Source: Desulfobulbaceae bacterium
Lineage (GTDB): Bacteria > Desulfobacterota > Desulfobulbia > Desulfobulbales > Desulfocapsaceae
Direction: 5' to 3'
DNA length: 64,000 bases
Assembly: GCA_024640625.1 (NCBI GenBank)
Contig: JAHEER010000008.1
Coordinates: forward strand, 1-64,000
Of this stretch, positions 1 through 64,000 are shown piece by piece (the stretch's first letter is position 1; each line of letters begins with the position of its first letter). Under the pieces are notes generated by a model. The model saw nothing but the letters and a program-made list of their open reading frames with translations, made no database searches and was not told where the DNA came from. The translations under genes and the position numbers were made by a program.

Positions 1-357
1 ATTGTCCTCATCCAGGGCGACGAAGGTGAGATAGGCGGAGGCGATGTGGGTGACGACGCCGGTCATCAGATCTTCGGCTTCGACCCGCACCCCGATTTCC
101 ATTGATGTCCTGCCAGTGGCATTCAATGATGCCTTGAGTATTAGCAGATTGCCGATATGCACCGGTCTGTGAAAGTCCAGTCGATCGATTGAGGCGGTAA
201 CCACGGTGGTACGGGCGTGCTTCATGGCCACCACACCGGCTGCATCGTCTATGTATTTCATGATATCGCCGCCATGAATATGCCCAAACGGATTGGCGTT
301 GGTGGGCAGCATCATGTGCGACATCAGCACCTGGCATTGATACGGAGAATCTGACAT
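1..357 (-). CDS. Acyl-CoA thioesterase, YciA/BFIT hotdog family (3' end cut by window)
   Basis: A hotdog-fold acyl-CoA thioesterase that would hydrolyse acyl-CoA to free acid and CoA in the cytoplasm. The start ATG at 357 follows an AAGGTG ribosome-binding site by five bases. The 119 visible residues carry the family hallmarks: NPFGHIHGGDIMKYIDDAAG near residues 22-41 (the catalytic-Asp helix region), then SIDRLDFHRPVHIG, and the strand around VTHIASAYLTFVALDEDN. The reading frame is open to the left edge, so the C-terminal end (perhaps 15-50 residues) is outside the window. It lies just downstream of clpB on the same strand, about 80 bases away. The substrate cannot be told from the sequence. 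Confidence 0.85.
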   Translation of the reverse strand, partial: MSDSPYQCQVLMSHMMLPTNANPFGHIHGGDIMKYIDDAAGVVAMKHARTTVVTASIDRLDFHRPVHIGNLLILKASLNATGRTSMEIGVRVEAEDLMTGVVTHIASAYLTFVALDEDN

Positions 358-435
358 CAGTCACCTTCTGGCTGCATGGCCGCTTTTGGCAGACCATGCA
401 ACCATATACGATGGAAAAGGTAAAGGGGAAACGTG

Positions 436-3069
436 CTAGTCGACCAATTCTGCCTCTACCACTTCCGGCTCGGGACTGGCGGCAGTAAAGACAATGCCAT
501 TGGTGTCGGCATCAACAAGGATCACCGCGTCATCTGCGAACTTGTTCTCCAGAAGGTCCATGGCCAGAGGATCTTCAACATGCTTTCTGATGGCTCGCTT
601 GAGGGGCCGGGCGCCAAAAAGCGGGTCATAGCCAACCGCAACGAGGTACTTTTTGGCGTTCTGGCTGAACCGCAGCTTCAGCTTCTGATCTTCCAAACGC
701 TTAGCCAGCCGTTGAAGCTGGATGGCGACTATGGACGACATATCCTCCCGGGAGAGTGATTTGAAAATGATGGTTTCATCGATGCGGTTGAGAAATTCAG
801 GCTTGAACTGGTTATGAAGGATTTCCTCAACCTGGCGCCTGATGCTTTCCGCATCGGCATTTTCTTCCGCCATTCTCATGATCAGATCACTGCCCAGATT
901 GGAGGTCATAATCAGTATGGTATTCTTGAAGTCAACCGTCCTGCCTTTGCCGTCAGTCATTCTGCCGTCATCGAGGACCTGAAGAAGTACGTTAAAAACG
1001 TCGCTGTGGGCCTTTTCGATTTCATCGAGCAGGATAACAGAGTAAGGTCTACGGCGGACTGCTTCGGTAAGGTAGCCGCCTTCTTCATAGCCGACATAGC
1101 CTGGAGGGGCACCAATGAGGCGCGCTACCGAGTGTTTCTCCATAAATTCGGACATGTCAATCCTGATCATGGCCTGTTCACTGTCAAACAGAAAATCGGC
1201 CAGAGACCGGGCCAACTCAGTTTTTCCGACTCCGGTCGGACCGAGGAAAATAAAAGACCCAAGCGGTCGGTCGGGATCCTGAAGGCCAGCCCTGGCCCTG
1301 CGCACGGCATTGGCCACGGCGACGATCGCCTCCTGCTGCCCGACGACACGCTTTTGTAACATGGCCTCAGCTTGGAGAAGCTTTTCCTTTTCACCTTCGA
1401 GCAGCTTGTCCACCGGGATTGAGGTCCATTTGGCCACTACTGCTGCCACATCTTCACTGCTCACCTCTTCCTTGAGCATATGATGCTGGCTCTGGATCTC
1501 CTGGAGCCTCAGGTTTTCCTTTTCAAGCTGTTGCTCCAGGGCCGCGATCGTTCCATAACGGAGCTCAGCTACCTTGCTCAAATCGCCGATTCGTTCTGCC
1601 TGTTGCGCTTCTACCTGAGCTTTTTCAATGTCCTCTTTTATCTTGCGAATACTGCCAATGGTGTCGCGTTCCAGTGTCCACTGTGCCTTCATACCGTTGA
1701 GCTGGTCGCCGAGATCGGCAAGTCGTTTCTGGACGGCTTCAAGCCGATCCTTGGAGGCCTTATCCTGCTCTTTTTTCAATGCTTCCTGCTCAATTTCCAG
1801 TTTGATCCGCTTGCGGTCGAGTTCGTCAATCTCGGTTGGCATCGAATCGATTTCAATGCGCAGCCTCGAGGCCGCTTCATCGATGAGGTCGATTGCCTTG
1901 TCGGGCAGGAAGCGGTCAGTAATGTAGCGGTTGGAGAGCACCACAGCGGCAACGGTGGCCGTATCCTGTATCCTGACACCGTGGTGGAGCTCGTATTTCT
2001 CCTTGATACCGCGCAGGATAGCGATAGAATCCTCTTCACTGGGCTCCTGAACGAGGACCGGCTGAAACCTCCTCTCCAGGGCGCTGTCCTTCTCGATATA
2101 TTTCCTGTACTCATCGAGCGTGGTGGCCCCGACACAATGCAGTTCCCCTCTTGCCAGCGCCGGCTTCAGCATGTTGGAGGCATCCATGGAACCTTCGGCT
2201 GCACCGGCACCCACAAGGGTATGGATTTCATCGATAAATAAAATGATTTCCCCGCTTCTTTTTTCGATCTCTTTAAGAACCGCTTTCAGACGGTCTTCAA
2301 ACTCCCCGCGATATTTGGCTCCTGCGACCAGGGAGCCCAAATCGAGGGTAACGACCTGTCTGTCTTTCAGGGTTGCCGGTATATCACCATTGACGATCCG
2401 CTGGGCAAGCCCTTCGACGATGGCTGTCTTGCCCACACCCGGCTCACCGATCAGCACGGGATTGTTCTTGGTTCGCCTGGAGAGCACCTGGATGATTCGA
2501 CGAATCTCCTCGTCGCGGCCGATAACCGGATCGAGCTTTCCCTGTTTGGCGATGTCGGTAAGGTTTTTGCCGTATTTTTCCAAGGCCTGATATTTTTCTT
2601 CCGGATAGGGGTCGGTGACCCGCTGATTTCCGCGGATAGAAGTCAGGGCCTGTAAGAAGTTCTGCTCAGAGATACCCATTTTGCTGAGCTGATCAGCCAA
2701 AGACAACTTTCGCTCCTTTAGCAGGGCCAAAAATATGTGCTCCTGGCTTACGTATTCATCCTGCATCTGTGAAGCGACCGAAAACGAGTTGTCCAGAAGA
2801 CGTTTCAATTCTGCAGAAACGTATACCTGAGTGGCTCCCGATCCGGACACCCTGGGCAGGGACTGAACCTGTTCGTTAACCAGGGCCAAAACCCTGGAGG
2901 GGTCGATGCCCATTTTCTGCAAGGCAGGAACAACAACGCCATCGGGCTGCTCCAGGATGGCTTTGGTCAGGTGGGCCGGGGTGATCTCCTGGTTGCCGCT
3001 GCTCTCGGCAAGCTGTTGGGCACTCTGAATCGCTTCCTGCGATTTCAGGGTGAATTTATCGAATTGCAT
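436..3069 (-). CDS. clpB: ATP-dependent disaggregase ClpB
   Basis: An Hsp100 chaperone that threads aggregated proteins through a hexameric ring, working with DnaK/DnaJ/GrpE in the cytoplasm. The 877 residues match the usual ClpB length. Visible in order are the Clp N-domain (about 1-145, starting [20 protein letters not shown]), AAA-1 with Walker A GEPGVGKT at 208-215 and the arginine-finger region ALERRFQPV, the long coiled-coil middle domain (roughly 410-530, rich in Glu/Lys/Gln), and AAA-2 with Walker [10 protein letters not shown], Walker [12 protein letters not shown] and sensor GARPLKRAI. The start follows an AGAGGCG ribosome-binding site, and a good sigma-70-like promoter lies about 60 bases upstream. 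No CIRCE element was found. Confidence 0.97.
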
Positions 3070-3126
3070 GATAACGCCTCTATGTCTGAAGTAATAATAT
3101 GACTGCTAAAGTTTTAATCAGACTAG

Positions 3127-3155
3127 AGAATAAGGACGAACGAGAAGGGTGTCAA
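3127..3155 (-). promoter_or_regulatory. Promoter of clpB
   Basis: On the minus strand TTGACA (3155-3150) and TATTCT (3132-3127) are separated by exactly 17 bases, giving a transcription start near 3120 and a leader of about 50 bases. The -35 box is preceded by C, so CTTGAC also resembles the -35 of heat-shock (sigma-32) promoters, but no CCCCAT-type -10 is seen at the right distance. Confidence 0.6.
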
Positions 3156-3192
3156 GTTTTTGACATTCGTTGGGTTAGAGGACTTTGCTAAC

Positions 3193-3230
3193 AAAAAGAG
3201 AAGGTGGATTTACTGAGTAAATCCACCTTC
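3193..3230 (-). terminator. Rho-independent terminator of the HesB-like gene
   Basis: The inverted repeat GAAGGTGGATTTACT / AGTAAATCCACCTTC (3200-3230) forms a stem of at least 13 perfect pairs with a very small loop. On the minus strand it is followed by CTTTTTG. It lies 30 bases after the stop codon of the selenoprotein gene, so that gene has its own promoter and terminator. Confidence 0.85.
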
Positions 3231-3260
3231 TTAAAATACCTCGAGTGGTACGTGTCAGAA

Positions 3261-3596
3261 TCAGCCGCAGCCGTTTGAACCGCAGGATCCTGAAGAACAT
3301 CCACCTCCCCCGATGGGGTTGGTCGAAGATATGCCAAAACCTGAGCGTGGTCCTGCCTCAATGTATTCCACATTGATAGCTCCACAGGTTTCCAGCAGAC
3401 TGTCCTCTACCAGAAAGGTCAGTTCGCTTTGGTCGTAGACTTTGTCGTTTTCTTTCGGCTCATCCAGAGCCAATCCCAGGGAGGGACCGGATCAGCCGCC
3501 CTGCATCAGGGCGACGCGCAGGGCTGAATCAATATTATTCTGGCTGAGATACTCTTTGAGTTTTGTCGCTGCCAGGTCGGTTACGGTTAGAGACAT
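3261..3596 (-). CDS. HesB/IscA-like selenoprotein (in-frame UGA at 3494-3492)
   Basis: A 111-residue A-type Fe-S carrier-like protein interrupted by one in-frame UGA at codon 35. The N-terminal part (MSLTVTDLAATKLKEYLSQ, then DSALRVALMQGG) is typical HesB-like. The UGA falls exactly where the family has its first conserved Cys, giving GG-U-SGPSLGLALDEP. The frame then runs on uninterrupted through a normal HesB core to a Cys-rich C-terminus with GGGGCSSGSCGSNGCG. Upstream are a GAGGAGG ribosome-binding site and a consensus promoter; a hairpin of SECIS type follows the UGA, and a strong terminator ends the unit. HesB-like selenoproteins are an established family in sulfate-reducing bacteria, so Sec insertion is far more likely than a nonsense mutation. 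Selenocysteine genes (selA, selB, selC) are not in the window. The exact role, Fe-S transfer or redox, is not known from sequence. Confidence 0.9.
3455..3473 (-). promoter_or_regulatory. Candidate bacterial SECIS hairpin inside the HesB-like gene
   Basis: On the mRNA (minus strand) GGCUC-UGGAU-GAGCC (3471-3457) forms a perfect five-pair stem with a five-base loop containing GG. A U-G and a U-A pair extend it to 3473-3455. It begins 18-20 bases after the UGA (3494-3492), within the range usual for bacterial SECIS elements read by SelB. The structure was judged by eye, not folded by program. Confidence 0.65.
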
Positions 3597-3680
3597 GTAA
3601 AACCTCCTCTAATTTTAATAGTACGGGTTTCTCGTACCTCAGATGCCCTCACGGCATAGGGTATTCTCGTATTTGCCAAC

Positions 3681-3709
3681 ATCATAAGCCCGCACCTATG
3701 AGAAGTCAA
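3681..3709 (-). promoter_or_regulatory. Promoter of the HesB-like selenoprotein gene
   Basis: TTGACT (3709-3704) and TATGAT (3686-3681) on the minus strand are 17 bases apart. Each differs from consensus at one position. The predicted start near 3674 gives a leader of about 78 bases before the ATG at 3596. Confidence 0.65.
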
Positions 3710-3830
3710 ACCCTACATTTCAATAAAATATTAAATGGTTTCTAGGCATGCAATAAGCTATTGGATATTTTAGATAAAGACAAACAATTACTGAATTATT
3801 CCGGGGTTTAATAAGTGATGGTGCTTGAAT

Positions 3831-3853
3831 TGATAAATTGTTATCATTATCAT
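3831..3853. promoter_or_regulatory. Possible Fur-type operator upstream of pfk
   Basis: TGATAA-ATTG-TTATCA (3831-3846) is a perfect inverted repeat, and the adjoining bases add another hexamer so that the reverse strand reads GATAAT GATAAC. This resembles the repeated GATAAT units of a Fur box, although the spacing is not canonical. It is 71 bases before pfk. The call is tentative because the surroundings are AT-rich. Confidence 0.35.
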
Positions 3854-3923
3854 ATTAAGTTGAAATTTCTTGTCATACTCATAGGTTGGGAGTGATCATA
3901 ATAGTGCACGTTGGGGAAATAAG

Positions 3924-5009
3924 ATGAAAAAAGTCGTGATATCAACCGGCGGCGGGGATGCCCCCGGGCTTAACGCGGTAATTTATGCGGTGGTGCATGC
4001 ATGTTATCGACAGGGCTGGGAGGTATACGGCAGCAGGAGCGGCTACGCCGGATTTCTTGACATAGATGAAATGGTCAGACTGACTCCTCGAGACGTTCAG
4101 GAGATCTATGCAATTGGCGGTACTATCCTGGGGTCGACCAACAAAGGCAGCCCCTTTGCCAGACCTGTAGAGAATCTTGCAGGTGAAATCACACTGGTTG
4201 ATATCAGTGATAAGATAATGAAAAATTACAGGCGCATGGGGTTCGACTGTCATATCGCCATTGGCGGGGACGGCAGCCTGGAAATCGCCCATCGTTTTTC
4301 TAAACTGGGAATGAAGGTTATCGGCGTGCCGAAAACCATCGACAACGACCTGATGGCAACCGATCGAACCTTTGGTTTTGACACAGCGGTTTCCACGGCC
4401 ACCGAAGCTCTTGATAAACTGCATTCAACGGCGAAATCTCATGACCGGGTCATGGTGGTTGAGGTGATGGGCAGAGATTCGGGGTGGATCGCTCTCTATT
4501 CGGGAATATCGGGTGGCGCAGATGTCATCCTGATTCCGGAAATACCCTTTGAGCTCGAAAGCGTCTGTGAGAAGATAGCCGACAATGAACTGCGCGAGAA
4601 ACATTATTCTATAGTGGTTGTTGCCGAAGGTGCCCTAGCCAAAGGCGGAGAGATAATTTCCAAAGGAGAAGGGGAACTGGGACGCCAGGAGGTGATCCTG
4701 GGAGGTATCGGCGAATGGGTGGCCACTGAAATCAGAAAGCTGACTGACAAGGATACCCGCTCGCTGACCCTGGGCCATTTGCAGCGCGGTGGTTCACCTA
4801 CCACTTTCGACCGGCTGCTGGCACTGAGATTTGGAGCGGCGGCGGTAAGGCTGGTCGAGGCCGGAACCTTTGGTCACATGGTGGCCCTTGATTCGTCCCA
4901 GATGAAAGCGGTGCCCATAGAAGAGGCAATCAAGACCAGAAAGAAAGTGGATCTCACCAGTGATAAGATCTCAACCGCGCGGGATATCGGCATCTGTTTC
5001 GGCGATTGA
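3924..5009 (+). CDS. pfkA: 6-phosphofructokinase, mixed-signature (group III) type
   Basis: Phosphorylates fructose 6-phosphate to the 1,6-bisphosphate in glycolysis. The 361 residues show the phosphoryl-donor glycine loop (STGGGDAPGLNA, 8-18), GGDGS at 114-118, PKTIDND at 136-142 with the catalytic Asp, GRDSGWIALYSG, and HLQRGGSPTTFDR. Gly117 is the residue typical of ATP-dependent enzymes, where PPi enzymes have Asp. Lys137 is typical of PPi-dependent enzymes, where bacterial ATP enzymes have Gly. This combination defines the mixed-substrate subgroup, so the phosphoryl donor (ATP or PPi) cannot be settled here. PPi use would be relevant in a sulfate reducer, because sulfate activation releases PPi. 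The endonuclease III-like gene follows 15 bases later. Confidence 0.93.
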   Translation: MKKVVISTGGGDAPGLNAVIYAVVHACYRQGWEVYGSRSGYAGFLDIDEMVRLTPRDVQEIYAIGGTILGSTNKGSPFARPVENLAGEITLVDISDKIMKNYRRMGFDCHIAIGGDGSLEIAHRFSKLGMKVIGVPKTIDNDLMATDRTFGFDTAVSTATEALDKLHSTAKSHDRVMVVEVMGRDSGWIALYSGISGGADVILIPEIPFELESVCEKIADNELREKHYSIVVVAEGALAKGGEIISKGEGELGRQEVILGGIGEWVATEIRKLTDKDTRSLTLGHLQRGGSPTTFDRLLALRFGAAAVRLVEAGTFGHMVALDSSQMKAVPIEEAIKTRKKVDLTSDKISTARDIGICFGD

Positions 5010-5024
5010 AGAAAGACGTCCGCT

Positions 5025-5675
5025 ATGGGGTTTACATCAGATCAGCTGCACGAAATCTATCACCGGCTCGATGAATATTTCGGACCGCTGAACTGGTGGC
5101 CTGCAAAGAGCCCATTCGAGGTTATTGTCGGTGCCGTATTAACCCAGAACACCAACTGGACAAATGTCCAGAAATCTCTCGATTCCCTCAAACGGGCCAA
5201 TCTCCTCAGTTATGATGCACTGCTCCACATGCCTGAAGGGCAGCTCGCCGAGTTGATCCGATCCTCCGGTTATTACAACCTCAAGAGCCGGCGATTAAAA
5301 AATCTTCTGGAGATGGTGCAGGCGGAGTACGGTGGGGATCTTTCACTGTTTTTTTCGGAAGACCCGTATTCCGCCAGAGAAACTCTGTTGCGGGTCAAGG
5401 GCATCGGCCCCGAGACGGCCGATTCCATACTGCTCTACGCCGGTGGACACCCGATCTTTGTTGTCGATACCTACACCCATAGAATTCTCTCCCGACACGG
5501 GCTTATCCCGGAATCGTGCGATTATCAGTTTATCCAGGACCTATTCATGGACAATCTCGATCATGACGCCGCCCTGTTCAACCAGTATCACGCCTTGCTG
5601 GTAAGGACAGCCAAACGGTTCTGCAAAAAGCGGGAGCCTCTCTGTGATAAATGTCCGCTGGGACCGCTGCTCTGA
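5025..5675 (+). CDS. Endonuclease III-related DNA glycosylase (HhH-GPD family)
   Basis: A base-excision DNA repair glycosylase relative of 216 residues. It has the N-terminal PFEVIVGAVLTQNTNWTNV (about 28-46), the helix-hairpin-helix LLRVKGIGPETADSILLYA (about 122-140) and the catalytic Asp in FVVDTYTHRIL. It resembles the COG2231 branch (MagIII/HP0602-like) more than classical Nth. At the C-terminus Cys-x6-Cys-x2-Cys is present (FCKKREPLCDKCPLGPLL), but the protein ends with Leu where the fourth cluster Cys would stand. Whether a [4Fe-4S] cluster is bound is therefore doubtful. It is likely co-transcribed with pfk, 15 bases apart. Confidence 0.85.
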   Translation: MGFTSDQLHEIYHRLDEYFGPLNWWPAKSPFEVIVGAVLTQNTNWTNVQKSLDSLKRANLLSYDALLHMPEGQLAELIRSSGYYNLKSRRLKNLLEMVQAEYGGDLSLFFSEDPYSARETLLRVKGIGPETADSILLYAGGHPIFVVDTYTHRILSRHGLIPESCDYQFIQDLFMDNLDHDAALFNQYHALLVRTAKRFCKKREPLCDKCPLGPLL

Positions 5676-5692
5676 ATGACCCCTCGTCCATT

Positions 5693-8600
5693 CTAGAATT
5701 TGAGCAGCGAATCCCTCATAACATCTGCCTCCTCTTCACTGTAGCCCAGGCGCAGCAGCTCCTGTCGGTAATTGTCGAGCACCTTCCGGGCCTTGAGCGG
5801 ATTTTTATTCTCCATATATAATTTATACTGCAGGGCAACCCTTTCCTCATCTGAAAGCAGCAGTTTGTCGGTTTTCTCCAGCAGTGCCAAAGCTTCGTCC
5901 GAGCGTTTCAAGTTTGCCAGCGTCGTAGCCCAGGTTAGGCAGACACTACGCAAAGCATGGTGAATTTCGTCGATGTAGTCGGTGGCCTGGTCACCCTGAA
6001 AATAATCGGTATCGGTAAAACTCTTCCAACAACTGAGAGCGCTATAAAAAGCGTTGCCTGCCTGCCACCACAATTCACGTTTTCCCAAACTCAAGCCCTG
6101 CCGGGCCAGAGTGAGAAATTGGGCCGCGTCCACGGTGGTATTATTCAGTTGGACGTAGCTTTTTTCTACGCAGATATAGCGGGTGGGATCATCTATTTTC
6201 TCTGCCAGTACCTTCCTCAGCCTGCTGATCAGCGTATAAAATGTTTTACTGGCTTTGTCTGGCGGACTCTCGGGCCACAGGGCAAACTGAACATGGTCCT
6301 GGCTGATGCGAAAATCTGGTGAAGAAATAAGCAGGCCGAACAGTTCCCGCTGGTGCGTACTGAAATCCTTGAGGCTGAAAAGTTCTTCACCACCCAGGCT
6401 GATTGAAAAAGTCCCCAACACCTTGATGACCAACATGGGCAGGGGAGTGCCATTGTCGTCCAATGAGTGGAGCAGTCTTTGACGGGCAAGCTGGGTGGCG
6501 AAGTCAGGCTCTATACCCAATTTAACCGCGCGGGACAGCAACAGAAGCATGGTGGTGGGTTCCCAGCCCCAGAAAAAATCGTAACCAGATTCATTCATCA
6601 ATTCAAGCAGTCCGCGCAGGCGGGATTCCAGAGCAGCAACATTGTCACTTTTTAGCTCGATGTAGCTTAGATAGGCCAGCGCACAGGCCTGGATATAGGG
6701 AGAGGGGATCTGCTCACCAATGGTCATCGCCTGCTCCAGACAGCTCCGACTGTTATCGTAGCGCCCAAGAAGAGCCAGGACAGCACCCTTGATGGCAAAG
6801 TGGTAGCCTGTAAAGAAAGGTCCTCCTGCTCTGCTGCGCATCTCGGTGGACAGCTCTATATCATCAATGGCACTTTGTTCATTTCCCTGCAGAGAATGGA
6901 TCAAGGCTCGCCATTGCAGAAGCTGACTGGTCATGTGTTCGCTCGACGCTGTCTTGGAGACAAACATACCCTGTTCGATAAGATCCAATGCAGCGTTCAG
7001 CTGGCCGGTGGAGATCAGGCCAATGGCGGACCAGACGTAGAGATAGGGCGCCGCGACCGTTTGCCTGACTACTTCGCGGTCGACGCCCTCGAGCACCAGA
7101 TCCTTGTGGTAAGAAAACGCCTGAAAGCGGCCGAACATGGAAAGCTCGCAGAGCTGCATGACGTGCAGGGTCAACCGGTTGCTCATCCCGACCAGTGGGT
7201 CGCTGACCAAGGGGTAGGATTTTTCGATCTCCATCCTTGCTCTTCTACCGTCACCGCTGAGCAAGCCTATATAACCGAGAATGAATCTCGATGCAGCCAG
7301 AAAATTTTTTGAGCCGATGCGCTCGGCCAGATCACACCCCCGCCGGGCGTAATGGCGGGCAAGATCCATCTTGCCATCAAAAAAGCAGAACCCGGCTGCC
7401 AGGTTTCTCAACACCATGATGGAAATGTCGCGGGGAAGTTTCTTATGAATCGACTCGAAAAGCATCCTGGTCCGGCCAAGCAGTTCGGAGCCCTCGCGGT
7501 AGCGTCCCGATATGACAAAATGAAAATAGATGATCTGGGACAGGGCCATGAGTTCGCCGATCTGCTCATTGTTTTCTATGAATTTCTCTATGCAGGCCTG
7601 AAAATAGGGCAGGGTGGTCTGGGGTTGAAAATCGGTGGTCAAAAGCGCGTGGAAAAAACCCAACCAGCCGCAATCAAGTAAAGTTTGCTCCGGGATCGTC
7701 TGCAGAATTCCCAGAATCGTGACAGTACGATTGGCCGATATCAGTCTGAGGCCATGCTCTTTCAACACCAGTTCCATTCTCTGGTAATCTTCGCCGTGTC
7801 TCAGCGATTTCAGGGCCCGTTCGATCAGGTTGTGCTGGAGGTAATAATCGGCAGCCAAGCGGTAGATATCACCAATCGCTTCCGGGGCCAAGAGTTGCCG
7901 CCCCTTGGACTGGAGGAATTCCTGAAAGAGATGGTGGAAGCGGAACATTTTCGATGAATCGTCCAAATGGTAGACGAAAAAGTTCTGCTCGGCGATTTTC
8001 CTGAGGTGCACATCCAGGTGTTCGATATCGACCAGGCGGTGGGCAAAATCGATGTTGATTTCATCCAGGAAGCTGAGTTTTATGAATGTTTCATGAAATA
8101 TTTCAGGAATCTGGGTAAGAATCTCATCCTGGAAGAAGTTGAGCATAAAGCTATCAAGTCCTTTGCCGAAAAGGTCTGGTTTGCGGGTAATGACATTTTC
8201 CGGTTTTACCGATTTCCTGGCTCCGGCAAGGGGGCCGGAAGCGAGCACGATTCCCATGATCCAGCCGTTGGTGATGTCGAGAATCTGCTCGGCTTCGCTG
8301 CGAGCTATTTCTGCTCCGAAAACGGTGTGGTACAAATACTCGATATCTGTCAATCCAAGGGCGAGGTCGTCGCTGTCCAGGTAGATCACCGAAGGATTTT
8401 TACGAATCGCCCTGGCCTCCAGCTTGAGCGGGTGCCTGCTGATCAGGATGTAATGCAGGTTGGGCGGTGAGGTGTCGATCAGGTAGTCGAGGAGTTGGTT
8501 AGTGAGCTGCGCCTCGCCGATCAGATGAAGATCATCGAGCACTAGAAAGACTTCTGAATCAAGGGCTGCGTCGATATCGTTGAGTAAAATATTGGCACAG

Positions 8601-8974
8601 CCCTGCAGATCCATTGGTCCCACCTGTCCTTTGTCCAGTATTGCTTCCAGTTGGGGCGAGGAAAAATTGTTGAAATTTTTTGAGAACGCCAGATTCATGG
8701 CACCCAGAAGGACGACGGGGTCACCGTCTTCGGTACCGACCTGATACCAGACATAGGGAGCGTCTACGTGTTCCAGAAACTGGTAGACCAGCGTCGTCTT
8801 CCCCTGACCAGCCTGGGCCTCTATGATGATGATCCGACCGGTGAACTCTTCCGTGCCGGCCTGGTCTGTAATAATGGAGTGACGGTCCAAGGACTGGGAC
8901 GGGTTGATGCGGGGAGGGTAAAACTTGTTAGCGGCTATGGACTGCTGGATTGAGGTAGAGATGGATGTGCTCAT
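5693..8974 (-). CDS. STAND-type ATPase regulator with C-terminal SARP/BTAD module
   Basis: A 1093-residue signal-responsive transcription regulator. The N-terminus is a MalT-like STAND NTPase with Walker A AQAGQGKTT at 53-61 and Walker B/DDLH (FLVLDDLH) at about 143-150. A long helical middle (about 370-840) has the look of TPR-like repeats. From about 847 a winged-helix DNA-binding domain of the OmpR/SARP kind begins (KVLGTFSISLGGEELF, then FALWPESPPDKASKTFYTLI and SRLRKVL), followed by an all-helical BTAD domain to the end. Such proteins are thought to oligomerise on binding ATP plus an inducer; the inducer and targets here are unknown. It overlaps trmJ by four bases and is probably translated from the same mRNA. 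No sensory membrane segment is visible. Confidence 0.85.
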   Translation of the reverse strand: MSTSISTSIQQSIAANKFYPPRINPSQSLDRHSIITDQAGTEEFTGRIIIIEAQAGQGKTTLVYQFLEHVDAPYVWYQVGTEDGDPVVLLGAMNLAFSKNFNNFSSPQLEAILDKGQVGPMDLQGCANILLNDIDAALDSEVFLVLDDLHLIGEAQLTNQLLDYLIDTSPPNLHYILISRHPLKLEARAIRKNPSVIYLDSDDLALGLTDIEYLYHTVFGAEIARSEAEQILDITNGWIMGIVLASGPLAGARKSVKPENVITRKPDLFGKGLDSFMLNFFQDEILTQIPEIFHETFIKLSFLDEINIDFAHRLVDIEHLDVHLRKIAEQNFFVYHLDDSSKMFRFHHLFQEFLQSKGRQLLAPEAIGDIYRLAADYYLQHNLIERALKSLRHGEDYQRMELVLKEHGLRLISANRTVTILGILQTIPEQTLLDCGWLGFFHALLTTDFQPQTTLPYFQACIEKFIENNEQIGELMALSQIIYFHFVISGRYREGSELLGRTRMLFESIHKKLPRDISIMVLRNLAAGFCFFDGKMDLARHYARRGCDLAERIGSKNFLAASRFILGYIGLLSGDGRRARMEIEKSYPLVSDPLVGMSNRLTLHVMQLCELSMFGRFQAFSYHKDLVLEGVDREVVRQTVAAPYLYVWSAIGLISTGQLNAALDLIEQGMFVSKTASSEHMTSQLLQWRALIHSLQGNEQSAIDDIELSTEMRSRAGGPFFTGYHFAIKGAVLALLGRYDNSRSCLEQAMTIGEQIPSPYIQACALAYLSYIELKSDNVAALESRLRGLLELMNESGYDFFWGWEPTTMLLLLSRAVKLGIEPDFATQLARQRLLHSLDDNGTPLPMLVIKVLGTFSISLGGEELFSLKDFSTHQRELFGLLISSPDFRISQDHVQFALWPESPPDKASKTFYTLISRLRKVLAEKIDDPTRYICVEKSYVQLNNTTVDAAQFLTLARQGLSLGKRELWWQAGNAFYSALSCWKSFTDTDYFQGDQATDYIDEIHHALRSVCLTWATTLANLKRSDEALALLEKTDKLLLSDEERVALQYKLYMENKNPLKARKVLDNYRQELLRLGYSEEEADVMRDSLLKF

Positions 8975-9747
8975 GGTGGATCGAACTCCCTGTTTTGATT
9001 ATCTCGTTGAGTAGTTTGATACCAGAGAAACTGTCTACATATGCCTCTTATTATATTGGCCTCCTTTGACGACAATCTTACACGCCCTAAAAACTGCCTG
9101 ATATTTTTCATCCAGTAGTGCTGACTTTTCTCATCGAGAAAATCAATTTTCAATAGCGCTTCCTGCACGTGCCGGTACATTCCTTCCAGTTGAAAGGTCG
9201 ACGCATACTCCGGTTCAGCCGCCTCTTCCCTGCTCATTTCGACTATGGCGTAATAGAGTTCGTAACAGTGAATCGCCACCGCCTGGGCCAGGTTAAGCGA
9301 GGCAAATTGAGCTGTCGGTATGCAGGACGTATACTGACAGAATTTCAAGTCGTCGTTGGTCAGTCCACGATCCTCGGGACCGAAAAGAAAAGCAACCTTG
9401 TTGCTGGCAAGAAGAGGGATGATCTCTTCGATTATGTCCCGCGGCGGCCGTTCCAGCGTTCTTTTTCTGCCCAGCCTGGCAGTGGTGCCCACCACAAAAC
9501 TGAAGGGAGCCAGGGCATCTTCAAGGCTGGTATGACGCTCCATGCCGTCAATCAGATGCACCGCTTTATGGGTGGCCATTTTAGCCATGTCTTCATAATT
9601 CGGTTTTTCATCTCTGACGAGAATCATTCTGGAAATCCCCATATTGAAACACATACGGGCTGCCGCCCCGATATTCTCAGCGTATTTGGGGCGCTTCAGG
9701 ACAACAGCCAGATTGGCGAGCATGGTGGTGGAATCGATCATGGTCAT
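8971..9747 (-). CDS. trmJ: SPOUT-class RNA methyltransferase, TrmJ-like (tRNA Nm32)
   Basis: A SAM-dependent 2'-O-ribose methyltransferase of the TrmH/SPOUT knot family, most like TrmJ, which modifies nucleotide 32 of tRNA. The 258 residues contain VVLKRPKYAENIGAAARMC (motif 1), FLFGPEDRGLTNDDL (motif 2) and TAQFASLNLAQAVAIHCYEL (motif 3, the cofactor-binding trefoil knot). The start is uncertain: ATG codons at 9747, 9741 and 9723 are all possible, and none has a good ribosome-binding site. The site lies just below a terminator-like hairpin. The gene overlaps the downstream regulator by four bases. Confidence 0.88.
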   Translation of the reverse strand: MTMIDSTTMLANLAVVLKRPKYAENIGAAARMCFNMGISRMILVRDEKPNYEDMAKMATHKAVHLIDGMERHTSLEDALAPFSFVVGTTARLGRKRTLERPPRDIIEEIIPLLASNKVAFLFGPEDRGLTNDDLKFCQYTSCIPTAQFASLNLAQAVAIHCYELYYAIVEMSREEAAEPEYASTFQLEGMYRHVQEALLKIDFLDEKSQHYWMKNIRQFLGRVRLSSKEANIIRGICRQFLWYQTTQRDNQNREFDPP

Positions 9748-9752
9748 CGGTC

Positions 9753-9792
9753 AAAATGAAAAAGGGGTTGCCAGATTCACTGACAACCCCTT
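9753..9792 (-). terminator. Terminator of the coiled-coil membrane protein gene, immediately before trmJ
   Basis: On the minus strand AAGGGGTTG-TCAGTGAATCTGG-CAACCCCTT forms a nine-pair perfect stem followed by TTTCATTTT. It ends only about six bases before the first possible trmJ start. It may either end the upstream transcript completely or act as an attenuator for trmJ and the regulator gene. Confidence 0.8.
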
Positions 9793-9829
9793 GGGTGATT
9801 GAAGGTAAAGCTATTTCAGCGACAGTGAG

Positions 9830-10348
9830 TCAGTTTTTCTGGCTCGTGTCCTCCAGCGAAATTCGGCTTATTTTCTCATATTCTTCCGCCTGCTTGTCCG
9901 GCGTTGAAGGCATCAACCGTTTGAGTAGAGGAACCACACCTTTCTCTGATTTCTCAAACAGTCCCTCTGCTTCTTTGAGGGTAATCTGCCAGGCGGGGGC
10001 GAATCCCGGTGCCTTTTCAAACATGATATCCAGCGCCGTCTGGTAGATGAAGTATTGACGTATCTCTTTGCGGCCGGGCTTCTGGTTGAGCGACTGCACG
10101 GTAATCCTCAGATTGTCGCGTTCCTGCTTGAGCTTCTCCAACTCGGTTTTGCGACGTTCGTTCTCACTGGAGTCGATCTCCAGCTTGGTGTGCAGATGTG
10201 AGCGCAGACGGTTGACTTCCTTGCTCAGTTCGTTGCGCCTGATGAAGCCGCGGATATATATGATTACGCAGAATAAAAGGCCAAGTGCGAGTCCTTTGGC
10301 AAAAGGATTTGAAATTACTGCCATAAACCAACTGGTGGTTTGTTCCAT
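9830..10348 (-). CDS. Hypothetical single-pass membrane protein with coiled coil
   Basis: I do not recognise this 172-residue protein. It has one clear membrane segment at about 16-34 (PFAKGLALGLLFCVIIYIRG) followed by basic residues (RGFIRRN), which puts the rest in the cytoplasm. A charged coiled coil follows at about 38-85 (LRSHLHTKLEIDSSENERRK and on), then a helical C-terminal part with GFAPAWQITLKEAEGLFEK. The start ATG at 10348 has a GGGAGGAAG ribosome-binding site. A rho-independent terminator follows the stop. It lies between rnr and trmJ on the same strand. The arrangement recalls small LapA-like or YtxH-like membrane-anchored coiled coils, but this is only a resemblance. Confidence 0.75.
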   Translation of the reverse strand: MEQTTSWFMAVISNPFAKGLALGLLFCVIIYIRGFIRRNELSKEVNRLRSHLHTKLEIDSSENERRKTELEKLKQERDNLRITVQSLNQKPGRKEIRQYFIYQTALDIMFEKAPGFAPAWQITLKEAEGLFEKSEKGVVPLLKRLMPSTPDKQAEEYEKISRISLEDTSQKN

Positions 10349-10591
10349 TATTCTTCCTCCCGGTATCTGGGTGATGTACGACGTAAAGACGGGTCAGCAC
10401 GGACAATAACTGGACTAAATATGCCAAAATTTGGGTCCAAGTCAAGGAACAAAAAGCAGGGCGTGCACTTTGCATTATTTATTTCCGCCACCAACCGGCG
10501 GCTTTCGATTCCAAGATGATGAGAGGACGCCGGGTTGGGGTGCTTTGCTGAGGTTGTTTTAGGAGTGCCCCTCGTGGTTGCGAAAATCGCC

Positions 10592-12784
10592 TCAGTCGTT
10601 GAGAGTGAAGAAAATTTTCTGGTTGATGACATCCACCTCAATGAGTTCGACCTCTATGTTGTCACCGACCTGCAAGACCTTGCCGGTGATGTCACCCACC
10701 AGTCGGTGTCGCTTCCAGTCGTGCAGGTAGTAATCATCAGTCAGACTGCTCACGAGAACGGCGCCACTGATGAATTGCTCGAGCAGATCGACATAGAACA
10801 CGGTGTCGGAGATGGACGAGATAATTGCCTTGAACCGCTCTCCGAGGCGCGGTTCCATGAACCTGCATTTGAGCCGCTCTGCCATTTCTCTTTCGGCAGA
10901 AATAGCGTTGCGCTCCCTTTCGGACAGGTGCAGTCCAGCCTCTTTGAGAGAGCGACAGGGAGCAGGAGTCTGCCCTTTTGCGCGCTTTTGTTCCGGCTGT
11001 AGAATTGCGGCCAGAAGCCGGTGCACGATCAGATCCGGATAGCGCCGTATCGGTGAGGTGAAGTGGGTGTAGTGAGGGGTGCCCAGACCGAAGTGGCCCG
11101 CATTGTCAGTGCTGTAACGCGCCTGCTGCAGGGTTCTGAGAAGCAGGCTATTGAGGATGAATTCCTTGGGGGTATCCCGCACCTGCGACACCAGATCATT
11201 GTACCATTGAGGGGTTGGTTCACTTCCAGTGGGCGTAAGCCCGAATGCATGGGCGATGGAAGTAAATTCCCTGACTTTTTCGGAGTCCGGCTGCTCGTGG
11301 ATACGGAAAAGAAGCTCATCGCCACGTTCGACAAAGGTCTCTGCCACCGCCTCATTGGCCGCCAGCATGAATTCCTCGATGAGCTGATTGGCGAAGCTTC
11401 TCTGTTTGGTCTTGATGGCCACGATCCGGCCGTCCGCATCGAGCTTGATGTCCGGTTCGGGTATGGTGAGCGCCACGCTGCCCCTCTTCATCCTCTGCTG
11501 CTGCAGCGCCTCTCCAAGTTCCTTGGCCCATTGCAGCGGGGTAAGAAAATCTTTGAAACGACGCCGTATCTCCTTATCCTCATCGACAATGATCCGCTTT
11601 ACGGTCGCATAGGTAAAGCGCATACTGGAGCGGATCAAGGATCTGCTGAACCGTTTTTTCAACAGCACCCCCTGGCGGTCGAAATCGAGTACCGCAGTCA
11701 TGGCCAGCCGGTCAACTTCGGGCATCAGGCTGCAGAGGTTGTTGCTGAGATTCTCCGGCAGCATGGGCAGAACGGCGTCGGGAAAATAGATGGATGTCCC
11801 GCGGGTGTAAGCCTCGGCGTCGAGAGTGCTGCCAGGTTTGACATAGGCGGCCACATCGGCGATGGAAACATAGAGTCTGTAGCCGTGCCGCAGTTTTACA
11901 ACGCCGATGGCATCGTCGAAATCCTTGGCATCTTCACCGTCGATGGTGTAGTGCAGGATTTCTCGCAAATCTTCACGACCGGAAAAGCCGGGGTCAGGGT
12001 CAACCTGCTCGGCCTCACGGACTGCTTCCGGGCTGAATGCTGACGACAAACCGTACTTTTCAACCACCATTCGAGTCTGTACTTCCGGAAGATTGGGATC
12101 GCCGAGAACGTCCAGAATGCGCCCGTAAACCCTAGAAGATGAAACCCCATCAGCTTCCAGGGTTACGAGTACCACATCTCCGTTTTTAATTTTTCCGTTT
12201 AATTTCGGCGGACGGTCGATTACCACGCTGAACGGGAATCGGGGGTCCTCGGGGTAGACCACGGAGTGGGGACCCTTCCGGTGGAAAAATCCTGTCAGGG
12301 TCTGGGAGCCGTGCTCGATCGTGCCGAGCACCTCGGCTTCGGGGTTCTTCCTGCGGCTGTTGAAATTAACCAGCATCAGGATATTGTCCCCATGGCGGGC
12401 TGAGTATAAAGCAGATCTGGAGATAAAAGGATCTTCGGGTTTCTGTCCTTTTTTGCCAACAGGGTGAACGTTGACGGCAAATCCGAATCCGGCCGGCTTC
12501 ATTACCAGGGTGCCGGTATAGAAGGGGGCTGTCCGGTTAAGCGCCAGCTTGCTCTTGCCCCTGCTGTCGACAAGACCGCGATGGATCAAGTGGGCAAGTT
12601 CATCTTTGAATTCTTTGTTGCCATATCCCTGTTGTTGAATCGAATTCTGCAGATCCCTTCTTCCCAGAGGTTCTTTTGCCTGGAAAAGTGAGAAGAGCAG
12701 TAATCGGCTCAGCGTCGACATTCTTTGATTTTTCTCGGGCGAACGGCGTCCTGCCATGCGTCTGCTTCTTGAATTTCTGGCCAT
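10592..12784 (-). CDS. rnr: Ribonuclease R (RNB-family 3'-5' exoribonuclease)
   Basis: A processive hydrolytic 3'-to-5' exoribonuclease that degrades structured RNA. The 730 residues carry an N-terminal winged-helix-like region (about 25-85), OB-fold cold-shock domains (about 90-240), the RNB catalytic domain with TIDGEDAKDFDDAI (about 283-296; the Asp residues bind Mg2+), MLPENLSNNLCSL and the GLGTPHYTHFTSPIRRYPDL motif near 575-595, and a C-terminal S1 domain ending before the stop. The first dozen residues are very basic (ARNSRSRRMAGRRS), and the ATG has no obvious Shine-Dalgarno. Downstream initiation at a later Met is possible. Confidence 0.93.
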   Translation of the reverse strand: MARNSRSRRMAGRRSPEKNQRMSTLSRLLLFSLFQAKEPLGRRDLQNSIQQQGYGNKEFKDELAHLIHRGLVDSRGKSKLALNRTAPFYTGTLVMKPAGFGFAVNVHPVGKKGQKPEDPFISRSALYSARHGDNILMLVNFNSRRKNPEAEVLGTIEHGSQTLTGFFHRKGPHSVVYPEDPRFPFSVVIDRPPKLNGKIKNGDVVLVTLEADGVSSSRVYGRILDVLGDPNLPEVQTRMVVEKYGLSSAFSPEAVREAEQVDPDPGFSGREDLREILHYTIDGEDAKDFDDAIGVVKLRHGYRLYVSIADVAAYVKPGSTLDAEAYTRGTSIYFPDAVLPMLPENLSNNLCSLMPEVDRLAMTAVLDFDRQGVLLKKRFSRSLIRSSMRFTYATVKRIIVDEDKEIRRRFKDFLTPLQWAKELGEALQQQRMKRGSVALTIPEPDIKLDADGRIVAIKTKQRSFANQLIEEFMLAANEAVAETFVERGDELLFRIHEQPDSEKVREFTSIAHAFGLTPTGSEPTPQWYNDLVSQVRDTPKEFILNSLLLRTLQQARYSTDNAGHFGLGTPHYTHFTSPIRRYPDLIVHRLLAAILQPEQKRAKGQTPAPCRSLKEAGLHLSERERNAISAEREMAERLKCRFMEPRLGERFKAIISSISDTVFYVDLLEQFISGAVLVSSLTDDYYLHDWKRHRLVGDITGKVLQVGDNIEVELIEVDVINQKIFFTLND

Positions 12785-12991
12785 TTTTATATACTTGAGA
12801 TGCGTGGGGTGTGGGCACTAGACCTTGACAAAATTGGGACCCCGTGCAGAGCCGGTGAGGATCCTGTTATACCGCAGCAAAAAAAGGATGATGGCAAGGG
12901 ACCTTATCTGAGGCGGAATGGGATACTGGCCGACAAGGGCATATCCCCCAGTTAATGAGGCTTTGGTCGCCTAACGAAGCGTCGAACCCGG

Positions 12992-13020
12992 TTGATTTTC
13001 CATATAAAACAGAGTATTGC
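12992..13020 (+). promoter_or_regulatory. Weak candidate promoter for the RSH gene
   Basis: TTGATT (12992-12997) and TATTGC (13015-13020) are 17 bases apart in the divergent gap between rnr and the RelA/SpoT-like gene. The -10 box matches consensus poorly. Nothing else of note is seen in the 290-base gap 12785-13074. Confidence 0.35.
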
Positions 13021-13074
13021 CTTTAGCGAGCGGAACCTTAATGTAACACAGATGAATCATTCCGAACATGAAAA

Positions 13075-15219
13075 GTGGATGAGGTATCCGTTTCGACCCG
13101 TCACGGTATCGAATTGATGACCAGAATTCCTTTTGATCTTGAGGTCTACCGCAACCAGATGCGGACGTTTATCAGCGGCAGGCCTTATGAACAGGTGTTC
13201 TGGGATGCCCTGGACTTCGCCACCGAGGCCCACGACGACCAGTGGCGCCGATCCGGGGACGCCTATATTCTGCACCCCTGCTCCGTTGCCAAAATTCTGG
13301 CCGAAGAGATGGACATCACCGACCCGGAAATCCTGGCGGCCGCGCTTCTGCACGATACCATCGAAGATGTCGAAGAAGTCACTCCCGAGGTTGTCGGCGA
13401 AAGGTTCGGCAGTTATGTCCAGGCCATTGTCGAGGGCTGTACCAAGGTAACCCACCGGTCCGTCGATCGGCAGACCCAGAGAAATCTGGCCCATCGCAAG
13501 ATTTTTTCAGGGGCGGCGCTGCGGCCCGAGGTTATGCTGGTGAAGCTGGCCGACCGGCTGCACAATCTCAGGACACTGAAGGCCATGCCGAGGAACAAGC
13601 GTCAGCGGATTGCCGATGAAACCCTCGACATCTACGCCCCGCTGGCCACTGTCTTCGGTCTTTTCAACATGAAGCGGGAAATGTACAACCTGGCGTTGTC
13701 CTATAAATTCCCCAAGCAGGGCACCAAACTGAGCAATTACATCAGGCAGCTCTCAACCTCCCAGGCGTCCCTGAAGATTGTCGAGCAGATCAGGATTGCG
13801 GCCAAAGACGCCGATTTGAAGAGTGATGTCTCCAGAAGGATAAAAGATCTCTGGGCTTACTACGATACTGCCCACAAGATATTACTCCAGCAGATTGAAA
13901 CCCCGATTGAGATCATCATTCTGGTTTCCTCAATTTCAGACTGCTACCGAGCCCTGGGGGTCGTCAACCAGACTTTCAGGCCAATTCCGAGAACAATAAG
14001 AGATTTCATCGCCAACCCGAAGCCCACCGGCTACCAGGGGCTTCATGCCCGGGCAATAATTGGCGGGCAGCGCTATCTCTTCAAGATCAGGACCGGCAAG
14101 ATGGCCCGCAAGGCCCAAAGGGGCGTGTTCCGCAACTGGAGTTCTAAAAGCGGAAAGCAGGGGAAATTTATTGTCGAGCTCAAGGAGATGCTTGATATCA
14201 TCGGCTCCGAAGAGATTGTCAGCTACCGTGACCTCATCGCCGCCGGTGGAAATAAGGAGATCTACACGTATACTCCTCAGGGGGACCTGATTTGCCTGCC
14301 AATCAATTCCACGGTTCTCGACTTCGCTTTTCGGGTGCACACAGAAATTGGTCACACCTGTATCAAGGCACTGATCCGCAATGAAAAAGTGGATCCCGGA
14401 TACCGGCTCAAAGACGGACAGATGGTGAAAATTATCAGGTCCCGGGAAAATGTGGCTTTTCCCCAGGAGATGCTGCAGCTCTGTCAGACCCCCAAAGCCC
14501 GCGCAGAGCTTTCCAAGAGTTTCCGCCTGCGGGGACAGCGGGTTGCCCAGGAAATCGGCGAAGCGACCCTGCAGCAGGAAATGCTGCGCTACGGATTACC
14601 GCGCGATCTGCTGGACAGCAAAGACATGTCCAAAGTGGTCGACTCGTTTTCACTCAGGAATAAAAAGATGCTCTTCAGTCATATCGGATCAGGCCGAGTC
14701 AGATTGCCCGAGGTGATCGAGAGTATCCGCACACATCTCTTCGGCGGCGCCTCCTTTATGGTTAAGCCCACCGGCGAGTTCAACAAGATCAAGCTTAATA
14801 CCCTCGATCCGGTGTTCATCAAGCTTTCTTCCTGTTGTAAACCCAACCCTGCCGAGAAGATGAATTGTGCGCTGTTGACCGAAAAAGCCCTCTCGGTGCA
14901 TAACAAGAACTGTGAACGGCTGCACCAGATTAAGTTTCAGAGAGAGGACGCGGTAGACATCTCCTGGGAGCGCGCAACTCCAATCAATAAACCGCAATCC
15001 ATCCTCTTTGTGCAATGCACCCGGGCGGAAGCGTTAATGGCGGCGGGAGGCGCACCAGCTCAGATGAAGATGATAGATATTTCACGCCTGTTGAATCAGT
15101 CAAGCAACCGTCAGGAGTGGAATCTGAAATTCGAGGTTAAAGATATCAGCGGCCTGCAGAAGATTCTACGCCACTTCGACAAGACCAATCTCGACTACGA
15201 GTTCTATCTCGACTTTTGA
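13075..15219 (+). CDS. Long RelA/SpoT homologue with intact HD hydrolase and degenerate synthetase site
   Basis: A 714-residue RSH-type (p)ppGpp metabolism protein. The HD hydrolase domain is well preserved: His67 in YILHP, HDTIED at 93-98 and LADRLHNLR at 158-166. The synthetase domain is recognisable (DCYRALGVV, IRDFIANPKP, GYQGLHA at 319-325), but key residues are lost. The Asp-Leu-Leu-Ala-x-Arg strand is replaced by hydrophobic and small residues (IEIIILVSSI, 278-287), and the catalytic Glu of EVQIRT is Leu (YLFKIRT, 334-340). A TGS domain (about 393-455), a CC-containing zinc/RIS-like segment (SSCCKPNP) and an ACT-like end follow. I infer a hydrolase-only enzyme or a regulator. The start may be GTG 13075 or ATG 13117; neither has a strong ribosome-binding site. 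Confidence 0.85.
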   Translation: MDEVSVSTRHGIELMTRIPFDLEVYRNQMRTFISGRPYEQVFWDALDFATEAHDDQWRRSGDAYILHPCSVAKILAEEMDITDPEILAAALLHDTIEDVEEVTPEVVGERFGSYVQAIVEGCTKVTHRSVDRQTQRNLAHRKIFSGAALRPEVMLVKLADRLHNLRTLKAMPRNKRQRIADETLDIYAPLATVFGLFNMKREMYNLALSYKFPKQGTKLSNYIRQLSTSQASLKIVEQIRIAAKDADLKSDVSRRIKDLWAYYDTAHKILLQQIETPIEIIILVSSISDCYRALGVVNQTFRPIPRTIRDFIANPKPTGYQGLHARAIIGGQRYLFKIRTGKMARKAQRGVFRNWSSKSGKQGKFIVELKEMLDIIGSEEIVSYRDLIAAGGNKEIYTYTPQGDLICLPINSTVLDFAFRVHTEIGHTCIKALIRNEKVDPGYRLKDGQMVKIIRSRENVAFPQEMLQLCQTPKARAELSKSFRLRGQRVAQEIGEATLQQEMLRYGLPRDLLDSKDMSKVVDSFSLRNKKMLFSHIGSGRVRLPEVIESIRTHLFGGASFMVKPTGEFNKIKLNTLDPVFIKLSSCCKPNPAEKMNCALLTEKALSVHNKNCERLHQIKFQREDAVDISWERATPINKPQSILFVQCTRAEALMAAGGAPAQMKMIDISRLLNQSSNRQEWNLKFEVKDISGLQKILRHFDKTNLDYEFYLDF

Positions 15220-15236
15220 TACCCCAACAGACAATC

Positions 15237-15779
15237 CTATCCGTCGTTGTACATTTCGTTGCTGCGATAGTTGCTCAATACCGTGGATAGCATGTCGGGC
15301 AGGTCGTTTTTCTGCCTGGAACTGCGACGTAACTGTTTGAGAGTTTTGTCAAGCGTCAGTACTTCGCCCAGGAATACATGCCTGAGAATCAGGGAGATAA
15401 GCCGGGTGATGGTTGTCAGATTGGATATTCTGGACTGCAGATGCTGGTCGCGGTCGAAGGCGGTGGAGGCGAAAATCTCCACCGGGTCTCCTTCCATTTC
15501 ACTGACCGATACATACCAGGTATTCTGTTCCCGGTCCCGGGTTCGATATCTTACTGCGTCAAGCACATCGGGCAACTCTCTTGGATTGTGTTCCCCTTTT
15601 TCACCCTGCTTGAATTCTCTGCCTGTCAATTTGCCCAGCTTTTTGACCAGATCTGGTTTGCTGGACAGCACTTCAGCCACTTTATAGCAGTCTGGGCAGA
15701 ATTCGTTGCCGTTTTTTTCGGTAAGCAGGGCGGATTGACCACATCCATCGCAGAGTTCCATATCAGCAGTTTTTTTCAT
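15237..15779 (-). CDS. Zinc-ribbon protein with NrdJ C-terminal-like (TSCPD-type) domain
   Basis: A 180-residue protein of unknown function. Residues 9-32 form a zinc ribbon (CDGCG then CPDCY). The region about 68-150, with LPDVLDAVRYRT, WYVSVSEMEGDPVEIFAS, TTITRLISLILRH and LDKTLKQLRR, resembles the C-terminal domain of vitamin B12-dependent ribonucleotide reductase (NrdJ), where PEVL, YVT-x-N, FEVFA, AIGRLISLALR and I-x-QL occur in the same order. The Cys pair of the true TSCPD motif is absent (here DRDQHLQSRI). It overlaps the end of aat by 17 bases, so translational coupling is likely. It may be a nucleotide or RNR-related accessory factor, but that is inference. Confidence 0.6.
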   Translation of the reverse strand: MKKTADMELCDGCGQSALLTEKNGNEFCPDCYKVAEVLSSKPDLVKKLGKLTGREFKQGEKGEHNPRELPDVLDAVRYRTRDREQNTWYVSVSEMEGDPVEIFASTAFDRDQHLQSRISNLTTITRLISLILRHVFLGEVLTLDKTLKQLRRSSRQKNDLPDMLSTVLSNYRSNEMYNDG

Positions 15780-16455
15780 AGGGCCAGGCTCCGGTATGAT
15801 GTTCGCTGGTAATGTAAATTTTTAATAATCGCTGGAATTCACCGCCTGATATTTCTCGGGCACCCAGAGAGAGGAGGTGATCAGTTGTCATCTGGCAGTC
15901 GATCAATTGATACCCCTGTGATTTAAGAAAATTAACCAGATGAATCAAGGCCAATTTCGAACAGTTGGGTTGCGCCGAAAACATTGATTCACCAAAAAAG
16001 ACCCTTCCCAAGGCAATTCCGTACAAACCTCCCACCAGTTCAGTCCCCTGCCAGCACTCTACGGAGTGGGCGACACGACGCCGGTACAGTTCTTTATAGG
16101 CGGTGATCATTTCCCCGGTGATCCAAGTTCCCTCATTTTCTCTTCTGGGGATTGCCGCACATGCTTCTATGACTTCGTCAAACGCCTTGTTGATGGTCAG
16201 CGTCATAGGGGTGTTCTTCCAATAGCGATGCAGCCGTTTGGATATTTTCAGTTCTGCCGGCACCAGAATGAGCCGGGGTGAGGTAAACCACCACAGAATA
16301 GGGTCGCCCTTTGAAAACCAAGGAAATATACCGTTTCGGTAGGCTGCGATCAGACGGGTCACGCTCAGATCACCGCCGACGGCAAGAAGCCCGTTGGGTT
16401 CCGCCAGATCGGGCGGAGGGAAAACGTTCTCTTTAATCAGTTGAAATACGGGCAT
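15763..16455 (-). CDS. aat: Leucyl/phenylalanyl-tRNA--protein transferase
   Basis: Transfers Leu or Phe from aminoacyl-tRNA to N-terminal Arg/Lys residues of proteins, marking them for ClpS/ClpAP degradation (N-degron pathway). The 230 residues show the family signatures: FPPPDLAEPNGLLAVGGDLS near 12-31, LIAAYRNGIFPWF, ILWWFTSPRLIL, the catalytic region GTWITGEMITAYKELYRRRV, HSVECW, GGLYGIALGRVFFGESMFS and LIDCQM. Length is normal for the enzyme. Only ClpB is encoded nearby; clpS and clpA are not in the window. Confidence 0.95.
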   Translation of the reverse strand: MPVFQLIKENVFPPPDLAEPNGLLAVGGDLSVTRLIAAYRNGIFPWFSKGDPILWWFTSPRLILVPAELKISKRLHRYWKNTPMTLTINKAFDEVIEACAAIPRRENEGTWITGEMITAYKELYRRRVAHSVECWQGTELVGGLYGIALGRVFFGESMFSAQPNCSKLALIHLVNFLKSQGYQLIDCQMTTDHLLSLGAREISGGEFQRLLKIYITSEHHTGAWPYEKNC

Positions 16456-16787
16456 GAATGATAAAGGTATGCGCGACTTATTGTAATTTGATACAGACGT
16501 TCCTCATGGCGGTATGGACCGCTGTGATACTTTAAATGTCCTGGCTAGCCAACAGCGCATGAGCTTTCTAGTTACAGGATAATCACTATAACCACCCTTG
16601 CGGATCATGCCCGGTGAGATATTTACCAGCAGGGCGGGGCACTTTCGCGCCGGCAGCCGGCGCACCCATTGCTGAGTACGAAAGGATGCCTTCGGGCGAA
16701 AAAGCATCTTTATATTGCAAGTCTTTTGTGCTATCAGGACGGGTAACTAGTATAATCATATTTCTCTCATAAAATTTTACAAACAAT
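16456..16787. other. Intergenic region with inverted repeats
   Basis: 332 bases lie between two divergent genes with no convincing coding frame. They contain a perfect 17-base palindrome GCGCCGGC-A-GCCGGCGC (16647-16663) and a pair of inverted octamers CTAGTTAC (16569-16576) and GTAACTAG (16742-16749) that bracket it. This could be the remnant of a small palindromic or miniature mobile element. The promoter of the downstream gene is not obvious. Confidence 0.5.
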
Positions 16788-19091
16788 ATGAAAACAAACC
16801 GACAACCCTTTCAGGACATCATAGACACCGCCCTTTTTTTCGGCGGTGGGGCGAGAAGGGAGATTGTTGAAAATATAAAGACAGCTCTTGCTGACGAGGT
16901 TCAGCTGCTTACCCTGACGGGCACCGACGGTTCGGGCAAGACCATGATTTGCAGAATGGTCCAGCAGGAACTGCAGGGCAGTGCTGAAGTACTCATTTTG
17001 GACCGGGGAGCGGAATCGTTTGACGAAGTGGTGAACCTCATTGCCGCCCAGGTTGAGCTAGAAGAAAGCGAGGAAATATCAGATAGAAACACGCGCCTCG
17101 AAAAAGCGGTGGAGATCCTGCATCAGCAGAATCGCCGGCTGATCATAATTCTGGACGGGGCGGAGAAGATTTTTCTGGCGACCCTGGAAAGAATCCGGCG
17201 GATGATCGACCAGGTAAACGATCCGCAGCTCTGCATCCAATTGGTGTTCAGCGGAAGGCCTCTGTTTTCGCTTAATTACAAGCAGCTCTTGATCATCAAC
17301 TTCAAAGTTGTCGAGGAAAGGCATTTCAGCCTCGATCCGCTTGACGGCAAGGATACACACCTTTACCTCAACCATTGTCTTGATCATTCCGCAACCGACG
17401 AGCAGAAGAGATTTTCATTGATCCAGGCGGAGGAGATAGCGGACATAGCCCGGGGCAACTTCAGACTCATCAACCAGTTGGCGGGCAGGTTTCTCGATTT
17501 GAAACGATTGGCTGGCGAGAAGCAAGACACCGGGGAATACGAATTTGCTGAAGGCGATTCATCGGTGGAACAATCCCGGCTGACGACCGGACTGGCCAAT
17601 GTCGACCTGGATTTTCTTAAAGTCCCGAAAATTGGGGCGCGCTGGTATGCTGCAGGAGCCGGGCTTGTCGCCCTTGTTCTGTTGATAATACTGCTGCGGG
17701 GAGGAGAAGAGAAAGAGGTCGAACCGCTTCCCCAGGCCGAGGAAGTTCCCGAACTCACGCTTGAAAAGGTGGAACCGGATCCAATTGACATCCCGGAACC
17801 ATCTCTGCCGGTGGAACCTCTGCAACCACCTTCTCGCACGCTAACTCCTGAAGAACAGAGTTTCCAGGTTGCAGAAAAGGTGGAACCGGATCCAGTTGAC
17901 ATCCCGGAGCCATCTCTGCCGGCGGAACCGCTGCAGCTGCCTTCACCAGAGGCAGCGCCTGAAGAACCGCAGCCCACGGTTGCCCAGGATCGTCCGTTGA
18001 AGGATGTTCTTGAGGAGGCTGAAGATAGTCCCGAACCATTGAGTCCCGGGCTAATCGAGGAGCAGGCAGAGAGCAGCATCCCGGCAGTTCCCCGGGCAGC
18101 TGAAATACCGGCTCAGGAGCCGTCAGCGCCTGAGGCAACAGCAGATTCAGAGACCGTTGCGGAGCAGACAGAAAGTGAGATGGCTGCGGATATTCCGCCT
18201 GCCGAGGTTAAGGAGGAGGAATCTGTTATAGTTGAAGCAGCCCCCGCTTCGCCCAGGGAAGAGAGTGCAGTGACGGAAACGTACCCATCTCTGGAGGAAT
18301 CGACGGAACCACCGGTAGCGGAGGCTGTTGAAGATCAGGGAGAGCCGGATGAAAAACTGGCGGCAACCGAAAATCTATCTGAAGAGCCCCCAAAAGCTGA
18401 AACACAGGATTCGAGAGAAGCGTCGAGTATCCCCAAACTGACCGTTCTGCCCAAGAAGAAACCGCTAACCGAGCCTGAGCCGTTGCAGGTGGTCACTCTT
18501 AAAGATGAGAGCAAGACATCTCCGGAGCGGCCAACTCCTCCAGCTTCTGTACCCGAGCCTGCGCCAGCGCCCCCTCAGGCCGCGCCTCTGGCAGCCGAGG
18601 AAATTCAGCTCCCAGTTGCCGCTCAACCTGAGGTTGAGCCGGAAACGACTGAGTCGCCGCAGGAACGGTTTGCCTCTATCGACTGGAGCGAGGAAGATGT
18701 CGCCGCTGCGTCGGCTAGAAGGTCCGGAGCACCGGTGACAGGAACAGACTCCAGCGTCTATTATGCCCAGCGTCTGGCTGCAGGTTCCCGCTGGCTGGTC
18801 GGGGGAAGCAGGGATAAATTTACGGTCCAGCTCATGGTTCTGGACTCCGAGGATGCCCAGCAGAATGTAAGATACATGCTTGCCGAGGAGGACTACCGGC
18901 AGGTCCTGGAGCAGCTCTATATCCTCAGAAAAGTCGGGCAACCGCAGACGGTCATGCTCTATTGGGGCGAGTTCGATTCCCCAGCCGAAGCCCGTGCGGC
19001 GAGGAGTCAGCTGCCCAATTTTCTAAGCCGGCTGGAACCGTTCGAAATTCCCGTTAAGGACGCAGTAGCCAAGGCCAGGGCCGGCCAGTAG
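16788..19091 (+). CDS. DamX/ExeA-like AAA ATPase with C-terminal SPOR domain
   Basis: A 767-residue bitopic inner-membrane protein. Residues 1-270 are an ExeA/AAA_22-type ATPase (FFGGGARREI at 17-26, Walker A TGTDGSGKT at 44-52, Walker B LIIILDGAE). One membrane segment lies at about 286-303. An extended periplasmic Pro/Glu/Ala-rich linker of about 370 residues follows. A SPOR domain (about 680-755; FTVQLMVLDSEDA then VMLYWGEFDSPAEARAARSQ) ends the protein. SPOR domains bind denuded septal peptidoglycan, so a role in division or envelope constriction like DamX is likely. The linker carries a clear duplicated block (17763-17830 and 17875-17942). Its GC and codon use look like those of the neighbours. 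The plsC-like gene follows 30 bases later. Confidence 0.82.
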   Translation: MKTNRQPFQDIIDTALFFGGGARREIVENIKTALADEVQLLTLTGTDGSGKTMICRMVQQELQGSAEVLILDRGAESFDEVVNLIAAQVELEESEEISDRNTRLEKAVEILHQQNRRLIIILDGAEKIFLATLERIRRMIDQVNDPQLCIQLVFSGRPLFSLNYKQLLIINFKVVEERHFSLDPLDGKDTHLYLNHCLDHSATDEQKRFSLIQAEEIADIARGNFRLINQLAGRFLDLKRLAGEKQDTGEYEFAEGDSSVEQSRLTTGLANVDLDFLKVPKIGARWYAAGAGLVALVLLIILLRGGEEKEVEPLPQAEEVPELTLEKVEPDPIDIPEPSLPVEPLQPPSRTLTPEEQSFQVAEKVEPDPVDIPEPSLPAEPLQLPSPEAAPEEPQPTVAQDRPLKDVLEEAEDSPEPLSPGLIEEQAESSIPAVPRAAEIPAQEPSAPEATADSETVAEQTESEMAADIPPAEVKEEESVIVEAAPASPREESAVTETYPSLEESTEPPVAEAVEDQGEPDEKLAATENLSEEPPKAETQDSREASSIPKLTVLPKKKPLTEPEPLQVVTLKDESKTSPERPTPPASVPEPAPAPPQAAPLAAEEIQLPVAAQPEVEPETTESPQERFASIDWSEEDVAAASARRSGAPVTGTDSSVYYAQRLAAGSRWLVGGSRDKFTVQLMVLDSEDAQQNVRYMLAEEDYRQVLEQLYILRKVGQPQTVMLYWGEFDSPAEARAARSQLPNFLSRLEPFEIPVKDAVAKARAGQ
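17763..17942 (+). repeat. Direct repeat in the linker of the SPOR protein
   Basis: Two blocks of about 66 bases, starting at 17763 and 17875, encode nearly the same peptide, KVEPDP-I/V-DIPEPSLP-V/A-EPLQ. They differ at only a handful of bases, which points to a recent internal duplication in the proline/glutamate-rich periplasmic linker. Confidence 0.85.
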
Positions 19092-19121
19092 GGCTGCAAT
19101 TTTCTGGGACGGGTCAGTTCT

Positions 19122-19907
19122 ATGCAGAATCTATCAGTCAACGACTCTACCTATCAGACCTTGAACGTCGGAACCGGGGAAGCAGCGCCGCTTTTTCCGA
19201 GCTTGAGCTTCTATCCCCGTTTTCTTCAGGTGGTATACCTTTCGGCAGGTCTCGCCAAACGCGGGGCATATTCCAATGACGTCTGGCAGGAGCACTCCAT
19301 CAAGGTACTGCGCATCCTGGAATCGGTTGGTGTTCAGATTGAGGTGCGGGGGCTCGAACAGATCAAAGCCGTCGACGGTCCGGTCATTTTCGTCGGCAAT
19401 CACTTGAGCGTCATGGAAACGGTTCTGCTGCCGTCCTGGATTCTCCCGTACAAACCCTTTACTTATGTGATCAAGCAGAGTCTGCTCGAGGTGCCTATTT
19501 TCAAGCACGTGATGAGCTCGATCGACCCGATCGCGGTGACCCGCACCAACCCTCGCGCTGATCTCAAAATTGTGCTTGAGCAGGGGGTCGAGAGGGTCTC
19601 CCGAAACCTGTCGATCGTGGTCTTTCCGCAAACCACCAGGGCCGCCTTCAACCCTGAGCAGTTCAGTACCATCGGTGTAAAGCTGGCACGCCGGGCGGGG
19701 GTTCCGATAATTCCGCTGGCGCTGCGCACCGATGCCTGGGAAAACGGCAACATTGCCAAGGATTTTGGCAAGATCGTTCCGTCCCGTAAAGTATTTTTCG
19801 CCTTTGGGGAGCCACTTATCGTAGAGGGAAAGGGGGCAGAGGAACAGAATCAGATCATCGACTTTATCGAGTCCAATCTGGCAGCCTGGGAGCGGGCTGA
19901 GATCTAG
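19122..19907 (+). CDS. PlsC-like lysophospholipid acyltransferase, variant motifs
   Basis: A 261-residue membrane-associated acyltransferase of the 1-acylglycerol-3-phosphate acyltransferase (PlsC) family, which attaches a fatty acyl chain to lysophosphatidate or a related lysolipid. Motif I is GNHLSVMET (about 91-99), where the family's HX4D has Glu in place of Asp. Motif III is VFPQTTRA (about 167-174) instead of FPEGTRS. Motif IV is VPIIPLALR. The GNH histidine is kept, so activity is plausible, but the altered motifs suggest a subfamily with another acceptor. It follows the SPOR protein gene by 30 bases. Its stop overlaps the convergent PflX-like gene by four bases. Confidence 0.75.
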   Translation: MQNLSVNDSTYQTLNVGTGEAAPLFPSLSFYPRFLQVVYLSAGLAKRGAYSNDVWQEHSIKVLRILESVGVQIEVRGLEQIKAVDGPVIFVGNHLSVMETVLLPSWILPYKPFTYVIKQSLLEVPIFKHVMSSIDPIAVTRTNPRADLKIVLEQGVERVSRNLSIVVFPQTTRAAFNPEQFSTIGVKLARRAGVPIIPLALRTDAWENGNIAKDFGKIVPSRKVFFAFGEPLIVEGKGAEEQNQIIDFIESNLAAWERAEI

Positions 19908-20851
19908 GGCGAAATACCGAGGCGTTTGAGAAGAGATGAGAGCTCACGCCGATCGAGACGTTGCAGGCCTATTTTCTCCGCATATCCCACAGCTTCACTA
20001 TAGTGTTTCGGGCTTATGCTGGTGTGCAGCTCTGCATAGGCGCTTATAGTGCCGCAGGGGCGATACTGGTCCATGATATTGACGTACGTGTCGGTTGATA
20101 TCTGGCTGGCAATGAAGTTCAGAATTGCCTTGGTTTCTTCGAGTCCTCCGGGCATAAGCAAGTGCCTGATCAGCAGCCCGTGCGTGGCTATCCCATTGCG
20201 ATCAATGTGCAGGTCCCCCACCTGGCGATGCATTTCTCTGACGGCCAGTCTCGCCGTCTCCGAGTAATCAGCCGCATCGGCATATTTTTGGGCGGTGTCC
20301 TTCTCCCAGAATTTGAAATCAGGCATGTACACGTCGATCAGACCGTCGAGCAACTCCAGCGTGGACAACGTCTCATAACCGCTGCAGTTGTACACCAGCG
20401 GCAGGGTAAGCCCGTTTTCGTAGGCCGGGATGAGTGCCGCCATGATGTGGGGAACCACATGGCTGGGGGTGACGAAATTAATGTTGTGACAGCCCCGGGA
20501 CTGCAGGTCCAGAATAACCGCAGCAAATGACTCGGCGTCGACTGCGTGGCCTGAGGAAGCGTTGTGGCTGATGTCAAAGTTCTGACAGAAACAGCAGCCA
20601 AGGCTGCAGCCTGAGAGAAATATGGTGCCCGACCCATGACTGCCGACCAGCGGCTGTTCTTCTCCGAAGTGAGGATTGTAGCTGGCGATTACGGCATGCT
20701 CGGCGGTCCCGCAGCGACCTATCTCTCCTTCGAGCCGGTTTACCCCACATCGTCTCGGGCAGAGGGTGCAGTCGCTCAGGATGTCACGAGCCTGCTGGAC
20801 CCGTTCTTTGAGGATTCCCGATTCGTGGAGCTGCAGTCCTTTGGTTTGCAT
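19904..20851 (-). CDS. Radical SAM protein, PflX/COG1313 family
   Basis: A 315-residue radical S-adenosylmethionine protein. Near the N-terminus an accessory Cys cluster is visible (CTLCPRRCGVNRLEGEIGRC, about 28-47). The radical SAM motif itself is GCSLGCCFCQN (about 82-92), a Cys-x3-Cys-x2-Cys. Downstream are HNINFVTPSHVVPHI and VYNCSGYETL, typical of the pyruvate formate-lyase-activating-like COG1313 group. The protein activated or modified is unknown; no glycyl radical enzyme is encoded nearby. The gene lies between a convergent acyltransferase gene and the end of the tolC-like gene, on the latter's strand. Confidence 0.8.
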   Translation of the reverse strand: MQTKGLQLHESGILKERVQQARDILSDCTLCPRRCGVNRLEGEIGRCGTAEHAVIASYNPHFGEEQPLVGSHGSGTIFLSGCSLGCCFCQNFDISHNASSGHAVDAESFAAVILDLQSRGCHNINFVTPSHVVPHIMAALIPAYENGLTLPLVYNCSGYETLSTLELLDGLIDVYMPDFKFWEKDTAQKYADAADYSETARLAVREMHRQVGDLHIDRNGIATHGLLIRHLLMPGGLEETKAILNFIASQISTDTYVNIMDQYRPCGTISAYAELHTSISPKHYSEAVGYAEKIGLQRLDRRELSSLLKRLGISP

Positions 20852-20861
20852 CGTCTAGGCC

Positions 20862-22313
20862 TCAGGGAATAGTGATGGTACCCTGGATGCGGTCAAGTTC
20901 CGCGAGTGTTTGAGCATATACAACTTTCGAGCGGTTTTCGGTCGACAGGGCTCGGGCATAATCCTGCTGGGCAATGAGCACATCGAGGGTGGTCGACCGG
21001 CCGGCTTCGAATTTAATCTGCTCTGCCTCGAGTCGTTTTCTGGTGGCAATAGATGTTTTTCGCGTAGCCTCTATGGCTTTGAGGGCCAGTTCCACATCCC
21101 GCACCGTGACGCGAACGGTTCGGGTGATTTGCAGTTTCAGCAGTTCCAGGCTGGTTTTGCTCTTATTGTGGGCAGCCAGCGCCTGGCGGTATTGACCTTC
21201 GGCCAGGGAGTTGTCCAGCGGCCTGGAAAAGGTAAGCGCGAGCTGCCAGCGCGTATCACTGTCGGACACCGAATCATCAAGTGCCGAGGAGTAGTCTTCA
21301 GCCCGCGCCCCAAAGCCAAGCGAACCCAGCAGATCAAGCGCCGGTTTTCTGTCGTTTTCAGCTTTGTCAAGTTGATACTGCAACGCCTTGACCTGAAGCG
21401 AGGCAGCCTGCAGGTCGGGACGGTTGGCCATGGCCTTTTCGTACACCTTTCGGATTTCCGGATAGACCGGTTGGGTGACCGGCAGATCCACCGGGTTGAA
21501 CGGGATCAGCCAGTCTTCGCTGTTTAGCAACAGTTTCAGGTTGTCCTCGGCGAAACCTATCTCTCGCTCGCCTGTGATCAAGTCTTGCTCTCTCTGGGCG
21601 ACCTCCGATTCGGGCTGATAGAGATCAATATCCGCAAGTTTTCCGGCTTCGATCCTGGCCGCTGTCTCATCCCTGAGCTGTTGTGCCAGGGTCAGGGACA
21701 GTTCCAGCACCTCCAGATTCTGGTGGGCAAATACCAGTTCCCAGTAGGCCTGCTTGACCTCGGCGGCAAGATCGGCCGCGTCGCTGTCCACCAGGTAAGA
21801 CGATGCCTCCAGCTGGGTCTTGGCGCTGTTCAGATCGGCCAGCTGCGTCTCCTTGCCGAATCCCCTCAGGAGCGGCTGGCGAACATCAAGCGTCAGGTCG
21901 GTGCTGTAGACCGGATCGAAGAAATAGATGTCGGAGTCAGTGTCCAGGTTGCCGTTGTTCCAGTTCAGGCCCATTTCCGTACCTGGCGTGAAGCGTTTCT
22001 CTACCCCGGCATTGAAGGCAGCGGTTTTTTCCTCGCTGCCTTCGATTGCTGTCACCGGCGCCTCATCTTTTGCTCCGGCGCCCACTTCGCCACTCAACTG
22101 GACATCGAACGCACCTTCGGCAGCCAGGGCGGCACCTTCGGCGCTAACCACGTCTTCCTTGCGGAGTCTTAGGCCCAGATTCTTGAGCAGGGCGGTCTGC
22201 ACCGTCTCTTCTAAGCTGAGATCGATGCTCTGTGGTTCAACTTCAGCAGGATCTGCATTGCCGTAAAGCAGCAGACAAAGGCCAATTGCAGTCAGAAATG
22301 ATAGGCGGCGCAT
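20862..22313 (-). CDS. TolC-family outer-membrane efflux protein
   Basis: The outer-membrane duct of the tripartite RND pump encoded upstream. From ATG 22313 it is 483 residues with a signal peptide (RRLSFLTAIGLCLLLYG). The two homologous coiled-coil halves are recognisable by SLEETVQTALLKNLGLRLRK near the start and by helices such as AARIEAGKLADIDLYQPESE and LKFEAGRST-like segments towards the end. Its start overlaps the stop of the RND gene (TAATG), with AAGGA as ribosome-binding site, so translation is coupled. A longer in-frame start at 22370 would lie inside the RND gene and is unlikely. Confidence 0.88.
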   Translation of the reverse strand: MRRLSFLTAIGLCLLLYGNADPAEVEPQSIDLSLEETVQTALLKNLGLRLRKEDVVSAEGAALAAEGAFDVQLSGEVGAGAKDEAPVTAIEGSEEKTAAFNAGVEKRFTPGTEMGLNWNNGNLDTDSDIYFFDPVYSTDLTLDVRQPLLRGFGKETQLADLNSAKTQLEASSYLVDSDAADLAAEVKQAYWELVFAHQNLEVLELSLTLAQQLRDETAARIEAGKLADIDLYQPESEVAQREQDLITGEREIGFAEDNLKLLLNSEDWLIPFNPVDLPVTQPVYPEIRKVYEKAMANRPDLQAASLQVKALQYQLDKAENDRKPALDLLGSLGFGARAEDYSSALDDSVSDSDTRWQLALTFSRPLDNSLAEGQYRQALAAHNKSKTSLELLKLQITRTVRVTVRDVELALKAIEATRKTSIATRKRLEAEQIKFEAGRSTTLDVLIAQQDYARALSTENRSKVVYAQTLAELDRIQGTITIP

Positions 22314-25300
22314 TATTTTGGTTCCTTCGGATAAAGTGGTTCTCCGGCCAGATAGGGATATGGCTTCCAATAAAGGTCCCTGATTCTGTCAGCGATCCGC
22401 TGCCTGTATTCAGAGGCCTGTTCGAATAGATAATAGAGCGTGGGTACCACGATAAGGGTAAGAAAGGTCGCAACCATCAGACCGAAGATTACCACCACAG
22501 CCATCGAACGCCACCACTGGCTCGACTCGCTGACCCAGGAGATCGAAAAGGTGTGGAAATCAAACGACACCCCGGTAACCATGGGGATTAAGCCAAGAAT
22601 GGTGGTGACGGCGGTAAGCAGAACCGGCCGCAGCCGCGTTGCACCGGCAGAGATAACCGCGTCTCTCAATTCATAGCCCCGGGTCCGAAGTTTGTTGGTG
22701 TAGTCGATAAGCACAATGGCATTGTTGACGACGACCCCGGCCAGGGAAATGACGCCGACCCCGGTCATGATGATGCCGAATGGCTGGCGGAACAAGGCCA
22801 GCCCCAGAAAGGCGCCCCCCAGCGAGAGAATTACCGAGGTCATGATGATAAACGGCTGGGTCACCGAGTTGAACATGGAAACCAGAATCAGAAAGATGAG
22901 CAGCAGGGCAACCAAAAATGCCTTGGTCAGAAAGTCCTCTGATTCCTGCTGGAATTCAAATTCACCGGTGAATTTGACGCTGTATCCCGGAGGCATGGGA
23001 AATTGGCTCAGGAACTTCTCCGCTTCAGCACGAGCCACAGGCCCGGGTATTTTGGTCTCGTCGACGTTGGCCTTGACGGTGACGACCCGTTCGTTGTTGA
23101 TCCGGTTGATATCGCCAATGGAGCCCGCAAAGGTTATTTCCGCCACGGTCGACAGCGGTACCAGTTCACCCGAAGGGGTCGGCAGCATGAGCTCATTGAG
23201 AATATCGACCACCTTGCGGTCCGATTCCTTGAGCTGCACGGTAATGTCGTAGTCGTCATCGCCCTCCCGGAAGGAAGAGACCTCCAGACCGTTGTAGGCG
23301 CTTTTCAGGGCGAAGCCGATCATATTGGTGGTCATGCCGAAGAGCGCCGCCTTCTGCCTGTCGACCACCACCTGCACCGAAGGAATTCCCTCGACGAAAT
23401 CATCCCTGATGTCCTCGACATGAGGAATGGTGGCCAGAACGTCTTTGATCTTTTTGGCGATTTCCCCCAGAACCTGGAAATTTTCCCCGGCAATCTCTAT
23501 GTTGATCGGGGCGCCCGTAGGCGGACCTTCCTCTTCACTGGCGATGGTGATTTCTCCGCCTGGTATGTATTTAATACGTTTACGAATTTCCTCCACGTCC
23601 TCATGCGAGGAGTTGACGCGATCTTTGAGGTCGAGAAAACGGACGCCGATGTGATTTGGGGTATTGGCTGAAAATGCCGATCCCCCGCCGGAGCTTACGG
23701 TACCCCGCGTGTAGAGCGATTCGACGTTGGCGATGTCGCTGGGGCCGGTAAATGACTCACCGCCCGCTTTTTCGTGATCTTTGGCGGCCAGAGCCTTGAG
23801 CGGAGTCATCTGCTGATCCACCGGGCTGCCGTCGATTTCGGTTTGAACACCGCTTATGAAATATTCGATCCGCTTGGTGATTTTATCTATATAGTCAATA
23901 TCTGCGCCCTCGGGGACGTCGATATTGACGTAAATACCCTTGGGATCAATTTCCGGGAAGAACTCCACCGGCTTTTTCAGGCCGACTACGATCAACCACC
24001 CCTGAAACATCAGAATGAGCACGCAGAAGGCAATGCCGATAACGGTGAACGGCATGCTCAGGGCCCGGGATAGGGACCTGGTGTATCTGGTCAGCAGGAA
24101 GCCTCTGATCTCGGCCGGTTTGTTGACGGCCGCAGACATGTCCTCCAGGCTGTATAACGCGGCGGTATTTTGTGGATTCTTCAACTTCATGAACAGAGAG
24201 ACCATGGCCGGGTTGATCACCATGGCCACGAACAGGCTGGATGCGAGGGTGATGATCAGGGTCAGCGGCATGTAGCCCATGAACTCGCCCATGATACCCG
24301 GCCAGAAGAGCATCGGGGAGAAGGCGGCCAGGGTGGTCAAAGTCGATCCCATGACCGGATAAGCCACTTCCGAGGTGGCTTTCATGGCCGCTTCCACCCG
24401 GGAGGCGCCCTGCTCCATGAAGCGATAGGAGTTTTCCACAATAACGATGGCGTTGTCGACCAGCATGCCCAGGGCCAGGGTCAGGCTGAACAGCACCACC
24501 ATGTTCAGCGTGATGCCGAGGATATAGAGTATTGAAAAGGAGAGCAGCATCGAAAAGGGAATGGCCAGACTCACCAGCAGGGCGTTGCGAATCCCCATGA
24601 CCACAAAGATGACGATCAGCACCAGGACCAGCCCACTGAGGATGTTGTTCTCCAGGTCGGCGACCAGGTTCTTGATATCGGTCGATTTGTCCATGACCTT
24701 GGTGATCTCAGTGCCGCTGGGCCAGTGGGTGCTTGCTTCCTCGATGATGGCGTCAACCGCATCGCTGATCTTGATGATATTTTCTCCGGTCCGCTTCTTC
24801 ACCGAGATGTTGACTGCGTCCCTGCCGTTGAGCCGCGAACGCGATACTTCCTCTTTGAAATCATCGACTACGTTGGCAACGTCCTTGAGGTAGACCGGTT
24901 GACCTTGATGGGTGGTAAGCACCAGACCAAATATCTCCTCGGGGGAGGTGAATTCTCCCGGTACGCGCAGCTGAAAGCGGCCTCCGCCCAGCCGGATGGC
25001 GCCGCCCGAGGTGTTCAGGTTCTCGCCGTAGAGAATGCGCTGGAAATCATCAATGGACAAACCATAATACGCCAGCTTCTCCGATTCGATTTCGACCCTG
25101 ATTTCCCGCTCCAGGCCGCCGGTCACATCGACTTCCAGTACACCGGTGATCGCCTCGATATCATCCTGGAGGTCGTCGGCGATCTTTTTCAGACAGGGAA
25201 GTCCGCAGGTGCCGGACAGGGAGAACACGGCGATGGGCATCTCGGAAAAGTTGACCTCGAAAACAGTAGGGTCGTCTTCAAGGTCGGTCGGCAGTTCACC

Positions 25301-25648
25301 GAGTGCCTCGTCTACTTTGTCCTTGACGTCCTGCAGGGCCTGGTCGATGTCGGTGCCGGTGATGAATTCGATGTTGATCGAACTCAGCCCCTCAGAACTC
25401 ACCGACTGGATTTTTTTCACACCATCGAGGCCTTTGAGCTTCTTTTCGATCTCGATGGTAATCGCCGTCTCCATATCAGTGGGCGACACCCCCCGGTAGC
25501 TGGTTGACACGAAGACGTTGGGAATGGTGATGTCCGGCTCACTCTCACGCGGCAGGACCATATAGGAGTATACACCTACAATGATGAGCAGCAGAGCCAG
25601 GACCAGTACCGTGGTGCTTTTTCTTACTGCGGTATCGGAAATTATCAT
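22313..25648 (-). CDS. RND efflux transporter permease
   Basis: A 1111-residue inner-membrane proton antiporter of the resistance-nodulation-division superfamily. It has an N-terminal membrane helix (VRKSTTVLVLALLLIIVGVY), large periplasmic loops, the TM4 region with LTLALGMLVDNAIVIVEN (the motif carrying the proton-relay Asp), and a second helix bundle near 890-1060 with LSLGGAFLGLALF and LAGVVVNNAIVLIDY. It belongs to the HAE-1-like or broader AcrB/CusA group. No heavy-metal methionine cluster was noticed, so hydrophobic organic compounds are more likely substrates than metals. It overlaps the MFP gene (ATGA) and the tolC-like gene. The wider region is one minus-strand operon led by tetR. 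Confidence 0.93.
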   Translation of the reverse strand: MIISDTAVRKSTTVLVLALLLIIVGVYSYMVLPRESEPDITIPNVFVSTSYRGVSPTDMETAITIEIEKKLKGLDGVKKIQSVSSEGLSSINIEFITGTDIDQALQDVKDKVDEALGELPTDLEDDPTVFEVNFSEMPIAVFSLSGTCGLPCLKKIADDLQDDIEAITGVLEVDVTGGLEREIRVEIESEKLAYYGLSIDDFQRILYGENLNTSGGAIRLGGGRFQLRVPGEFTSPEEIFGLVLTTHQGQPVYLKDVANVVDDFKEEVSRSRLNGRDAVNISVKKRTGENIIKISDAVDAIIEEASTHWPSGTEITKVMDKSTDIKNLVADLENNILSGLVLVLIVIFVVMGIRNALLVSLAIPFSMLLSFSILYILGITLNMVVLFSLTLALGMLVDNAIVIVENSYRFMEQGASRVEAAMKATSEVAYPVMGSTLTTLAAFSPMLFWPGIMGEFMGYMPLTLIITLASSLFVAMVINPAMVSLFMKLKNPQNTAALYSLEDMSAAVNKPAEIRGFLLTRYTRSLSRALSMPFTVIGIAFCVLILMFQGWLIVVGLKKPVEFFPEIDPKGIYVNIDVPEGADIDYIDKITKRIEYFISGVQTEIDGSPVDQQMTPLKALAAKDHEKAGGESFTGPSDIANVESLYTRGTVSSGGGSAFSANTPNHIGVRFLDLKDRVNSSHEDVEEIRKRIKYIPGGEITIASEEEGPPTGAPINIEIAGENFQVLGEIAKKIKDVLATIPHVEDIRDDFVEGIPSVQVVVDRQKAALFGMTTNMIGFALKSAYNGLEVSSFREGDDDYDITVQLKESDRKVVDILNELMLPTPSGELVPLSTVAEITFAGSIGDINRINNERVVTVKANVDETKIPGPVARAEAEKFLSQFPMPPGYSVKFTGEFEFQQESEDFLTKAFLVALLLIFLILVSMFNSVTQPFIIMTSVILSLGGAFLGLALFRQPFGIIMTGVGVISLAGVVVNNAIVLIDYTNKLRTRGYELRDAVISAGATRLRPVLLTAVTTILGLIPMVTGVSFDFHTFSISWVSESSQWWRSMAVVVIFGLMVATFLTLIVVPTLYYLFEQASEYRQRIADRIRDLYWKPYPYLAGEPLYPKEPK

Positions 25649-26796
25649 AGCGCGTAGGCCTCCGGATCGGTAATCGTTTTGACAACCTTGACTTTTCGAC
25701 CGTCCTCGACGTCACGATGCCCTTCGACCACAACGCGTTCGCCTGGTTCAAGCCCTGCGGTGATTTCTACCATCCATTTCTCCATGATGCCGGTGGTTAC
25801 GTTGCGCTTTTCGACCACCCCGTCCTGTTCGACAAACACGTATTGTTCGTTATTGCGGGATATGATTGAGTAGAAGGGTATGGACAAGGCCTGGTCACGG
25901 CTCTGCTTGACGATGTCGGCGCGGACGAACATACCGGGCAGGATTCGATGTTCGGGATTGTCCAGCTCCAGTTCCAGTCTATAGAGCCGGGCCATGCTCT
26001 CGGGAGAACTGGAAAGGAAATGCCTCCTGCCGGCAACCTTGAGATTATCCAGCGCCTTGATCGTCACATCGACCGTGTCGAGTTTTCGGACTGCGGTCAC
26101 ATCTGATTCGGGAATGCCGATCACCGCCTTGACGCGGTCGATCTGCAATATCCTGCCCACCGGGTCGCCGACGCCAAGGAACATGCCGACTTTGGCGTCG
26201 AGGCGTCTGATAACGCCGTCGATCGGCGCCTTGATCGTGCAGCGCTCGAACAGCAGCTGGGCATTGTCGAGATCGGCTTTGGCGGTCTGCATCCGGGTCT
26301 CACGGGCTTCGAGTTCGGCGGGAGGAATAACTCCTTTGGAATATACAGATTTGTCTCTCTGATAATCTGCTTTGGCCAAATTATAAGCGGCCTGCGCCCG
26401 CTCGAGGGCTATCCGATAGTCGTCGGATTCAATCTGGATCAGGATATCGCCCTCCCGCACACTATCTCCTTCATTGACCACCACCTCCTCGACAGTACCT
26501 GCAATCTTGGCGGTCAGATCCAGTTCGTTCCACGCTTCTATTGAGCCGGGCAGATTGAGCCGGTTGCTGATCTTGGCAGGGTTAACCTGCATGATCACTG
26601 TGTTGACCGGGGGACGTTCCTGTTTAATGGCGGCTTCCTGCTCGGCCAGAATAGCCGATTTCTTGTCACTGATTGTCACGAACAGCAGCACGATCAGTAC
26701 CGCCATACCCAGCAGCACCAGGCGCGGCAGATTGTACCAGAAGAAAAAGACGATTTTGCCTCTGAGCGTCTTTGGTCTTTGATAATCGGTTCTCAT
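25645..26796 (-). CDS. RND membrane fusion protein (HlyD/AcrA family)
   Basis: The periplasmic adaptor of the pump. From the preferred ATG 26796 (GGGGAAACC ahead of it) it is 383 residues with an N-terminal membrane anchor (LVLLGMAVLIVLLFVTI). A lipoyl-like half (LTAKIAGTVEEVVVNEGDSV) is followed by an alpha-hairpin (RAQAAYNLAKADYQRDKSVY onward), the second lipoyl half (CTIKAPIDGVIRRLDAKVG) and the beta-barrel and membrane-proximal domains. A start at 26832 would overlap tetR by 20 bases and lacks a better ribosome-binding site. It overlaps the RND gene by four bases. Confidence 0.9.
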   Translation of the reverse strand: MRTDYQRPKTLRGKIVFFFWYNLPRLVLLGMAVLIVLLFVTISDKKSAILAEQEAAIKQERPPVNTVIMQVNPAKISNRLNLPGSIEAWNELDLTAKIAGTVEEVVVNEGDSVREGDILIQIESDDYRIALERAQAAYNLAKADYQRDKSVYSKGVIPPAELEARETRMQTAKADLDNAQLLFERCTIKAPIDGVIRRLDAKVGMFLGVGDPVGRILQIDRVKAVIGIPESDVTAVRKLDTVDVTIKALDNLKVAGRRHFLSSSPESMARLYRLELELDNPEHRILPGMFVRADIVKQSRDQALSIPFYSIISRNNEQYVFVEQDGVVEKRNVTTGIMEKWMVEITAGLEPGERVVVEGHRDVEDGRKVKVVKTITDPEAYAL

Positions 26797-26812
26797 GGTT
26801 TCCCCGAATTCG

Positions 26813-27412
26813 TTATGGTTTGAGACCTTCAATGGTCTGAATCATCATCGTTCTCATGGCATCTCCGATATCTTCAGTGGCAATCATGCCGGTATACCAG
26901 CACGTCAGCATGAGAAGATAAATCGCATAGATATGCCCTGAGATGTGCAGTAATTCCAAATCAGTGCGCAGCTCGCCGCGTTCCTGGGCCCGCCGATAAA
27001 TGGGGTAGAGCATATCGAAATAGTCGTTCTGGACTTGAAAGTCTTCCTCGCTCAGCGGTTCCTTGGGAAACACCTTCTCATGCAAATAAACCCTCCCAAA
27101 TTCCTTGTGATCGGTCACATAGTTGAAATCGGCCATGAAGATGATCATAAGTTGGTCGATGAGAGGGGTTTCCGGATTCGTCTTAGCGGCCAGTTCACTT
27201 CTGGCATAATCCAACTGGTCATCGCAGAAGGCTTTGACAATATCTCTTTTGGTCTCGAAATAGCTATAAATAGTCCCTTTACCGATTCCGGCTTCGCGGG
27301 CCAGTTCCTCTATGGAGGTCTGCTCGAAACCCTTTCTGGAAAAGAGCTTGACGGCTGAATCAAGGATGCATCGTCTGGTCCTGATTTTGTGTTGTTCTCT
27401 GATTGAACTCAT
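26813..27412 (-). CDS. TetR-family repressor of the RND efflux operon
   Basis: A 199-residue one-component repressor. The N-terminal helix-turn-helix is clear: RRCILDSAVKLFSRKGFEQT then SIEELAREAGIGKGTIYSYF (about 13-52). The C-terminal ligand-binding domain is helical and of ordinary length. It is the first gene of the efflux operon and overlaps or abuts the MFP gene. Three copies of one palindromic motif lie around its own promoter (27529-27590), which strongly suggests autorepression relieved by a pump substrate. Confidence 0.93.
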   Translation of the reverse strand: MSSIREQHKIRTRRCILDSAVKLFSRKGFEQTSIEELAREAGIGKGTIYSYFETKRDIVKAFCDDQLDYARSELAAKTNPETPLIDQLMIIFMADFNYVTDHKEFGRVYLHEKVFPKEPLSEEDFQVQNDYFDMLYPIYRRAQERGELRTDLELLHISGHIYAIYLLMLTCWYTGMIATEDIGDAMRTMMIQTIEGLKP

Positions 27413-27528
27413 AGTAATGCCAATGGTTTTATTCTGCGGAGCAGCTTCAGGTGCTCCCGTAGATATTATTTACAACCTGATATTGTTTAATAATTTTATT
27501 TCCTGTCAGGCTGTTACCGTAAAAAAGT

Positions 27529-27590
27529 CGACTGCGGTCGGAATATTACTATAAAGTCGACCAAAGTCAAGAAAAAATCGACTGCGGTCG
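27529..27590. promoter_or_regulatory. Three TetR operator copies
   Basis: CGACTGCGGTCG occurs at 27529-27540 and again, identical, at 27579-27590. CGACCAAAGTCA, a looser copy, is at 27558-27569. All share the CGAC-N4-GTCG/A inverted-repeat form usual for TetR-family operators. Start-to-start spacings are 29 and 21 bases. Copy one lies just downstream of the -10 box, copy two covers the -35 box, and copy three lies upstream. Confidence 0.75.
27543..27570 (-). promoter_or_regulatory. Promoter of tetR-MFP-RND-tolC operon
   Basis: On the minus strand TTGACT (27570-27565) and TAATAT (27548-27543) are 16 bases apart. The -35 box lies within operator copy two, and the transcription start falls near copy one, so bound repressor would block polymerase. 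Confidence 0.65.
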
Positions 27591-27819
27591 CCTTTTTTAA
27601 TAAAATCTAAACAAAACATACTTTTAAATGATAGTATCTCGGTTTTATTTTCGTCACTTTTTGCTCACGGGCAGGTACAGGGACAGGCAACCCAATTGAA
27701 GCGAGGCCATTAACTGGTGTGTTCCAGTAATTGACCCTTTATTTTCCTGAGTTTGCATTGCCAATCATGATTCAGTGACTTATGGTAGAGCGGCCCTGGT
27801 AGCATCTGTAAAGTAGGAA

Positions 27820-28635
27820 ATGAGGTTCAACAAGAGCAGCGCTAAATGCTGCTATCTGGTGAAATCAACTATTGGGATGATGGAAATTCAGGCTTGGTTG
27901 AGTCAATCAATTGGTGATCTGGCCACTGTTCTGCAGCTTGGCTACGCCTTTGGAGCAGGCATGGTTGCGGCGGTCAACCCCTGTGGATTCGCCATGCTGC
28001 CGGTTTACCTGTCGCTCTACCTGGGGGCAGATGACGCGCAGTACAGCGAACGCGCCTGGTACGTGAGGGTCGGCCGGGCCGCAGGTGTTGCCGCGATAGT
28101 AACCGCCGGATTCGGCCTCTTGTTTGGTCTGCTTGGCATTGTCGTGTCGGCAGGCGGCTCATTTCTGCTGGCCGCCATGCCCTGGCTCTCGGTGATCATC
28201 GGCGTCTGTCTGGTGCTGCTTGGCGTCTGGCTGATGCTGGGCAAACACATTTCCCTCGATATCATGACCAGAATCTCCGCCAGGATAGGGGATCCGCGCT
28301 CAATAAGCGTAAAGGGATTCTTTCTCTTCGGAATAGGCTTCGGTGCTACCTCTCTGGGCTGCACACTGCCTATTTTTCTGGTGGTGGTCGGTGGTTCCCT
28401 GACCTCCGGAGACTTTACCTCTGGTATTATCCAATTTATCCTCTATATACTCGGCACCGGCTCGGTCCTGCTGGTACTAAGTGTCGGCATGGCTCTTATC
28501 AAGGGCGGTGCCGTTCTCTCTCTGTTCAGGCGCATAGTCCCCTACGTAAACCGGATTTCTGCCGTGCTTCTTATTCTGGCCGGAAGCTACATCTGCTACT
28601 ACTGGCTCAAGAGCGGACTGCTGCTGCCCTCATGA
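27820..28635 (+). CDS. CcdA/DsbD-like thiol-disulfide transmembrane protein
   Basis: A 271-residue polytopic membrane protein of the CcdA/DsbD-TM family, which passes electrons from cytoplasmic thioredoxin to periplasmic partners, for example for cytochrome c maturation. The two redox-active Cys sites are present: AAVNPCGFAMLPVYL in the first helix and LGCTLPIFLVVV in the fourth. Six membrane segments can be counted. The start could be 27820, or the ATGATG at 27877-27880; the extra 19-20 residues look non-membrane and neither start has an ideal ribosome-binding site. It overlaps the next gene by four bases (ATGA). In a cytochrome-rich sulfate reducer a role in cytochrome c assembly is plausible. 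Confidence 0.8.
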   Translation: MRFNKSSAKCCYLVKSTIGMMEIQAWLSQSIGDLATVLQLGYAFGAGMVAAVNPCGFAMLPVYLSLYLGADDAQYSERAWYVRVGRAAGVAAIVTAGFGLLFGLLGIVVSAGGSFLLAAMPWLSVIIGVCLVLLGVWLMLGKHISLDIMTRISARIGDPRSISVKGFFLFGIGFGATSLGCTLPIFLVVVGGSLTSGDFTSGIIQFILYILGTGSVLLVLSVGMALIKGGAVLSLFRRIVPYVNRISAVLLILAGSYICYYWLKSGLLLPS

Positions 28636-29537
28636 GCGGCCAGCTGACCCGCGGCATGGTCGCGGCTTCTCTCTCTTACACGATCTGGGGGATACTGCCG
28701 ATTTACTGGAAGGCACTTGACCACGTACCCGCTTATGAGATACTTGGCCACCGCATGGCCTGGTCGCTTCCCTTTATCGTGGTAATTCTGGTCCTCTCCG
28801 GTCAGGGTGGAGTGTTGCGCCAACTGCGGAGCAGGAAGGCACTCACCATATCAGCCCTCAGTGCTGCGCTGTTGGCCATCAACTGGCTCATTTACATCTG
28901 GGCCGTCAATGCCGATCACATCGTCGAGACCAGCCTGGGGTATTATATCAATCCTCTGGTGACGGTTGCCTTCGGTGTGTTTTTCCTGAACGAACGGCTG
29001 CGCGGCGCTCAGATCGCGGCCCTGGCGCTCGCCCTTGGCGGAGTATTGTATCTCACCCTGGTGTACGGTTCTTTTCCCTGGATTGCCCTTTCCCTGGCCC
29101 TGACTTTTGCTTTGTACGGATTGATTCACAAGAAAATTCAGATTGGCCCGCTGAAAAGCCTCTACCAGGAAACACTGTTATTCTTTCTGCCGGCCCTGGT
29201 GCTTATTCTCTTCCTTGGCAGAGACGGCAGTTCCGGTTTCCTGCACGGGGACGCAGCCACGATTACAATGCTTGCCGGCACCGGTCTGATTACCACCATA
29301 CCACTCCTGCTGTTTGGTTATGCTGCTCAGAACATACCGCTGTTTGTGCTGGGAATTCTGCAGTATACCGCTCCGACCCTGAATCTGCTGATCGGCGTCT
29401 TCATCTACGGCGAGGAGTTTCCCTTCAGCAGGATGATAGGCTTTCTGCTGGTCTGGGGTGCACTGGCGCTTTTTATGGCTGAAGGGGTTTTCCAGAGAGC
29501 GCGTCAACAGAGGCGCCTGGCGGGTGACAGTGATTAA
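28632..29537 (+). CDS. rarD: RarD-like EamA-family transporter
   Basis: A 301-residue inner-membrane protein with about ten helices, of the drug/metabolite transporter superfamily. The beginning GMVAASLSYTIWGILPIYWK, then VPAYEILGHRMAWSLPFI and VETSLGYYINPLVTVAFGV, is characteristic of RarD (named after chloramphenicol sensitivity). The true substrate of RarD proteins is not established. Its start overlaps the stop of the CcdA-like gene, indicating one transcript, but a functional link is not known. Confidence 0.88.
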   Translation: MSGQLTRGMVAASLSYTIWGILPIYWKALDHVPAYEILGHRMAWSLPFIVVILVLSGQGGVLRQLRSRKALTISALSAALLAINWLIYIWAVNADHIVETSLGYYINPLVTVAFGVFFLNERLRGAQIAALALALGGVLYLTLVYGSFPWIALSLALTFALYGLIHKKIQIGPLKSLYQETLLFFLPALVLILFLGRDGSSGFLHGDAATITMLAGTGLITTIPLLLFGYAAQNIPLFVLGILQYTAPTLNLLIGVFIYGEEFPFSRMIGFLLVWGALALFMAEGVFQRARQQRRLAGDSD

Positions 29538-29685
29538 AACTCGCCTGCCATACCATATAGGAAAACAGTGATTATAATAATCCTATAAAGGGTCTTTGCA
29601 TGATGTGCGAGCAGGCCGACTCTTCTCTTCTTTCACTCCCTCTCTCCACCAGGCCTGAAGAATCATCATGCTGAGACCCCGTTTT

Positions 29686-30488
29686 TTACGCCATTCGGAT
29701 AGCCCGGGCAACTGCGAGGGCCTGCCTGGTTGCCGCCACATCATGTACCCTGAATATCGACACGTTCTTCTCAAGGCTTAGCGCCGAGACCACACTGCTG
29801 ACCGGGTCGCGCTGGTCGGCATCGAGGCCGGTCAGGTCGCCCAGAAATCGTTTACGACTGTGACCCAACAATAGGGGACGATTAAGCTCAGAAAGCCGGT
29901 CAAGATTGTTGAGAAGCTGGAGGTTATGCTCCAGCTTTTTGCCGAAACCGATGCCCGGGTCGATGATGATCCGATTCGGGTCGATGCCGGCATTGTCAAG
30001 AAACGCCAGACGCTCTTTGAAAAATGATATGACCTCTTCCACCACATCGTCATAGTGTGGGGTATCCTGCATGGTTCCTGGCGTACCCTGCATGTGCATA
30101 ATAACCAGTTCGCCGCTGCTCTGCTTTACAACCCCGATCATCTCGGGATCTTTGCGCACGGCGCTGACGTCATTGATGATATCGGCACCGATCGCCAGTG
30201 CCTGCTTGGCGACTTCTGCTTTACTGGTATCTATGGAGATGGGGATGTCGGAAATGGACCGGATCGACTCGATCACCGGTAATACCCGTTGCAGCTCGTC
30301 ATCAATTGAAACAGGCTGGGCATAGGGTCTTGTGGATTCGCCGCCGACGTCTATGATATCGGCACCCTGATCAATCAGATTACGGGCCTGTTTTAGGGCG
30401 GCTCCAGAGTCGAAGAACTCACCGCCGTCAGAGAAAGAATCAGGTGTAACATTGATAATGCCCATGATCCTGACGGATCGGGCAATGC

Positions 30489-30492
<4 letters not shown>
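29686..30492 (-). CDS. folP: Dihydropteroate synthase
   Basis: Joins 6-hydroxymethyl-7,8-dihydropterin pyrophosphate to p-aminobenzoate in folate synthesis. The 268 residues form the expected TIM barrel with IMGIINVTPDSFSDGGEFFD near 9-28, DIIDVGGESTRPYAQPV (pterin site), PISIDTSKAEVAKQAL, GADIINDVSA, IIIDPGIGFGKKLEHNLQLL, LLLGHSRKRFLGDL and the final FRVHDV. All catalytic loops are intact. Its start overlaps the end of ftsH by four bases, an arrangement (ftsH-folP) common in bacteria. Confidence 0.97.
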
Positions 30493-32441
<1,949 letters not shown>

Positions 32442-32554
32442 ATGAACCTCCCGGTAGTACTGAAAACTATTGAAAAGTACCAAGTATTAATAACAGCACC
32501 TAAATTAAAACATCTTTGTGGGTTGTCGAGCACTATCCTTTAATATTGTAGTCA

Positions 32555-35500
32555 TCAGGCAAATTTTTGTACAGGTTTAACCCCTATCCGTTTCTCGCCG
32601 AAGGCTCTCAGCGCACTGACAAAAGCAGCGGCACCGTTGGTCGTGGTAGTATAGGGGATGTGCAGATCGATCGCTCCCCTTCTGATGCGGTAACTGTCCT
32701 CGGTGGTGCGTTTGCCCATGGACGTGTTGATGATCCAGGTGATTTCGCGGTTGTGGATCATGTCAAGAATATGGGGGCGGCCTTGGGAGATCTTGTTTAT
32801 CCGATGGCTGTCGAGGTTGTTTTCCAGGAGGAACTGGTTGGTTCCATCGGTGGCGAAAATGGTGTAGCCCATTTTCTTCAACTCAGCAGCGACCGGCACA
32901 ATCGATTCCTTGTCGTTGTCCCGCACCGAGATGAAGACGTTGCCCTTTTCCGGCAGGCTCGAACCGGCTGCCAGCAGCGCCTTGCCGATGGCTAGACCGA
33001 GATTGTCGTCGATGCCCATGACTTCGCCAGTGGACTTCATTTCGGGTCCGAGCAGGGTGTCAACGCCATCGAAACGGTCGAAAGGGAATACCGCCTCTTT
33101 CACTGCCCAGTGGCTGATTACCACTTCTTCGGAGAGGCCGAGATCGGCCAGGCTCATGCCCAGCATGACCTTGGTGGCCAGCTTGGCCAGGGGAACTCCC
33201 GTCGCCTTGCTGACGAAAGGTACGGTTCTCGAGGCCCGGGGATTAACTTCGAGGACAAAAAGCCTCTCATCCTTTACGGCGAATTGTACATTCATCAGGC
33301 CGATGACACCCAGTTCGATGGCCATGGCCCGGCTGGCGGCTTCTATTTCCTCGATCACAGCCGCTGATAGGGAGTGCGGCGGCAGCACACAGGCTGAATC
33401 TCCCGAGTGGATGCCTGCCTCCTCGATGTGCTCCATGATGCCTCCAATTACAGTGATCGACCCGTCGCTAATTGCGTCGACATCTATTTCGGTGGCATCC
33501 TTGAGAAACTGATCGATGAGGATCGGATGTTCCTGCGCCGTTCCGCCAATGGACTCCATGAATTCATTGATCGCTGCATCGTTGTAGGCGATTCTCATGG
33601 CCCGGCCGCCCAGTACATAAGAGGGTCTAATGACCACCGGATAGCCGATGCGGTTAGCCGCCGCAATCGCCTCTTCCTGGGTGAAGACGGTGTCATTCTC
33701 GGGCTGTCTGAGGTTAAGTTTTTTGAGAAACTGCTGGAACCGTTCTCGATCCTCGGCCCGATCAATCGCATCGGGGGGCGTGCCGATGATCTTGACTCCC
33801 GCCTCTTCAAGCGGTACCGCCAGATTCAGAGGGGTCTGGCCGCCAAATTGAACGATCACTCCATCGGGCTCCTCCTGGTCAATGATGTTCAGCACATCTT
33901 CACGGGTCAGGGGTTCAAAATAGAGCTTGTCGGAGGTGTCGTAGTCGGTTGAGACCGTTTCCGGATTGGAGTTCACCATGATCGATTCGACGCCGATTTC
34001 TTTCAGCGCGAACGAGGCGTGGACGCAGCAGTAGTCGAACTCGATTCCCTGGCCAATGCGGTTGGGGCCGCCGCCCAGGATGATGATCTTTTGTCGATCG
34101 CTCCTGAACGCCTCGTTTTCCTGTTCATAGGTTGAGTAGCAGTAGGGAGTATACGATTCGAACTCGGCCCCGCAGGTATCCACCAACTTGTAGACCGGCA
34201 CCACGCCGCTGCCCTTGCGCAGGGATCTAAGGTCTTCTTCAGTGGTTCCGGTCAAGTGGGCGATTTGCTTGTCTGAAAATCCCTGCTCTTTGCAGTGGCG
34301 CAGGAAATCGGGCTCCAGTCCGTTGAACCCTTTCTCCCTTATGAGCTGCTCGGTATCTACAATCTGCTTGAGATTGTACAGAAACCAGGGATCGATTTTG
34401 GTCCACTCGGCGATGGTCTCGGTCTCGATTCCTCTTCTCAAGGCCTCGTGGAGATAGGACAGACGTTTTGAACTGGGCGTCACCAGGCCGCTTTCCAGAT
34501 CTTGGACATCGAGGTGCTCGAGAATCTCGCGGCCGTCGCCGCCAAAGCCGAATCTGCCGATTTCAAGAGACCGCATCCCTTTTTGGAACGCCTCCTTGAA
34601 GGTCCGGCCGATGGCCATTGTTTCACCCACTGATTTCATCGAAGTGGTGAGAAAGTCTTCGGCATCGGGGAACTTTTCAAAAGTCCAGCGGGGTATTTTG
34701 ACCACGCAATAATCGATGGTAGGTTCAAAGGAAGCGTATGTCTCACGGGTGATATCGTTGGGAATCTCGTCGAGCGTATAGCCCACGGCCAGCTTGGCGG
34801 CAATTTTGGCGATGGGAAAACCGGTTGCCTTGGAGGCCAGAGCCGAACTTCTCGATACCCGAGGGTTCATCTCGATGACCATTAATTCACCGTCTTCTGG
34901 ATTCACGGCGAACTGGACGTTGGAGCCCCCGGTTTCAACGCCGATCTCCCGAATGATGGCGATGGCCGCATCGCGCATCTCCTGGTATTCACGGTCGGTG
35001 AGGGTCTGAGCCGGAGCCACGGTGATCGAATCACCGGTGTGCACGCCCATGGCGTCGACATTCTCGATGGAGCAGATGATGACCACATTGTCCTTGGCGT
35101 CGCGCATCACCTCTAGTTCGTACTCCTTCCAACCCAGGAGGCTGCGTTCGAGCATGATTTCGCTGGTCATGGACAAATCAAGACCCTGTTTGCAGAGATC
35201 TTCGAGCTCCTGGCGGTTGTAGGCCACGCCGCCGCCGGTGCCGCCCAGGGTAAAGCTGGGTCTGACGATGATCGGAAAGCCGATCTCGTCGCCGGCTTTC
35301 ATTGCTTCCTCCAGGGTGTGGACGATGGCAGATTCAGGCACTTTCAGGTTTATGGACCGCATCGCCTCCCTGAATTCGTCCCGGCCTTCGGCCTTGTGGA
35401 TAACCTCGATCTTGGCCGCCAGCATCTCCACGTTGTAGTGTTCCAGTGCACCGGTTTCGGCCACCTTAATGGCGGTGTTCAGCGCGGTTTGTCCGCCAAG

Positions 35501-35767
35501 GGTGGGAAGCAGCGCATCGGGCCGCTCCTGCTCGATGACCTTGACCACCATTTCCGGGGTAATTGGTTCGATGTAAGTGGCGTCTGCCAGCCCAGGGTCG
35601 GTCATGATGGTGGCCGGGTTGGAGTTGATCAACACGACCTCGTATCCTTCTTCCTTGAGAGCTTTGACTGCCTGGGCCCCGGAGTAGTCAAACTCGCAGG
35701 CCTGACTGATGATGATTGGACCCGAGCCAATGATGAGGATTTTGTGTATGTCGGTTCGTTTGGGCAT
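32555..35767 (-). CDS. carB: Carbamoyl-phosphate synthase large subunit
   Basis: Makes carbamoyl phosphate from bicarbonate, ammonia (from CarA) and two ATP, for arginine and pyrimidine synthesis. The 1070 residues match the usual length. The two homologous ATP-grasp halves are obvious: [20 protein letters not shown] near residue 12 and [20 protein letters not shown] near 555, each followed by carboxyphosphate/carbamate domains with [20 protein letters not shown] and [20 protein letters not shown]. The MGS-like allosteric domain closes the protein. carA lies 55 bases upstream on the same strand. No frameshift or missing motif was noticed. Confidence 0.98.
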
Positions 35768-35822
35768 GAGGAAATGATCGCTGGTGATTGCCTGAGTGTT
35801 GGTCTGGTGGGTTATGTCCCGG

Positions 35823-36941
35823 TCAGGATGATTTGATCAGTTCGATGAAGCGGTCGAACAGATATTCGGAATCGTGCGGTCCCGGTGCGTGCTCCGGATG
35901 ATACTGCACGGAAAAGGCTGGGTAAGCCCGGTGTCTCATTCCCTCACAACTGTCGTCATTGAGGTTTATGTGGGTCAACTCAACCTGGTCCGGGTCCAGG
36001 GTGCTCATGTCCACGCAAAAACCGTGGTTCTGGGAGGTGATCTCCACACGACCGGTCTGCAGGTCTTTCACCGGCTGATTGGTGCCCCGGTGGCCGAATT
36101 TCAACTTGTAAGTAGAACCGCCGTAGGCCAGGCCCAGGATCTGATGACCGAGGCAGATACCGAAGATTGGTTTCTGGCCCAGCAATTCCCGCACGGTATC
36201 GACGACCCCTTCGACTCCCTCGGGATCACCGGGGCCGTTGGAGAGAAATATCCCATCCGGCTCCATATCCAGCACCGCCTGGGCAGTGGTGGTGGCCGGG
36301 ACAACCTGCACCCGGCAGCCGCGTGTTTCGAAAATCCTGATCTGGTTGAATTTAATGCCGAAATCAAAGGCCACGATTTTCAGCTCCGGAGGCGCGACTG
36401 GAGGAATAAAGGCGGTGCCGGGCTGCGGCTTGTCGTGGCCCCAGGTATAGGGTTCACTGCAGCTCACCAGTTTCACCATGTCCTGGCCGACAAGACCGTG
36501 CCACTGACTGGCGCGTTCCACCAGGGAATCAGGGTCGAGATCCTCGGTGGAAACCACTCCCTTCATGGCACCGGCGGAACGGATGTGCCGCACCAGCGCC
36601 CGGGTGTCAAATCCCTCAACGCCTAGCACCTTGAATTCTCTCAGAAAATCAACCAGCGGCCGGGTTGATCTGAAATTTGACGGCTGGCGTTGATATTCCT
36701 TGACCAGAAAGGCCTTCGGGTGAATGGCCAGTGATTCCATATCTTCGGGATTTATCCCGTAATTGCCGATCAGCGGATAGGTCATGGTGATGATCTGACC
36801 GGTGTAGGAGGGGTCGGTAAGCACCTCCTGGTAGCCGCTCATAGAGGTATTGAAAACGATCTCACCAACCGCCTCCCCAGGGCCGGTGAACGAGCGTCCC
36901 TCGAAGATAGTGCCGTCTTCCAGGGCTATTAAAGCTTTCAT
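35823..36941 (-). CDS. carA: Carbamoyl-phosphate synthase small subunit
   Basis: Glutaminase subunit that delivers ammonia to CarB. From ATG 36941, preceded by AAAGGTAA, the protein is 372 residues, the normal CarA length. A longer in-frame start at 37055 would add 38 non-conserved residues and is rejected. Visible are [20 protein letters not shown] in the N-terminal domain and the class I glutaminase with [22 protein letters not shown] (nucleophile Cys), TSQNHGF and [12 protein letters not shown] (His and Glu of the triad). Confidence 0.97.
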
Positions 36942-37146
36942 ATCATTACCTTTCACATTATGAATAACCGGCAGCTGGTGAAGCTTCCGTGGTCCCTGGA
37001 GAGCATCGCCGGCCTGTCCGGGGGTGAGGAATTTACTACCGTATTTAGCCGACACAAAATATCAATAATTAACTCGGAAACGCAGTCAACGTCAACTCAA
37101 TTCGAGCCACGGCAATGGACCAGCGGCCGCCTCTGGTGAATCTTGG

Positions 37147-37176
37147 CAGGTGAGCACCCTGGCGCGTGGGCACCTG
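37147..37176 (+). other. Inverted repeat upstream of the ModF-like gene
   Basis: CAGGTG (37147-37152) pairs with CACCTG (37171-37176). The stem continues past a two-base internal mismatch with CAC/GTG, leaving a loop of about eight bases. It stands about 70 bases before the ModF-like start and could be a leader hairpin or protein site. No known riboswitch was matched. Confidence 0.35.
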
Positions 37177-37246
37177 TCAGGGCGCATGATTAACCAGGGC
37201 AGGGTGGCTTCTTGAGTTTGGCGGCGACTCATGGTAAAGCAGGCTC

Positions 37247-38692
37247 ATGAAAGGACAATTAAAGAACAGCGTCGAAGGCAGTCTCTGGCTCGACATGGAA
37301 GGGGTTGATGACGGCAACCTTCAGGTGAGCCGCTTTGCGGCCCGCAAGGATGAAACCTGGTGCGTGTTCGGCGACAATCGCTCCGGCCTTAATCGGTTTG
37401 TGGACTTCTTCCGCCGTCCGAATAACCCCTCGCTGTCCTACAGCAAACTGATTATTCCAGCGGATCTTGCGGTTGTCAGTTTCAAAGACCAGCAGGAACT
37501 GTTCGAGCAGGAAGTACGCAACGATCAATCCGATTTTCTGAATCGCATCGATCCAGGTACGCCGGCCAGGGAATTTCTCACCCACCTCGAGGAGAATAAA
37601 GCTCTGATCGAGCAGTTTAAATTAGGGCATGTACTGAACAGCGGGTACCGGCAGCTCAGTTCCGGGGAAAGCCGTAAACTGCTTATTCTCCGAGCGGTCA
37701 CCGATGGCGCTACCCATTTGCTGATCGAGAATCCCTACGATGGACTCGATGTCGACTCTTGCGTCGAGTTCGATCGCATTATGCAGCTGCTCCTCGAGCG
37801 CTCCATAATGGTTCTTCTTGTGCTCTCGAGCCGCTCTGATATTCCTGACTGGTGTTCCCACCTGGCATGGTTTGACAAAGGCAGGCTGGTGAGTTCCGGC
37901 ATGAGGGCTGAAATGGGCGCCCGCATCGTTGACGGCAGCGCCGGCGATGACTGGGGGCAGATCCTGGATACGCTCGGCAGCAGGGAGGCAGACGGCGACG
38001 GTGAGGACCTGGTGAGATTGGTTAATGGTCAGGCGCGCTATGGCGATCGCGTAATATTTTCCAACTTCGATTTCAGTGTTACCCGCGGGCAGCACACCTT
38101 GATAAGCGGTCCCAACGGCGCTGGCAAATCGACGCTGCTGGGTCTGATAACCGGCGATCACCCCGACTGCTACACCAACGAGCTCTATCTGTTCGGCAGA
38201 CGCCGCGGTACCGGCGAGTCGATCTGGCAGATCAAGCAGGAGATGGGTATCGTCAGCCCCGCCTTGCATCGGGAGCATTATATCCCCGGCAACGCCCTGC
38301 AGATTGTGGTGTCAGGCTTTTTCGATTCAATCGGTTTGTACTGCAGACCTGCGGATCACCAGTGGGAGCTTGCCCGGTCCTGGCTCGGGGTAATCGGCTT
38401 GAGTGGTCTGCAGTCGAAGCCGTTTCGCAGTCTGGGCTACGGTGAGCAGCGACTCGTACTGATTGCCAGGGCGCTGATCAAGATGCCCAAAATACTCGTC
38501 CTCGATGAACCCAGCCACGGTCTCGATGATGCCAACCGGTCACATCTTCTCGATTTCCTCGAACTGGTGGTAGAAAAGCGGATCAGCACCATCCTCTACG
38601 TCAGCCATCGCCGTGATGAGTTTCGCCAGTTTTTCCGGCAGCATATTCGCTTCGATCGATCTCAGGATCTCTGCTCCCCTGCATCCAGTTAG
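37247..38692 (+). CDS. modF: ModF-like tandem ABC ATPase
   Basis: A 481-residue soluble protein with two ABC ATPase domains. The N-terminal one has a degenerate Walker A (FGDNRSGLNRFVDFF, without the GK-S/T) but keeps a signature-like LSSGESRKLLILRA and LLIENPYDGLD. The C-terminal one is complete: ISGPNGAGKSTLLGLITG, the ModF-type EMGIVSPALHREH segment, LGYGEQRLVLIARAL and ILVLDEPSHGLD. This is the layout of ModF (also called PhrA), linked to molybdenum metabolism by homology, with an uncertain biochemical role. No molybdate transporter genes lie nearby, and no membrane-spanning region is present. Confidence 0.82.
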   Translation: MKGQLKNSVEGSLWLDMEGVDDGNLQVSRFAARKDETWCVFGDNRSGLNRFVDFFRRPNNPSLSYSKLIIPADLAVVSFKDQQELFEQEVRNDQSDFLNRIDPGTPAREFLTHLEENKALIEQFKLGHVLNSGYRQLSSGESRKLLILRAVTDGATHLLIENPYDGLDVDSCVEFDRIMQLLLERSIMVLLVLSSRSDIPDWCSHLAWFDKGRLVSSGMRAEMGARIVDGSAGDDWGQILDTLGSREADGDGEDLVRLVNGQARYGDRVIFSNFDFSVTRGQHTLISGPNGAGKSTLLGLITGDHPDCYTNELYLFGRRRGTGESIWQIKQEMGIVSPALHREHYIPGNALQIVVSGFFDSIGLYCRPADHQWELARSWLGVIGLSGLQSKPFRSLGYGEQRLVLIARALIKMPKILVLDEPSHGLDDANRSHLLDFLELVVEKRISTILYVSHRRDEFRQFFRQHIRFDRSQDLCSPASS

Positions 38693-38908
38693 ATTTTTCC
38701 AATCTCACCTCCAGGTGTGCCGCTCTCAGGAAAAGGCGGCCTGAAAAAGAGCACCTGGGAAACGGCGCATTTATTAAACATCGGTTGCGGTGGTATAATA
38801 AAGTAAATGGACGAATGTACCGGTGTTCTGGTGCCGTTGGTCTGCACGCCTAAACTCATCTGCTTCGTGGTCAGTGGATGGCAACTCTCAGATCTGGAGG
38901 ATTATGTT

Positions 38909-39700
38909 ATGTCAGATTCCGGCCTGATCAGACGCTACCCGGATTTTTTCGTTTCCGAAATCCACCAGGAGGTGCTGTGGCTGAGATTTTCCGGCAACTT
39001 TTTTCACAACATCACCAGCTTTGACAAACGTGATTTTCTGGGGGACTACTTCCAGCGGGTGAAAAAGAACGAGGCCTTGAAGACGGTGGTTTTTGAAACA
39101 AACTACCGTGAATCCGGGGTCGACGAGTATGTGGATTTTTTTCTCTCGCACACCGATGAGGCAAGCCTGTTTGGCGGCACGAGATTGCTGGAGATTAACA
39201 AACTGAGCAATATCATCAACCAGACGATCATCAGCATGATCGAGCTGAATAAATTCACCATTCAGATCTGCCAGGGAGCGACCCTGAGCATCTTCATGAA
39301 TATCGGCTTCGCCTGCGATTACCGGATTATCAGCGACAATACGGTATTCTATAATGCCTTCAAGAAAATAGGCGGTTTGCCGCTTGGCGGCGGCTCCTTC
39401 TTCCTGACCAAGCTGCTGGGCCGAAGCAGGGCAAACCAACTCCTGCTTCTGGAAGATGAAATTCCGGCCAGCCACGCCCTGCAGTTAGGAATAGTCGATA
39501 AGGTTGTGCCCCAGGCGGCACTTGAGTCCACCGCCTTGCAGGCGACGCAAAAGATCAGTAAGGTCCAGCCGCGCACTTTGAGTGGAATAAAACGCCTGAC
39601 CAATTTTTCCCTGCAGGAGCTGAAGGTCTACCTGGCCCGGGAAACCGAGGAACTGCAAAGGGTTTGTGTGCAAATGGGGCAGCAGAAGGTCTATGTCTGA
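38909..39700 (+). CDS. Crotonase-fold (enoyl-CoA hydratase/isomerase-like) protein
   Basis: A 263-residue protein of the enoyl-CoA hydratase superfamily. I chose ATG 38909 because GGAGG precedes it by eight bases; an upstream in-frame start at 38807 would add 34 poorly supported residues. The crotonase core is visible in FTIQICQGATLSIFMNIGFACDYRIISD (about residues 122-149, oxyanion-hole and CoA-binding region), then KKIGGLPLGGGSFFLTKLLG and ASHALQLGIVDKVVP. In true hydratases the first oxyanion segment reads A-x-x-G and catalytic Glu residues are found; here ICQGATLS and LPLGGG keep the glycines but the Glu pair is not evident. Enzymatic activity is therefore uncertain. Confidence 0.75.
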   Translation: MSDSGLIRRYPDFFVSEIHQEVLWLRFSGNFFHNITSFDKRDFLGDYFQRVKKNEALKTVVFETNYRESGVDEYVDFFLSHTDEASLFGGTRLLEINKLSNIINQTIISMIELNKFTIQICQGATLSIFMNIGFACDYRIISDNTVFYNAFKKIGGLPLGGGSFFLTKLLGRSRANQLLLLEDEIPASHALQLGIVDKVVPQAALESTALQATQKISKVQPRTLSGIKRLTNFSLQELKVYLARETEELQRVCVQMGQQKVYV

Positions 39701-39735
39701 AGGAGGCAATTCTTATGAGATCCCGGTCAGGATGA

Positions 39736-39780
39736 GGCGCAGATAACAAGTGCGGCCGCAATGAATCTGCTCTCTGCGCC
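39736..39780. other. Nested inverted repeat after the crotonase-like gene
   Basis: GGCGCAG (39736-39742) pairs with CTGCGCC (39774-39780) and encloses the palindrome TGCGGCCGCA. There is no T-run, so it is not a standard terminator. It lies between two convergent genes and may stabilise the mRNA ends. Confidence 0.35.
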
Positions 39781-39830
39781 TTTAGCGGCACCCCTGAAAT
39801 GAGGGTATCATCCCCGGGGGCGTATGCAGC

Positions 39831-40373
39831 TCAGGAAAAGCTTTCCTCGAACAGCTTTTCGATTGCCGTCCTACCGGCATCATTGAGATATCTGGTACCG
39901 GAGCCGACGAAGGTGTCATACTGAATGCGGGGAGAGTCTTCCTGCCAACCCTCCTTCCAGGTAAACCACTTTTCCGCAGGCTGGTCGAATACGTGCAGGG
40001 GGCGGTTGAACATTTTCGCTAACTGAACCGCCCAGCCGGTTCCGCCCTTTACCGAGCCGTCTTCCTGGATCGAGCCAATCACGAATATCTGGTAGCCGCT
40101 GTTGACCATATGGAAGATGGTCTGCAGAACCTTACGAATCTTTTCAGTCTCGTAATAGGTGCGGTTCAGCATTTTTGAAGCCAGCTCCATACTTATATCG
40201 CCGCGTACGAGCTCTTCCTTGGACAGAATCCTGACATTTTTATCGCGCGAAAGTTTGTGACCCTCAAAAGTGAAAATCACTTCATTTACCGAATATTTTT
40301 CGGCCGTTTCTCCAAACACGGTTTCGGCTCCCTTGAGGCCGCCGCTGAACAGGGTGCATTGTGTTGCTTCCAT
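39831..40373 (-). CDS. Uncharacterised protein, SLOG/Rossmann-like
   Basis: A 180-residue soluble protein I cannot assign firmly. It begins CTLFSGGLKGAETVFGETAE (about 6-25), with a glycine-rich loop after the first strand. Further on are QIFVIGSIQEDGSVKGGTGW (about 94-113) and AVQLAKMFNRPLHVFDQ with WFTW. A glycine-rich loop at the first strand, a second GGTGW loop and a LAKMFNRPLHVFD helix-strand unit are what one sees in SLOG/LOG-type nucleotide-binding folds (YpsA-related). The ligand and role are unknown. It stands alone, with about 120 bases on either side. Confidence 0.55.
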   Translation of the reverse strand: MEATQCTLFSGGLKGAETVFGETAEKYSVNEVIFTFEGHKLSRDKNVRILSKEELVRGDISMELASKMLNRTYYETEKIRKVLQTIFHMVNSGYQIFVIGSIQEDGSVKGGTGWAVQLAKMFNRPLHVFDQPAEKWFTWKEGWQEDSPRIQYDTFVGSGTRYLNDAGRTAIEKLFEESFS

Positions 40374-40492
40374 TTTTATTCCTCATAATAATTGCCTTAA
40401 GTGGTGAAACTTACGAATGTCACGAACAAATAATACAGTTCGGGCGAAAGGCAACCACGATTGCTGCTGGGGAAAAATTTAATTAAAACACC

Positions 40493-41452
40493 CTATGGTT
40501 TTACTGCCGATAAAAAGACCCGCCAGGGGGCGGGGTAGCCCTCCACGGTCAGGGCAGGATCTTGGGGGGAGATATAGTCCTCGTAGGATTCGAACTCCAT
40601 CCACTCGGTGCGCCGCTGTTCCGCGGAGCTCATGGGGTGCGCACAGAACAGTTCGACCTTGGTGAACGCGGCGCGCAGCAGCCAGTTCTCAAGCGCTTTG
40701 CCGGTGGGCACGAAATAGGTACCCGGCACTTTGGCGTAGGTCCGCTCAGGAAAGAGGGCGATCGGCTCGCTGCCGGGGAGGGCCTGGGATTCAATGAGCA
40801 GGGTTCCTCCCGGTTTGAGGGCCGTAAATATATCTCTGAGAATCTCGATTGGAGCACTCTGGTGGTAAATAATGCCCATCAGGAAAATCACGTCGAAGCT
40901 TTGCGGAAACAAGGAGACGTGTTCGACCCCGAGCAGATCGATGTGGAGATTGTCAAAGCCGGCCATGGCGTTGAGGGACTTGAAGCAGTAATAGTGCTGC
41001 ACCGACGGTTCGAAACCGAGCACCAGCCGGGGTTCGTGGGGCACCATGCGGAACATGTAATAGCCGTTGTTGCAGCCGATATCGGCGACTATTTTTCCGC
41101 TGAGATCGGGGAGTCGGTCCCGCAGGCGGTTCCATTTGCGTTCGCTGCGCCACTCGGCGTCTACCTCGATGCCGAAAATGGAGAAGGGGCCTTTGCGCCA
41201 GGGCATGAAGCATTTGAGCTGCTCCCTGATTTCCTGCCGGCTTTCCGAGGAAAGCTCATCGGACCCGCCAATGGTCACTGTGTCGGCAGTGCAGTCAGTG
41301 AGGCTGGCCCGATGAGCGCGGAGCCGTTCAAAGGGGGTGCGATACCTGAGAAACCCTTTTTTATTCTGGTTTACCCAGCGCTGCCGCTGCTCGTGGATCT
41401 CGGTGATAGCATGATGATCGATCCCCGGTTGAAGATGCCTTAGATAGTGCAT
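40493..41452 (-). CDS. cmoB: tRNA U34 carboxymethyltransferase CmoB
   Basis: Transfers a carboxymethyl group from carboxy-SAM to 5-hydroxyuridine at wobble position 34, making cmo5U and widening codon reading. The 319 residues match CmoB length. Visible are KGPFSIFGIEVDAEWRSERK and WNRLRDRLPDLSGKIVADIG (about 92-131), the SAM-fold loop GCNNGYYMFRMVPHEP, VLGFEPSVQHYY, FDVIFLMGIIYHQSAPIEIL, PGGTLLIESQALPG, and the C-terminal AFTKVELFCAHPMSSAEQRR with TEWMEFESYEDYI. It lies 16 bases after cmoA, which supplies the cofactor. Confidence 0.95.
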   Translation of the reverse strand: MHYLRHLQPGIDHHAITEIHEQRQRWVNQNKKGFLRYRTPFERLRAHRASLTDCTADTVTIGGSDELSSESRQEIREQLKCFMPWRKGPFSIFGIEVDAEWRSERKWNRLRDRLPDLSGKIVADIGCNNGYYMFRMVPHEPRLVLGFEPSVQHYYCFKSLNAMAGFDNLHIDLLGVEHVSLFPQSFDVIFLMGIIYHQSAPIEILRDIFTALKPGGTLLIESQALPGSEPIALFPERTYAKVPGTYFVPTGKALENWLLRAAFTKVELFCAHPMSSAEQRRTEWMEFESYEDYISPQDPALTVEGYPAPWRVFLSAVKP

Positions 41453-41468
41453 TTAAAAGAAGAGGCTG

Positions 41469-42194
41469 TCAGCTTGATTTGAGCGCCACGAAGGAAGAAA
41501 AATTAAACCATTGGAGAAAGGTGGTGATCGGCTTAAAACCAGCGCCGGCGAGCATTTCCATATTCTCCTCGAGAGTAAAAGGTATGAGGATATTTTCCAG
41601 GGCTTCCCGCTTACGGGCGATTTCCAGATCCGAATACCCCTGCGCGCGTTTGAAGTCATGGTGGATATCTATGAAGGTGCGGTTCAGTCTCTTATCCTCG
41701 AGGACCGTTTTCTCACTCAGAATGAGCAGGCCTCCGGGGCGCAGGTTGTCATAGAGTTGGGTAATCAATGACGGCCGCAACACCGGCCTGATAAACTGCA
41801 GGGTGTAATTGAGGATGAAGGCTCCGGTTCCCTTCATGTTGATTTTTGTGATATCGGCCTTTTCGAAAGAGACGGCATAGTCTTTCGCGTAGAACTCGGC
41901 TTTAAGACGTGCTTTGGCAAGCATGGCCGGAGAACTGTCTAAGCCGACGAAGCGGAACCGCTGGTCCGCCAGTTCCCTGGCAAAATAGAGCAGTGCGGTG
42001 CCGGTGGCGCAGCCCAGATCGCAGACCAGGTCGCCCGGGTTCAAGTGGGCGGCCAGCAGTCTGCCGGTTTCCCTGATCACGTTTTTGTAGCAGGGAATGG
42101 AGCGGTCGAGCATGTCGTCGAACACCTCAACGACCCGCTCGTTGAAATCAAAATCTTCAGGAACGGTATCAACCTGGTACAGCCTGTCTTTCAT
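41469..42194 (-). CDS. cmoA: Carboxy-SAM synthase CmoA
   Basis: Converts S-adenosylmethionine plus prephenate into carboxy-SAM for CmoB. The 241 residues are normal in length. Seen are the methyltransferase-fold loop VCDLGCATGTALLYFA (about 58-73), VGLDSSPAMLAKARLK, VSFEKADITKI, FILNYTLQFIRPVLRPSLIT and LRPGGLLILSEK. It starts four bases after ydbL ends, so it belongs to the ydbH-ynbE-ydbL-cmoA-cmoB operon. Confidence 0.95.
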   Translation of the reverse strand: MKDRLYQVDTVPEDFDFNERVVEVFDDMLDRSIPCYKNVIRETGRLLAAHLNPGDLVCDLGCATGTALLYFARELADQRFRFVGLDSSPAMLAKARLKAEFYAKDYAVSFEKADITKINMKGTGAFILNYTLQFIRPVLRPSLITQLYDNLRPGGLLILSEKTVLEDKRLNRTFIDIHHDFKRAQGYSDLEIARKREALENILIPFTLEENMEMLAGAGFKPITTFLQWFNFSSFVALKSS

Positions 42195-42198
42195 GGGG

Positions 42199-42570
42199 CT
42201 ATTTTTTATACCAGGTCCCGTCAGGTTTCTGGAACCAGTGTCCTCTACTGCCTATGTCGCTTATCTGTTTGGCCCGGCGCTGGCCGACGAGGGCAATATC
42301 TACCTGCTGTTTTTGGGCGATGGCGCCATATACGCTCTTGCGGTCCTTGTTTTCTTCCATGATCAGCGTTTGTGCAGATTTGTCAGAAGTTCGTAATTCC
42401 AGATAGCCCTGATTGTTCTCCCCGATAGTACCCTTGTCCTTGAGCGCATTGATGGCCGGAATTCTGGCCAGCATCCGCTCCTTGATCGAAGCGGCCTGGC
42501 TATTAAGGACGCCGCTCAACAGGGCCGTCACCGCCACAGCTATGATAAAAAAGAATCTACGGTTATACAT
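42199..42570 (-). CDS. ydbL: YdbL-like DUF1318 periplasmic protein
   Basis: A 123-residue secreted protein. From ATG 42570, preceded by GGGGAGG, it has a signal peptide (RRFFFIIAVAVTALLSGVL then SQAAS). The DUF1318 domain follows: RIPAINALKDKGTIGENNQG and YLELR, ending near HWFQKPDGTWYKK. In E. coli YdbL works with YnbE and YdbH at the outer membrane. An upstream start at 42654 would place residues before the signal peptide and is rejected. Confidence 0.88.
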   Translation of the reverse strand: MYNRRFFFIIAVAVTALLSGVLNSQAASIKERMLARIPAINALKDKGTIGENNQGYLELRTSDKSAQTLIMEENKDRKSVYGAIAQKQQVDIALVGQRRAKQISDIGSRGHWFQKPDGTWYKK

Positions 42571-42601
42571 GCCGAACCTCCCCGATTTGTCATGTGCGGA
42601 A

Positions 42602-42799
42602 TCATTCATTCTGGGCCGCCTCGTCGATGTCGCCGAAAAAGTCATCCAGGGCACGGTCCACTTTGACGTTGACGTCGATGGTGATATGGATGGGTTTTAT
42701 CTCAACCGGTTTGACATCCACTTCATGTTTGGTGCAGGCCGCGCTGATACCTAGCAGCAGCGCCAGACAAAAAAGACGGGCCAATAATTGCAGTTTCAT
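42602..42799 (-). CDS. ynbE: YnbE-like lipoprotein
   Basis: A 65-residue lipoprotein. The signal peptide LARLFCLALLLGISAAC ends in a lipobox Cys at residue 22. The mature part, KHEVDVKPVEIKPIHITIDV followed by NVKVDRALDDFFGDI, is the conserved YnbE form. In E. coli YnbE forms an intermembrane bridge with YdbH by beta-strand stacking. Its first codon overlaps the stop of ydbH (ATGA). Confidence 0.9.
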   Translation of the reverse strand: MKLQLLARLFCLALLLGISAACTKHEVDVKPVEIKPIHITIDVNVKVDRALDDFFGDIDEAAQNE

Positions 42800-45357
42800 T
42801 GTCCACTCCCCATGATCGTATTGATGGACTGGCCGACCTGAAAAAGCTCGACCAGCGGTACTCTGAAATTCACATCCAGGCGGATTGGATACTGCAGTCC
42901 CGGGCCCTGATCCGACTCGCTGAGCATGCCTTTTTTATCAAACTTGAAGGGCAGGGCAGTGCTGGGCTTGCCGTCAAGTTCCAGAGTCAGCAGCAGGTCG
43001 TCTCCGGCGCTGTTAAAACTCAATTTCGTCCAGTTATAGGAGAAGTCCTCGAGTGCCTGAAGCGCATAGTTAAGAAAACCCGCCTCGCTGACCCCGCCCA
43101 CGCCCTGCCGGAGCAGATCCGTGTCGCTGAAGCGCACTATACCACCTGCACCCGGCGTCGAAAACAGAAATCCATCATCAAAGTCGAGTCGTTTCCTGGA
43201 GAGTTTAATCGGCAGTTTGCCGTTCAGTGAACCCTCACCTTCGGTGCCTTTGAAACCGAACTGATCAAGCAGTTCAGCCAGTCCGATTCGGCTGCAGAAG
43301 AGGGTGGTGTCGATTTCGGATGTCTGGGTAGACAGGCGCAGGCTGCCGGATTCAAGGGTGCCGCCGCACCATCTGAGTTTGCTTTTTTCGATGAACAGCG
43401 ACTGGGGGCTTTCCACCCGGAAAGTAAACGATCCGTCACTGAAATGCAGCGTGGAAATATCAATTGCAGCCACCGAGCAGCGCTGGCTGGGGCTCGATTG
43501 CAGCCGCGGCAGTTCGGGAAACTCGATGGCGCAGTCCAGACCCTCCAGACTGATGTTTTTATCGGACAAACTGATTTTTGCATCGCCTATGGCGGCCTGC
43601 GCCCGGGCGGTGATTCCTCCATCGTAGGCGATTCTGCCCCGCGCCTTGAGATTGCCTGAGAAATCGAGATCGGCTGGCAGAGAGAGAAACGAAGGAAAAA
43701 ACGCTGGCTCGAGGGCGTCCGTGGTAAGTTCCCAGGACACCGAACCCGTTCTGGAGGGCCATGCCAGCTGGCCGTTGAACGGTATGGAAAGATCGGGGCT
43801 GTGCCTCAGTTCAAGCGCACCTTGGGCAGTGTAATCTGAGCCGCGTTGGGCAAGAGTTGCGGCCAGGGAAAAAAGATGCTCACCCTCGATCTCCACCGCC
43901 TCAATGGAGAAAGAGCCGGGGGCCGTTGAAGTGCTTGAAAATAAGCGGGTGAACGGCAGTTCGAGGGCAAGATTCTTGGCGGCCAGATTTTTATCGGGAA
44001 TACTTATTTCCGCCAGGGACGCGTAAATTCTGGCTTCAAGCTCATCAGTGGAGCGGTTCAGGCTAGCCTTAAGCTCGATGGGTGAAGTCGTCACATGAAA
44101 GAAGTCGCGGCGCAGATCCAGGGGACCGCTCTGCAGTTTCAAGGCCGCCCGCATGTGCTGGTCTAGCGACTCGAGGGAGGAAGATATACGCAGACCTGCG
44201 AGTCCGGAAACTGACCAGCCGTCGACCAGTTCAAGTGGCCGATCGGAGTGATACTCGCCGGTCAGAAAAAGGTGCGCCCCGCCGGAACCGGACCAGCCGC
44301 CGTCGAAAGCAAGAGACAGTGGCCTCGAAGCTGTTTTCGAGTCACCCTCACCAGGCCAGGAGACGGTTGCCGTTCCAGAAGTTTTCGCTTCTCCGTTCCG
44401 GTAGCTCGTTTCCCCATCAATCTCAACCAGAGCCTGGACGGGACTGTGGAGGGCGAGCGGGTGCAGCTGGAAGCGGTGGTTTTGGGCATCGCCGGAGAGA
44501 ACAAAATTCAGCGTATTGTTCTCCTCTGCCCCTGAGATTGATACTTTGTCGGTGACGTAGCGCAGCCCAGCAAGGCTGCCAGCCAATGTATAGCGCTGTA
44601 GAGAAAAAGAGCTGGCATCGAGGCGCAGGTCGAGATCGGCGCTCATGGTCTTGAAGGTCGGCAGGATAAATGATTCAGCGAAAAGCCAATCGGGCAGCGA
44701 GAGGGCCCCGTTATCGATCGTCAGTTTGGCAGCCAGTTTGTCATCGTCGAGTGCTGCCGAAGCTGAGATTGCGGCGGAAACATCATCCGAGAAGAAGAAT
44801 GACCCGTCGATTGCCTCGAGCCGCTGGTGGGTACCGGTCGAATTGAAGGTTGGTGCTATTTGGGCGTTCACACCGATAAAAAGTGATGGCCGGCGCGCCT
44901 CGTGGATCACGATGCGGCACTGATCGAGGATTAGAGATTCGACCCCCAGCGGCAGCAGAAACAGCGTGTTTTCAGTTCCGGTGTTCTTGGCTCTAATCTG
45001 CGGTTTGAACGCGGGCAGCGCCAGCCGGCCGTCTGCTCTTTGGAAATGAAGGGTGGCGTGATCCACTACCAAACTGCCGATCTTTTTCTGCAGCAGCGAC
45101 TGGGGGGTAAAGCGAATCTGAAATCGAGGGATCGAGAGCACCGGTGTGGTGCCGTCCTTTATCTCGACACTGCCTTCGACAAGATACGGCGTGATTCTGC
45201 TCAGCCGCGCCCGGCTGACGGAGAAAGGGGTTTTGGCAAGTAATGAGGGAAGCACTACCCGGTCAATGATGTGGGGCAGGGACAGGAACCCGACCAGCCC
45301 TATGATAATCATGGTCAGCAGGATAAGAGTTAATTTCTTCAATAACGATCCGGCCAT
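42796..45357 (-). CDS. ydbH: YdbH-like AsmA-family envelope protein
   Basis: An 853-residue protein with one N-terminal anchor (KKLTLILLTMIIIGLVGFL, about 5-23) and a very long periplasmic region of beta strands. The start (LPHIIDRVVLPSLLAKTPFS) and the C-terminal segment (FLNYALQALEDFSYNWTKLS and LELDGKPSTALPF) resemble YdbH/DctA-type AsmA-like proteins. Together with TamB and YhdP, YdbH is implicated in moving phospholipids to the outer membrane in E. coli. Clustering with ynbE and ydbL supports the call. Its length is close to that of E. coli YdbH (about 880). Promoter not identified in the 250-base gap upstream. Confidence 0.88.
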   Translation of the reverse strand: MAGSLLKKLTLILLTMIIIGLVGFLSLPHIIDRVVLPSLLAKTPFSVSRARLSRITPYLVEGSVEIKDGTTPVLSIPRFQIRFTPQSLLQKKIGSLVVDHATLHFQRADGRLALPAFKPQIRAKNTGTENTLFLLPLGVESLILDQCRIVIHEARRPSLFIGVNAQIAPTFNSTGTHQRLEAIDGSFFFSDDVSAAISASAALDDDKLAAKLTIDNGALSLPDWLFAESFILPTFKTMSADLDLRLDASSFSLQRYTLAGSLAGLRYVTDKVSISGAEENNTLNFVLSGDAQNHRFQLHPLALHSPVQALVEIDGETSYRNGEAKTSGTATVSWPGEGDSKTASRPLSLAFDGGWSGSGGAHLFLTGEYHSDRPLELVDGWSVSGLAGLRISSSLESLDQHMRAALKLQSGPLDLRRDFFHVTTSPIELKASLNRSTDELEARIYASLAEISIPDKNLAAKNLALELPFTRLFSSTSTAPGSFSIEAVEIEGEHLFSLAATLAQRGSDYTAQGALELRHSPDLSIPFNGQLAWPSRTGSVSWELTTDALEPAFFPSFLSLPADLDFSGNLKARGRIAYDGGITARAQAAIGDAKISLSDKNISLEGLDCAIEFPELPRLQSSPSQRCSVAAIDISTLHFSDGSFTFRVESPQSLFIEKSKLRWCGGTLESGSLRLSTQTSEIDTTLFCSRIGLAELLDQFGFKGTEGEGSLNGKLPIKLSRKRLDFDDGFLFSTPGAGGIVRFSDTDLLRQGVGGVSEAGFLNYALQALEDFSYNWTKLSFNSAGDDLLLTLELDGKPSTALPFKFDKKGMLSESDQGPGLQYPIRLDVNFRVPLVELFQVGQSINTIMGSGQ

Positions 45358-45607
45358 GATACGAATTCCTTATTCTGCCGCTATCTTAGGTGCGGTTGGG
45401 GTTTCGGATAAAGGTAAATGAATCGGGGGTAAATTTATAGGAAAATCTTTGCCCCGCCAAAGCGGCTGCACCACCTCTTTTTATCCCAACTCAGACGCCA
45501 AAGTATATCCATGTGTCTAGAAAATTCTGTTGCCTTAGGGTAGATATGACAGTATAAACCATCCTTTCCCAAGAAGGTCGAATCATCGATCAACAGGTGG
45601 ATCAGTC

Positions 45608-46261
45608 ATGTCACAAGAAATTGATTTTGATGAGATCCTGACAAAATATCGTTCGGATCCTTACAACTATGTCGACATAACCGCCCCGCACACCGGCGTG
45701 GTTGATTTTCTGGTGGAAAAAGGCAACGGTGTCGATGCCCCGTCCGGTGAGTGGAACCATATTCCCGGCACCCCTCTGTTCCAGATCAGCCGAGAGAGAA
45801 ACGAGAAAACAATAACCGCCCCCATCAACGGTATTGTCTCCGAAATCCGCATCGAATTTCAGGACCAGTTCGTGGAGGCTGGAGAAAAGCTGCTTACCAT
45901 CAGACATCCCCTGAAGAAAAAGGAAATCATCGAATCGATCCTCAAAGAAGTGCTCTATCTCTTTCCGGCGCCGGAAACGGCAAAGTTCTTCTTTGCCATG
46001 GACATTCAGTCGAGAATCGACCAGAAAGGGGCCGGAGGAGTGACCATCAGACCGGGAGACGAAGCCTTCACCATGTCGCTGATGAAGCGTGACACGCCAA
46101 TCTATTATTCAGGCGAAGAGGGCGTCATCCATTCCATCTATTTCAAACCGGGAGTCTCCGTGCCCCAGGGTGAACCTCTCATTGGCGTCTGCCGGGCCGA
46201 TAAACTGCCCTTGATCCAGAAGGTCATCACCCGGGTCAAGGCTGAATGGGATGCAATCTAA
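45608..46261 (+). CDS. Biotinyl/lipoyl-like domain protein without the modifiable lysine
   Basis: A 217-residue soluble protein. Residues about 22-102 have the flattened beta-barrel pattern of a biotinyl domain: VDITAPHTGVVDFLVEKGNG, then IPGTPLFQIS, then TITAPINGIVSEIRIEFQDQ and FVEAGEKLLTIRHPL. Where carriers have EAMKM this protein has SRERN, so the lysine that carries biotin is replaced by Arg. A second, partial motif near residues 168-195 (GEEGVIHSIYFKPGVSVPQG) looks like another half barrel. AGGTGG serves as ribosome-binding site. A biotin ligase homologue follows 33 bases later, presumably in one operon. Function unknown; it may bind rather than carry a cofactor. Confidence 0.65.
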   Translation: MSQEIDFDEILTKYRSDPYNYVDITAPHTGVVDFLVEKGNGVDAPSGEWNHIPGTPLFQISRERNEKTITAPINGIVSEIRIEFQDQFVEAGEKLLTIRHPLKKKEIIESILKEVLYLFPAPETAKFFFAMDIQSRIDQKGAGGVTIRPGDEAFTMSLMKRDTPIYYSGEEGVIHSIYFKPGVSVPQGEPLIGVCRADKLPLIQKVITRVKAEWDAI

Positions 46262-46294
46262 GCCTCTCTTGCCAGCGGTTCCGCCGGGCAGGAG

Positions 46295-47233
46295 ATGAAC
46301 AGCTCTGCCATGGCCTCTTATCCCACCTCCGCGCAGCTCAGAACCCATATTGAACTGGTGGAAACGGTTGAAAGGTTGGAGTGCTGGCGGGAGGACCAAG
46401 CCCGGCGCATACTTCTCTACGGATCCTTCGTTGGTTCGATCATTGAACACCATTTCTCCCTGGATCGAACCATGCCTCATGCGCGCGCGCACATAAGAAC
46501 CCTTGAAGAGAAGGGCATCTCAATCGCCAACGGTACGGTCTTCCTCGCCGATACACTGAGCGGTCCCAAAGGGCGTTTTACCAGAACCTGGCATGCCCCT
46601 GCTGGCGGTCTCTGGGGGTCCATGATCTACATCAGCACGCTCCTGCCCAGATACAGAATGCTGGCCCCTTTGGCTGTGGGCATAGCCTGCTGCGAGGCGA
46701 TGCGGGCTTACGGAGCCGCCAACGCCGTTATCCGCTGGATCAACGATGTGCTCATAGACGGACTCAAGGCGGGTGGGTTTCTGGCTGAAAATTTTACCGG
46801 ACACAATTCCGGTGAAGAATACTGTCTGCTGGGTTTTGGCATAAATGTCAATAATCGGGAGTTCCCTTCAGCACTTGACCATATTGCCACCTCTCTGGCG
46901 CTCAAAACGGGGAAGCCGGTCGATCTGCAAGGATTCACCACCTGCTTTCTGGCCAAACTGAGCTGGAACCTTGGCTTGCTTTACTGGTGGGAAGCAGAGG
47001 AACTCCACCGATTTTCCGCTGCACCCGACGAACTCGAACACCCGCTGATCAGCAGGTGGAAAGATCTATCCGACGCGCTTGGACGGCGAGTCGTATTCGG
47101 TTTCGATGTGCAGACCAATCCGCAATACGAGGCAATTGTGCAGTCTATTACCGGCGATGGCGGTCTCAGGCTGCGGCTGGATGATGGTACGGAAGTTGTC
47201 GAGCATAGCGGTGAGATCCGTTACCTTGACTAG
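46295..47233 (+). CDS. Biotin--protein ligase (BPL/LplA/LipB superfamily), no DNA-binding domain
   Basis: A 312-residue homologue of the BirA catalytic domain, which makes biotinyl-AMP and transfers biotin to a lysine. Core motifs are GTVFLADTLSGPKGRFTRTW (about 69-88, in place of GRGRRGRxW), HAPAGGLWGSM, NAVIRWINDVLIDGLKAGGF (the WPNDI-x-x-x-x-KxxG motif) and LLGFGINVN. The final SH3-like segment QYEAIVQSITGDGGLRLRLD is present. No winged helix precedes the catalytic domain, so it is not a repressor. The GRGRxGR loop is altered (KGRFTR). The partner is likely the biotinyl-like protein just upstream, although that protein lacks the target lysine, or a carboxylase elsewhere. The start ATG sits directly after AGGAG, which is unusually close; 46310 is an alternative. 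Confidence 0.78.
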   Translation: MNSSAMASYPTSAQLRTHIELVETVERLECWREDQARRILLYGSFVGSIIEHHFSLDRTMPHARAHIRTLEEKGISIANGTVFLADTLSGPKGRFTRTWHAPAGGLWGSMIYISTLLPRYRMLAPLAVGIACCEAMRAYGAANAVIRWINDVLIDGLKAGGFLAENFTGHNSGEEYCLLGFGINVNNREFPSALDHIATSLALKTGKPVDLQGFTTCFLAKLSWNLGLLYWWEAEELHRFSAAPDELEHPLISRWKDLSDALGRRVVFGFDVQTNPQYEAIVQSITGDGGLRLRLDDGTEVVEHSGEIRYLD

Positions 47234-47373
47234 GTTCCAATGGGAAACATCCCTTTTGTCCGCTGTCTATGCCGGGCTCATAATTCTGACGCCGGACGCA
47301 GCCAGACGCCTGAAAAAAAATTCTCGCCTGCCTTGATCTTGAGGCACTATTGCTTGTTATGGGAGGGAAGCTG

Positions 47374-48141
47374 TTAATAACGGTTGGTCTGGCCGTCGAA
47401 CCCTTTCCAGGAGTGAATGTCGCGCTGGAAGAGGTATCGACTGTAACGATGGGCGCAGTCAAGGATCTGTTCGAGCACTGCGCCACTTGGTTTGAAGCGG
47501 TTTAATCTGGAGACGGGCTGCTCCTGCACTGCTCTGATCATCTTGGCAGTACCAGCGGCCAGCCGGCGTCCACCTTCGTGGCCGGCGCTGCAGTTCCTGC
47601 AGGTAATGGTGCCGGCCTGGACATTAAAGAGCACTTCCTGTCCATCAGCCGGTCTGGCCCCGCAGCCCTGACAGACGGAAAAATCGGGGCGATACCCAAG
47701 TAGGTCAAAGAGCTTGATCATGAACAGCGCCAGTGTCTGTTTCTGATCGATGCCGACGTTCAGGGAGTGCAGCGCCCAGAGAGCGAGCTGGAAAAGCAGG
47801 TCGTCATCTGAGGTTTCCCTGGTTGTCAGGAGCATGTATTCTCTTATGATCGAGGCAACCCGATAACTGGTCAGATCGGTTCTCAGGGTAATAAAACTGT
47901 TCACCAGCTCAGCCTCATTGAGCATGAAGAGGCTGCCCGCAGATGATTTTGAATAGGAGATCTGCACGAAGGTGAAAATCTCGAGCTTGTTGACAAATCG
48001 TTTTTTGCTGCGGTGCGCTCCCCTGGCCAATGCGCTTATCCTGCCGACGTCCTGGCAGAAGAACACGACGATCTTGTCAGATTCACCATAATCAATACTG
48101 TCGAGGACAAGGGCGGGCAGGTCGGAACGGATGACTGGCAT
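47374..48141 (-). CDS. recO: DNA repair protein RecO
   Basis: Helps RecR load RecA onto SSB-coated single-stranded DNA. The 255 residues have the N-terminal OB fold (ALVLDSIDYGESDKIVVFFC, then GRISALARGAHRSKKRF), the helical middle domain (LTSYRVASIIREYMLLTTRE) and the four-Cys zinc site CQGCG ... CRNCS. Last gene of the surA-rodZ-like-recO minus-strand group, 12 bases after the RodZ-like gene. Confidence 0.93.
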   Translation of the reverse strand: MPVIRSDLPALVLDSIDYGESDKIVVFFCQDVGRISALARGAHRSKKRFVNKLEIFTFVQISYSKSSAGSLFMLNEAELVNSFITLRTDLTSYRVASIIREYMLLTTRETSDDDLLFQLALWALHSLNVGIDQKQTLALFMIKLFDLLGYRPDFSVCQGCGARPADGQEVLFNVQAGTITCRNCSAGHEGGRRLAAGTAKMIRAVQEQPVSRLNRFKPSGAVLEQILDCAHRYSRYLFQRDIHSWKGFDGQTNRY

Positions 48142-48153
48142 CAGAAACTGCGG

Positions 48154-48708
48154 CTATTGACTGTCCGAATTCGATTGGGTCTGTTCGATGATTTCTATTT
48201 CCGGTTCCTGGAAGCTTCTCAGCCATTGACTCACGTGGTTGGCCGGATTGTAGCCGGCATACCAGCAGATCCCGGCACCAATCAGAATGACTGCCAGCAC
48301 GGTGATGCCAATGGCCGTCCGCAGAAAATGGGTGGGTCTTTCAGCCATGCTGCCGATTTGTTTGCCCTTGAGACTGGGAGAGGCTGCATCTGCCTTGGCG
48401 GTGAAATCACCACTCTTGTATTCGGCGAGAAATCGTTCGACTATTTCCTCCTGATCCAGGTTGAGTAATTTACTGTAGATCGCGTAGAATCCCCTGGCAA
48501 AAGCCAAAGCCGGAAGAGAGCGGTAATCGTCGTCCTCCATGGCTCTAATCGTCGCCGGCGGTATTTTGGTCTCCTCGGCAACATCGCTGATATCAAGAGA
48601 GCGCTCCAACCGCAGTTTTCTGAGCAGCATGCCCAAAGATTCGTTGTCCGGTGTGCTCATTTCCATGATTATTTTCTGGTCAGATTTTTCCAGACGAGGC
48701 GGGTTCAA
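48154..48708 (-). CDS. Short RodZ-like helix-turn-helix membrane protein
   Basis: A 184-residue protein with an N-terminal HTH_25-type domain (LGMLLRKLRLERSLDISDVA then EETKIPPATIRAMEDDDYRS and AFARGFYAIYSKLLNLDQEE, about 25-90) and one membrane helix near 128-150 (RTAIGITVLAVILIGAGICW). This is the layout of RodZ, which binds MreB in cell-shape control. The large periplasmic beta domain of RodZ (DUF4115) is missing, and only about 30 residues follow the helix. The start may be ATG 48708, 48666 or 48660; a precise choice is not possible. Confidence 0.78.
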   Translation of the reverse strand: MNPPRLEKSDQKIIMEMSTPDNESLGMLLRKLRLERSLDISDVAEETKIPPATIRAMEDDDYRSLPALAFARGFYAIYSKLLNLDQEEIVERFLAEYKSGDFTAKADAASPSLKGKQIGSMAERPTHFLRTAIGITVLAVILIGAGICWYAGYNPANHVSQWLRSFQEPEIEIIEQTQSNSDSQ

Positions 48709-48854
48709 TCCTTCCCATCGGGAACCGTTGCCTGGAGCGGGGGCTCAGATGCTCCGCCTCCTCTTCGCTCAACCCGTGCCTGGCCCTGCGGCTTACACCC
48801 ATGTCGTTATCTTATAACAGGCCATTGCAGGGCAACGCGAGTTGAATTGGCTGG

Positions 48855-49871
48855 TTACAGGGAGGTGCGAATGTAGGCCTCGCTCCTGATTTTCTCAATC
48901 CACTCTTCAAATTCTCTTCTCAGCTCCTGGTTGTAAAGCGCCTCCCTTATTTCTTCCTTGACCTGAGCGTAAGGGGCCAGGGTCACGATACCGCCCTCTT
49001 TGCTGGAAAGCAGCTTGAAAAATTGAAAACCGACGGGTGTCTCAATTATTGCGCTGACCTCGCCGGGATTCAAAGAGGTGACCGCACTCCGCATATAGCT
49101 TGCCATTTCGCTCTCTTCGAAGACCCCGATGTCACCACCTTCGGCGGCGGAAGGCAGATCCGAGAATTTTCGAGCCAACTCCTTGAAATCGCTGCCGCTG
49201 CGGGCCAGTTTATGGACCCGTTCGGCTCGCTCCCGGGCAGATAGTTTGCGTTGTTCGATGACCTCGGAAGGGAGATCCTCTCCTTCGGTTTCTCCCCAGT
49301 CGATGCCGATCTGAAGCAGGTAATAGCCGCCTTCGGGAATATGCTTAGTATAGCTGGTATCGTAATAGTCCAGGATGGCTTCCTCGGTGATTACAATCTT
49401 GGAGCGGACATCTCGGTTGAGCAGTTTGTTCTGATATATCTGAGTGGCGACATTGCTGCGGTAGGACGCTTCGTCGACGCCGTTTTCTTCAAGCTGGTCG
49501 AGCAGCTGTTCTTTAGTCATATTGCTCGCCTGCAGCATCTGCTCGACCATGAGATCGATCTCCTCGTTGGTCACCATGAGCCCCTGTTTGGCGGCCTCCT
49601 GCTCAATGAGCTTTTGGTCGATCATACTCCTGAGAATATCTTTTCGTACCTGCTCGATGGCACTGAGACGATCCTGGGCCGGCACCTCCAGAGCAATCTT
49701 TCTAAACAGACCTTTGCCCTCTTCCTCTATCTCAGAAAGGGTGATTACTTCGTTGTTGACCTCGGCCACAACTCGGTCAACAACTTCACCGCTGGCCGAG
49801 CTGGAAAAAATGAGCAGACACCAGAGACAGGCTGAAATGAGCAAAGGGAAGTTTTTTTTAATATCACGCAT
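48855..49871 (-). CDS. surA: SurA-like periplasmic peptidyl-prolyl isomerase/chaperone
   Basis: A 338-residue exported chaperone for outer-membrane proteins. It starts with a signal peptide (PLLISACLWCLLIFSSSASG). The SurA N-terminal domain follows (VVDRVVAEVNNEVITLSEIE, DILRSMIDQKLIEQEA, LVEQMLQASNMTKEQLL), then one parvulin (PpiC) domain (about 170-290) with RAERVHKLARSGSDFKELAR, DLPSAAEGGDIGVF and VSAIIETPVGFQFFKLLSS. E. coli SurA has two parvulin domains; here there is one, as is common outside the Gammaproteobacteria. It is first in a group with the RodZ-like gene and recO. Confidence 0.9.
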   Translation of the reverse strand: MRDIKKNFPLLISACLWCLLIFSSSASGEVVDRVVAEVNNEVITLSEIEEEGKGLFRKIALEVPAQDRLSAIEQVRKDILRSMIDQKLIEQEAAKQGLMVTNEEIDLMVEQMLQASNMTKEQLLDQLEENGVDEASYRSNVATQIYQNKLLNRDVRSKIVITEEAILDYYDTSYTKHIPEGGYYLLQIGIDWGETEGEDLPSEVIEQRKLSARERAERVHKLARSGSDFKELARKFSDLPSAAEGGDIGVFEESEMASYMRSAVTSLNPGEVSAIIETPVGFQFFKLLSSKEGGIVTLAPYAQVKEEIREALYNQELRREFEEWIEKIRSEAYIRTSL

Positions 49872-50129
49872 GTTTTTGTAGAAATGATAATTATAATTGC
49901 CAGCGCGTTCGCGGAGCCTGGCACGAACCTATTGTTTTTGCGGGTCCAGCACGATTTCTTGCTTTCCGTATAAAGTGAACAAATAGTAAAGTAACGCCGC
50001 ACTATAATACAGCAGGGGCAACAATTCTACCATTACGTTTAAGGATTCTGCTCTACAATGATGTGGCATAAAACGGGCATCAGCGCTATCATTGACGCTG
50101 AAGCAAGAATCTTTACCAAGGAATGTATC

Positions 50130-50627
50130 ATGGTTCGACAGATCCATCTGGCACTATGTATGGCAGGGCTTATTGCGCTGTTGCCACTGGTAGACGCGGA
50201 ACAGGCACGAGCTGCAAAAAAAATGCCCTCCTTCGAGCTCGAGGATGTGACCACCGGTGACTCCATTGCCTCGAGCAGTTTCGAAGGTAAAAGTCTGCTC
50301 GTCACCTTTTGGGCTACCTGGTGCCCCCCCTGTGTGCAGGAAATTCCCAGTCTCATCAAACTGCAGAACGAATATAGAGAGAACGGCTTTTCCGTGGTGG
50401 CTATTTCGGTCGATCAGGAAAAGGGTGTGGTTCAGAAAATGGTCAACCGCAAGGAAATCAACTATCCCGTGATGATGGCCGACAAGTCGGTCACCCGTGA
50501 TTTCGGCGGCGTTTATGGAATACCGACATCATTTCTGGTAAGTAAAAAAGGTACCGTGGTGAAAAGGTATTCCGGCTTTGTTCCCCATTCGGTTCTGGTC
50601 AAAGATCTGCAACAGATCATAAATTGA
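50130..50627 (+). CDS. TlpA/ResA-like thiol-disulfide oxidoreductase
   Basis: A 165-residue periplasmic thioredoxin-fold protein. The start at ATG 50130 gives a proper signal peptide (VRQIHLALCMAGLIALLPLV); the longer frame from 50058 would put 24 residues before it. The active site is WATWCPPCVQEIPSLIKLQ, CxxC with Pro-Pro, and cis-Pro is in VYGIPTSFLV. This is the TlpA/ResA form, reducing apocytochrome c or similar thiols. It could receive electrons from the CcdA-like protein encoded at 27820-28635; this link is inference. Confidence 0.88.
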   Translation: MVRQIHLALCMAGLIALLPLVDAEQARAAKKMPSFELEDVTTGDSIASSSFEGKSLLVTFWATWCPPCVQEIPSLIKLQNEYRENGFSVVAISVDQEKGVVQKMVNRKEINYPVMMADKSVTRDFGGVYGIPTSFLVSKKGTVVKRYSGFVPHSVLVKDLQQIIN

Positions 50628-50659
50628 CAAATTTTCAGAATAGTGGCGATCTCGAGTTC

Positions 50660-50688
50660 TTGACATTTGTCACTACAGCAGGTACGTT
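50660..50688 (+). promoter_or_regulatory. Promoter of the small secreted protein gene
   Basis: TTGACA (50660-50665), a perfect -35 box, is followed after 17 bases by TACGTT (50683-50688). The leader to the ATG at 50820 is about 125 bases, which is long for so small a gene. Confidence 0.5.
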
Positions 50689-50819
50689 AGCGTATGCTTA
50701 AATAGAGGCTCGGCAACCGACGCTCACCCACCGTTGCAAAAATTGGCGAGTATCATACACTTGTTGTGAATGCCGGAGAGGTTCTGGCACATTGATAAAT
50801 CGTTAAAAGGAGATCGATC

Positions 50820-51026
50820 ATGAAGAAAGTATGTGCTGCTGCGTTTGTCCTGATGTTTATCGCGTCCACCGCATCTATGAGCTTCGCTGCCAGAGTGAAA
50901 TGCGAAGTTACCAAGGTGGATGGTGAGACCGTCACTTTCAACTGTGGCGATGATGCTGACAAGTTTAAAGAGGGTGATAAAATAAAAATTAGCACCCCCA
51001 AGGGTGCCGCGGTAGAAGGTTGCTAA
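50820..51026 (+). CDS. Small secreted Cys-containing protein
   Basis: A 68-residue protein I do not recognise. A signal peptide (KKVCAAAFVLMFIASTASMS then FAA) leaves a mature form of about 45 residues: VKCEVTKVDGETVTFNCGDD then ADKFKEGDKIKISTP and a C-terminal Cys. The pattern of Cys at mature positions about 3 and 18 around a Val-Thr-Phe strand suggests a small beta barrel with a disulfide. Ribosome-binding site AAAAGGAG lies seven bases before the ATG. It has its own promoter and a strong terminator, so it is transcribed alone and perhaps highly. Confidence 0.75.
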   Translation: MKKVCAAAFVLMFIASTASMSFAARVKCEVTKVDGETVTFNCGDDADKFKEGDKIKISTPKGAAVEGC

Positions 51027-51057
51027 TTGACATAGAACCCGAATCTCAGTAGTCTGC

Positions 51058-51093
51058 AGGGTCGGTTGACGTAGGTCAGCCGGCCCTTTTTTT
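51058..51093 (+). terminator. Rho-independent terminator of the small secreted protein gene
   Basis: AGGGTCGGTTGAC (51058-51070) pairs with GTCAGCCGGCCCT (51075-51087) through 13 positions, two of them G-U. It is followed by TTTTTTT. Confidence 0.85.
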
Positions 51094-51170
51094 ATGGCCA
51101 AGGCCACTGCGAGCAGGCAGTTGATGGAACAAATCGAGATCATCTACATAAAACCTTTACCAGGAGCCCC

Positions 51171-51980
51171 GTGGAACTAATTAAGGCACTTATTCTCGGG
51201 ATAGTGCAGGGGGCCACCGAGTTTCTGCCCGTTTCCAGTTCGGGGCATCTGGTGCTCGGCTCCCATATCCTGGGATTCCAGGAGCAGGGGATTGTCTTTG
51301 GGGTCCTGCTGCATCTCGGTACCCTGGTGTCGGTGGTCGCGGTGTTTAGGCACGAGCTGGTCAGAATGGCTTGGGCACCGTTTCTCTGGGTACAGAACAA
51401 ACTCGCTGAGGAGGATCGTCACTACCTGCTCTGGGATGTCTACGTGGTGGTCGCCACTATACCTATCGTGCTGGTCGGCCTGCTCTATAACGACCAGATC
51501 CAGGGGTTGTTCACCTCGGTGACTATCGTCTGCTTCATGCTCATACTCACCGGCCTGATGATGATCACGGCCAGATTCATTCCCGATAGAGGCCGACAGG
51601 TCAGCAGTTGGCGGGCATTTCTAATGGGCTGCGGACAGGCGTTTGCCATCATACCCGGGGTGTCCCGTTCGGGGACCACTATTTTTACCGGCATGCTGCT
51701 CGGTATAAACCGGGAGACGGCGGCGCGCTTTTCATTCATCATGTCCATTCCGGCGATTCTGGGGGCGGCGGTTCTTAATCTCGGTGAGGTGTTTGCCCAT
51801 CCCCCGCAGGCGGGCGCAGTACTTATCTACATTACAGGTACCGTTGCGGCGGCGATAACCGGGTATCTGGCCATTATCCTGTTGCTGGACGTCATCAAGA
51901 AAAATAGGCTGCAGTGGTTCGGCTACTATTGCCTGACGGTGGCCACGGCAGGGCTGCTTTTACTTTACGTACGCCAGTGA
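51171..51980 (+). CDS. uppP: Undecaprenyl-diphosphatase
   Basis: Recycles the cell-wall lipid carrier by dephosphorylating undecaprenyl diphosphate; its overproduction gives bacitracin resistance in other bacteria. The GTG start at 51171 is preceded by AGGAG. The 269 residues contain both family motifs, QGATEFLPVSSSGHLVL (about 13-29; Glu and Ser-Ser) and PGVSRSGTTIF (about 162-172), set among about eight membrane segments. Normal length. Confidence 0.96.
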   Translation: MELIKALILGIVQGATEFLPVSSSGHLVLGSHILGFQEQGIVFGVLLHLGTLVSVVAVFRHELVRMAWAPFLWVQNKLAEEDRHYLLWDVYVVVATIPIVLVGLLYNDQIQGLFTSVTIVCFMLILTGLMMITARFIPDRGRQVSSWRAFLMGCGQAFAIIPGVSRSGTTIFTGMLLGINRETAARFSFIMSIPAILGAAVLNLGEVFAHPPQAGAVLIYITGTVAAAITGYLAIILLLDVIKKNRLQWFGYYCLTVATAGLLLLYVRQ

Positions 51981-52005
51981 AAGAGCTCAAAGCAAGAGAG
52001 CTGAA

Positions 52006-52737
52006 GTGACAGAAGACACCAATAACAACCATACTCCGCTTTACCCCGTCAATCTCGATATTGGCGGCAAACGCTGTCTCGTGGTGGGCGGAGGCCAGGT
52101 TGCGGCCCGTAAAATAAAGGCGCTGCTGCTTTGCGGAGGGGTGGTGCAGATCATCAGTCCGCACGGCTCCAAGGAGATAATCAGACTGGCTCAAGCAGGA
52201 GAAATCGAATGGCTGCAGAGGACATACCGTGCGGGCGATGCACAAGATGCATTTCTGATTTTTGCCGCAACCGATGACCCGCAGGTGCAGAAAAAGATAG
52301 CCGAGGATGCCGCCAGGTATCATGTCCTATTAAATAGTGCCGGAGAGCCCGAGTTATCTGATTTCCATGTGCCTGCTAAAATCAGACGACGGGACTTCGT
52401 CATCGCCGTATCCACCGGGGGCGGCAGTCCGGCGCTGGCATTATTGCTCAAGGACCAGCTTGCCAGAGAGTATGGGGAAGAATATGGTATGCTGGTGGAA
52501 TTGATGGCTAACATCCGTCGTCAGGTGGTCACCAGAGACAGTGTCGCCAAGGAAAACAAGGCGCTGTTCAAATCTATTCTGGAACTGCCGGTGCTCGACT
52601 GCATCAAACAGGGTAACTGGACCGAGCTGCGTAATCTTTTAAGCCGGGTACTGCCTGCCGGTATTGACGCCGGCCAGCTGGTCGAGGAACTGCTTGAGGA
52701 GATAGGTAGATCAGAGGACACAGGTAAAAAGAGATGA
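52006..52737 (+). CDS. Precorrin-2 dehydrogenase / sirohydrochlorin ferrochelatase (CysG N-terminal type)
   Basis: Oxidises precorrin-2 to sirohydrochlorin with NAD and may insert iron to give siroheme. The GTG start gives 243 residues. The NAD site is LVVGGGQVAARKIKALLLCG (about 26-45), followed by DAFLIFAATDDPQVQKKIAE, VLLNSAGEPELSDFHVPAKI and VIAVSTGGGSPALALLLKD, as in CysG-A/Met8p. Sulfite reductase needs siroheme, and many sulfate reducers also make heme from siroheme. The position in front of hemX/hemA fits a tetrapyrrole operon. Its stop overlaps the next start by four bases. Confidence 0.92.
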   Translation: MTEDTNNNHTPLYPVNLDIGGKRCLVVGGGQVAARKIKALLLCGGVVQIISPHGSKEIIRLAQAGEIEWLQRTYRAGDAQDAFLIFAATDDPQVQKKIAEDAARYHVLLNSAGEPELSDFHVPAKIRRRDFVIAVSTGGGSPALALLLKDQLAREYGEEYGMLVELMANIRRQVVTRDSVAKENKALFKSILELPVLDCIKQGNWTELRNLLSRVLPAGIDAGQLVEELLEEIGRSEDTGKKR

Positions 52738-53549
52738 CCCAAGAGACATTTGTTCAGGAAATCAACTACCTGCTCTTTATTGCTGTTTTGACCGTGACCC
52801 TGCTCTCCTGTGCAGCCTACCTGGTGTTTTTTCTGAGCCAGAAAAATCATATCCGCAGATGGGCCCGGTTCCTCCTGATCGGCTCCTGGATCCTGCAGTC
52901 CGGATATATTGTGACCCGTTACATCACCGTAGGCAACACACCAATTACCACCTATCATGAGGCGGTCTTTTTCTTTGCCTGGGCGACTACCTCGGCCTAT
53001 CTCAGCTTTCGCTGGCGCTATACGGTGAAAAACTTCGGTACCTTCGTGTCGATGCTCATCCTTGGTCTGCTGTTCGGTTCAGCGGTCGCTTCCCGGGAGA
53101 TAATTCCGCTGGAGCCCGCCCTCCAGAGTCTCTGGCTGCCGGTGCACGCCGGAATTTCTCTGGTTGCCTATGGGTTTCTGGGGCTGGCTTTCTGCGGGGG
53201 GCTCATGTATCTGCTGCAGGAGCGTGAACTGAAGAGTAAAAGGCTTGGCTATTTCTTTTCCAGGCTTCCTTCCCTGGATTCCCTGGATCAGCTTAATTCC
53301 CACTGTCTGGCGGTCGGTTTTGCCTTTCTCACTTTGGGGATGGTAACCGGCATATTCTGGTCCAAGCAGGCCTGGGGCACCTATTGGCGTTGGAATCCCA
53401 AAGAGGCCTGCACGCTGATTATCTGGTGTATTTACCTTATACAGATACATCAGCGTTTCACCGTGGGCTGGCGCGGGCGTCGCGCTGCGCTGATGATTGT
53501 CGGCGGGTTCTCTTTGGTAATGATCACCCTGTGGCTGGTAATAACCTGA
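52734..53549 (+). CDS. HemX/CcsA-like cytochrome c assembly family membrane protein
   Basis: A 271-residue protein with about eight membrane helices. The WWD-like motif of heme-handling proteins is present as WGTYWRWNPKEACTLIIWCI (about 221-240), and conserved His residues occur at LWLPVHAGISLVAYGFL and near IHQRFTVGW. In many bacteria such a protein, HemX, is encoded next to hemA and influences glutamyl-tRNA reductase or heme movement. It overlaps the dehydrogenase gene and stands 13 bases before hemA. It may alternatively serve in System II cytochrome c assembly. Confidence 0.85.
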   Translation: MTQETFVQEINYLLFIAVLTVTLLSCAAYLVFFLSQKNHIRRWARFLLIGSWILQSGYIVTRYITVGNTPITTYHEAVFFFAWATTSAYLSFRWRYTVKNFGTFVSMLILGLLFGSAVASREIIPLEPALQSLWLPVHAGISLVAYGFLGLAFCGGLMYLLQERELKSKRLGYFFSRLPSLDSLDQLNSHCLAVGFAFLTLGMVTGIFWSKQAWGTYWRWNPKEACTLIIWCIYLIQIHQRFTVGWRGRRAALMIVGGFSLVMITLWLVIT

Positions 53550-53562
53550 TCAAGAAGTAATC

Positions 53563-54840
53563 ATGTCGAAAAAGCATATCAGCCTCATCGGTGTAAATCA
53601 TAAGTCAACACCGCTGGAAGTCCGCGAGAAAATAGCGCTGACCGGCGGTTATGAGGAGGCTCTCAACAGACTCAGAGACGAGCAGGCGCATGAGTTTTAC
53701 CTGCTTTCCACCTGCAACAGAGTCGAACTGATATGGGTGACTGAAGATACGGCCAAAACTACGCCGAACATGCTGCGCTTTCTTTTCGGCGAGGCGGTCG
53801 CCCCCGAAAAATGGGATAGCTATTCCTATGTCTATCATAATCAGGAGGCAGTCAATCATCTGTTCAAGGTCGCAGCCTCGTTGGATTCTCTGGTTGTCGG
53901 GGAAGCTCAGATTCTTGGTCAGATCAAGGAGGCCTACCGTTATGCGTCGCAATTTGGCTGTACCGGTCCGCTGCTCAACAAGCTCCTGCATAAATCCTTC
54001 TCGGTAGCCAAGCGGGTCCGCAGCGAGACGGGTATTGGCTCGGCGGCTGTTTCCATTAGTTCCGCGGCTGTTGAGCTGGCCAGAAAAATTTTCGGCAACC
54101 TGGGCGATAAAAAGGTACTGCTTATCGGCGCCGGTGAAATGGCCGAGCTGGCCGCTGAACACCTTTTAGGTCAGGGTGCAGAAAGCATAACCGTGGCCAA
54201 CAGAACCCTGTCGCGCGCAGTGGATCTGGCCCATCGCTTCAACGGCAGGGCCTGCAGTCTGGAAGAATTGGATGAACAGATCGAAACCGTTGATATCATC
54301 GTATCCTCAACCGGTTCTTCAGAATTGATCATCAGAAGCGATGATGTCCGGCCGCTCATGAGAGTGAGAAGAAACCGGCCGCTTTTTTTCATCGATATCG
54401 CCGTTCCCCGGGACCTGGATCCGGAACTCAACGAGATTGAGAACGTTTTTCTCTATGATATCGACGATCTCAGTCAGGTTGTCGAAATGAACCGTTGCGA
54501 GCGGGAAAAAGAGGCGGTCAAGGCGGAACGTATCGTCGAGGAGGAGACCCTCAAATTTACCAAATGGCAGGATGGTCTGACCATCACACCGACCATATCG
54601 GCACTCAGAAAAAAAGCCGATACTATCAGCAGCAGTGAAGTGTCGAAGACCCTGGCCAAGATGGATCTGTCCGAGTCAGATCGGCAAAAAGTCGAAAAGC
54701 TGGCCCATGCCATTACCGCCAAGATGCTGCACGACCCGCTCCGGTTTCTCAAAAGTGAAAGTTGCCGTAAAGGCGACGATTCAAAAATAGATATGGTCAG
54801 AACCGTGTTTGGCCTTGAAAATGACGACGCCGACAGTTGA
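53563..54840 (+). CDS. hemA: Glutamyl-tRNA reductase
   Basis: Reduces Glu-tRNA to glutamate-1-semialdehyde, the first committed step of tetrapyrrole synthesis. The 425 residues have the catalytic Cys51 in LLSTCNRVEL, GVNHKSTPLEVREKIAL near the start, VVGEAQILGQIKEAYRYA, the NADPH loop GAGEMAELAAEHL and ISSTGSSE-like IIVSSTGSSELII, and the C-terminal helical dimerisation domain. All key residues are present. A gene for an unidentified protein overlaps its 3' end. Confidence 0.97.
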   Translation: MSKKHISLIGVNHKSTPLEVREKIALTGGYEEALNRLRDEQAHEFYLLSTCNRVELIWVTEDTAKTTPNMLRFLFGEAVAPEKWDSYSYVYHNQEAVNHLFKVAASLDSLVVGEAQILGQIKEAYRYASQFGCTGPLLNKLLHKSFSVAKRVRSETGIGSAAVSISSAAVELARKIFGNLGDKKVLLIGAGEMAELAAEHLLGQGAESITVANRTLSRAVDLAHRFNGRACSLEELDEQIETVDIIVSSTGSSELIIRSDDVRPLMRVRRNRPLFFIDIAVPRDLDPELNEIENVFLYDIDDLSQVVEMNRCEREKEAVKAERIVEEETLKFTKWQDGLTITPTISALRKKADTISSSEVSKTLAKMDLSESDRQKVEKLAHAITAKMLHDPLRFLKSESCRKGDDSKIDMVRTVFGLENDDADS

Positions 54841-55330
54841 TATCGATGCCCTGATCGAGGATGAGTGGTATGCGGTGCGCTACTCGGGGGAGATTCCCGA
54901 AGTCGCCTATCACGGTGCCGTCTTCCACCTGACCGAGGCCCAAAACGGCCCTCAGATTGAGTTAAGCAGCGCTCAGCTGAACCGCCTGCTCGGAGCGGTC
55001 AGCCAGCGCTACCTGGAGATCACTTTGCGGGATCTGCTTCCGGAAAACAAGCGCGGCGGAGGTTATCGCGGCCTCAAACGCTCCTTTATCAATTGGCAGC
55101 GTTATCTCACCTTCTGTGAGCGCTATGGCATCGATGGGACGCTCCACAAGGAGACTGTCGCTGGTGCGCTCTGCAGCTTTCTACTCCACGAGGCCGACCT
55201 CGTGCAGATTGGCGAGGTCCAGGATGAACTCAACTGCAGCTTCACCGAGCTACTCAGATTTATCGAACTTCTCGGACTGAGCCCGGCGGTGATCCCCGAT
55301 TCAGTCAAAAACTATTTCCTGGGCTCTTGA
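54821..55330 (+). CDS. Hypothetical protein overlapping the end of hemA
   Basis: I do not recognise this 169-residue protein. It is acidic at the N-terminus (VDIDALIEDEWYAVRYSGEI) and otherwise helical (LSSAQLNRLLGAVSQRYLEI, FINWQRYLTFCERYGIDG). No membrane segment or Cys motif is seen. It starts in another frame 20 bases before hemA stops, so translation is probably coupled; ATG 54809 is an alternative start. It ends convergently with the MazG-like gene, overlapping by 19 bases. Its codon use resembles that of its neighbours, so I take it to be real. A tetrapyrrole-related role is guessed from position only. Confidence 0.65.
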   Translation: MTTPTVDIDALIEDEWYAVRYSGEIPEVAYHGAVFHLTEAQNGPQIELSSAQLNRLLGAVSQRYLEITLRDLLPENKRGGGYRGLKRSFINWQRYLTFCERYGIDGTLHKETVAGALCSFLLHEADLVQIGEVQDELNCSFTELLRFIELLGLSPAVIPDSVKNYFLGS

Positions 55331-55656
55331 GATTCCGTGGGAGCCGGGTACTTTCTTTCGTTTGCGTTCATTTTTTCCAGCGCTGACTCGATCGGGTCAA
55401 TGCCAAAAATCGAGGCAAGCAGGCTGAGATAGATCATGACATCAGCGATTTCCTCTTCTATATGCGAACGGGTGTTTGGATCCGGCGCAAAGCTCTGGGA
55501 TGGTGTCATCCACTGGAATATTTCCAGCAACTCGGCGCATTCGACCGAGAGGGCCATGGCCAGGTTCTTGGGGCTGTGAAATTGCTCCCAGTTTCTCTTC
55601 ACTCTGAATTCTTCAATGCGGCTCAGCAAATTTTCCAGCGTGGCGGTCTTTGTCAT
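55312..55656 (-). CDS. MazG-like nucleotide pyrophosphohydrolase
   Basis: A 114-residue all-alpha NTP pyrophosphatase that hydrolyses a (d)NTP to (d)NMP and PPi, probably as house cleaning. The MazG-type metal site is visible: the EXXE pair of LSVECAELLEIFQWM (about 34-48) and EEEIADVMIYLSLLA (about 69-83, EXXD). From ATG 55656 the size fits the small RS21-C6-like group. A longer frame from 55797 runs into an apparent repeat and is not preferred. The 3' end overlaps that of the preceding gene by 19 bases. Confidence 0.85.
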   Translation of the reverse strand: MTKTATLENLLSRIEEFRVKRNWEQFHSPKNLAMALSVECAELLEIFQWMTPSQSFAPDPNTRSHIEEEIADVMIYLSLLASIFGIDPIESALEKMNANERKYPAPTESQEPRK

Positions 55657-55689
55657 GGTATTTGTCGTAGTAATTGTCGATTTGTTCTG

Positions 55690-55870
55690 GTATGAATGCA
55701 GGCTACCTGAAAAATTGTCTTTTGGCTCAATCTCTGCGTTGCGCGCGAAAATTTCATCCTTGGAATATCGATAAGGCCTGCGGTAAAATTTTTCCATGTG
55801 CCTTGATCTTTAGCAAAAACCCTGAATTTGCAAGGCGCGCCACCGGTTATCATGGCTATGAATTGAATTT
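55690..55870. repeat. Possible interspersed intergenic repeat
   Basis: The stretch between the MazG-like gene and prc has an unusual A+T/GC pattern with the word GCGTTGCGCGCGAAAATTTC and, further on, CTGAATTTGCAAGGCGCGCC. It has no coherent coding content although an open frame crosses it. It resembles the dispersed intergenic repeats that I associate with genomes of this group. Only one copy is in the window, so repetition cannot be shown here. Confidence 0.35.
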
Positions 55871-55899
55871 ATAACGCCGTGTAAATTATTAACGACATT

Positions 55900-58014
55900 A
55901 TGAAAAACAGCAAATTACATCTACTTTCGTGCCTCATACTCACTATACTTCTGCTGGGACCCGCAATTCTGTCGGCCCAAGTCGATCCCGAGGTCGATGA
56001 GAAGCGCAACAAGCTGATTGGCTATATGCTCGGCAAGCAGCTTCCTTCCATACATTACAGTGACAAGCAGGTTGACGATGAGCTGGCGCAAGCGGCTTTT
56101 GATCTCTATCTGAAACAGCTTGATTTTCAGAAACGCTTCCTGCTCGAGCAGGACGCCGAATATCTAGGCTCTTACGCTACCCTGATCGATGACAATCTGT
56201 TGCGGGGAACCATAGCTTTGCCCAAAGCGGGTTACGATATCATGGCCGCACGTATCGATCAGGCGGAGCGGCTGGTCGATCTCTTAATGGGCAGCGCCAT
56301 CGATGCCGAGGGCGTGGAGACGATGGAGACCGATCCGGAAAAACTTGACTATGCCGTCGATGAAAACGATCTGAAGCAGCGCTGGCGATTGATCCTCAAA
56401 GCGGAGATCATGAACCGCTACCTAGACCTGGAAGAGGAATACCAGGCAGAGGGAAAGACCATCGATCAGCAGGCACTCTGGACCGAGGCCAGCCAAAGAG
56501 TCAGCAAGAGATTCAAAGATTTCTTTAACCGCCTGCACCAGGAAACCCTGCAGGATCACTATGACCGGTTCTTCAATGCCGTGGCCCGCGCCTTTGATCC
56601 GCACACCAACTATATGGCCCCTGACCGCAAAGAAGATTTTGATATCCACATGCGCGGCAGCCTCGAAGGTATCGGTGCGCTGTTGAGGGAAGAAGACGGG
56701 TATATCAAAGTGGTGAGGATTATTCCGGGGAGCGCTTCGGCCAGGGAAGGCCGGCTGCAGGCCGAAGATATCATCCTGGCCGTGGCTGAGAAGGACGGCG
56801 AACCGGTGGAGATCACCGACATGCGCCTGCGGGACGCGGTGCGCCTGATCCGTGGACCGAAGGGAACCGAAGTACGACTAACGGTGCGCAAGCCCGACGG
56901 AACCAAGGATATAATCGCCATCTCCCGTGATGTCGTGCAGATTGAGGAGACCTTTGTCAAACATGCGGTCCTCGAGGCCCAGGGCACCAAATTCGGCTAT
57001 ATCAGGATCCCGAGTTTTTACCGAGATTTTGAAAAGAGCCGTTTTGGTCAGGGCCGCAATTCCACCAAAGACACCCGAGATGCTATCCTGGAGCTGCGTA
57101 ATCAGGGAATCGAGGGTATCATTCTGGACCTGAGAAACAACGGCGGAGGGTCTCTTGTGGATGCGGTCGATATCACCGGTCTGTTCATCGATCAGGGTCC
57201 CGTAGTGCAGGTCAAGAACAGCCAGGGCATGAAGCGGGTCCTCCAGGACGACGATGCAACCTTGGTATACGACGGTCCGCTGGTGGTGCTGGTAAACCGC
57301 TTTTCAGCCTCGGCCTCGGAAATCGTTGCCGCCGCCTTGCAGGATTACCGCCGGGCCATCGTGGTCGGCGGTCAGCACACCCACGGCAAGGGGACCGTAC
57401 AGACCATTATCGATCTCAACGAAAATATCCCGCTTCTGCATCTCAGGCGCTACGACGATCTTGGTGCCTTGAAGGCGACCATCCAGAAATTCTACCGCAT
57501 TGACGGAGGTTCGACGCAATACAAGGGGGTCGTGCCCGATGTAATCCTGCCCAGCCTCTTTCAAAATCTGAAATCGGGCGAACAGTACCTGGACTATTCT
57601 CTACCTTGGGACCAGGATGAACCGGTCAGATACGACTCCTATTCCGACAAGGTCGGGGACCTGCAGACTATTATTGACAGGAGCAAGGCGCGCATCAAAG
57701 AGTCCGCCGATCTTGTGCTGATCGAAGAGGAGGCGGCGCGGGCCGCCACAAGATCGGAGCAGACCGTGATCGAACTCAATCTGGAATCGATGCGGGCCAA
57801 GCGGGCTGAAGAAAAACAGGCTCGCGAGAAGGTTGGCGCCCATTATTCCAGATTGGAGGAAGACGATCTGGAAGATCCGGGCGTTATAGATGAATTGCCG
57901 GAATCCCCCGAGAGTGGCCCGGATGAAGACTGGCTTTCCGATCTTGCCGGCGATCCCTACGTCACCGAGTCGGAAATGATTATCAACGACCTCGTCCACC
58001 AGCTTCGCAAGTAG
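55900..58014 (+). CDS. prc: Carboxy-terminal processing protease Prc (S41 family)
   Basis: A periplasmic tail-specific serine protease of 704 residues. The signal peptide (LHLLSCLILTILLLGPAILS) is followed by the long Prc N-terminal domain (about 45-240), a PDZ domain (about 250-335; GSLEGIGALLREEDGYIKVV, ASAREGRLQAEDIILAVAEK), and the S41 protease with LDLRNNGGGSLVDAV, VNRFSASASEI (catalytic Ser near 471) and HTHGKGTVQT (catalytic Lys near 496). A charged helical C-terminal domain ends the protein. Length and order match E. coli Prc/Tsp, which is about 680 residues. A hairpin follows its stop. Confidence 0.95.
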   Translation: MKNSKLHLLSCLILTILLLGPAILSAQVDPEVDEKRNKLIGYMLGKQLPSIHYSDKQVDDELAQAAFDLYLKQLDFQKRFLLEQDAEYLGSYATLIDDNLLRGTIALPKAGYDIMAARIDQAERLVDLLMGSAIDAEGVETMETDPEKLDYAVDENDLKQRWRLILKAEIMNRYLDLEEEYQAEGKTIDQQALWTEASQRVSKRFKDFFNRLHQETLQDHYDRFFNAVARAFDPHTNYMAPDRKEDFDIHMRGSLEGIGALLREEDGYIKVVRIIPGSASAREGRLQAEDIILAVAEKDGEPVEITDMRLRDAVRLIRGPKGTEVRLTVRKPDGTKDIIAISRDVVQIEETFVKHAVLEAQGTKFGYIRIPSFYRDFEKSRFGQGRNSTKDTRDAILELRNQGIEGIILDLRNNGGGSLVDAVDITGLFIDQGPVVQVKNSQGMKRVLQDDDATLVYDGPLVVLVNRFSASASEIVAAALQDYRRAIVVGGQHTHGKGTVQTIIDLNENIPLLHLRRYDDLGALKATIQKFYRIDGGSTQYKGVVPDVILPSLFQNLKSGEQYLDYSLPWDQDEPVRYDSYSDKVGDLQTIIDRSKARIKESADLVLIEEEAARAATRSEQTVIELNLESMRAKRAEEKQAREKVGAHYSRLEEDDLEDPGVIDELPESPESGPDEDWLSDLAGDPYVTESEMIINDLVHQLRK

Positions 58015-58039
58015 TTATCCCCCCTGTGCAGACAAGAAA

Positions 58040-58064
58040 GTGACGGCCTTTCAAGGGCCGTCAC
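58040..58064 (+). terminator. Hairpin after prc
   Basis: GTGACGGCC (58040-58048) and GGCCGTCAC (58056-58064) form a perfect nine-pair stem with loop TTTCAAG, 23 bases after the prc stop. No T-run follows, so it is a weak or Rho-assisted terminator at best. Confidence 0.5.
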
Positions 58065-58105
58065 CCTGTAAAATACTCTTGATTATAAAACACAAAAGTG
58101 ATAGT

Positions 58106-58133
58106 AATGAATGCTTGTGAATGGTCATTCATT
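58106..58133. promoter_or_regulatory. Palindromic element upstream of the dsr operon
   Basis: AATGAATG (58106-58113) and CATTCATT (58126-58133) are perfect inverted repeats. Inside, GAATG-GT-CATTC (58119-58130) is a second, overlapping palindrome. It lies 73-100 bases before the RsbRD-like gene, where an operator would be expected. The half-site TTGTGAA (58115-58121) recalls Rex sites, but the matching second half is missing. The binding protein is unknown. Confidence 0.45.
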
Positions 58134-58205
58134 CATATCCAGATGGGTGGCCTTAATTGCCTAAAATGATTGGCATAACTATTACTTACCGCAAGGGCGG
58201 CGGGC

Positions 58206-58736
58206 ATGACCCTAGAGGAAGCACTGCATAACAACCGGTATAAAATCGTTGACAAGTGGGTTGCATATACCCTGGCAACGTACGAGGCTTCCCAGTTCTT
58301 CACCCGCGAGAAAGATTCTTTCGCCAATCCAGTAGGCGGCACCATTCGGGATTCACTCAAAAAGATTTTTTCCCTGCTGACCCAAAACGTGGAGGTGGCC
58401 TCCTTTAAGGAGCCGCTCTCACGCCTCATGCATCTGCGCTCGGTGCAGGAATTTTCTCCGTCCCAGGCGGTCGCTCCCCTGAACGCCGTTAAACACATTA
58501 CCAGAGACGTGCTGGCAGCCGACAAAGAAACCAAACCGCTGGTCTCCGAACTCTATGACTTTGAGTTCAGCGTAGATCTGGCGGTACTGGCAGCCTTTGA
58601 CCTCTACGTTGAATGCCGGGAAAAGATATACAAAATCAGGGTAGATGAGATCAGATCCGGCAAACAGATACTGACTGACGGCGCTTGTCCTTCCAGAGCG
58701 CTTAAAAATATAGCGGATACCAAAAGGCAAAAGTAG
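58206..58736 (+). CDS. RsbRD N-terminal-domain-like protein
   Basis: A 176-residue soluble helical protein of the type annotated as RsbRD N-terminal (RsbT co-antagonist) domain: LEEALHNNRYKIVDKWVAYT at the start, FANPVGGTIRDSLKKIFSLL, and LYDFEFSVDLAVLAAFDLYV with ECREKIYKIRVDEIRSG at the end. The STAS domain that follows in real RsbR proteins is absent. In sulfate reducers such a gene often sits directly before dsrM. It is 65 bases from dsrM on the same strand, so probably co-transcribed. It may sense something or assist the DsrMKJOP complex, but no experiment known to me settles that. Confidence 0.8.
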   Translation: MTLEEALHNNRYKIVDKWVAYTLATYEASQFFTREKDSFANPVGGTIRDSLKKIFSLLTQNVEVASFKEPLSRLMHLRSVQEFSPSQAVAPLNAVKHITRDVLAADKETKPLVSELYDFEFSVDLAVLAAFDLYVECREKIYKIRVDEIRSGKQILTDGACPSRALKNIADTKRQK

Positions 58737-58801
58737 GTAACCGGCTGCGGTTGAAGATTTCGTGCCGCTGCCAAAACAGTTTAAAGAAGCGAGGTTAAGA
58801 A

Positions 58802-59839
58802 ATGAAGTATGGCTTACCATTGGTGGCGGTCATTGGTTTGATACTGATTGCCTGGCTCGGTTCCATGATACCGGGAATGCAATACTTTTTTGGTGTTGCC
58901 GTCCCGTATCTGGCGGTCATGGTATTTCTGGGCGGCTTTGTCTACCGGGTCGTTCAGTGGGGCAAATCACCGGTACCATTTTCCATTCAGACCACCTGCG
59001 GACAGGCGAAATCACTCGATTTCGTCAAACATAACCGGCTCGAAAGCCCCCATACGACCTCCGAGGTCGTGGCCAGGATGGCTCTGGAGATCCTGACCTT
59101 CCGATCGTTGTTCAGAAACACCAAGTCGGAGCTGCACGACGGCCCCAAAATTACCTACGAATCATCCAAGTGGCTTTGGCTCTTTGCCTTGGTTTTCCAC
59201 TATTCGTTCCTGGTAATTGTGATCCGCCATATGCGCTTGTTCTTGAATCCCGTGCCCGACTTCATTGTTTGGCTTGACTGGGCCGATTCGATGTTTGAGA
59301 TCGGTACCCCGGCGCTTTACCTGACCGATGCCGGTTTGCTGATCGGGCTTATCTACCTGTTCACCAGACGGTTCACCAACAGGCAGGTCCGCTACATCTC
59401 CCTGAGCAGCGATTATTTCCCGCTGCTGCTGCTGATCGCCATCGGCGTCACCGGTGTGCTGATGAGGATGTTTCTGCGCGCAGGTATCGACATTGCGGCC
59501 ATCAAACAGCTTGGCGTCGGATTGGTGACTTTCAGCCCGACGATTACCACCGATATCGGTTCGATCTTCTATATCCATCTCTTCCTGGTGTGTGCCCTGC
59601 TGGTCTACTTTCCTTTTTCCAAGCTCATGCACCTGGGTGGCGTCTTCCTCAGCCCGACGAGGAATATGAAGAACGATACCAGGCAGGTACGTCATATCAA
59701 CCCCTGGAATCCAGATATCAAGGTGCACGCCTACTCGGCCTATGAAGATGAGTTCCGTGAGTTCATGGTGGACGCCGGAATCCCGGTGGAAAAAGAGCCC
59801 GAGCCCGAAGAGGAAGCACCCGCGGAGGCGCCTGCTTAG
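58802..59839 (+). CDS. dsrM: DsrM, menaquinol-linked cytochrome b subunit of DsrMKJOP
   Basis: A 345-residue integral membrane subunit related to NarI. It draws electrons from menaquinol and passes them through two b hemes to DsrK for reduction of the DsrC trisulfide in sulfite reduction. Membrane helices are visible at LPLVAVIGLILIAWLGSMI, FFGVAVPYLAVMVFLGGFVY, WLFALVFHYSFLVIVIRHM (with the His residues that bind heme), LTDAGLLIGLIYLF, YFPLLLLIAIGVTGVLMRM and IHLFLVCALLVYFPFSKLMH. The C-terminal tail is acidic and Pro-rich. GAGG precedes the ATG. First subunit gene of the operon. Confidence 0.95.
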   Translation: MKYGLPLVAVIGLILIAWLGSMIPGMQYFFGVAVPYLAVMVFLGGFVYRVVQWGKSPVPFSIQTTCGQAKSLDFVKHNRLESPHTTSEVVARMALEILTFRSLFRNTKSELHDGPKITYESSKWLWLFALVFHYSFLVIVIRHMRLFLNPVPDFIVWLDWADSMFEIGTPALYLTDAGLLIGLIYLFTRRFTNRQVRYISLSSDYFPLLLLIAIGVTGVLMRMFLRAGIDIAAIKQLGVGLVTFSPTITTDIGSIFYIHLFLVCALLVYFPFSKLMHLGGVFLSPTRNMKNDTRQVRHINPWNPDIKVHAYSAYEDEFREFMVDAGIPVEKEPEPEEEAPAEAPA

Positions 59840-59885
59840 GACAGCGAACTGTAGTGACCAATATTAGCATATAAGGATTAAAACA

Positions 59886-61517
59886 ATGGCAGTTGCAAAA
59901 TTAGAACAACTATCCCAAAGCGTCGTGCAGGACCCGTCCATGGCCACCGGTGCCGTCCCAGCCATGGACTGGATGGATATTCCGGTGACTTTCAAGCCGG
60001 GAAATTACGCCTATCCTGCGAAAAAAGACAAGGTGGAGTACCTCGACAGTCAGAAGGGACTGCATTTTCCCAACGCCCGGGAATGGTCGCCTGAAGACGA
60101 CGACTGGAAGCTCCCGGAAAACTGGAAAGAAATTATTATCGACGGGCTCGGCGAACGGCTCGAGAAGTTCAGGTCCTTGAAGATCTTCATGGACTGCTGC
60201 GTGCGCTGCGGAGCCTGCGCCGATAAGTGCCATTTCTATCTCGGCACCGGCGACCCGAAGAACATGCCGGTACTGCGGGCCGAGCTGCTGCGTTCGGTCT
60301 ACCGCAACGATTTCACCCTGGCCGGAAAAATTCTCGGCAAGATGGCCGGCGGCCGGGAAATGACGGTGGGCGTGCTGAAGGAATGGTTCATGTATTCCTA
60401 TCAATGCACCGAGTGCCGGCGCTGTTCGGTCTTCTGTCCCTACGGCATCGACACGGCTGAAGTGACCATGATGCTGCGCGAACTCCTGCATCTGGTCGGG
60501 ATTGGCATCAACTGGATTCTGGAACCGGTGTCAAACTCCAACAGGACCGGCAACCACATGGGGCTGCAGCCCCATACCTTCAAGGACAACGTCGATTTCC
60601 TGGCTGAGGATGTCGAAAATCTGACAGGAATCAAAATCGAGCCGACCTTCAACCGCAAAGGGGCGGAGATCCTGTTCATAACGCCCTCGGCCGACGTGTT
60701 TGCCGAGCCCGGGCTCTACACCGCCATGGGCTACCTGATCCTGTTCGAGCACATAGGCATCGACTACACCTGGTCGACCTATGCCTCAGAAGGCGGCAAC
60801 TTCGGACTGTTCACCAACAACGAGGCGATGAAGAAGCTCAATGCCAAAATGTACGCTGAAGCCGAACGCCTCGGCGTCAAGTTTATTATCGGCGGCGAGT
60901 GCGGGCACATGTGGCGGGTACTGCACCAGTACATGGATACCATGAACGGTCCAGCCGATTTCCTCGAGCTCCCGAGATCGCCGCTAACCGGCACCATATT
61001 CGAAAATGCGGCCTCGACCAAAATGGTTCACATCAGCGAGTTTACCGCCGATCTCATCAAACACGGCAAGCTGAACCTGGACAAGAGCCGCAACAGTCAT
61101 GTCAAGGCGACCTACCATGATTCCTGCAACCCAGCGCGGGCCATGGGACTCATGGACGAACCGCGCTATATTCTCGACCATGTGGTGGACTGGGTGGAGA
61201 TGCCCGAAAACACCATCCGCGAGCAGACCTTTTGCTGCGGCTCCGGCACCGGCCTGAACACCGACGAGATTATGGAGTTGCGGATGCGCTCCGGGCTGCC
61301 GCGCGCCAATGCGGTCAAGTATGTGGAAGATAAGCATGGGGTCAACATGCTGTCCTGCGTCTGCGCCATCGACCGGGCCACGCTGACCTCACTGATGGAC
61401 TACTGGAATCCCAACGTCGGGGTCTGCGGTATCACCGAACTGGTCGGCAACGCCATAGTCCTCGAAGGTGAAACCAGAGGTGAACTCGATGAAGGTCTGC
61501 GGACCATGGTTTTCTAA
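59886..61517 (+). CDS. dsrK: DsrK, HdrD-like iron-sulfur catalytic subunit of DsrMKJOP
   Basis: The cytoplasmic catalytic subunit, 543 residues, which reduces the DsrC trisulfide. Two ferredoxin-type [4Fe-4S] motifs lie at about 103-114 (CCVRCGACADKC) and 174-184 (CTECRRCSVFC). Two CCG-like cysteine regions follow: GGECGHMWRV (about 337-346) and TYHDSCNPARAMG (about 407-419), then FCCGSGTG (about 449-456) and the later LSCVCAI. These bind the noncubane-type cluster known from heterodisulfide reductase HdrD/HdrB. All expected cysteines are present. RBS AAGGA. Confidence 0.96.
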   Translation: MAVAKLEQLSQSVVQDPSMATGAVPAMDWMDIPVTFKPGNYAYPAKKDKVEYLDSQKGLHFPNAREWSPEDDDWKLPENWKEIIIDGLGERLEKFRSLKIFMDCCVRCGACADKCHFYLGTGDPKNMPVLRAELLRSVYRNDFTLAGKILGKMAGGREMTVGVLKEWFMYSYQCTECRRCSVFCPYGIDTAEVTMMLRELLHLVGIGINWILEPVSNSNRTGNHMGLQPHTFKDNVDFLAEDVENLTGIKIEPTFNRKGAEILFITPSADVFAEPGLYTAMGYLILFEHIGIDYTWSTYASEGGNFGLFTNNEAMKKLNAKMYAEAERLGVKFIIGGECGHMWRVLHQYMDTMNGPADFLELPRSPLTGTIFENAASTKMVHISEFTADLIKHGKLNLDKSRNSHVKATYHDSCNPARAMGLMDEPRYILDHVVDWVEMPENTIREQTFCCGSGTGLNTDEIMELRMRSGLPRANAVKYVEDKHGVNMLSCVCAIDRATLTSLMDYWNPNVGVCGITELVGNAIVLEGETRGELDEGLRTMVF

Positions 61518-61546
61518 CCCTGACCGGAATAGAGGAGAAACGAATA

Positions 61547-61942
61547 ATGTATAACAAAGGATTAATAGTTTCGGGACTCGTTATTTTCGTCCTGTTAGTG
61601 ACGTTTCCCATCTGGTTCAACGGTTTGGATGCCGGCCCGCTGCCGAAACCCGAACTGCCGCCCAATGGGACCAAAGAATGTGTAGCGCCGGCAGCAGAGA
61701 TGCGTGACAGACATATGCAGCTGCTCAATGAATGGCGTGATGATGTCATTCGTAACTCAAGCCGCGAAAAGATTGTCGTTGCCGGGGTGGAATACGGCAA
61801 GGGGCTGCAACTGGCCTGTATGCAATGCCATTCCAACAAAGAGAAATTCTGCGATTCCTGCCACGATTACGCGGCAGTACAGCCGACCTGCTGGGAGTGT
61901 CATATCACCCCGGATGAGGCAGCGAAAAAGGAGGCACAATGA
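61547..61942 (+). CDS. dsrJ: DsrJ, triheme cytochrome c subunit of DsrMKJOP
   Basis: A 131-residue periplasmic cytochrome anchored by one N-terminal helix (GLIVSGLVIFVLLVTFPIWF). Three c-type heme motifs are clear: CMQCH (about 90-94), CDSCH (about 102-106) and CWECH (about 115-119). The further conserved Cys near residue 45 (KECVAPA) is the proposed ligand of the unusual His/Cys heme. GAGGAGAAA precedes the ATG. Its stop overlaps the dsrO start. Maturation would need cytochrome c assembly proteins, such as the CcdA- and TlpA-like proteins elsewhere in the window. Confidence 0.95.
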   Translation: MYNKGLIVSGLVIFVLLVTFPIWFNGLDAGPLPKPELPPNGTKECVAPAAEMRDRHMQLLNEWRDDVIRNSSREKIVVAGVEYGKGLQLACMQCHSNKEKFCDSCHDYAAVQPTCWECHITPDEAAKKEAQ

Positions 61943-62772
61943 TGGATAACAAGAGAAGAAAATTCCTGAAGATGGCCGGCGCCACTGTACTTGCCGGCAT
62001 CAGTGCCCCCGCGATTGTCAAGCTGTCCTCCAATCCCGCCGTGGCAGCCGGTGACGGCGGCCATGAGGCGCCTGCCGCAGCCCATGCTGCGACAGATACC
62101 CACGATGAGGAGCAGAGTTCCGGAGTACGGCTCGGCATGGTTATTGACATGCGTAAATTCTATCAGAATCAGGGTATGCTTGACGAGGCCATTGCCGCCT
62201 GCATAAAAGCGCACAACGTGCCCCAGATTCCCGATCCGAAAAGTGAAATCAAGTGGATCTGGAAGGCCGGGTTCGGTAACGTTTTCCCCGAGCACAGCCA
62301 GAAACTGCGTTCCGAAAAGGTCAAGGACAACCAGTTCCCGGCCCTCTGCAATCATTGCGACAACCCGTCCTGCGTCAAGGCCTGCCCTACCAAGGCGACC
62401 TTCGTAGTTGAGAAAAACGGTATCGTGGCCATGGACTTCCACCGCTGCATCGGCTGCCGCTTCTGCATGGCAGCCTGTCCTTATGGTGCAAGGAGCTTCA
62501 ACTGGCAGGATCCGCGTCCGTTCATCAAAGAGTACAACGTCAATTTCCCAACCCGAGGCCGAGGCGTCGTTGAGAAGTGCAATTTCTGCGGCGAGCGGCT
62601 GGCACTGGGACTCGAACCCGCCTGCGTGGAGGTCTGCAAAGGCACTGGGGCAATGGTTTTTGGCGATCTCAATGATCCCCATTCGGAAATCAGGAAGGTG
62701 CTCGACCAGGAGTTCACCATTCAACGTAAACCAGCTGCCGGGACCAAACCGTCAGTCTTCTACATAGTGTGA
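61939..62772 (+). CDS. dsrO: DsrO, periplasmic Fe-S subunit of DsrMKJOP
   Basis: A 277-residue ferredoxin-like protein with four [4Fe-4S] clusters, exported by the Tat system. The twin-arginine signal is NKRRKFLKMAGATVLAGIS. Cluster motifs: CNHCDNPSCVKACP, CIGCRFCMAACPYG and CNFCGERLALGLEPACVEVC, plus an additional Cys set near the C-terminus of the last block. It passes electrons between DsrJ and DsrP on the periplasmic side. The start overlaps dsrJ by four bases; ATG 61942 is an equivalent choice. Confidence 0.95.
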   Translation: MMDNKRRKFLKMAGATVLAGISAPAIVKLSSNPAVAAGDGGHEAPAAAHAATDTHDEEQSSGVRLGMVIDMRKFYQNQGMLDEAIAACIKAHNVPQIPDPKSEIKWIWKAGFGNVFPEHSQKLRSEKVKDNQFPALCNHCDNPSCVKACPTKATFVVEKNGIVAMDFHRCIGCRFCMAACPYGARSFNWQDPRPFIKEYNVNFPTRGRGVVEKCNFCGERLALGLEPACVEVCKGTGAMVFGDLNDPHSEIRKVLDQEFTIQRKPAAGTKPSVFYIV

Positions 62773-62779
62773 GGTTGCC

Positions 62780-63955
62780 ATGATTGAAAAAACACTTAAA
62801 GGAAAACCGGCCTACTGGATTTGGCTCGGCATTCTGGCCTCCCTGATCGCCATCGGCTGGGCCTGTTATTTCAGGCAGTACAGCTTCGGTCTGGGGCTTA
62901 CCGGCATGAGCCGGGACGTCTCCTGGGGACTCTATATCTCCCAGTTCACCTTCCTGGTCGGCGTCGCGGCCGGTGGACTGATGCTGGTGCTGCCCTACTA
63001 TATCCATGACTACAAGGCCTTCGGCCGGATCACCATCCTCGGTGAGTTCTTGGCCATTTCGGCCCTGGTGATGTGCCTGATGTTCATCATGGCCGACCTC
63101 GGTCAGCCGCTGCGCGGATTGAATGTGCTCTTCTACCCGACACCTCACTCCATGCTGTTCTGGGATATGTGCGTGCTCTGGGGCTACCTGCTGCTGAACC
63201 TGCTGTGCGGCTGGGTAATTCTTACCGCCGAACGCAAGCAGGTGCCGCCTCCGAAGTGGATCTACCCTTTCATATACATCTCCCTGCCGTTCGCAGTTTC
63301 GATCCATACGGTCACCGCGATGCTGTACTGCGGATTGCCGGGCCGCCACTTCTGGCTGTCGGCGATCGTGGCGCCGCGGTTTCTGGCCTCAGCCTTTGCC
63401 GCTGGCCCTTCGCTTATTCTGATCGCCTGCATGGTAATGAAAAAGTTCGCCAATTTTGACGCGGGCAAAGAAGCGATTCAAAAGCTGACCACCATCATCA
63501 TGTACGCGGTGATCATCAACACTTTCTTTTTCCTGCTCGAGTTCTTTGTCGGCTACTATTCAGAGGTACCCGGCCACATGCACAGCCTCGAGTATCTGTT
63601 CTTCGGGCTTGAGCATCACGGTGAGGTCTATAACAACCTGGTGCCCTTCATGTGGGCCGCAACCCTCCTCAATTTCGGCGGGCTGGGCATACTTGCCTAC
63701 ATGAAAATAGCCAAGGTGTTCGACTACAGGCTGGTGGGTACGGCGGCGGTCATGATTTTCCTGGCCCTGTGGTCCGATAAGGGGCTTGGTTTTGTCTTTG
63801 CCGGTTTCGTGCCGAATCCGCTGGAACAGGTGACCGAATATTATCCAACCATGAATGAGATCGGAATCACCATCGGCGTCTGGGCCACTGGCTTCCTTTT
63901 GCTGACCCTGCTCTACAAAATAGCCCTCGGGGTCGAGGAAGAAGTGGAACACTGA
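62780..63955 (+). CDS. dsrP: DsrP, NrfD-like membrane subunit of DsrMKJOP
   Basis: A 391-residue integral membrane protein of the NrfD/PsrC family that handles menaquinone. About ten helices are visible, for example WIWLGILASLIAIGWACYF, GVAAGGLMLVLPYYIHDYK, ALVMCLMFIMADLGQPLRGL, LFWDMCVLWGYLLLNLLCGW, FLASAFAAGPSLILIACMVM and MPFMWAATLLNFGGLGILAY-like segments. The conserved LGQPLRG after the third helix is typical. It lies seven bases after dsrO and completes the operon. The 45 bases after it hold nothing recognisable. Confidence 0.95.
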   Translation: MIEKTLKGKPAYWIWLGILASLIAIGWACYFRQYSFGLGLTGMSRDVSWGLYISQFTFLVGVAAGGLMLVLPYYIHDYKAFGRITILGEFLAISALVMCLMFIMADLGQPLRGLNVLFYPTPHSMLFWDMCVLWGYLLLNLLCGWVILTAERKQVPPPKWIYPFIYISLPFAVSIHTVTAMLYCGLPGRHFWLSAIVAPRFLASAFAAGPSLILIACMVMKKFANFDAGKEAIQKLTTIIMYAVIINTFFFLLEFFVGYYSEVPGHMHSLEYLFFGLEHHGEVYNNLVPFMWAATLLNFGGLGILAYMKIAKVFDYRLVGTAAVMIFLALWSDKGLGFVFAGFVPNPLEQVTEYYPTMNEIGITIGVWATGFLLLTLLYKIALGVEEEVEH

Positions 63956-64000
63956 CGGAATCGTTCGATTTGCTTAACTCTACAAGCCCCTGGCTGCAGC

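Follow-up and report, generated by a model that had tools for sequence, protein, structure and literature searches.

Does the in-frame UGA at codon 35 of a small HesB/IscA-like gene specify selenocysteine (Sec), or does it end the protein? The question is raised by a locus close to the start of a 64,000-nucleotide stretch of DNA from a Desulfobulbaceae bacterium (assembly GCA_024640625.1, contig JAHEER010000008.1; the whole stretch is referred to here as the window), the genome of which probably belongs to the genus Desulfofustis. The frame running on the minus strand from 3596 to 3261 begins with the ATG at 3596, comprises 111 residues and a stop, and contains TGA internally at codon 35 only; read through that codon, the protein is ...LMQGG(U)SGPSLGLALDEPK...GGGGCSSGSCGSNGCG. 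The gene is flanked by clpB and by a phosphofructokinase gene in divergent orientation, with the following features at the locus and on either side of it.

3261..3596, minus strand: HesB/IscA-family selenoprotein gene as predicted, 111 residues and stop (NF038090, PF01521, IscA fold)
3492..3494, minus strand: UGA codon 35, predicted to be read as selenocysteine; at the column of IscA's first conserved Cys (GGCSG)
3455..3473, minus strand: predicted bacterial SECIS hairpin UUGGCUC-UGGAU-GAGCCGA, loop 3466-3462 (codon freeze, fold, pairing)
3261..3263, minus strand: true stop codon, UGA again (some orthologues have TAA or TAG here)
3603..3608, minus strand: Shine-Dalgarno sequence AGGAGG, read from the sequence
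3681..3709, minus strand: possible sigma-70 promoter TTGACT-17-TATGAT (consensus match only, 10/12)
3199..3231, minus strand: intrinsic terminator, 15-bp stem followed by CTTTTT (strong)
436..3069, minus strand: neighbouring gene for the ClpB chaperone, outside the feature (TIGR03346, 1354 bits)
3924..5009, plus strand: neighbouring phosphofructokinase gene, divergent, outside the feature (TIGR02483, 461.5 bits)

A first-pass annotation, made from the letters of the window, had proposed the recoded gene and credited it with its own expression signals. The ribosome-binding site and the terminator are both present as described; the promoter is plausible and agrees with the consensus, but a match from a consensus scan is weak evidence when taken alone. 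The same annotation predicted that automatic pipelines would report a 70-residue fragment. A plain ORF finder does so, returning only a TTG-start fragment of 70 residues (3261-3473), although NCBI has a dedicated model for the family, NF038090, so that the prediction now holds only in part. At the locus Rfam gave nothing at its gathering thresholds, only sub-threshold chance matches, and a search with PADLOC returned no result.

Translated through the UGA, the protein scores 137.7 bits against the NCBIfam model NF038090 (“IscA_HesB_Se”; cut-off 85), matching profile positions 2-101 of 101, and 32.3 bits against PF01521 of Pfam (cut-off 26.3), which places it in the HesB/IscA fold family. TIGR01911 (HesB_rel_seleno) gave 52.7 bits, under its cut-off of 66.35, and the scores for the A-type equivalogs were all under theirs: 40.0 for IscA (cut-off 150.6), 39.2 for ErpA (117) and 36.2 for SufA (136.2). 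The C-terminal tail reads CX4CX4C (C100, C105, C110) and has no CGC motif of the IscA/SufA/ErpA kind. Alignment with Escherichia coli IscA and other A-type proteins of solved structure puts UGA35 on Cys35 of IscA, and homologues carry either Cys or Sec in this column, which bears out the earlier claim that the UGA replaces the first conserved Cys of the family. For the Cys version, AlphaFold gave a model with a mean pLDDT of 78, with low confidence in the tail and around residue 35; the best match of this predicted model among solved structures is E. coli IscA (1r94; E 1.6e-8, TM 0.69/0.78).

The age of the UGA codon could be addressed by comparison. We searched 97 relatives for the family. 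In 92 of them it scores above its cut-off, in most cases with a single in-frame TGA; 64 distinct UGA sequences and eight Cys copies were collected. TGA stands at codon 35 in every one of the 64 distinct UGA orthologues, all of the same order, and the context is always GG(U)[SA]G. An independent scan of 84,980 GTDB species genomes yielded 79 TGA and four TGC copies at this codon among its best 80 loci; the check suggested in the first-pass annotation, Cys or Sec at this column in homologues, came out in its favour. Compared with five close relatives, the window gene has a pN/pS of 0.04-0.17 after the UGA and 0.04-0.11 before it. The two sides are under purifying selection of much the same strength, in keeping with the good conservation on both sides noted in the first-pass annotation, and neither a frameshift nor relaxed selection is seen after the UGA in close relatives. 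With the TGA kept in 64 of 64 orthologues and a low downstream pN/pS, the conservation of the frame 3596-3261 lies far beyond chance, and the earlier reading of it as a single HesB-like gene, if UGA35 is Sec, stands; judged from these alignments, the UGA at codon 35 is ancient.

The terminal UGA (3263-3261) is taken as the true stop because TAA or TAG occupies its place in some orthologues, namely in 12 of the 75 UGA orthologues scored in the GTDB scan; that the final stop is likewise TGA had gone unmentioned in the first-pass annotation. UGA is the true stop in 63 of the 75 scored UGA-type orthologues, a case of one mRNA with two meanings of UGA.

Bacterial SECIS elements usually lie 16-37 nt from the UGA. 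At this locus a hairpin with a 7-bp stem and the loop UGGAU, which includes a G, follows the codon, with the loop starting 25 nt past the UGA; the signature of a bacterial SECIS is a small apical loop that contains G and comes immediately after the UGA (PMC1088965). Codons +7 to +12 (TTG GCT CTG GAT GAG CCA) are nearly frozen in the UGA copies: GCT, CTG and GAG are each found in 64 of 64, despite four-, six- and two-fold degeneracy, and mean pairwise codon identity is 0.91 across these codons as against 0.44 over the remainder of the gene. The eight Cys copies use more varied codons for the same residues, that is, they are mostly relaxed. The hairpin was found at 79 of the 79 UGA loci among the best 80 loci of the GTDB scan, and of that scan's four Cys copies, two keep the motif. 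Folding of UUGGCUC-[UGGAU]-GAGCCRA gave z = -3.07, and the stem pairs in 97.5% of cells; with the partner strand slid, the share falls to 14-55%. Because the stem is nearly invariant, compensatory double changes are not demonstrable in it. Since the codons are frozen in UGA copies but not in most Cys-encoding paralogues, we assign the hairpin at 3473-3455, which the first-pass annotation had missed, as a predicted bacterial SECIS element. The minimum-energy fold of a 53-nt segment that starts with the UGA gives another hairpin, which was set aside because its apical loop is only ~9 nt from the UGA and the conserved hairpin is the one at 25 nt.

Sec- and Cys-type HesB genes were found adjacent to one another at several loci (L042, in G033:C37; L024, in G096:C28; L101, in G014:C108; L188 and L210). 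The Cys copies in L188 and L210 retain a SECIS-like motif, which suggests conversion from Sec to Cys.

A search of the genome for selA, selB, selC and selD had also been suggested, and it succeeded in part. The window genome encodes selA (597.7 bits), SelD (366 bits, with an in-frame UGA of its own in TCGUAAK) and the formate dehydrogenase FdhA (830 bits, with UGA in the canonical context HCARLUHSPTVAGL), but no SelB match over cut-off was found in its 92%-complete assembly, and the matches of the tRNA-Sec (selC) model in that assembly are all genes for tRNA-Ser, -Leu, -Arg or -Phe. Among the relatives, congeners included, selB is over cut-off in 84 of 97 and tRNA-Sec is found in 88 of 97. In one congener (G001) a part of selB lies downstream of Mrp-like and MBL-fold genes (named by eye), and a contig of the window genome with such Mrp-like and MBL-fold genes (C210) ends within the MBL gene that adjoins selB in the congener. 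Near a transketolase-like gene lies the tRNA-Sec of two further congeners (G002, G004), and contig C129 of the window genome ends in a transketolase-like gene (last base 6455), about 2.3 kb before the congeneric position of selC; in a fourth congener (G003) a contig end cuts the tRNA-Sec itself. Because contigs break at or near the places that selB and selC occupy in congeners, we infer from this synteny that both genes exist in the organism and were lost to assembly gaps. The first-pass annotation had counted a genome without selB and selC against recoding; on its face the assembly is of that kind, which assembly gaps would explain. The case is a warning that a MAG's lack of the two genes is no evidence against the use of Sec.

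Breaks of this sort recur: contigs of Desulfofustis MAGs are repeatedly interrupted at or near selB and selC (G000:C210, G000:C129, G003:C204, G002:C115), which makes the absence of a gene from such MAGs an unreliable guide to Sec use. As for selA, it was not found in the single-contig genomes G009, G016 and G046, nor in G026. The apparent “Sec users without selA” (G009, G016, G046) are an artefact: selA adjoins an rRNA operon, and these stretches are masked as runs of N (for example, L137:502-5501).

The missing selB and selC, together with the fragment returned by the ORF finder, would also be expected if the gene were a pseudogene or carried a sequencing error, the UGA then being either a genuine stop or a fault of assembly, and the sequence beyond it decaying. 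However, 64 distinct orthologues, drawn from many assemblies made independently, have the same TGA, and the strong purifying selection downstream is accompanied by frozen SECIS codons; the comparative data refute this explanation, to which we attach practically no probability. Low-efficiency readthrough of UGA35 without Sec machinery, serving as a regulatory switch, has nothing specific in its favour, and against it stand the hairpin at a SelB-type distance, a codon freeze tied to the UGA copies, and the Sec genes of the window genome; it too is exceedingly improbable. Finally, the codon might be read as Cys, always or under selenium scarcity, by a selC*-type tRNA-Cys with an opal anticodon acting with SelB* and CysRS*. 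Reviews report selC*-type tRNAs for Desulfobacterales (PMC7609411, PMC9437257), and UCA-anticodon tRNA-Sec-like genes of selC* type are present in the same order as the window genome (G008, G024, G036, G057, G062, G067, G095), but a second tRNA-Sec-like gene was found neither in the window genome nor in its four congeners, and the near relatives G009 (one contig) and G025 have a single tRNA-Sec each and no second tRNA-Sec-like gene. Furthermore, selA with a Sec-type selD and fdhA in the window genome indicates genuine use of Sec. Cys insertion by selC* is disfavoured because no such gene was found in the window genome, its congeners or its near relatives, and we regard it as very unlikely.

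A second tRNA-Sec-like gene (54-62 bits) does occur in 14 of the relatives, and in 10 of the 14 a HesB-family gene without an in-frame UGA lies within ~5 kb of it (L123, L124, L125, L126, L127, L128, L130 and L132, from G095, G067, G021, G029, G062, G036, G057 and G008, together with G030:C30 and G059:C22). In those second tRNA-Sec-like genes whose anticodon was read, it is UCA or GCA, and these tRNAs resemble the selC* tRNA-Cys of PMC7609411; some of the loci additionally contain SelB-like, SelD or YedF genes. The Cys-type HesB paralogues of the relatives cluster with selC*-type tRNAs, whereas in the window the Sec-type gene is on its own. It is conceivable, if rather doubtful, that the HesB subfamily has a functional tie to selenium/cysteine recoding itself; it might, for instance, handle selenium or Fe-S clusters for the Sec or the selC* pathway.

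Returning to Sec, we consider it nearly certain that UGA35 is decoded by SelB and tRNA-Sec to give a HesB-like selenoprotein, similar to A-type Fe-S carriers and with a selenolate for Cys35 of IscA. Four lines of sequence evidence, namely the pairing of UGA with Cys in the alignment, the SECIS hairpin, the purifying selection and the Sec genes of the genome, lend the Sec decoding strong support, and decoding by SelB and tRNA-Sec would by extension operate in the window organism itself. What weighs against this reading is that selB and tRNA-Sec are missing from the assembly, that the nearly invariant hairpin offers no compensatory changes, and that the tail lacks the CGC motif of IscA, with low model confidence there and around residue 35. 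SelA would convert Ser-tRNA-Sec to Sec-tRNA-Sec with selenophosphate from SelD; SelB would bring the Sec-tRNA-Sec to the ribosome and bind the hairpin at 3473-3455, so that Sec is inserted at codon 35, and translation would end at the UGA of 3263-3261. The predicted product has the fold of the A-type Fe-S carriers (IscA/SufA/ErpA), with Sec for IscA Cys35; its tail is flexible and rich in Cys (C100, C105, C110). The most likely role we can propose is that the selenolate works jointly with the tail cysteines, either in ligating a labile Fe-S cluster or metal or as a redox-active group. The HesB-like protein would offer a clear example of Sec in what is presumed to be an Fe-S ligand position. 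Across this order of sulfate reducers HesB's UGA/Sec state is old and near-universal, and its SECIS is exceptionally constrained.

How does the gene compare with known systems? The selC* tRNA-Cys/selB*/cysS* system of Desulfobacterales (Mukai, 2017, as described in PMC7609411) would likewise read UGA, and selC*-type tRNAs are present in the same order; the window genome differs in that no such tRNA was found in it, its congeners or near relatives. With the A-type Fe-S carriers, E. coli IscA and SufA and HI1723 of Haemophilus influenzae, the window protein has the fold in common, its UGA falling on IscA Cys35, but it has Sec for that Cys, CX4CX4C for CGC, and ~25% identity. In NF038090 the window protein is a full-length member, 52 bits over the cut-off, that shares the core GG(U/C)SGPSLGLALDE and shows no notable difference. 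The HesB-like selenoprotein family of the selenoproteome surveys (TIGR01911) has in common with it Sec at the HesB Cys column, the UxGP motif (given for these proteins in PMC13188914) and an anaerobic deltaproteobacterial host, and differs by the sub-cut-off score. HesB-like proteins are among the Sec families listed for several Deltaproteobacteria (PMC1794560); the listings go back to the mid-2000s and take in Desulfovibrio, Syntrophobacter and Geobacter (PMC1794560, PMC1242214), in agreement with the statement of the first-pass annotation that they are known in sulfate-reducing bacteria, and the family also appears in the selenoprotein table of a 2026 review (PMC13188914). In Methanococcus maripaludis a HesB-like selenoprotein was identified through mutagenesis and 75Se labelling (PMC11097638). 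The window gene is an additional, well-supported member of this already described selenoprotein family.
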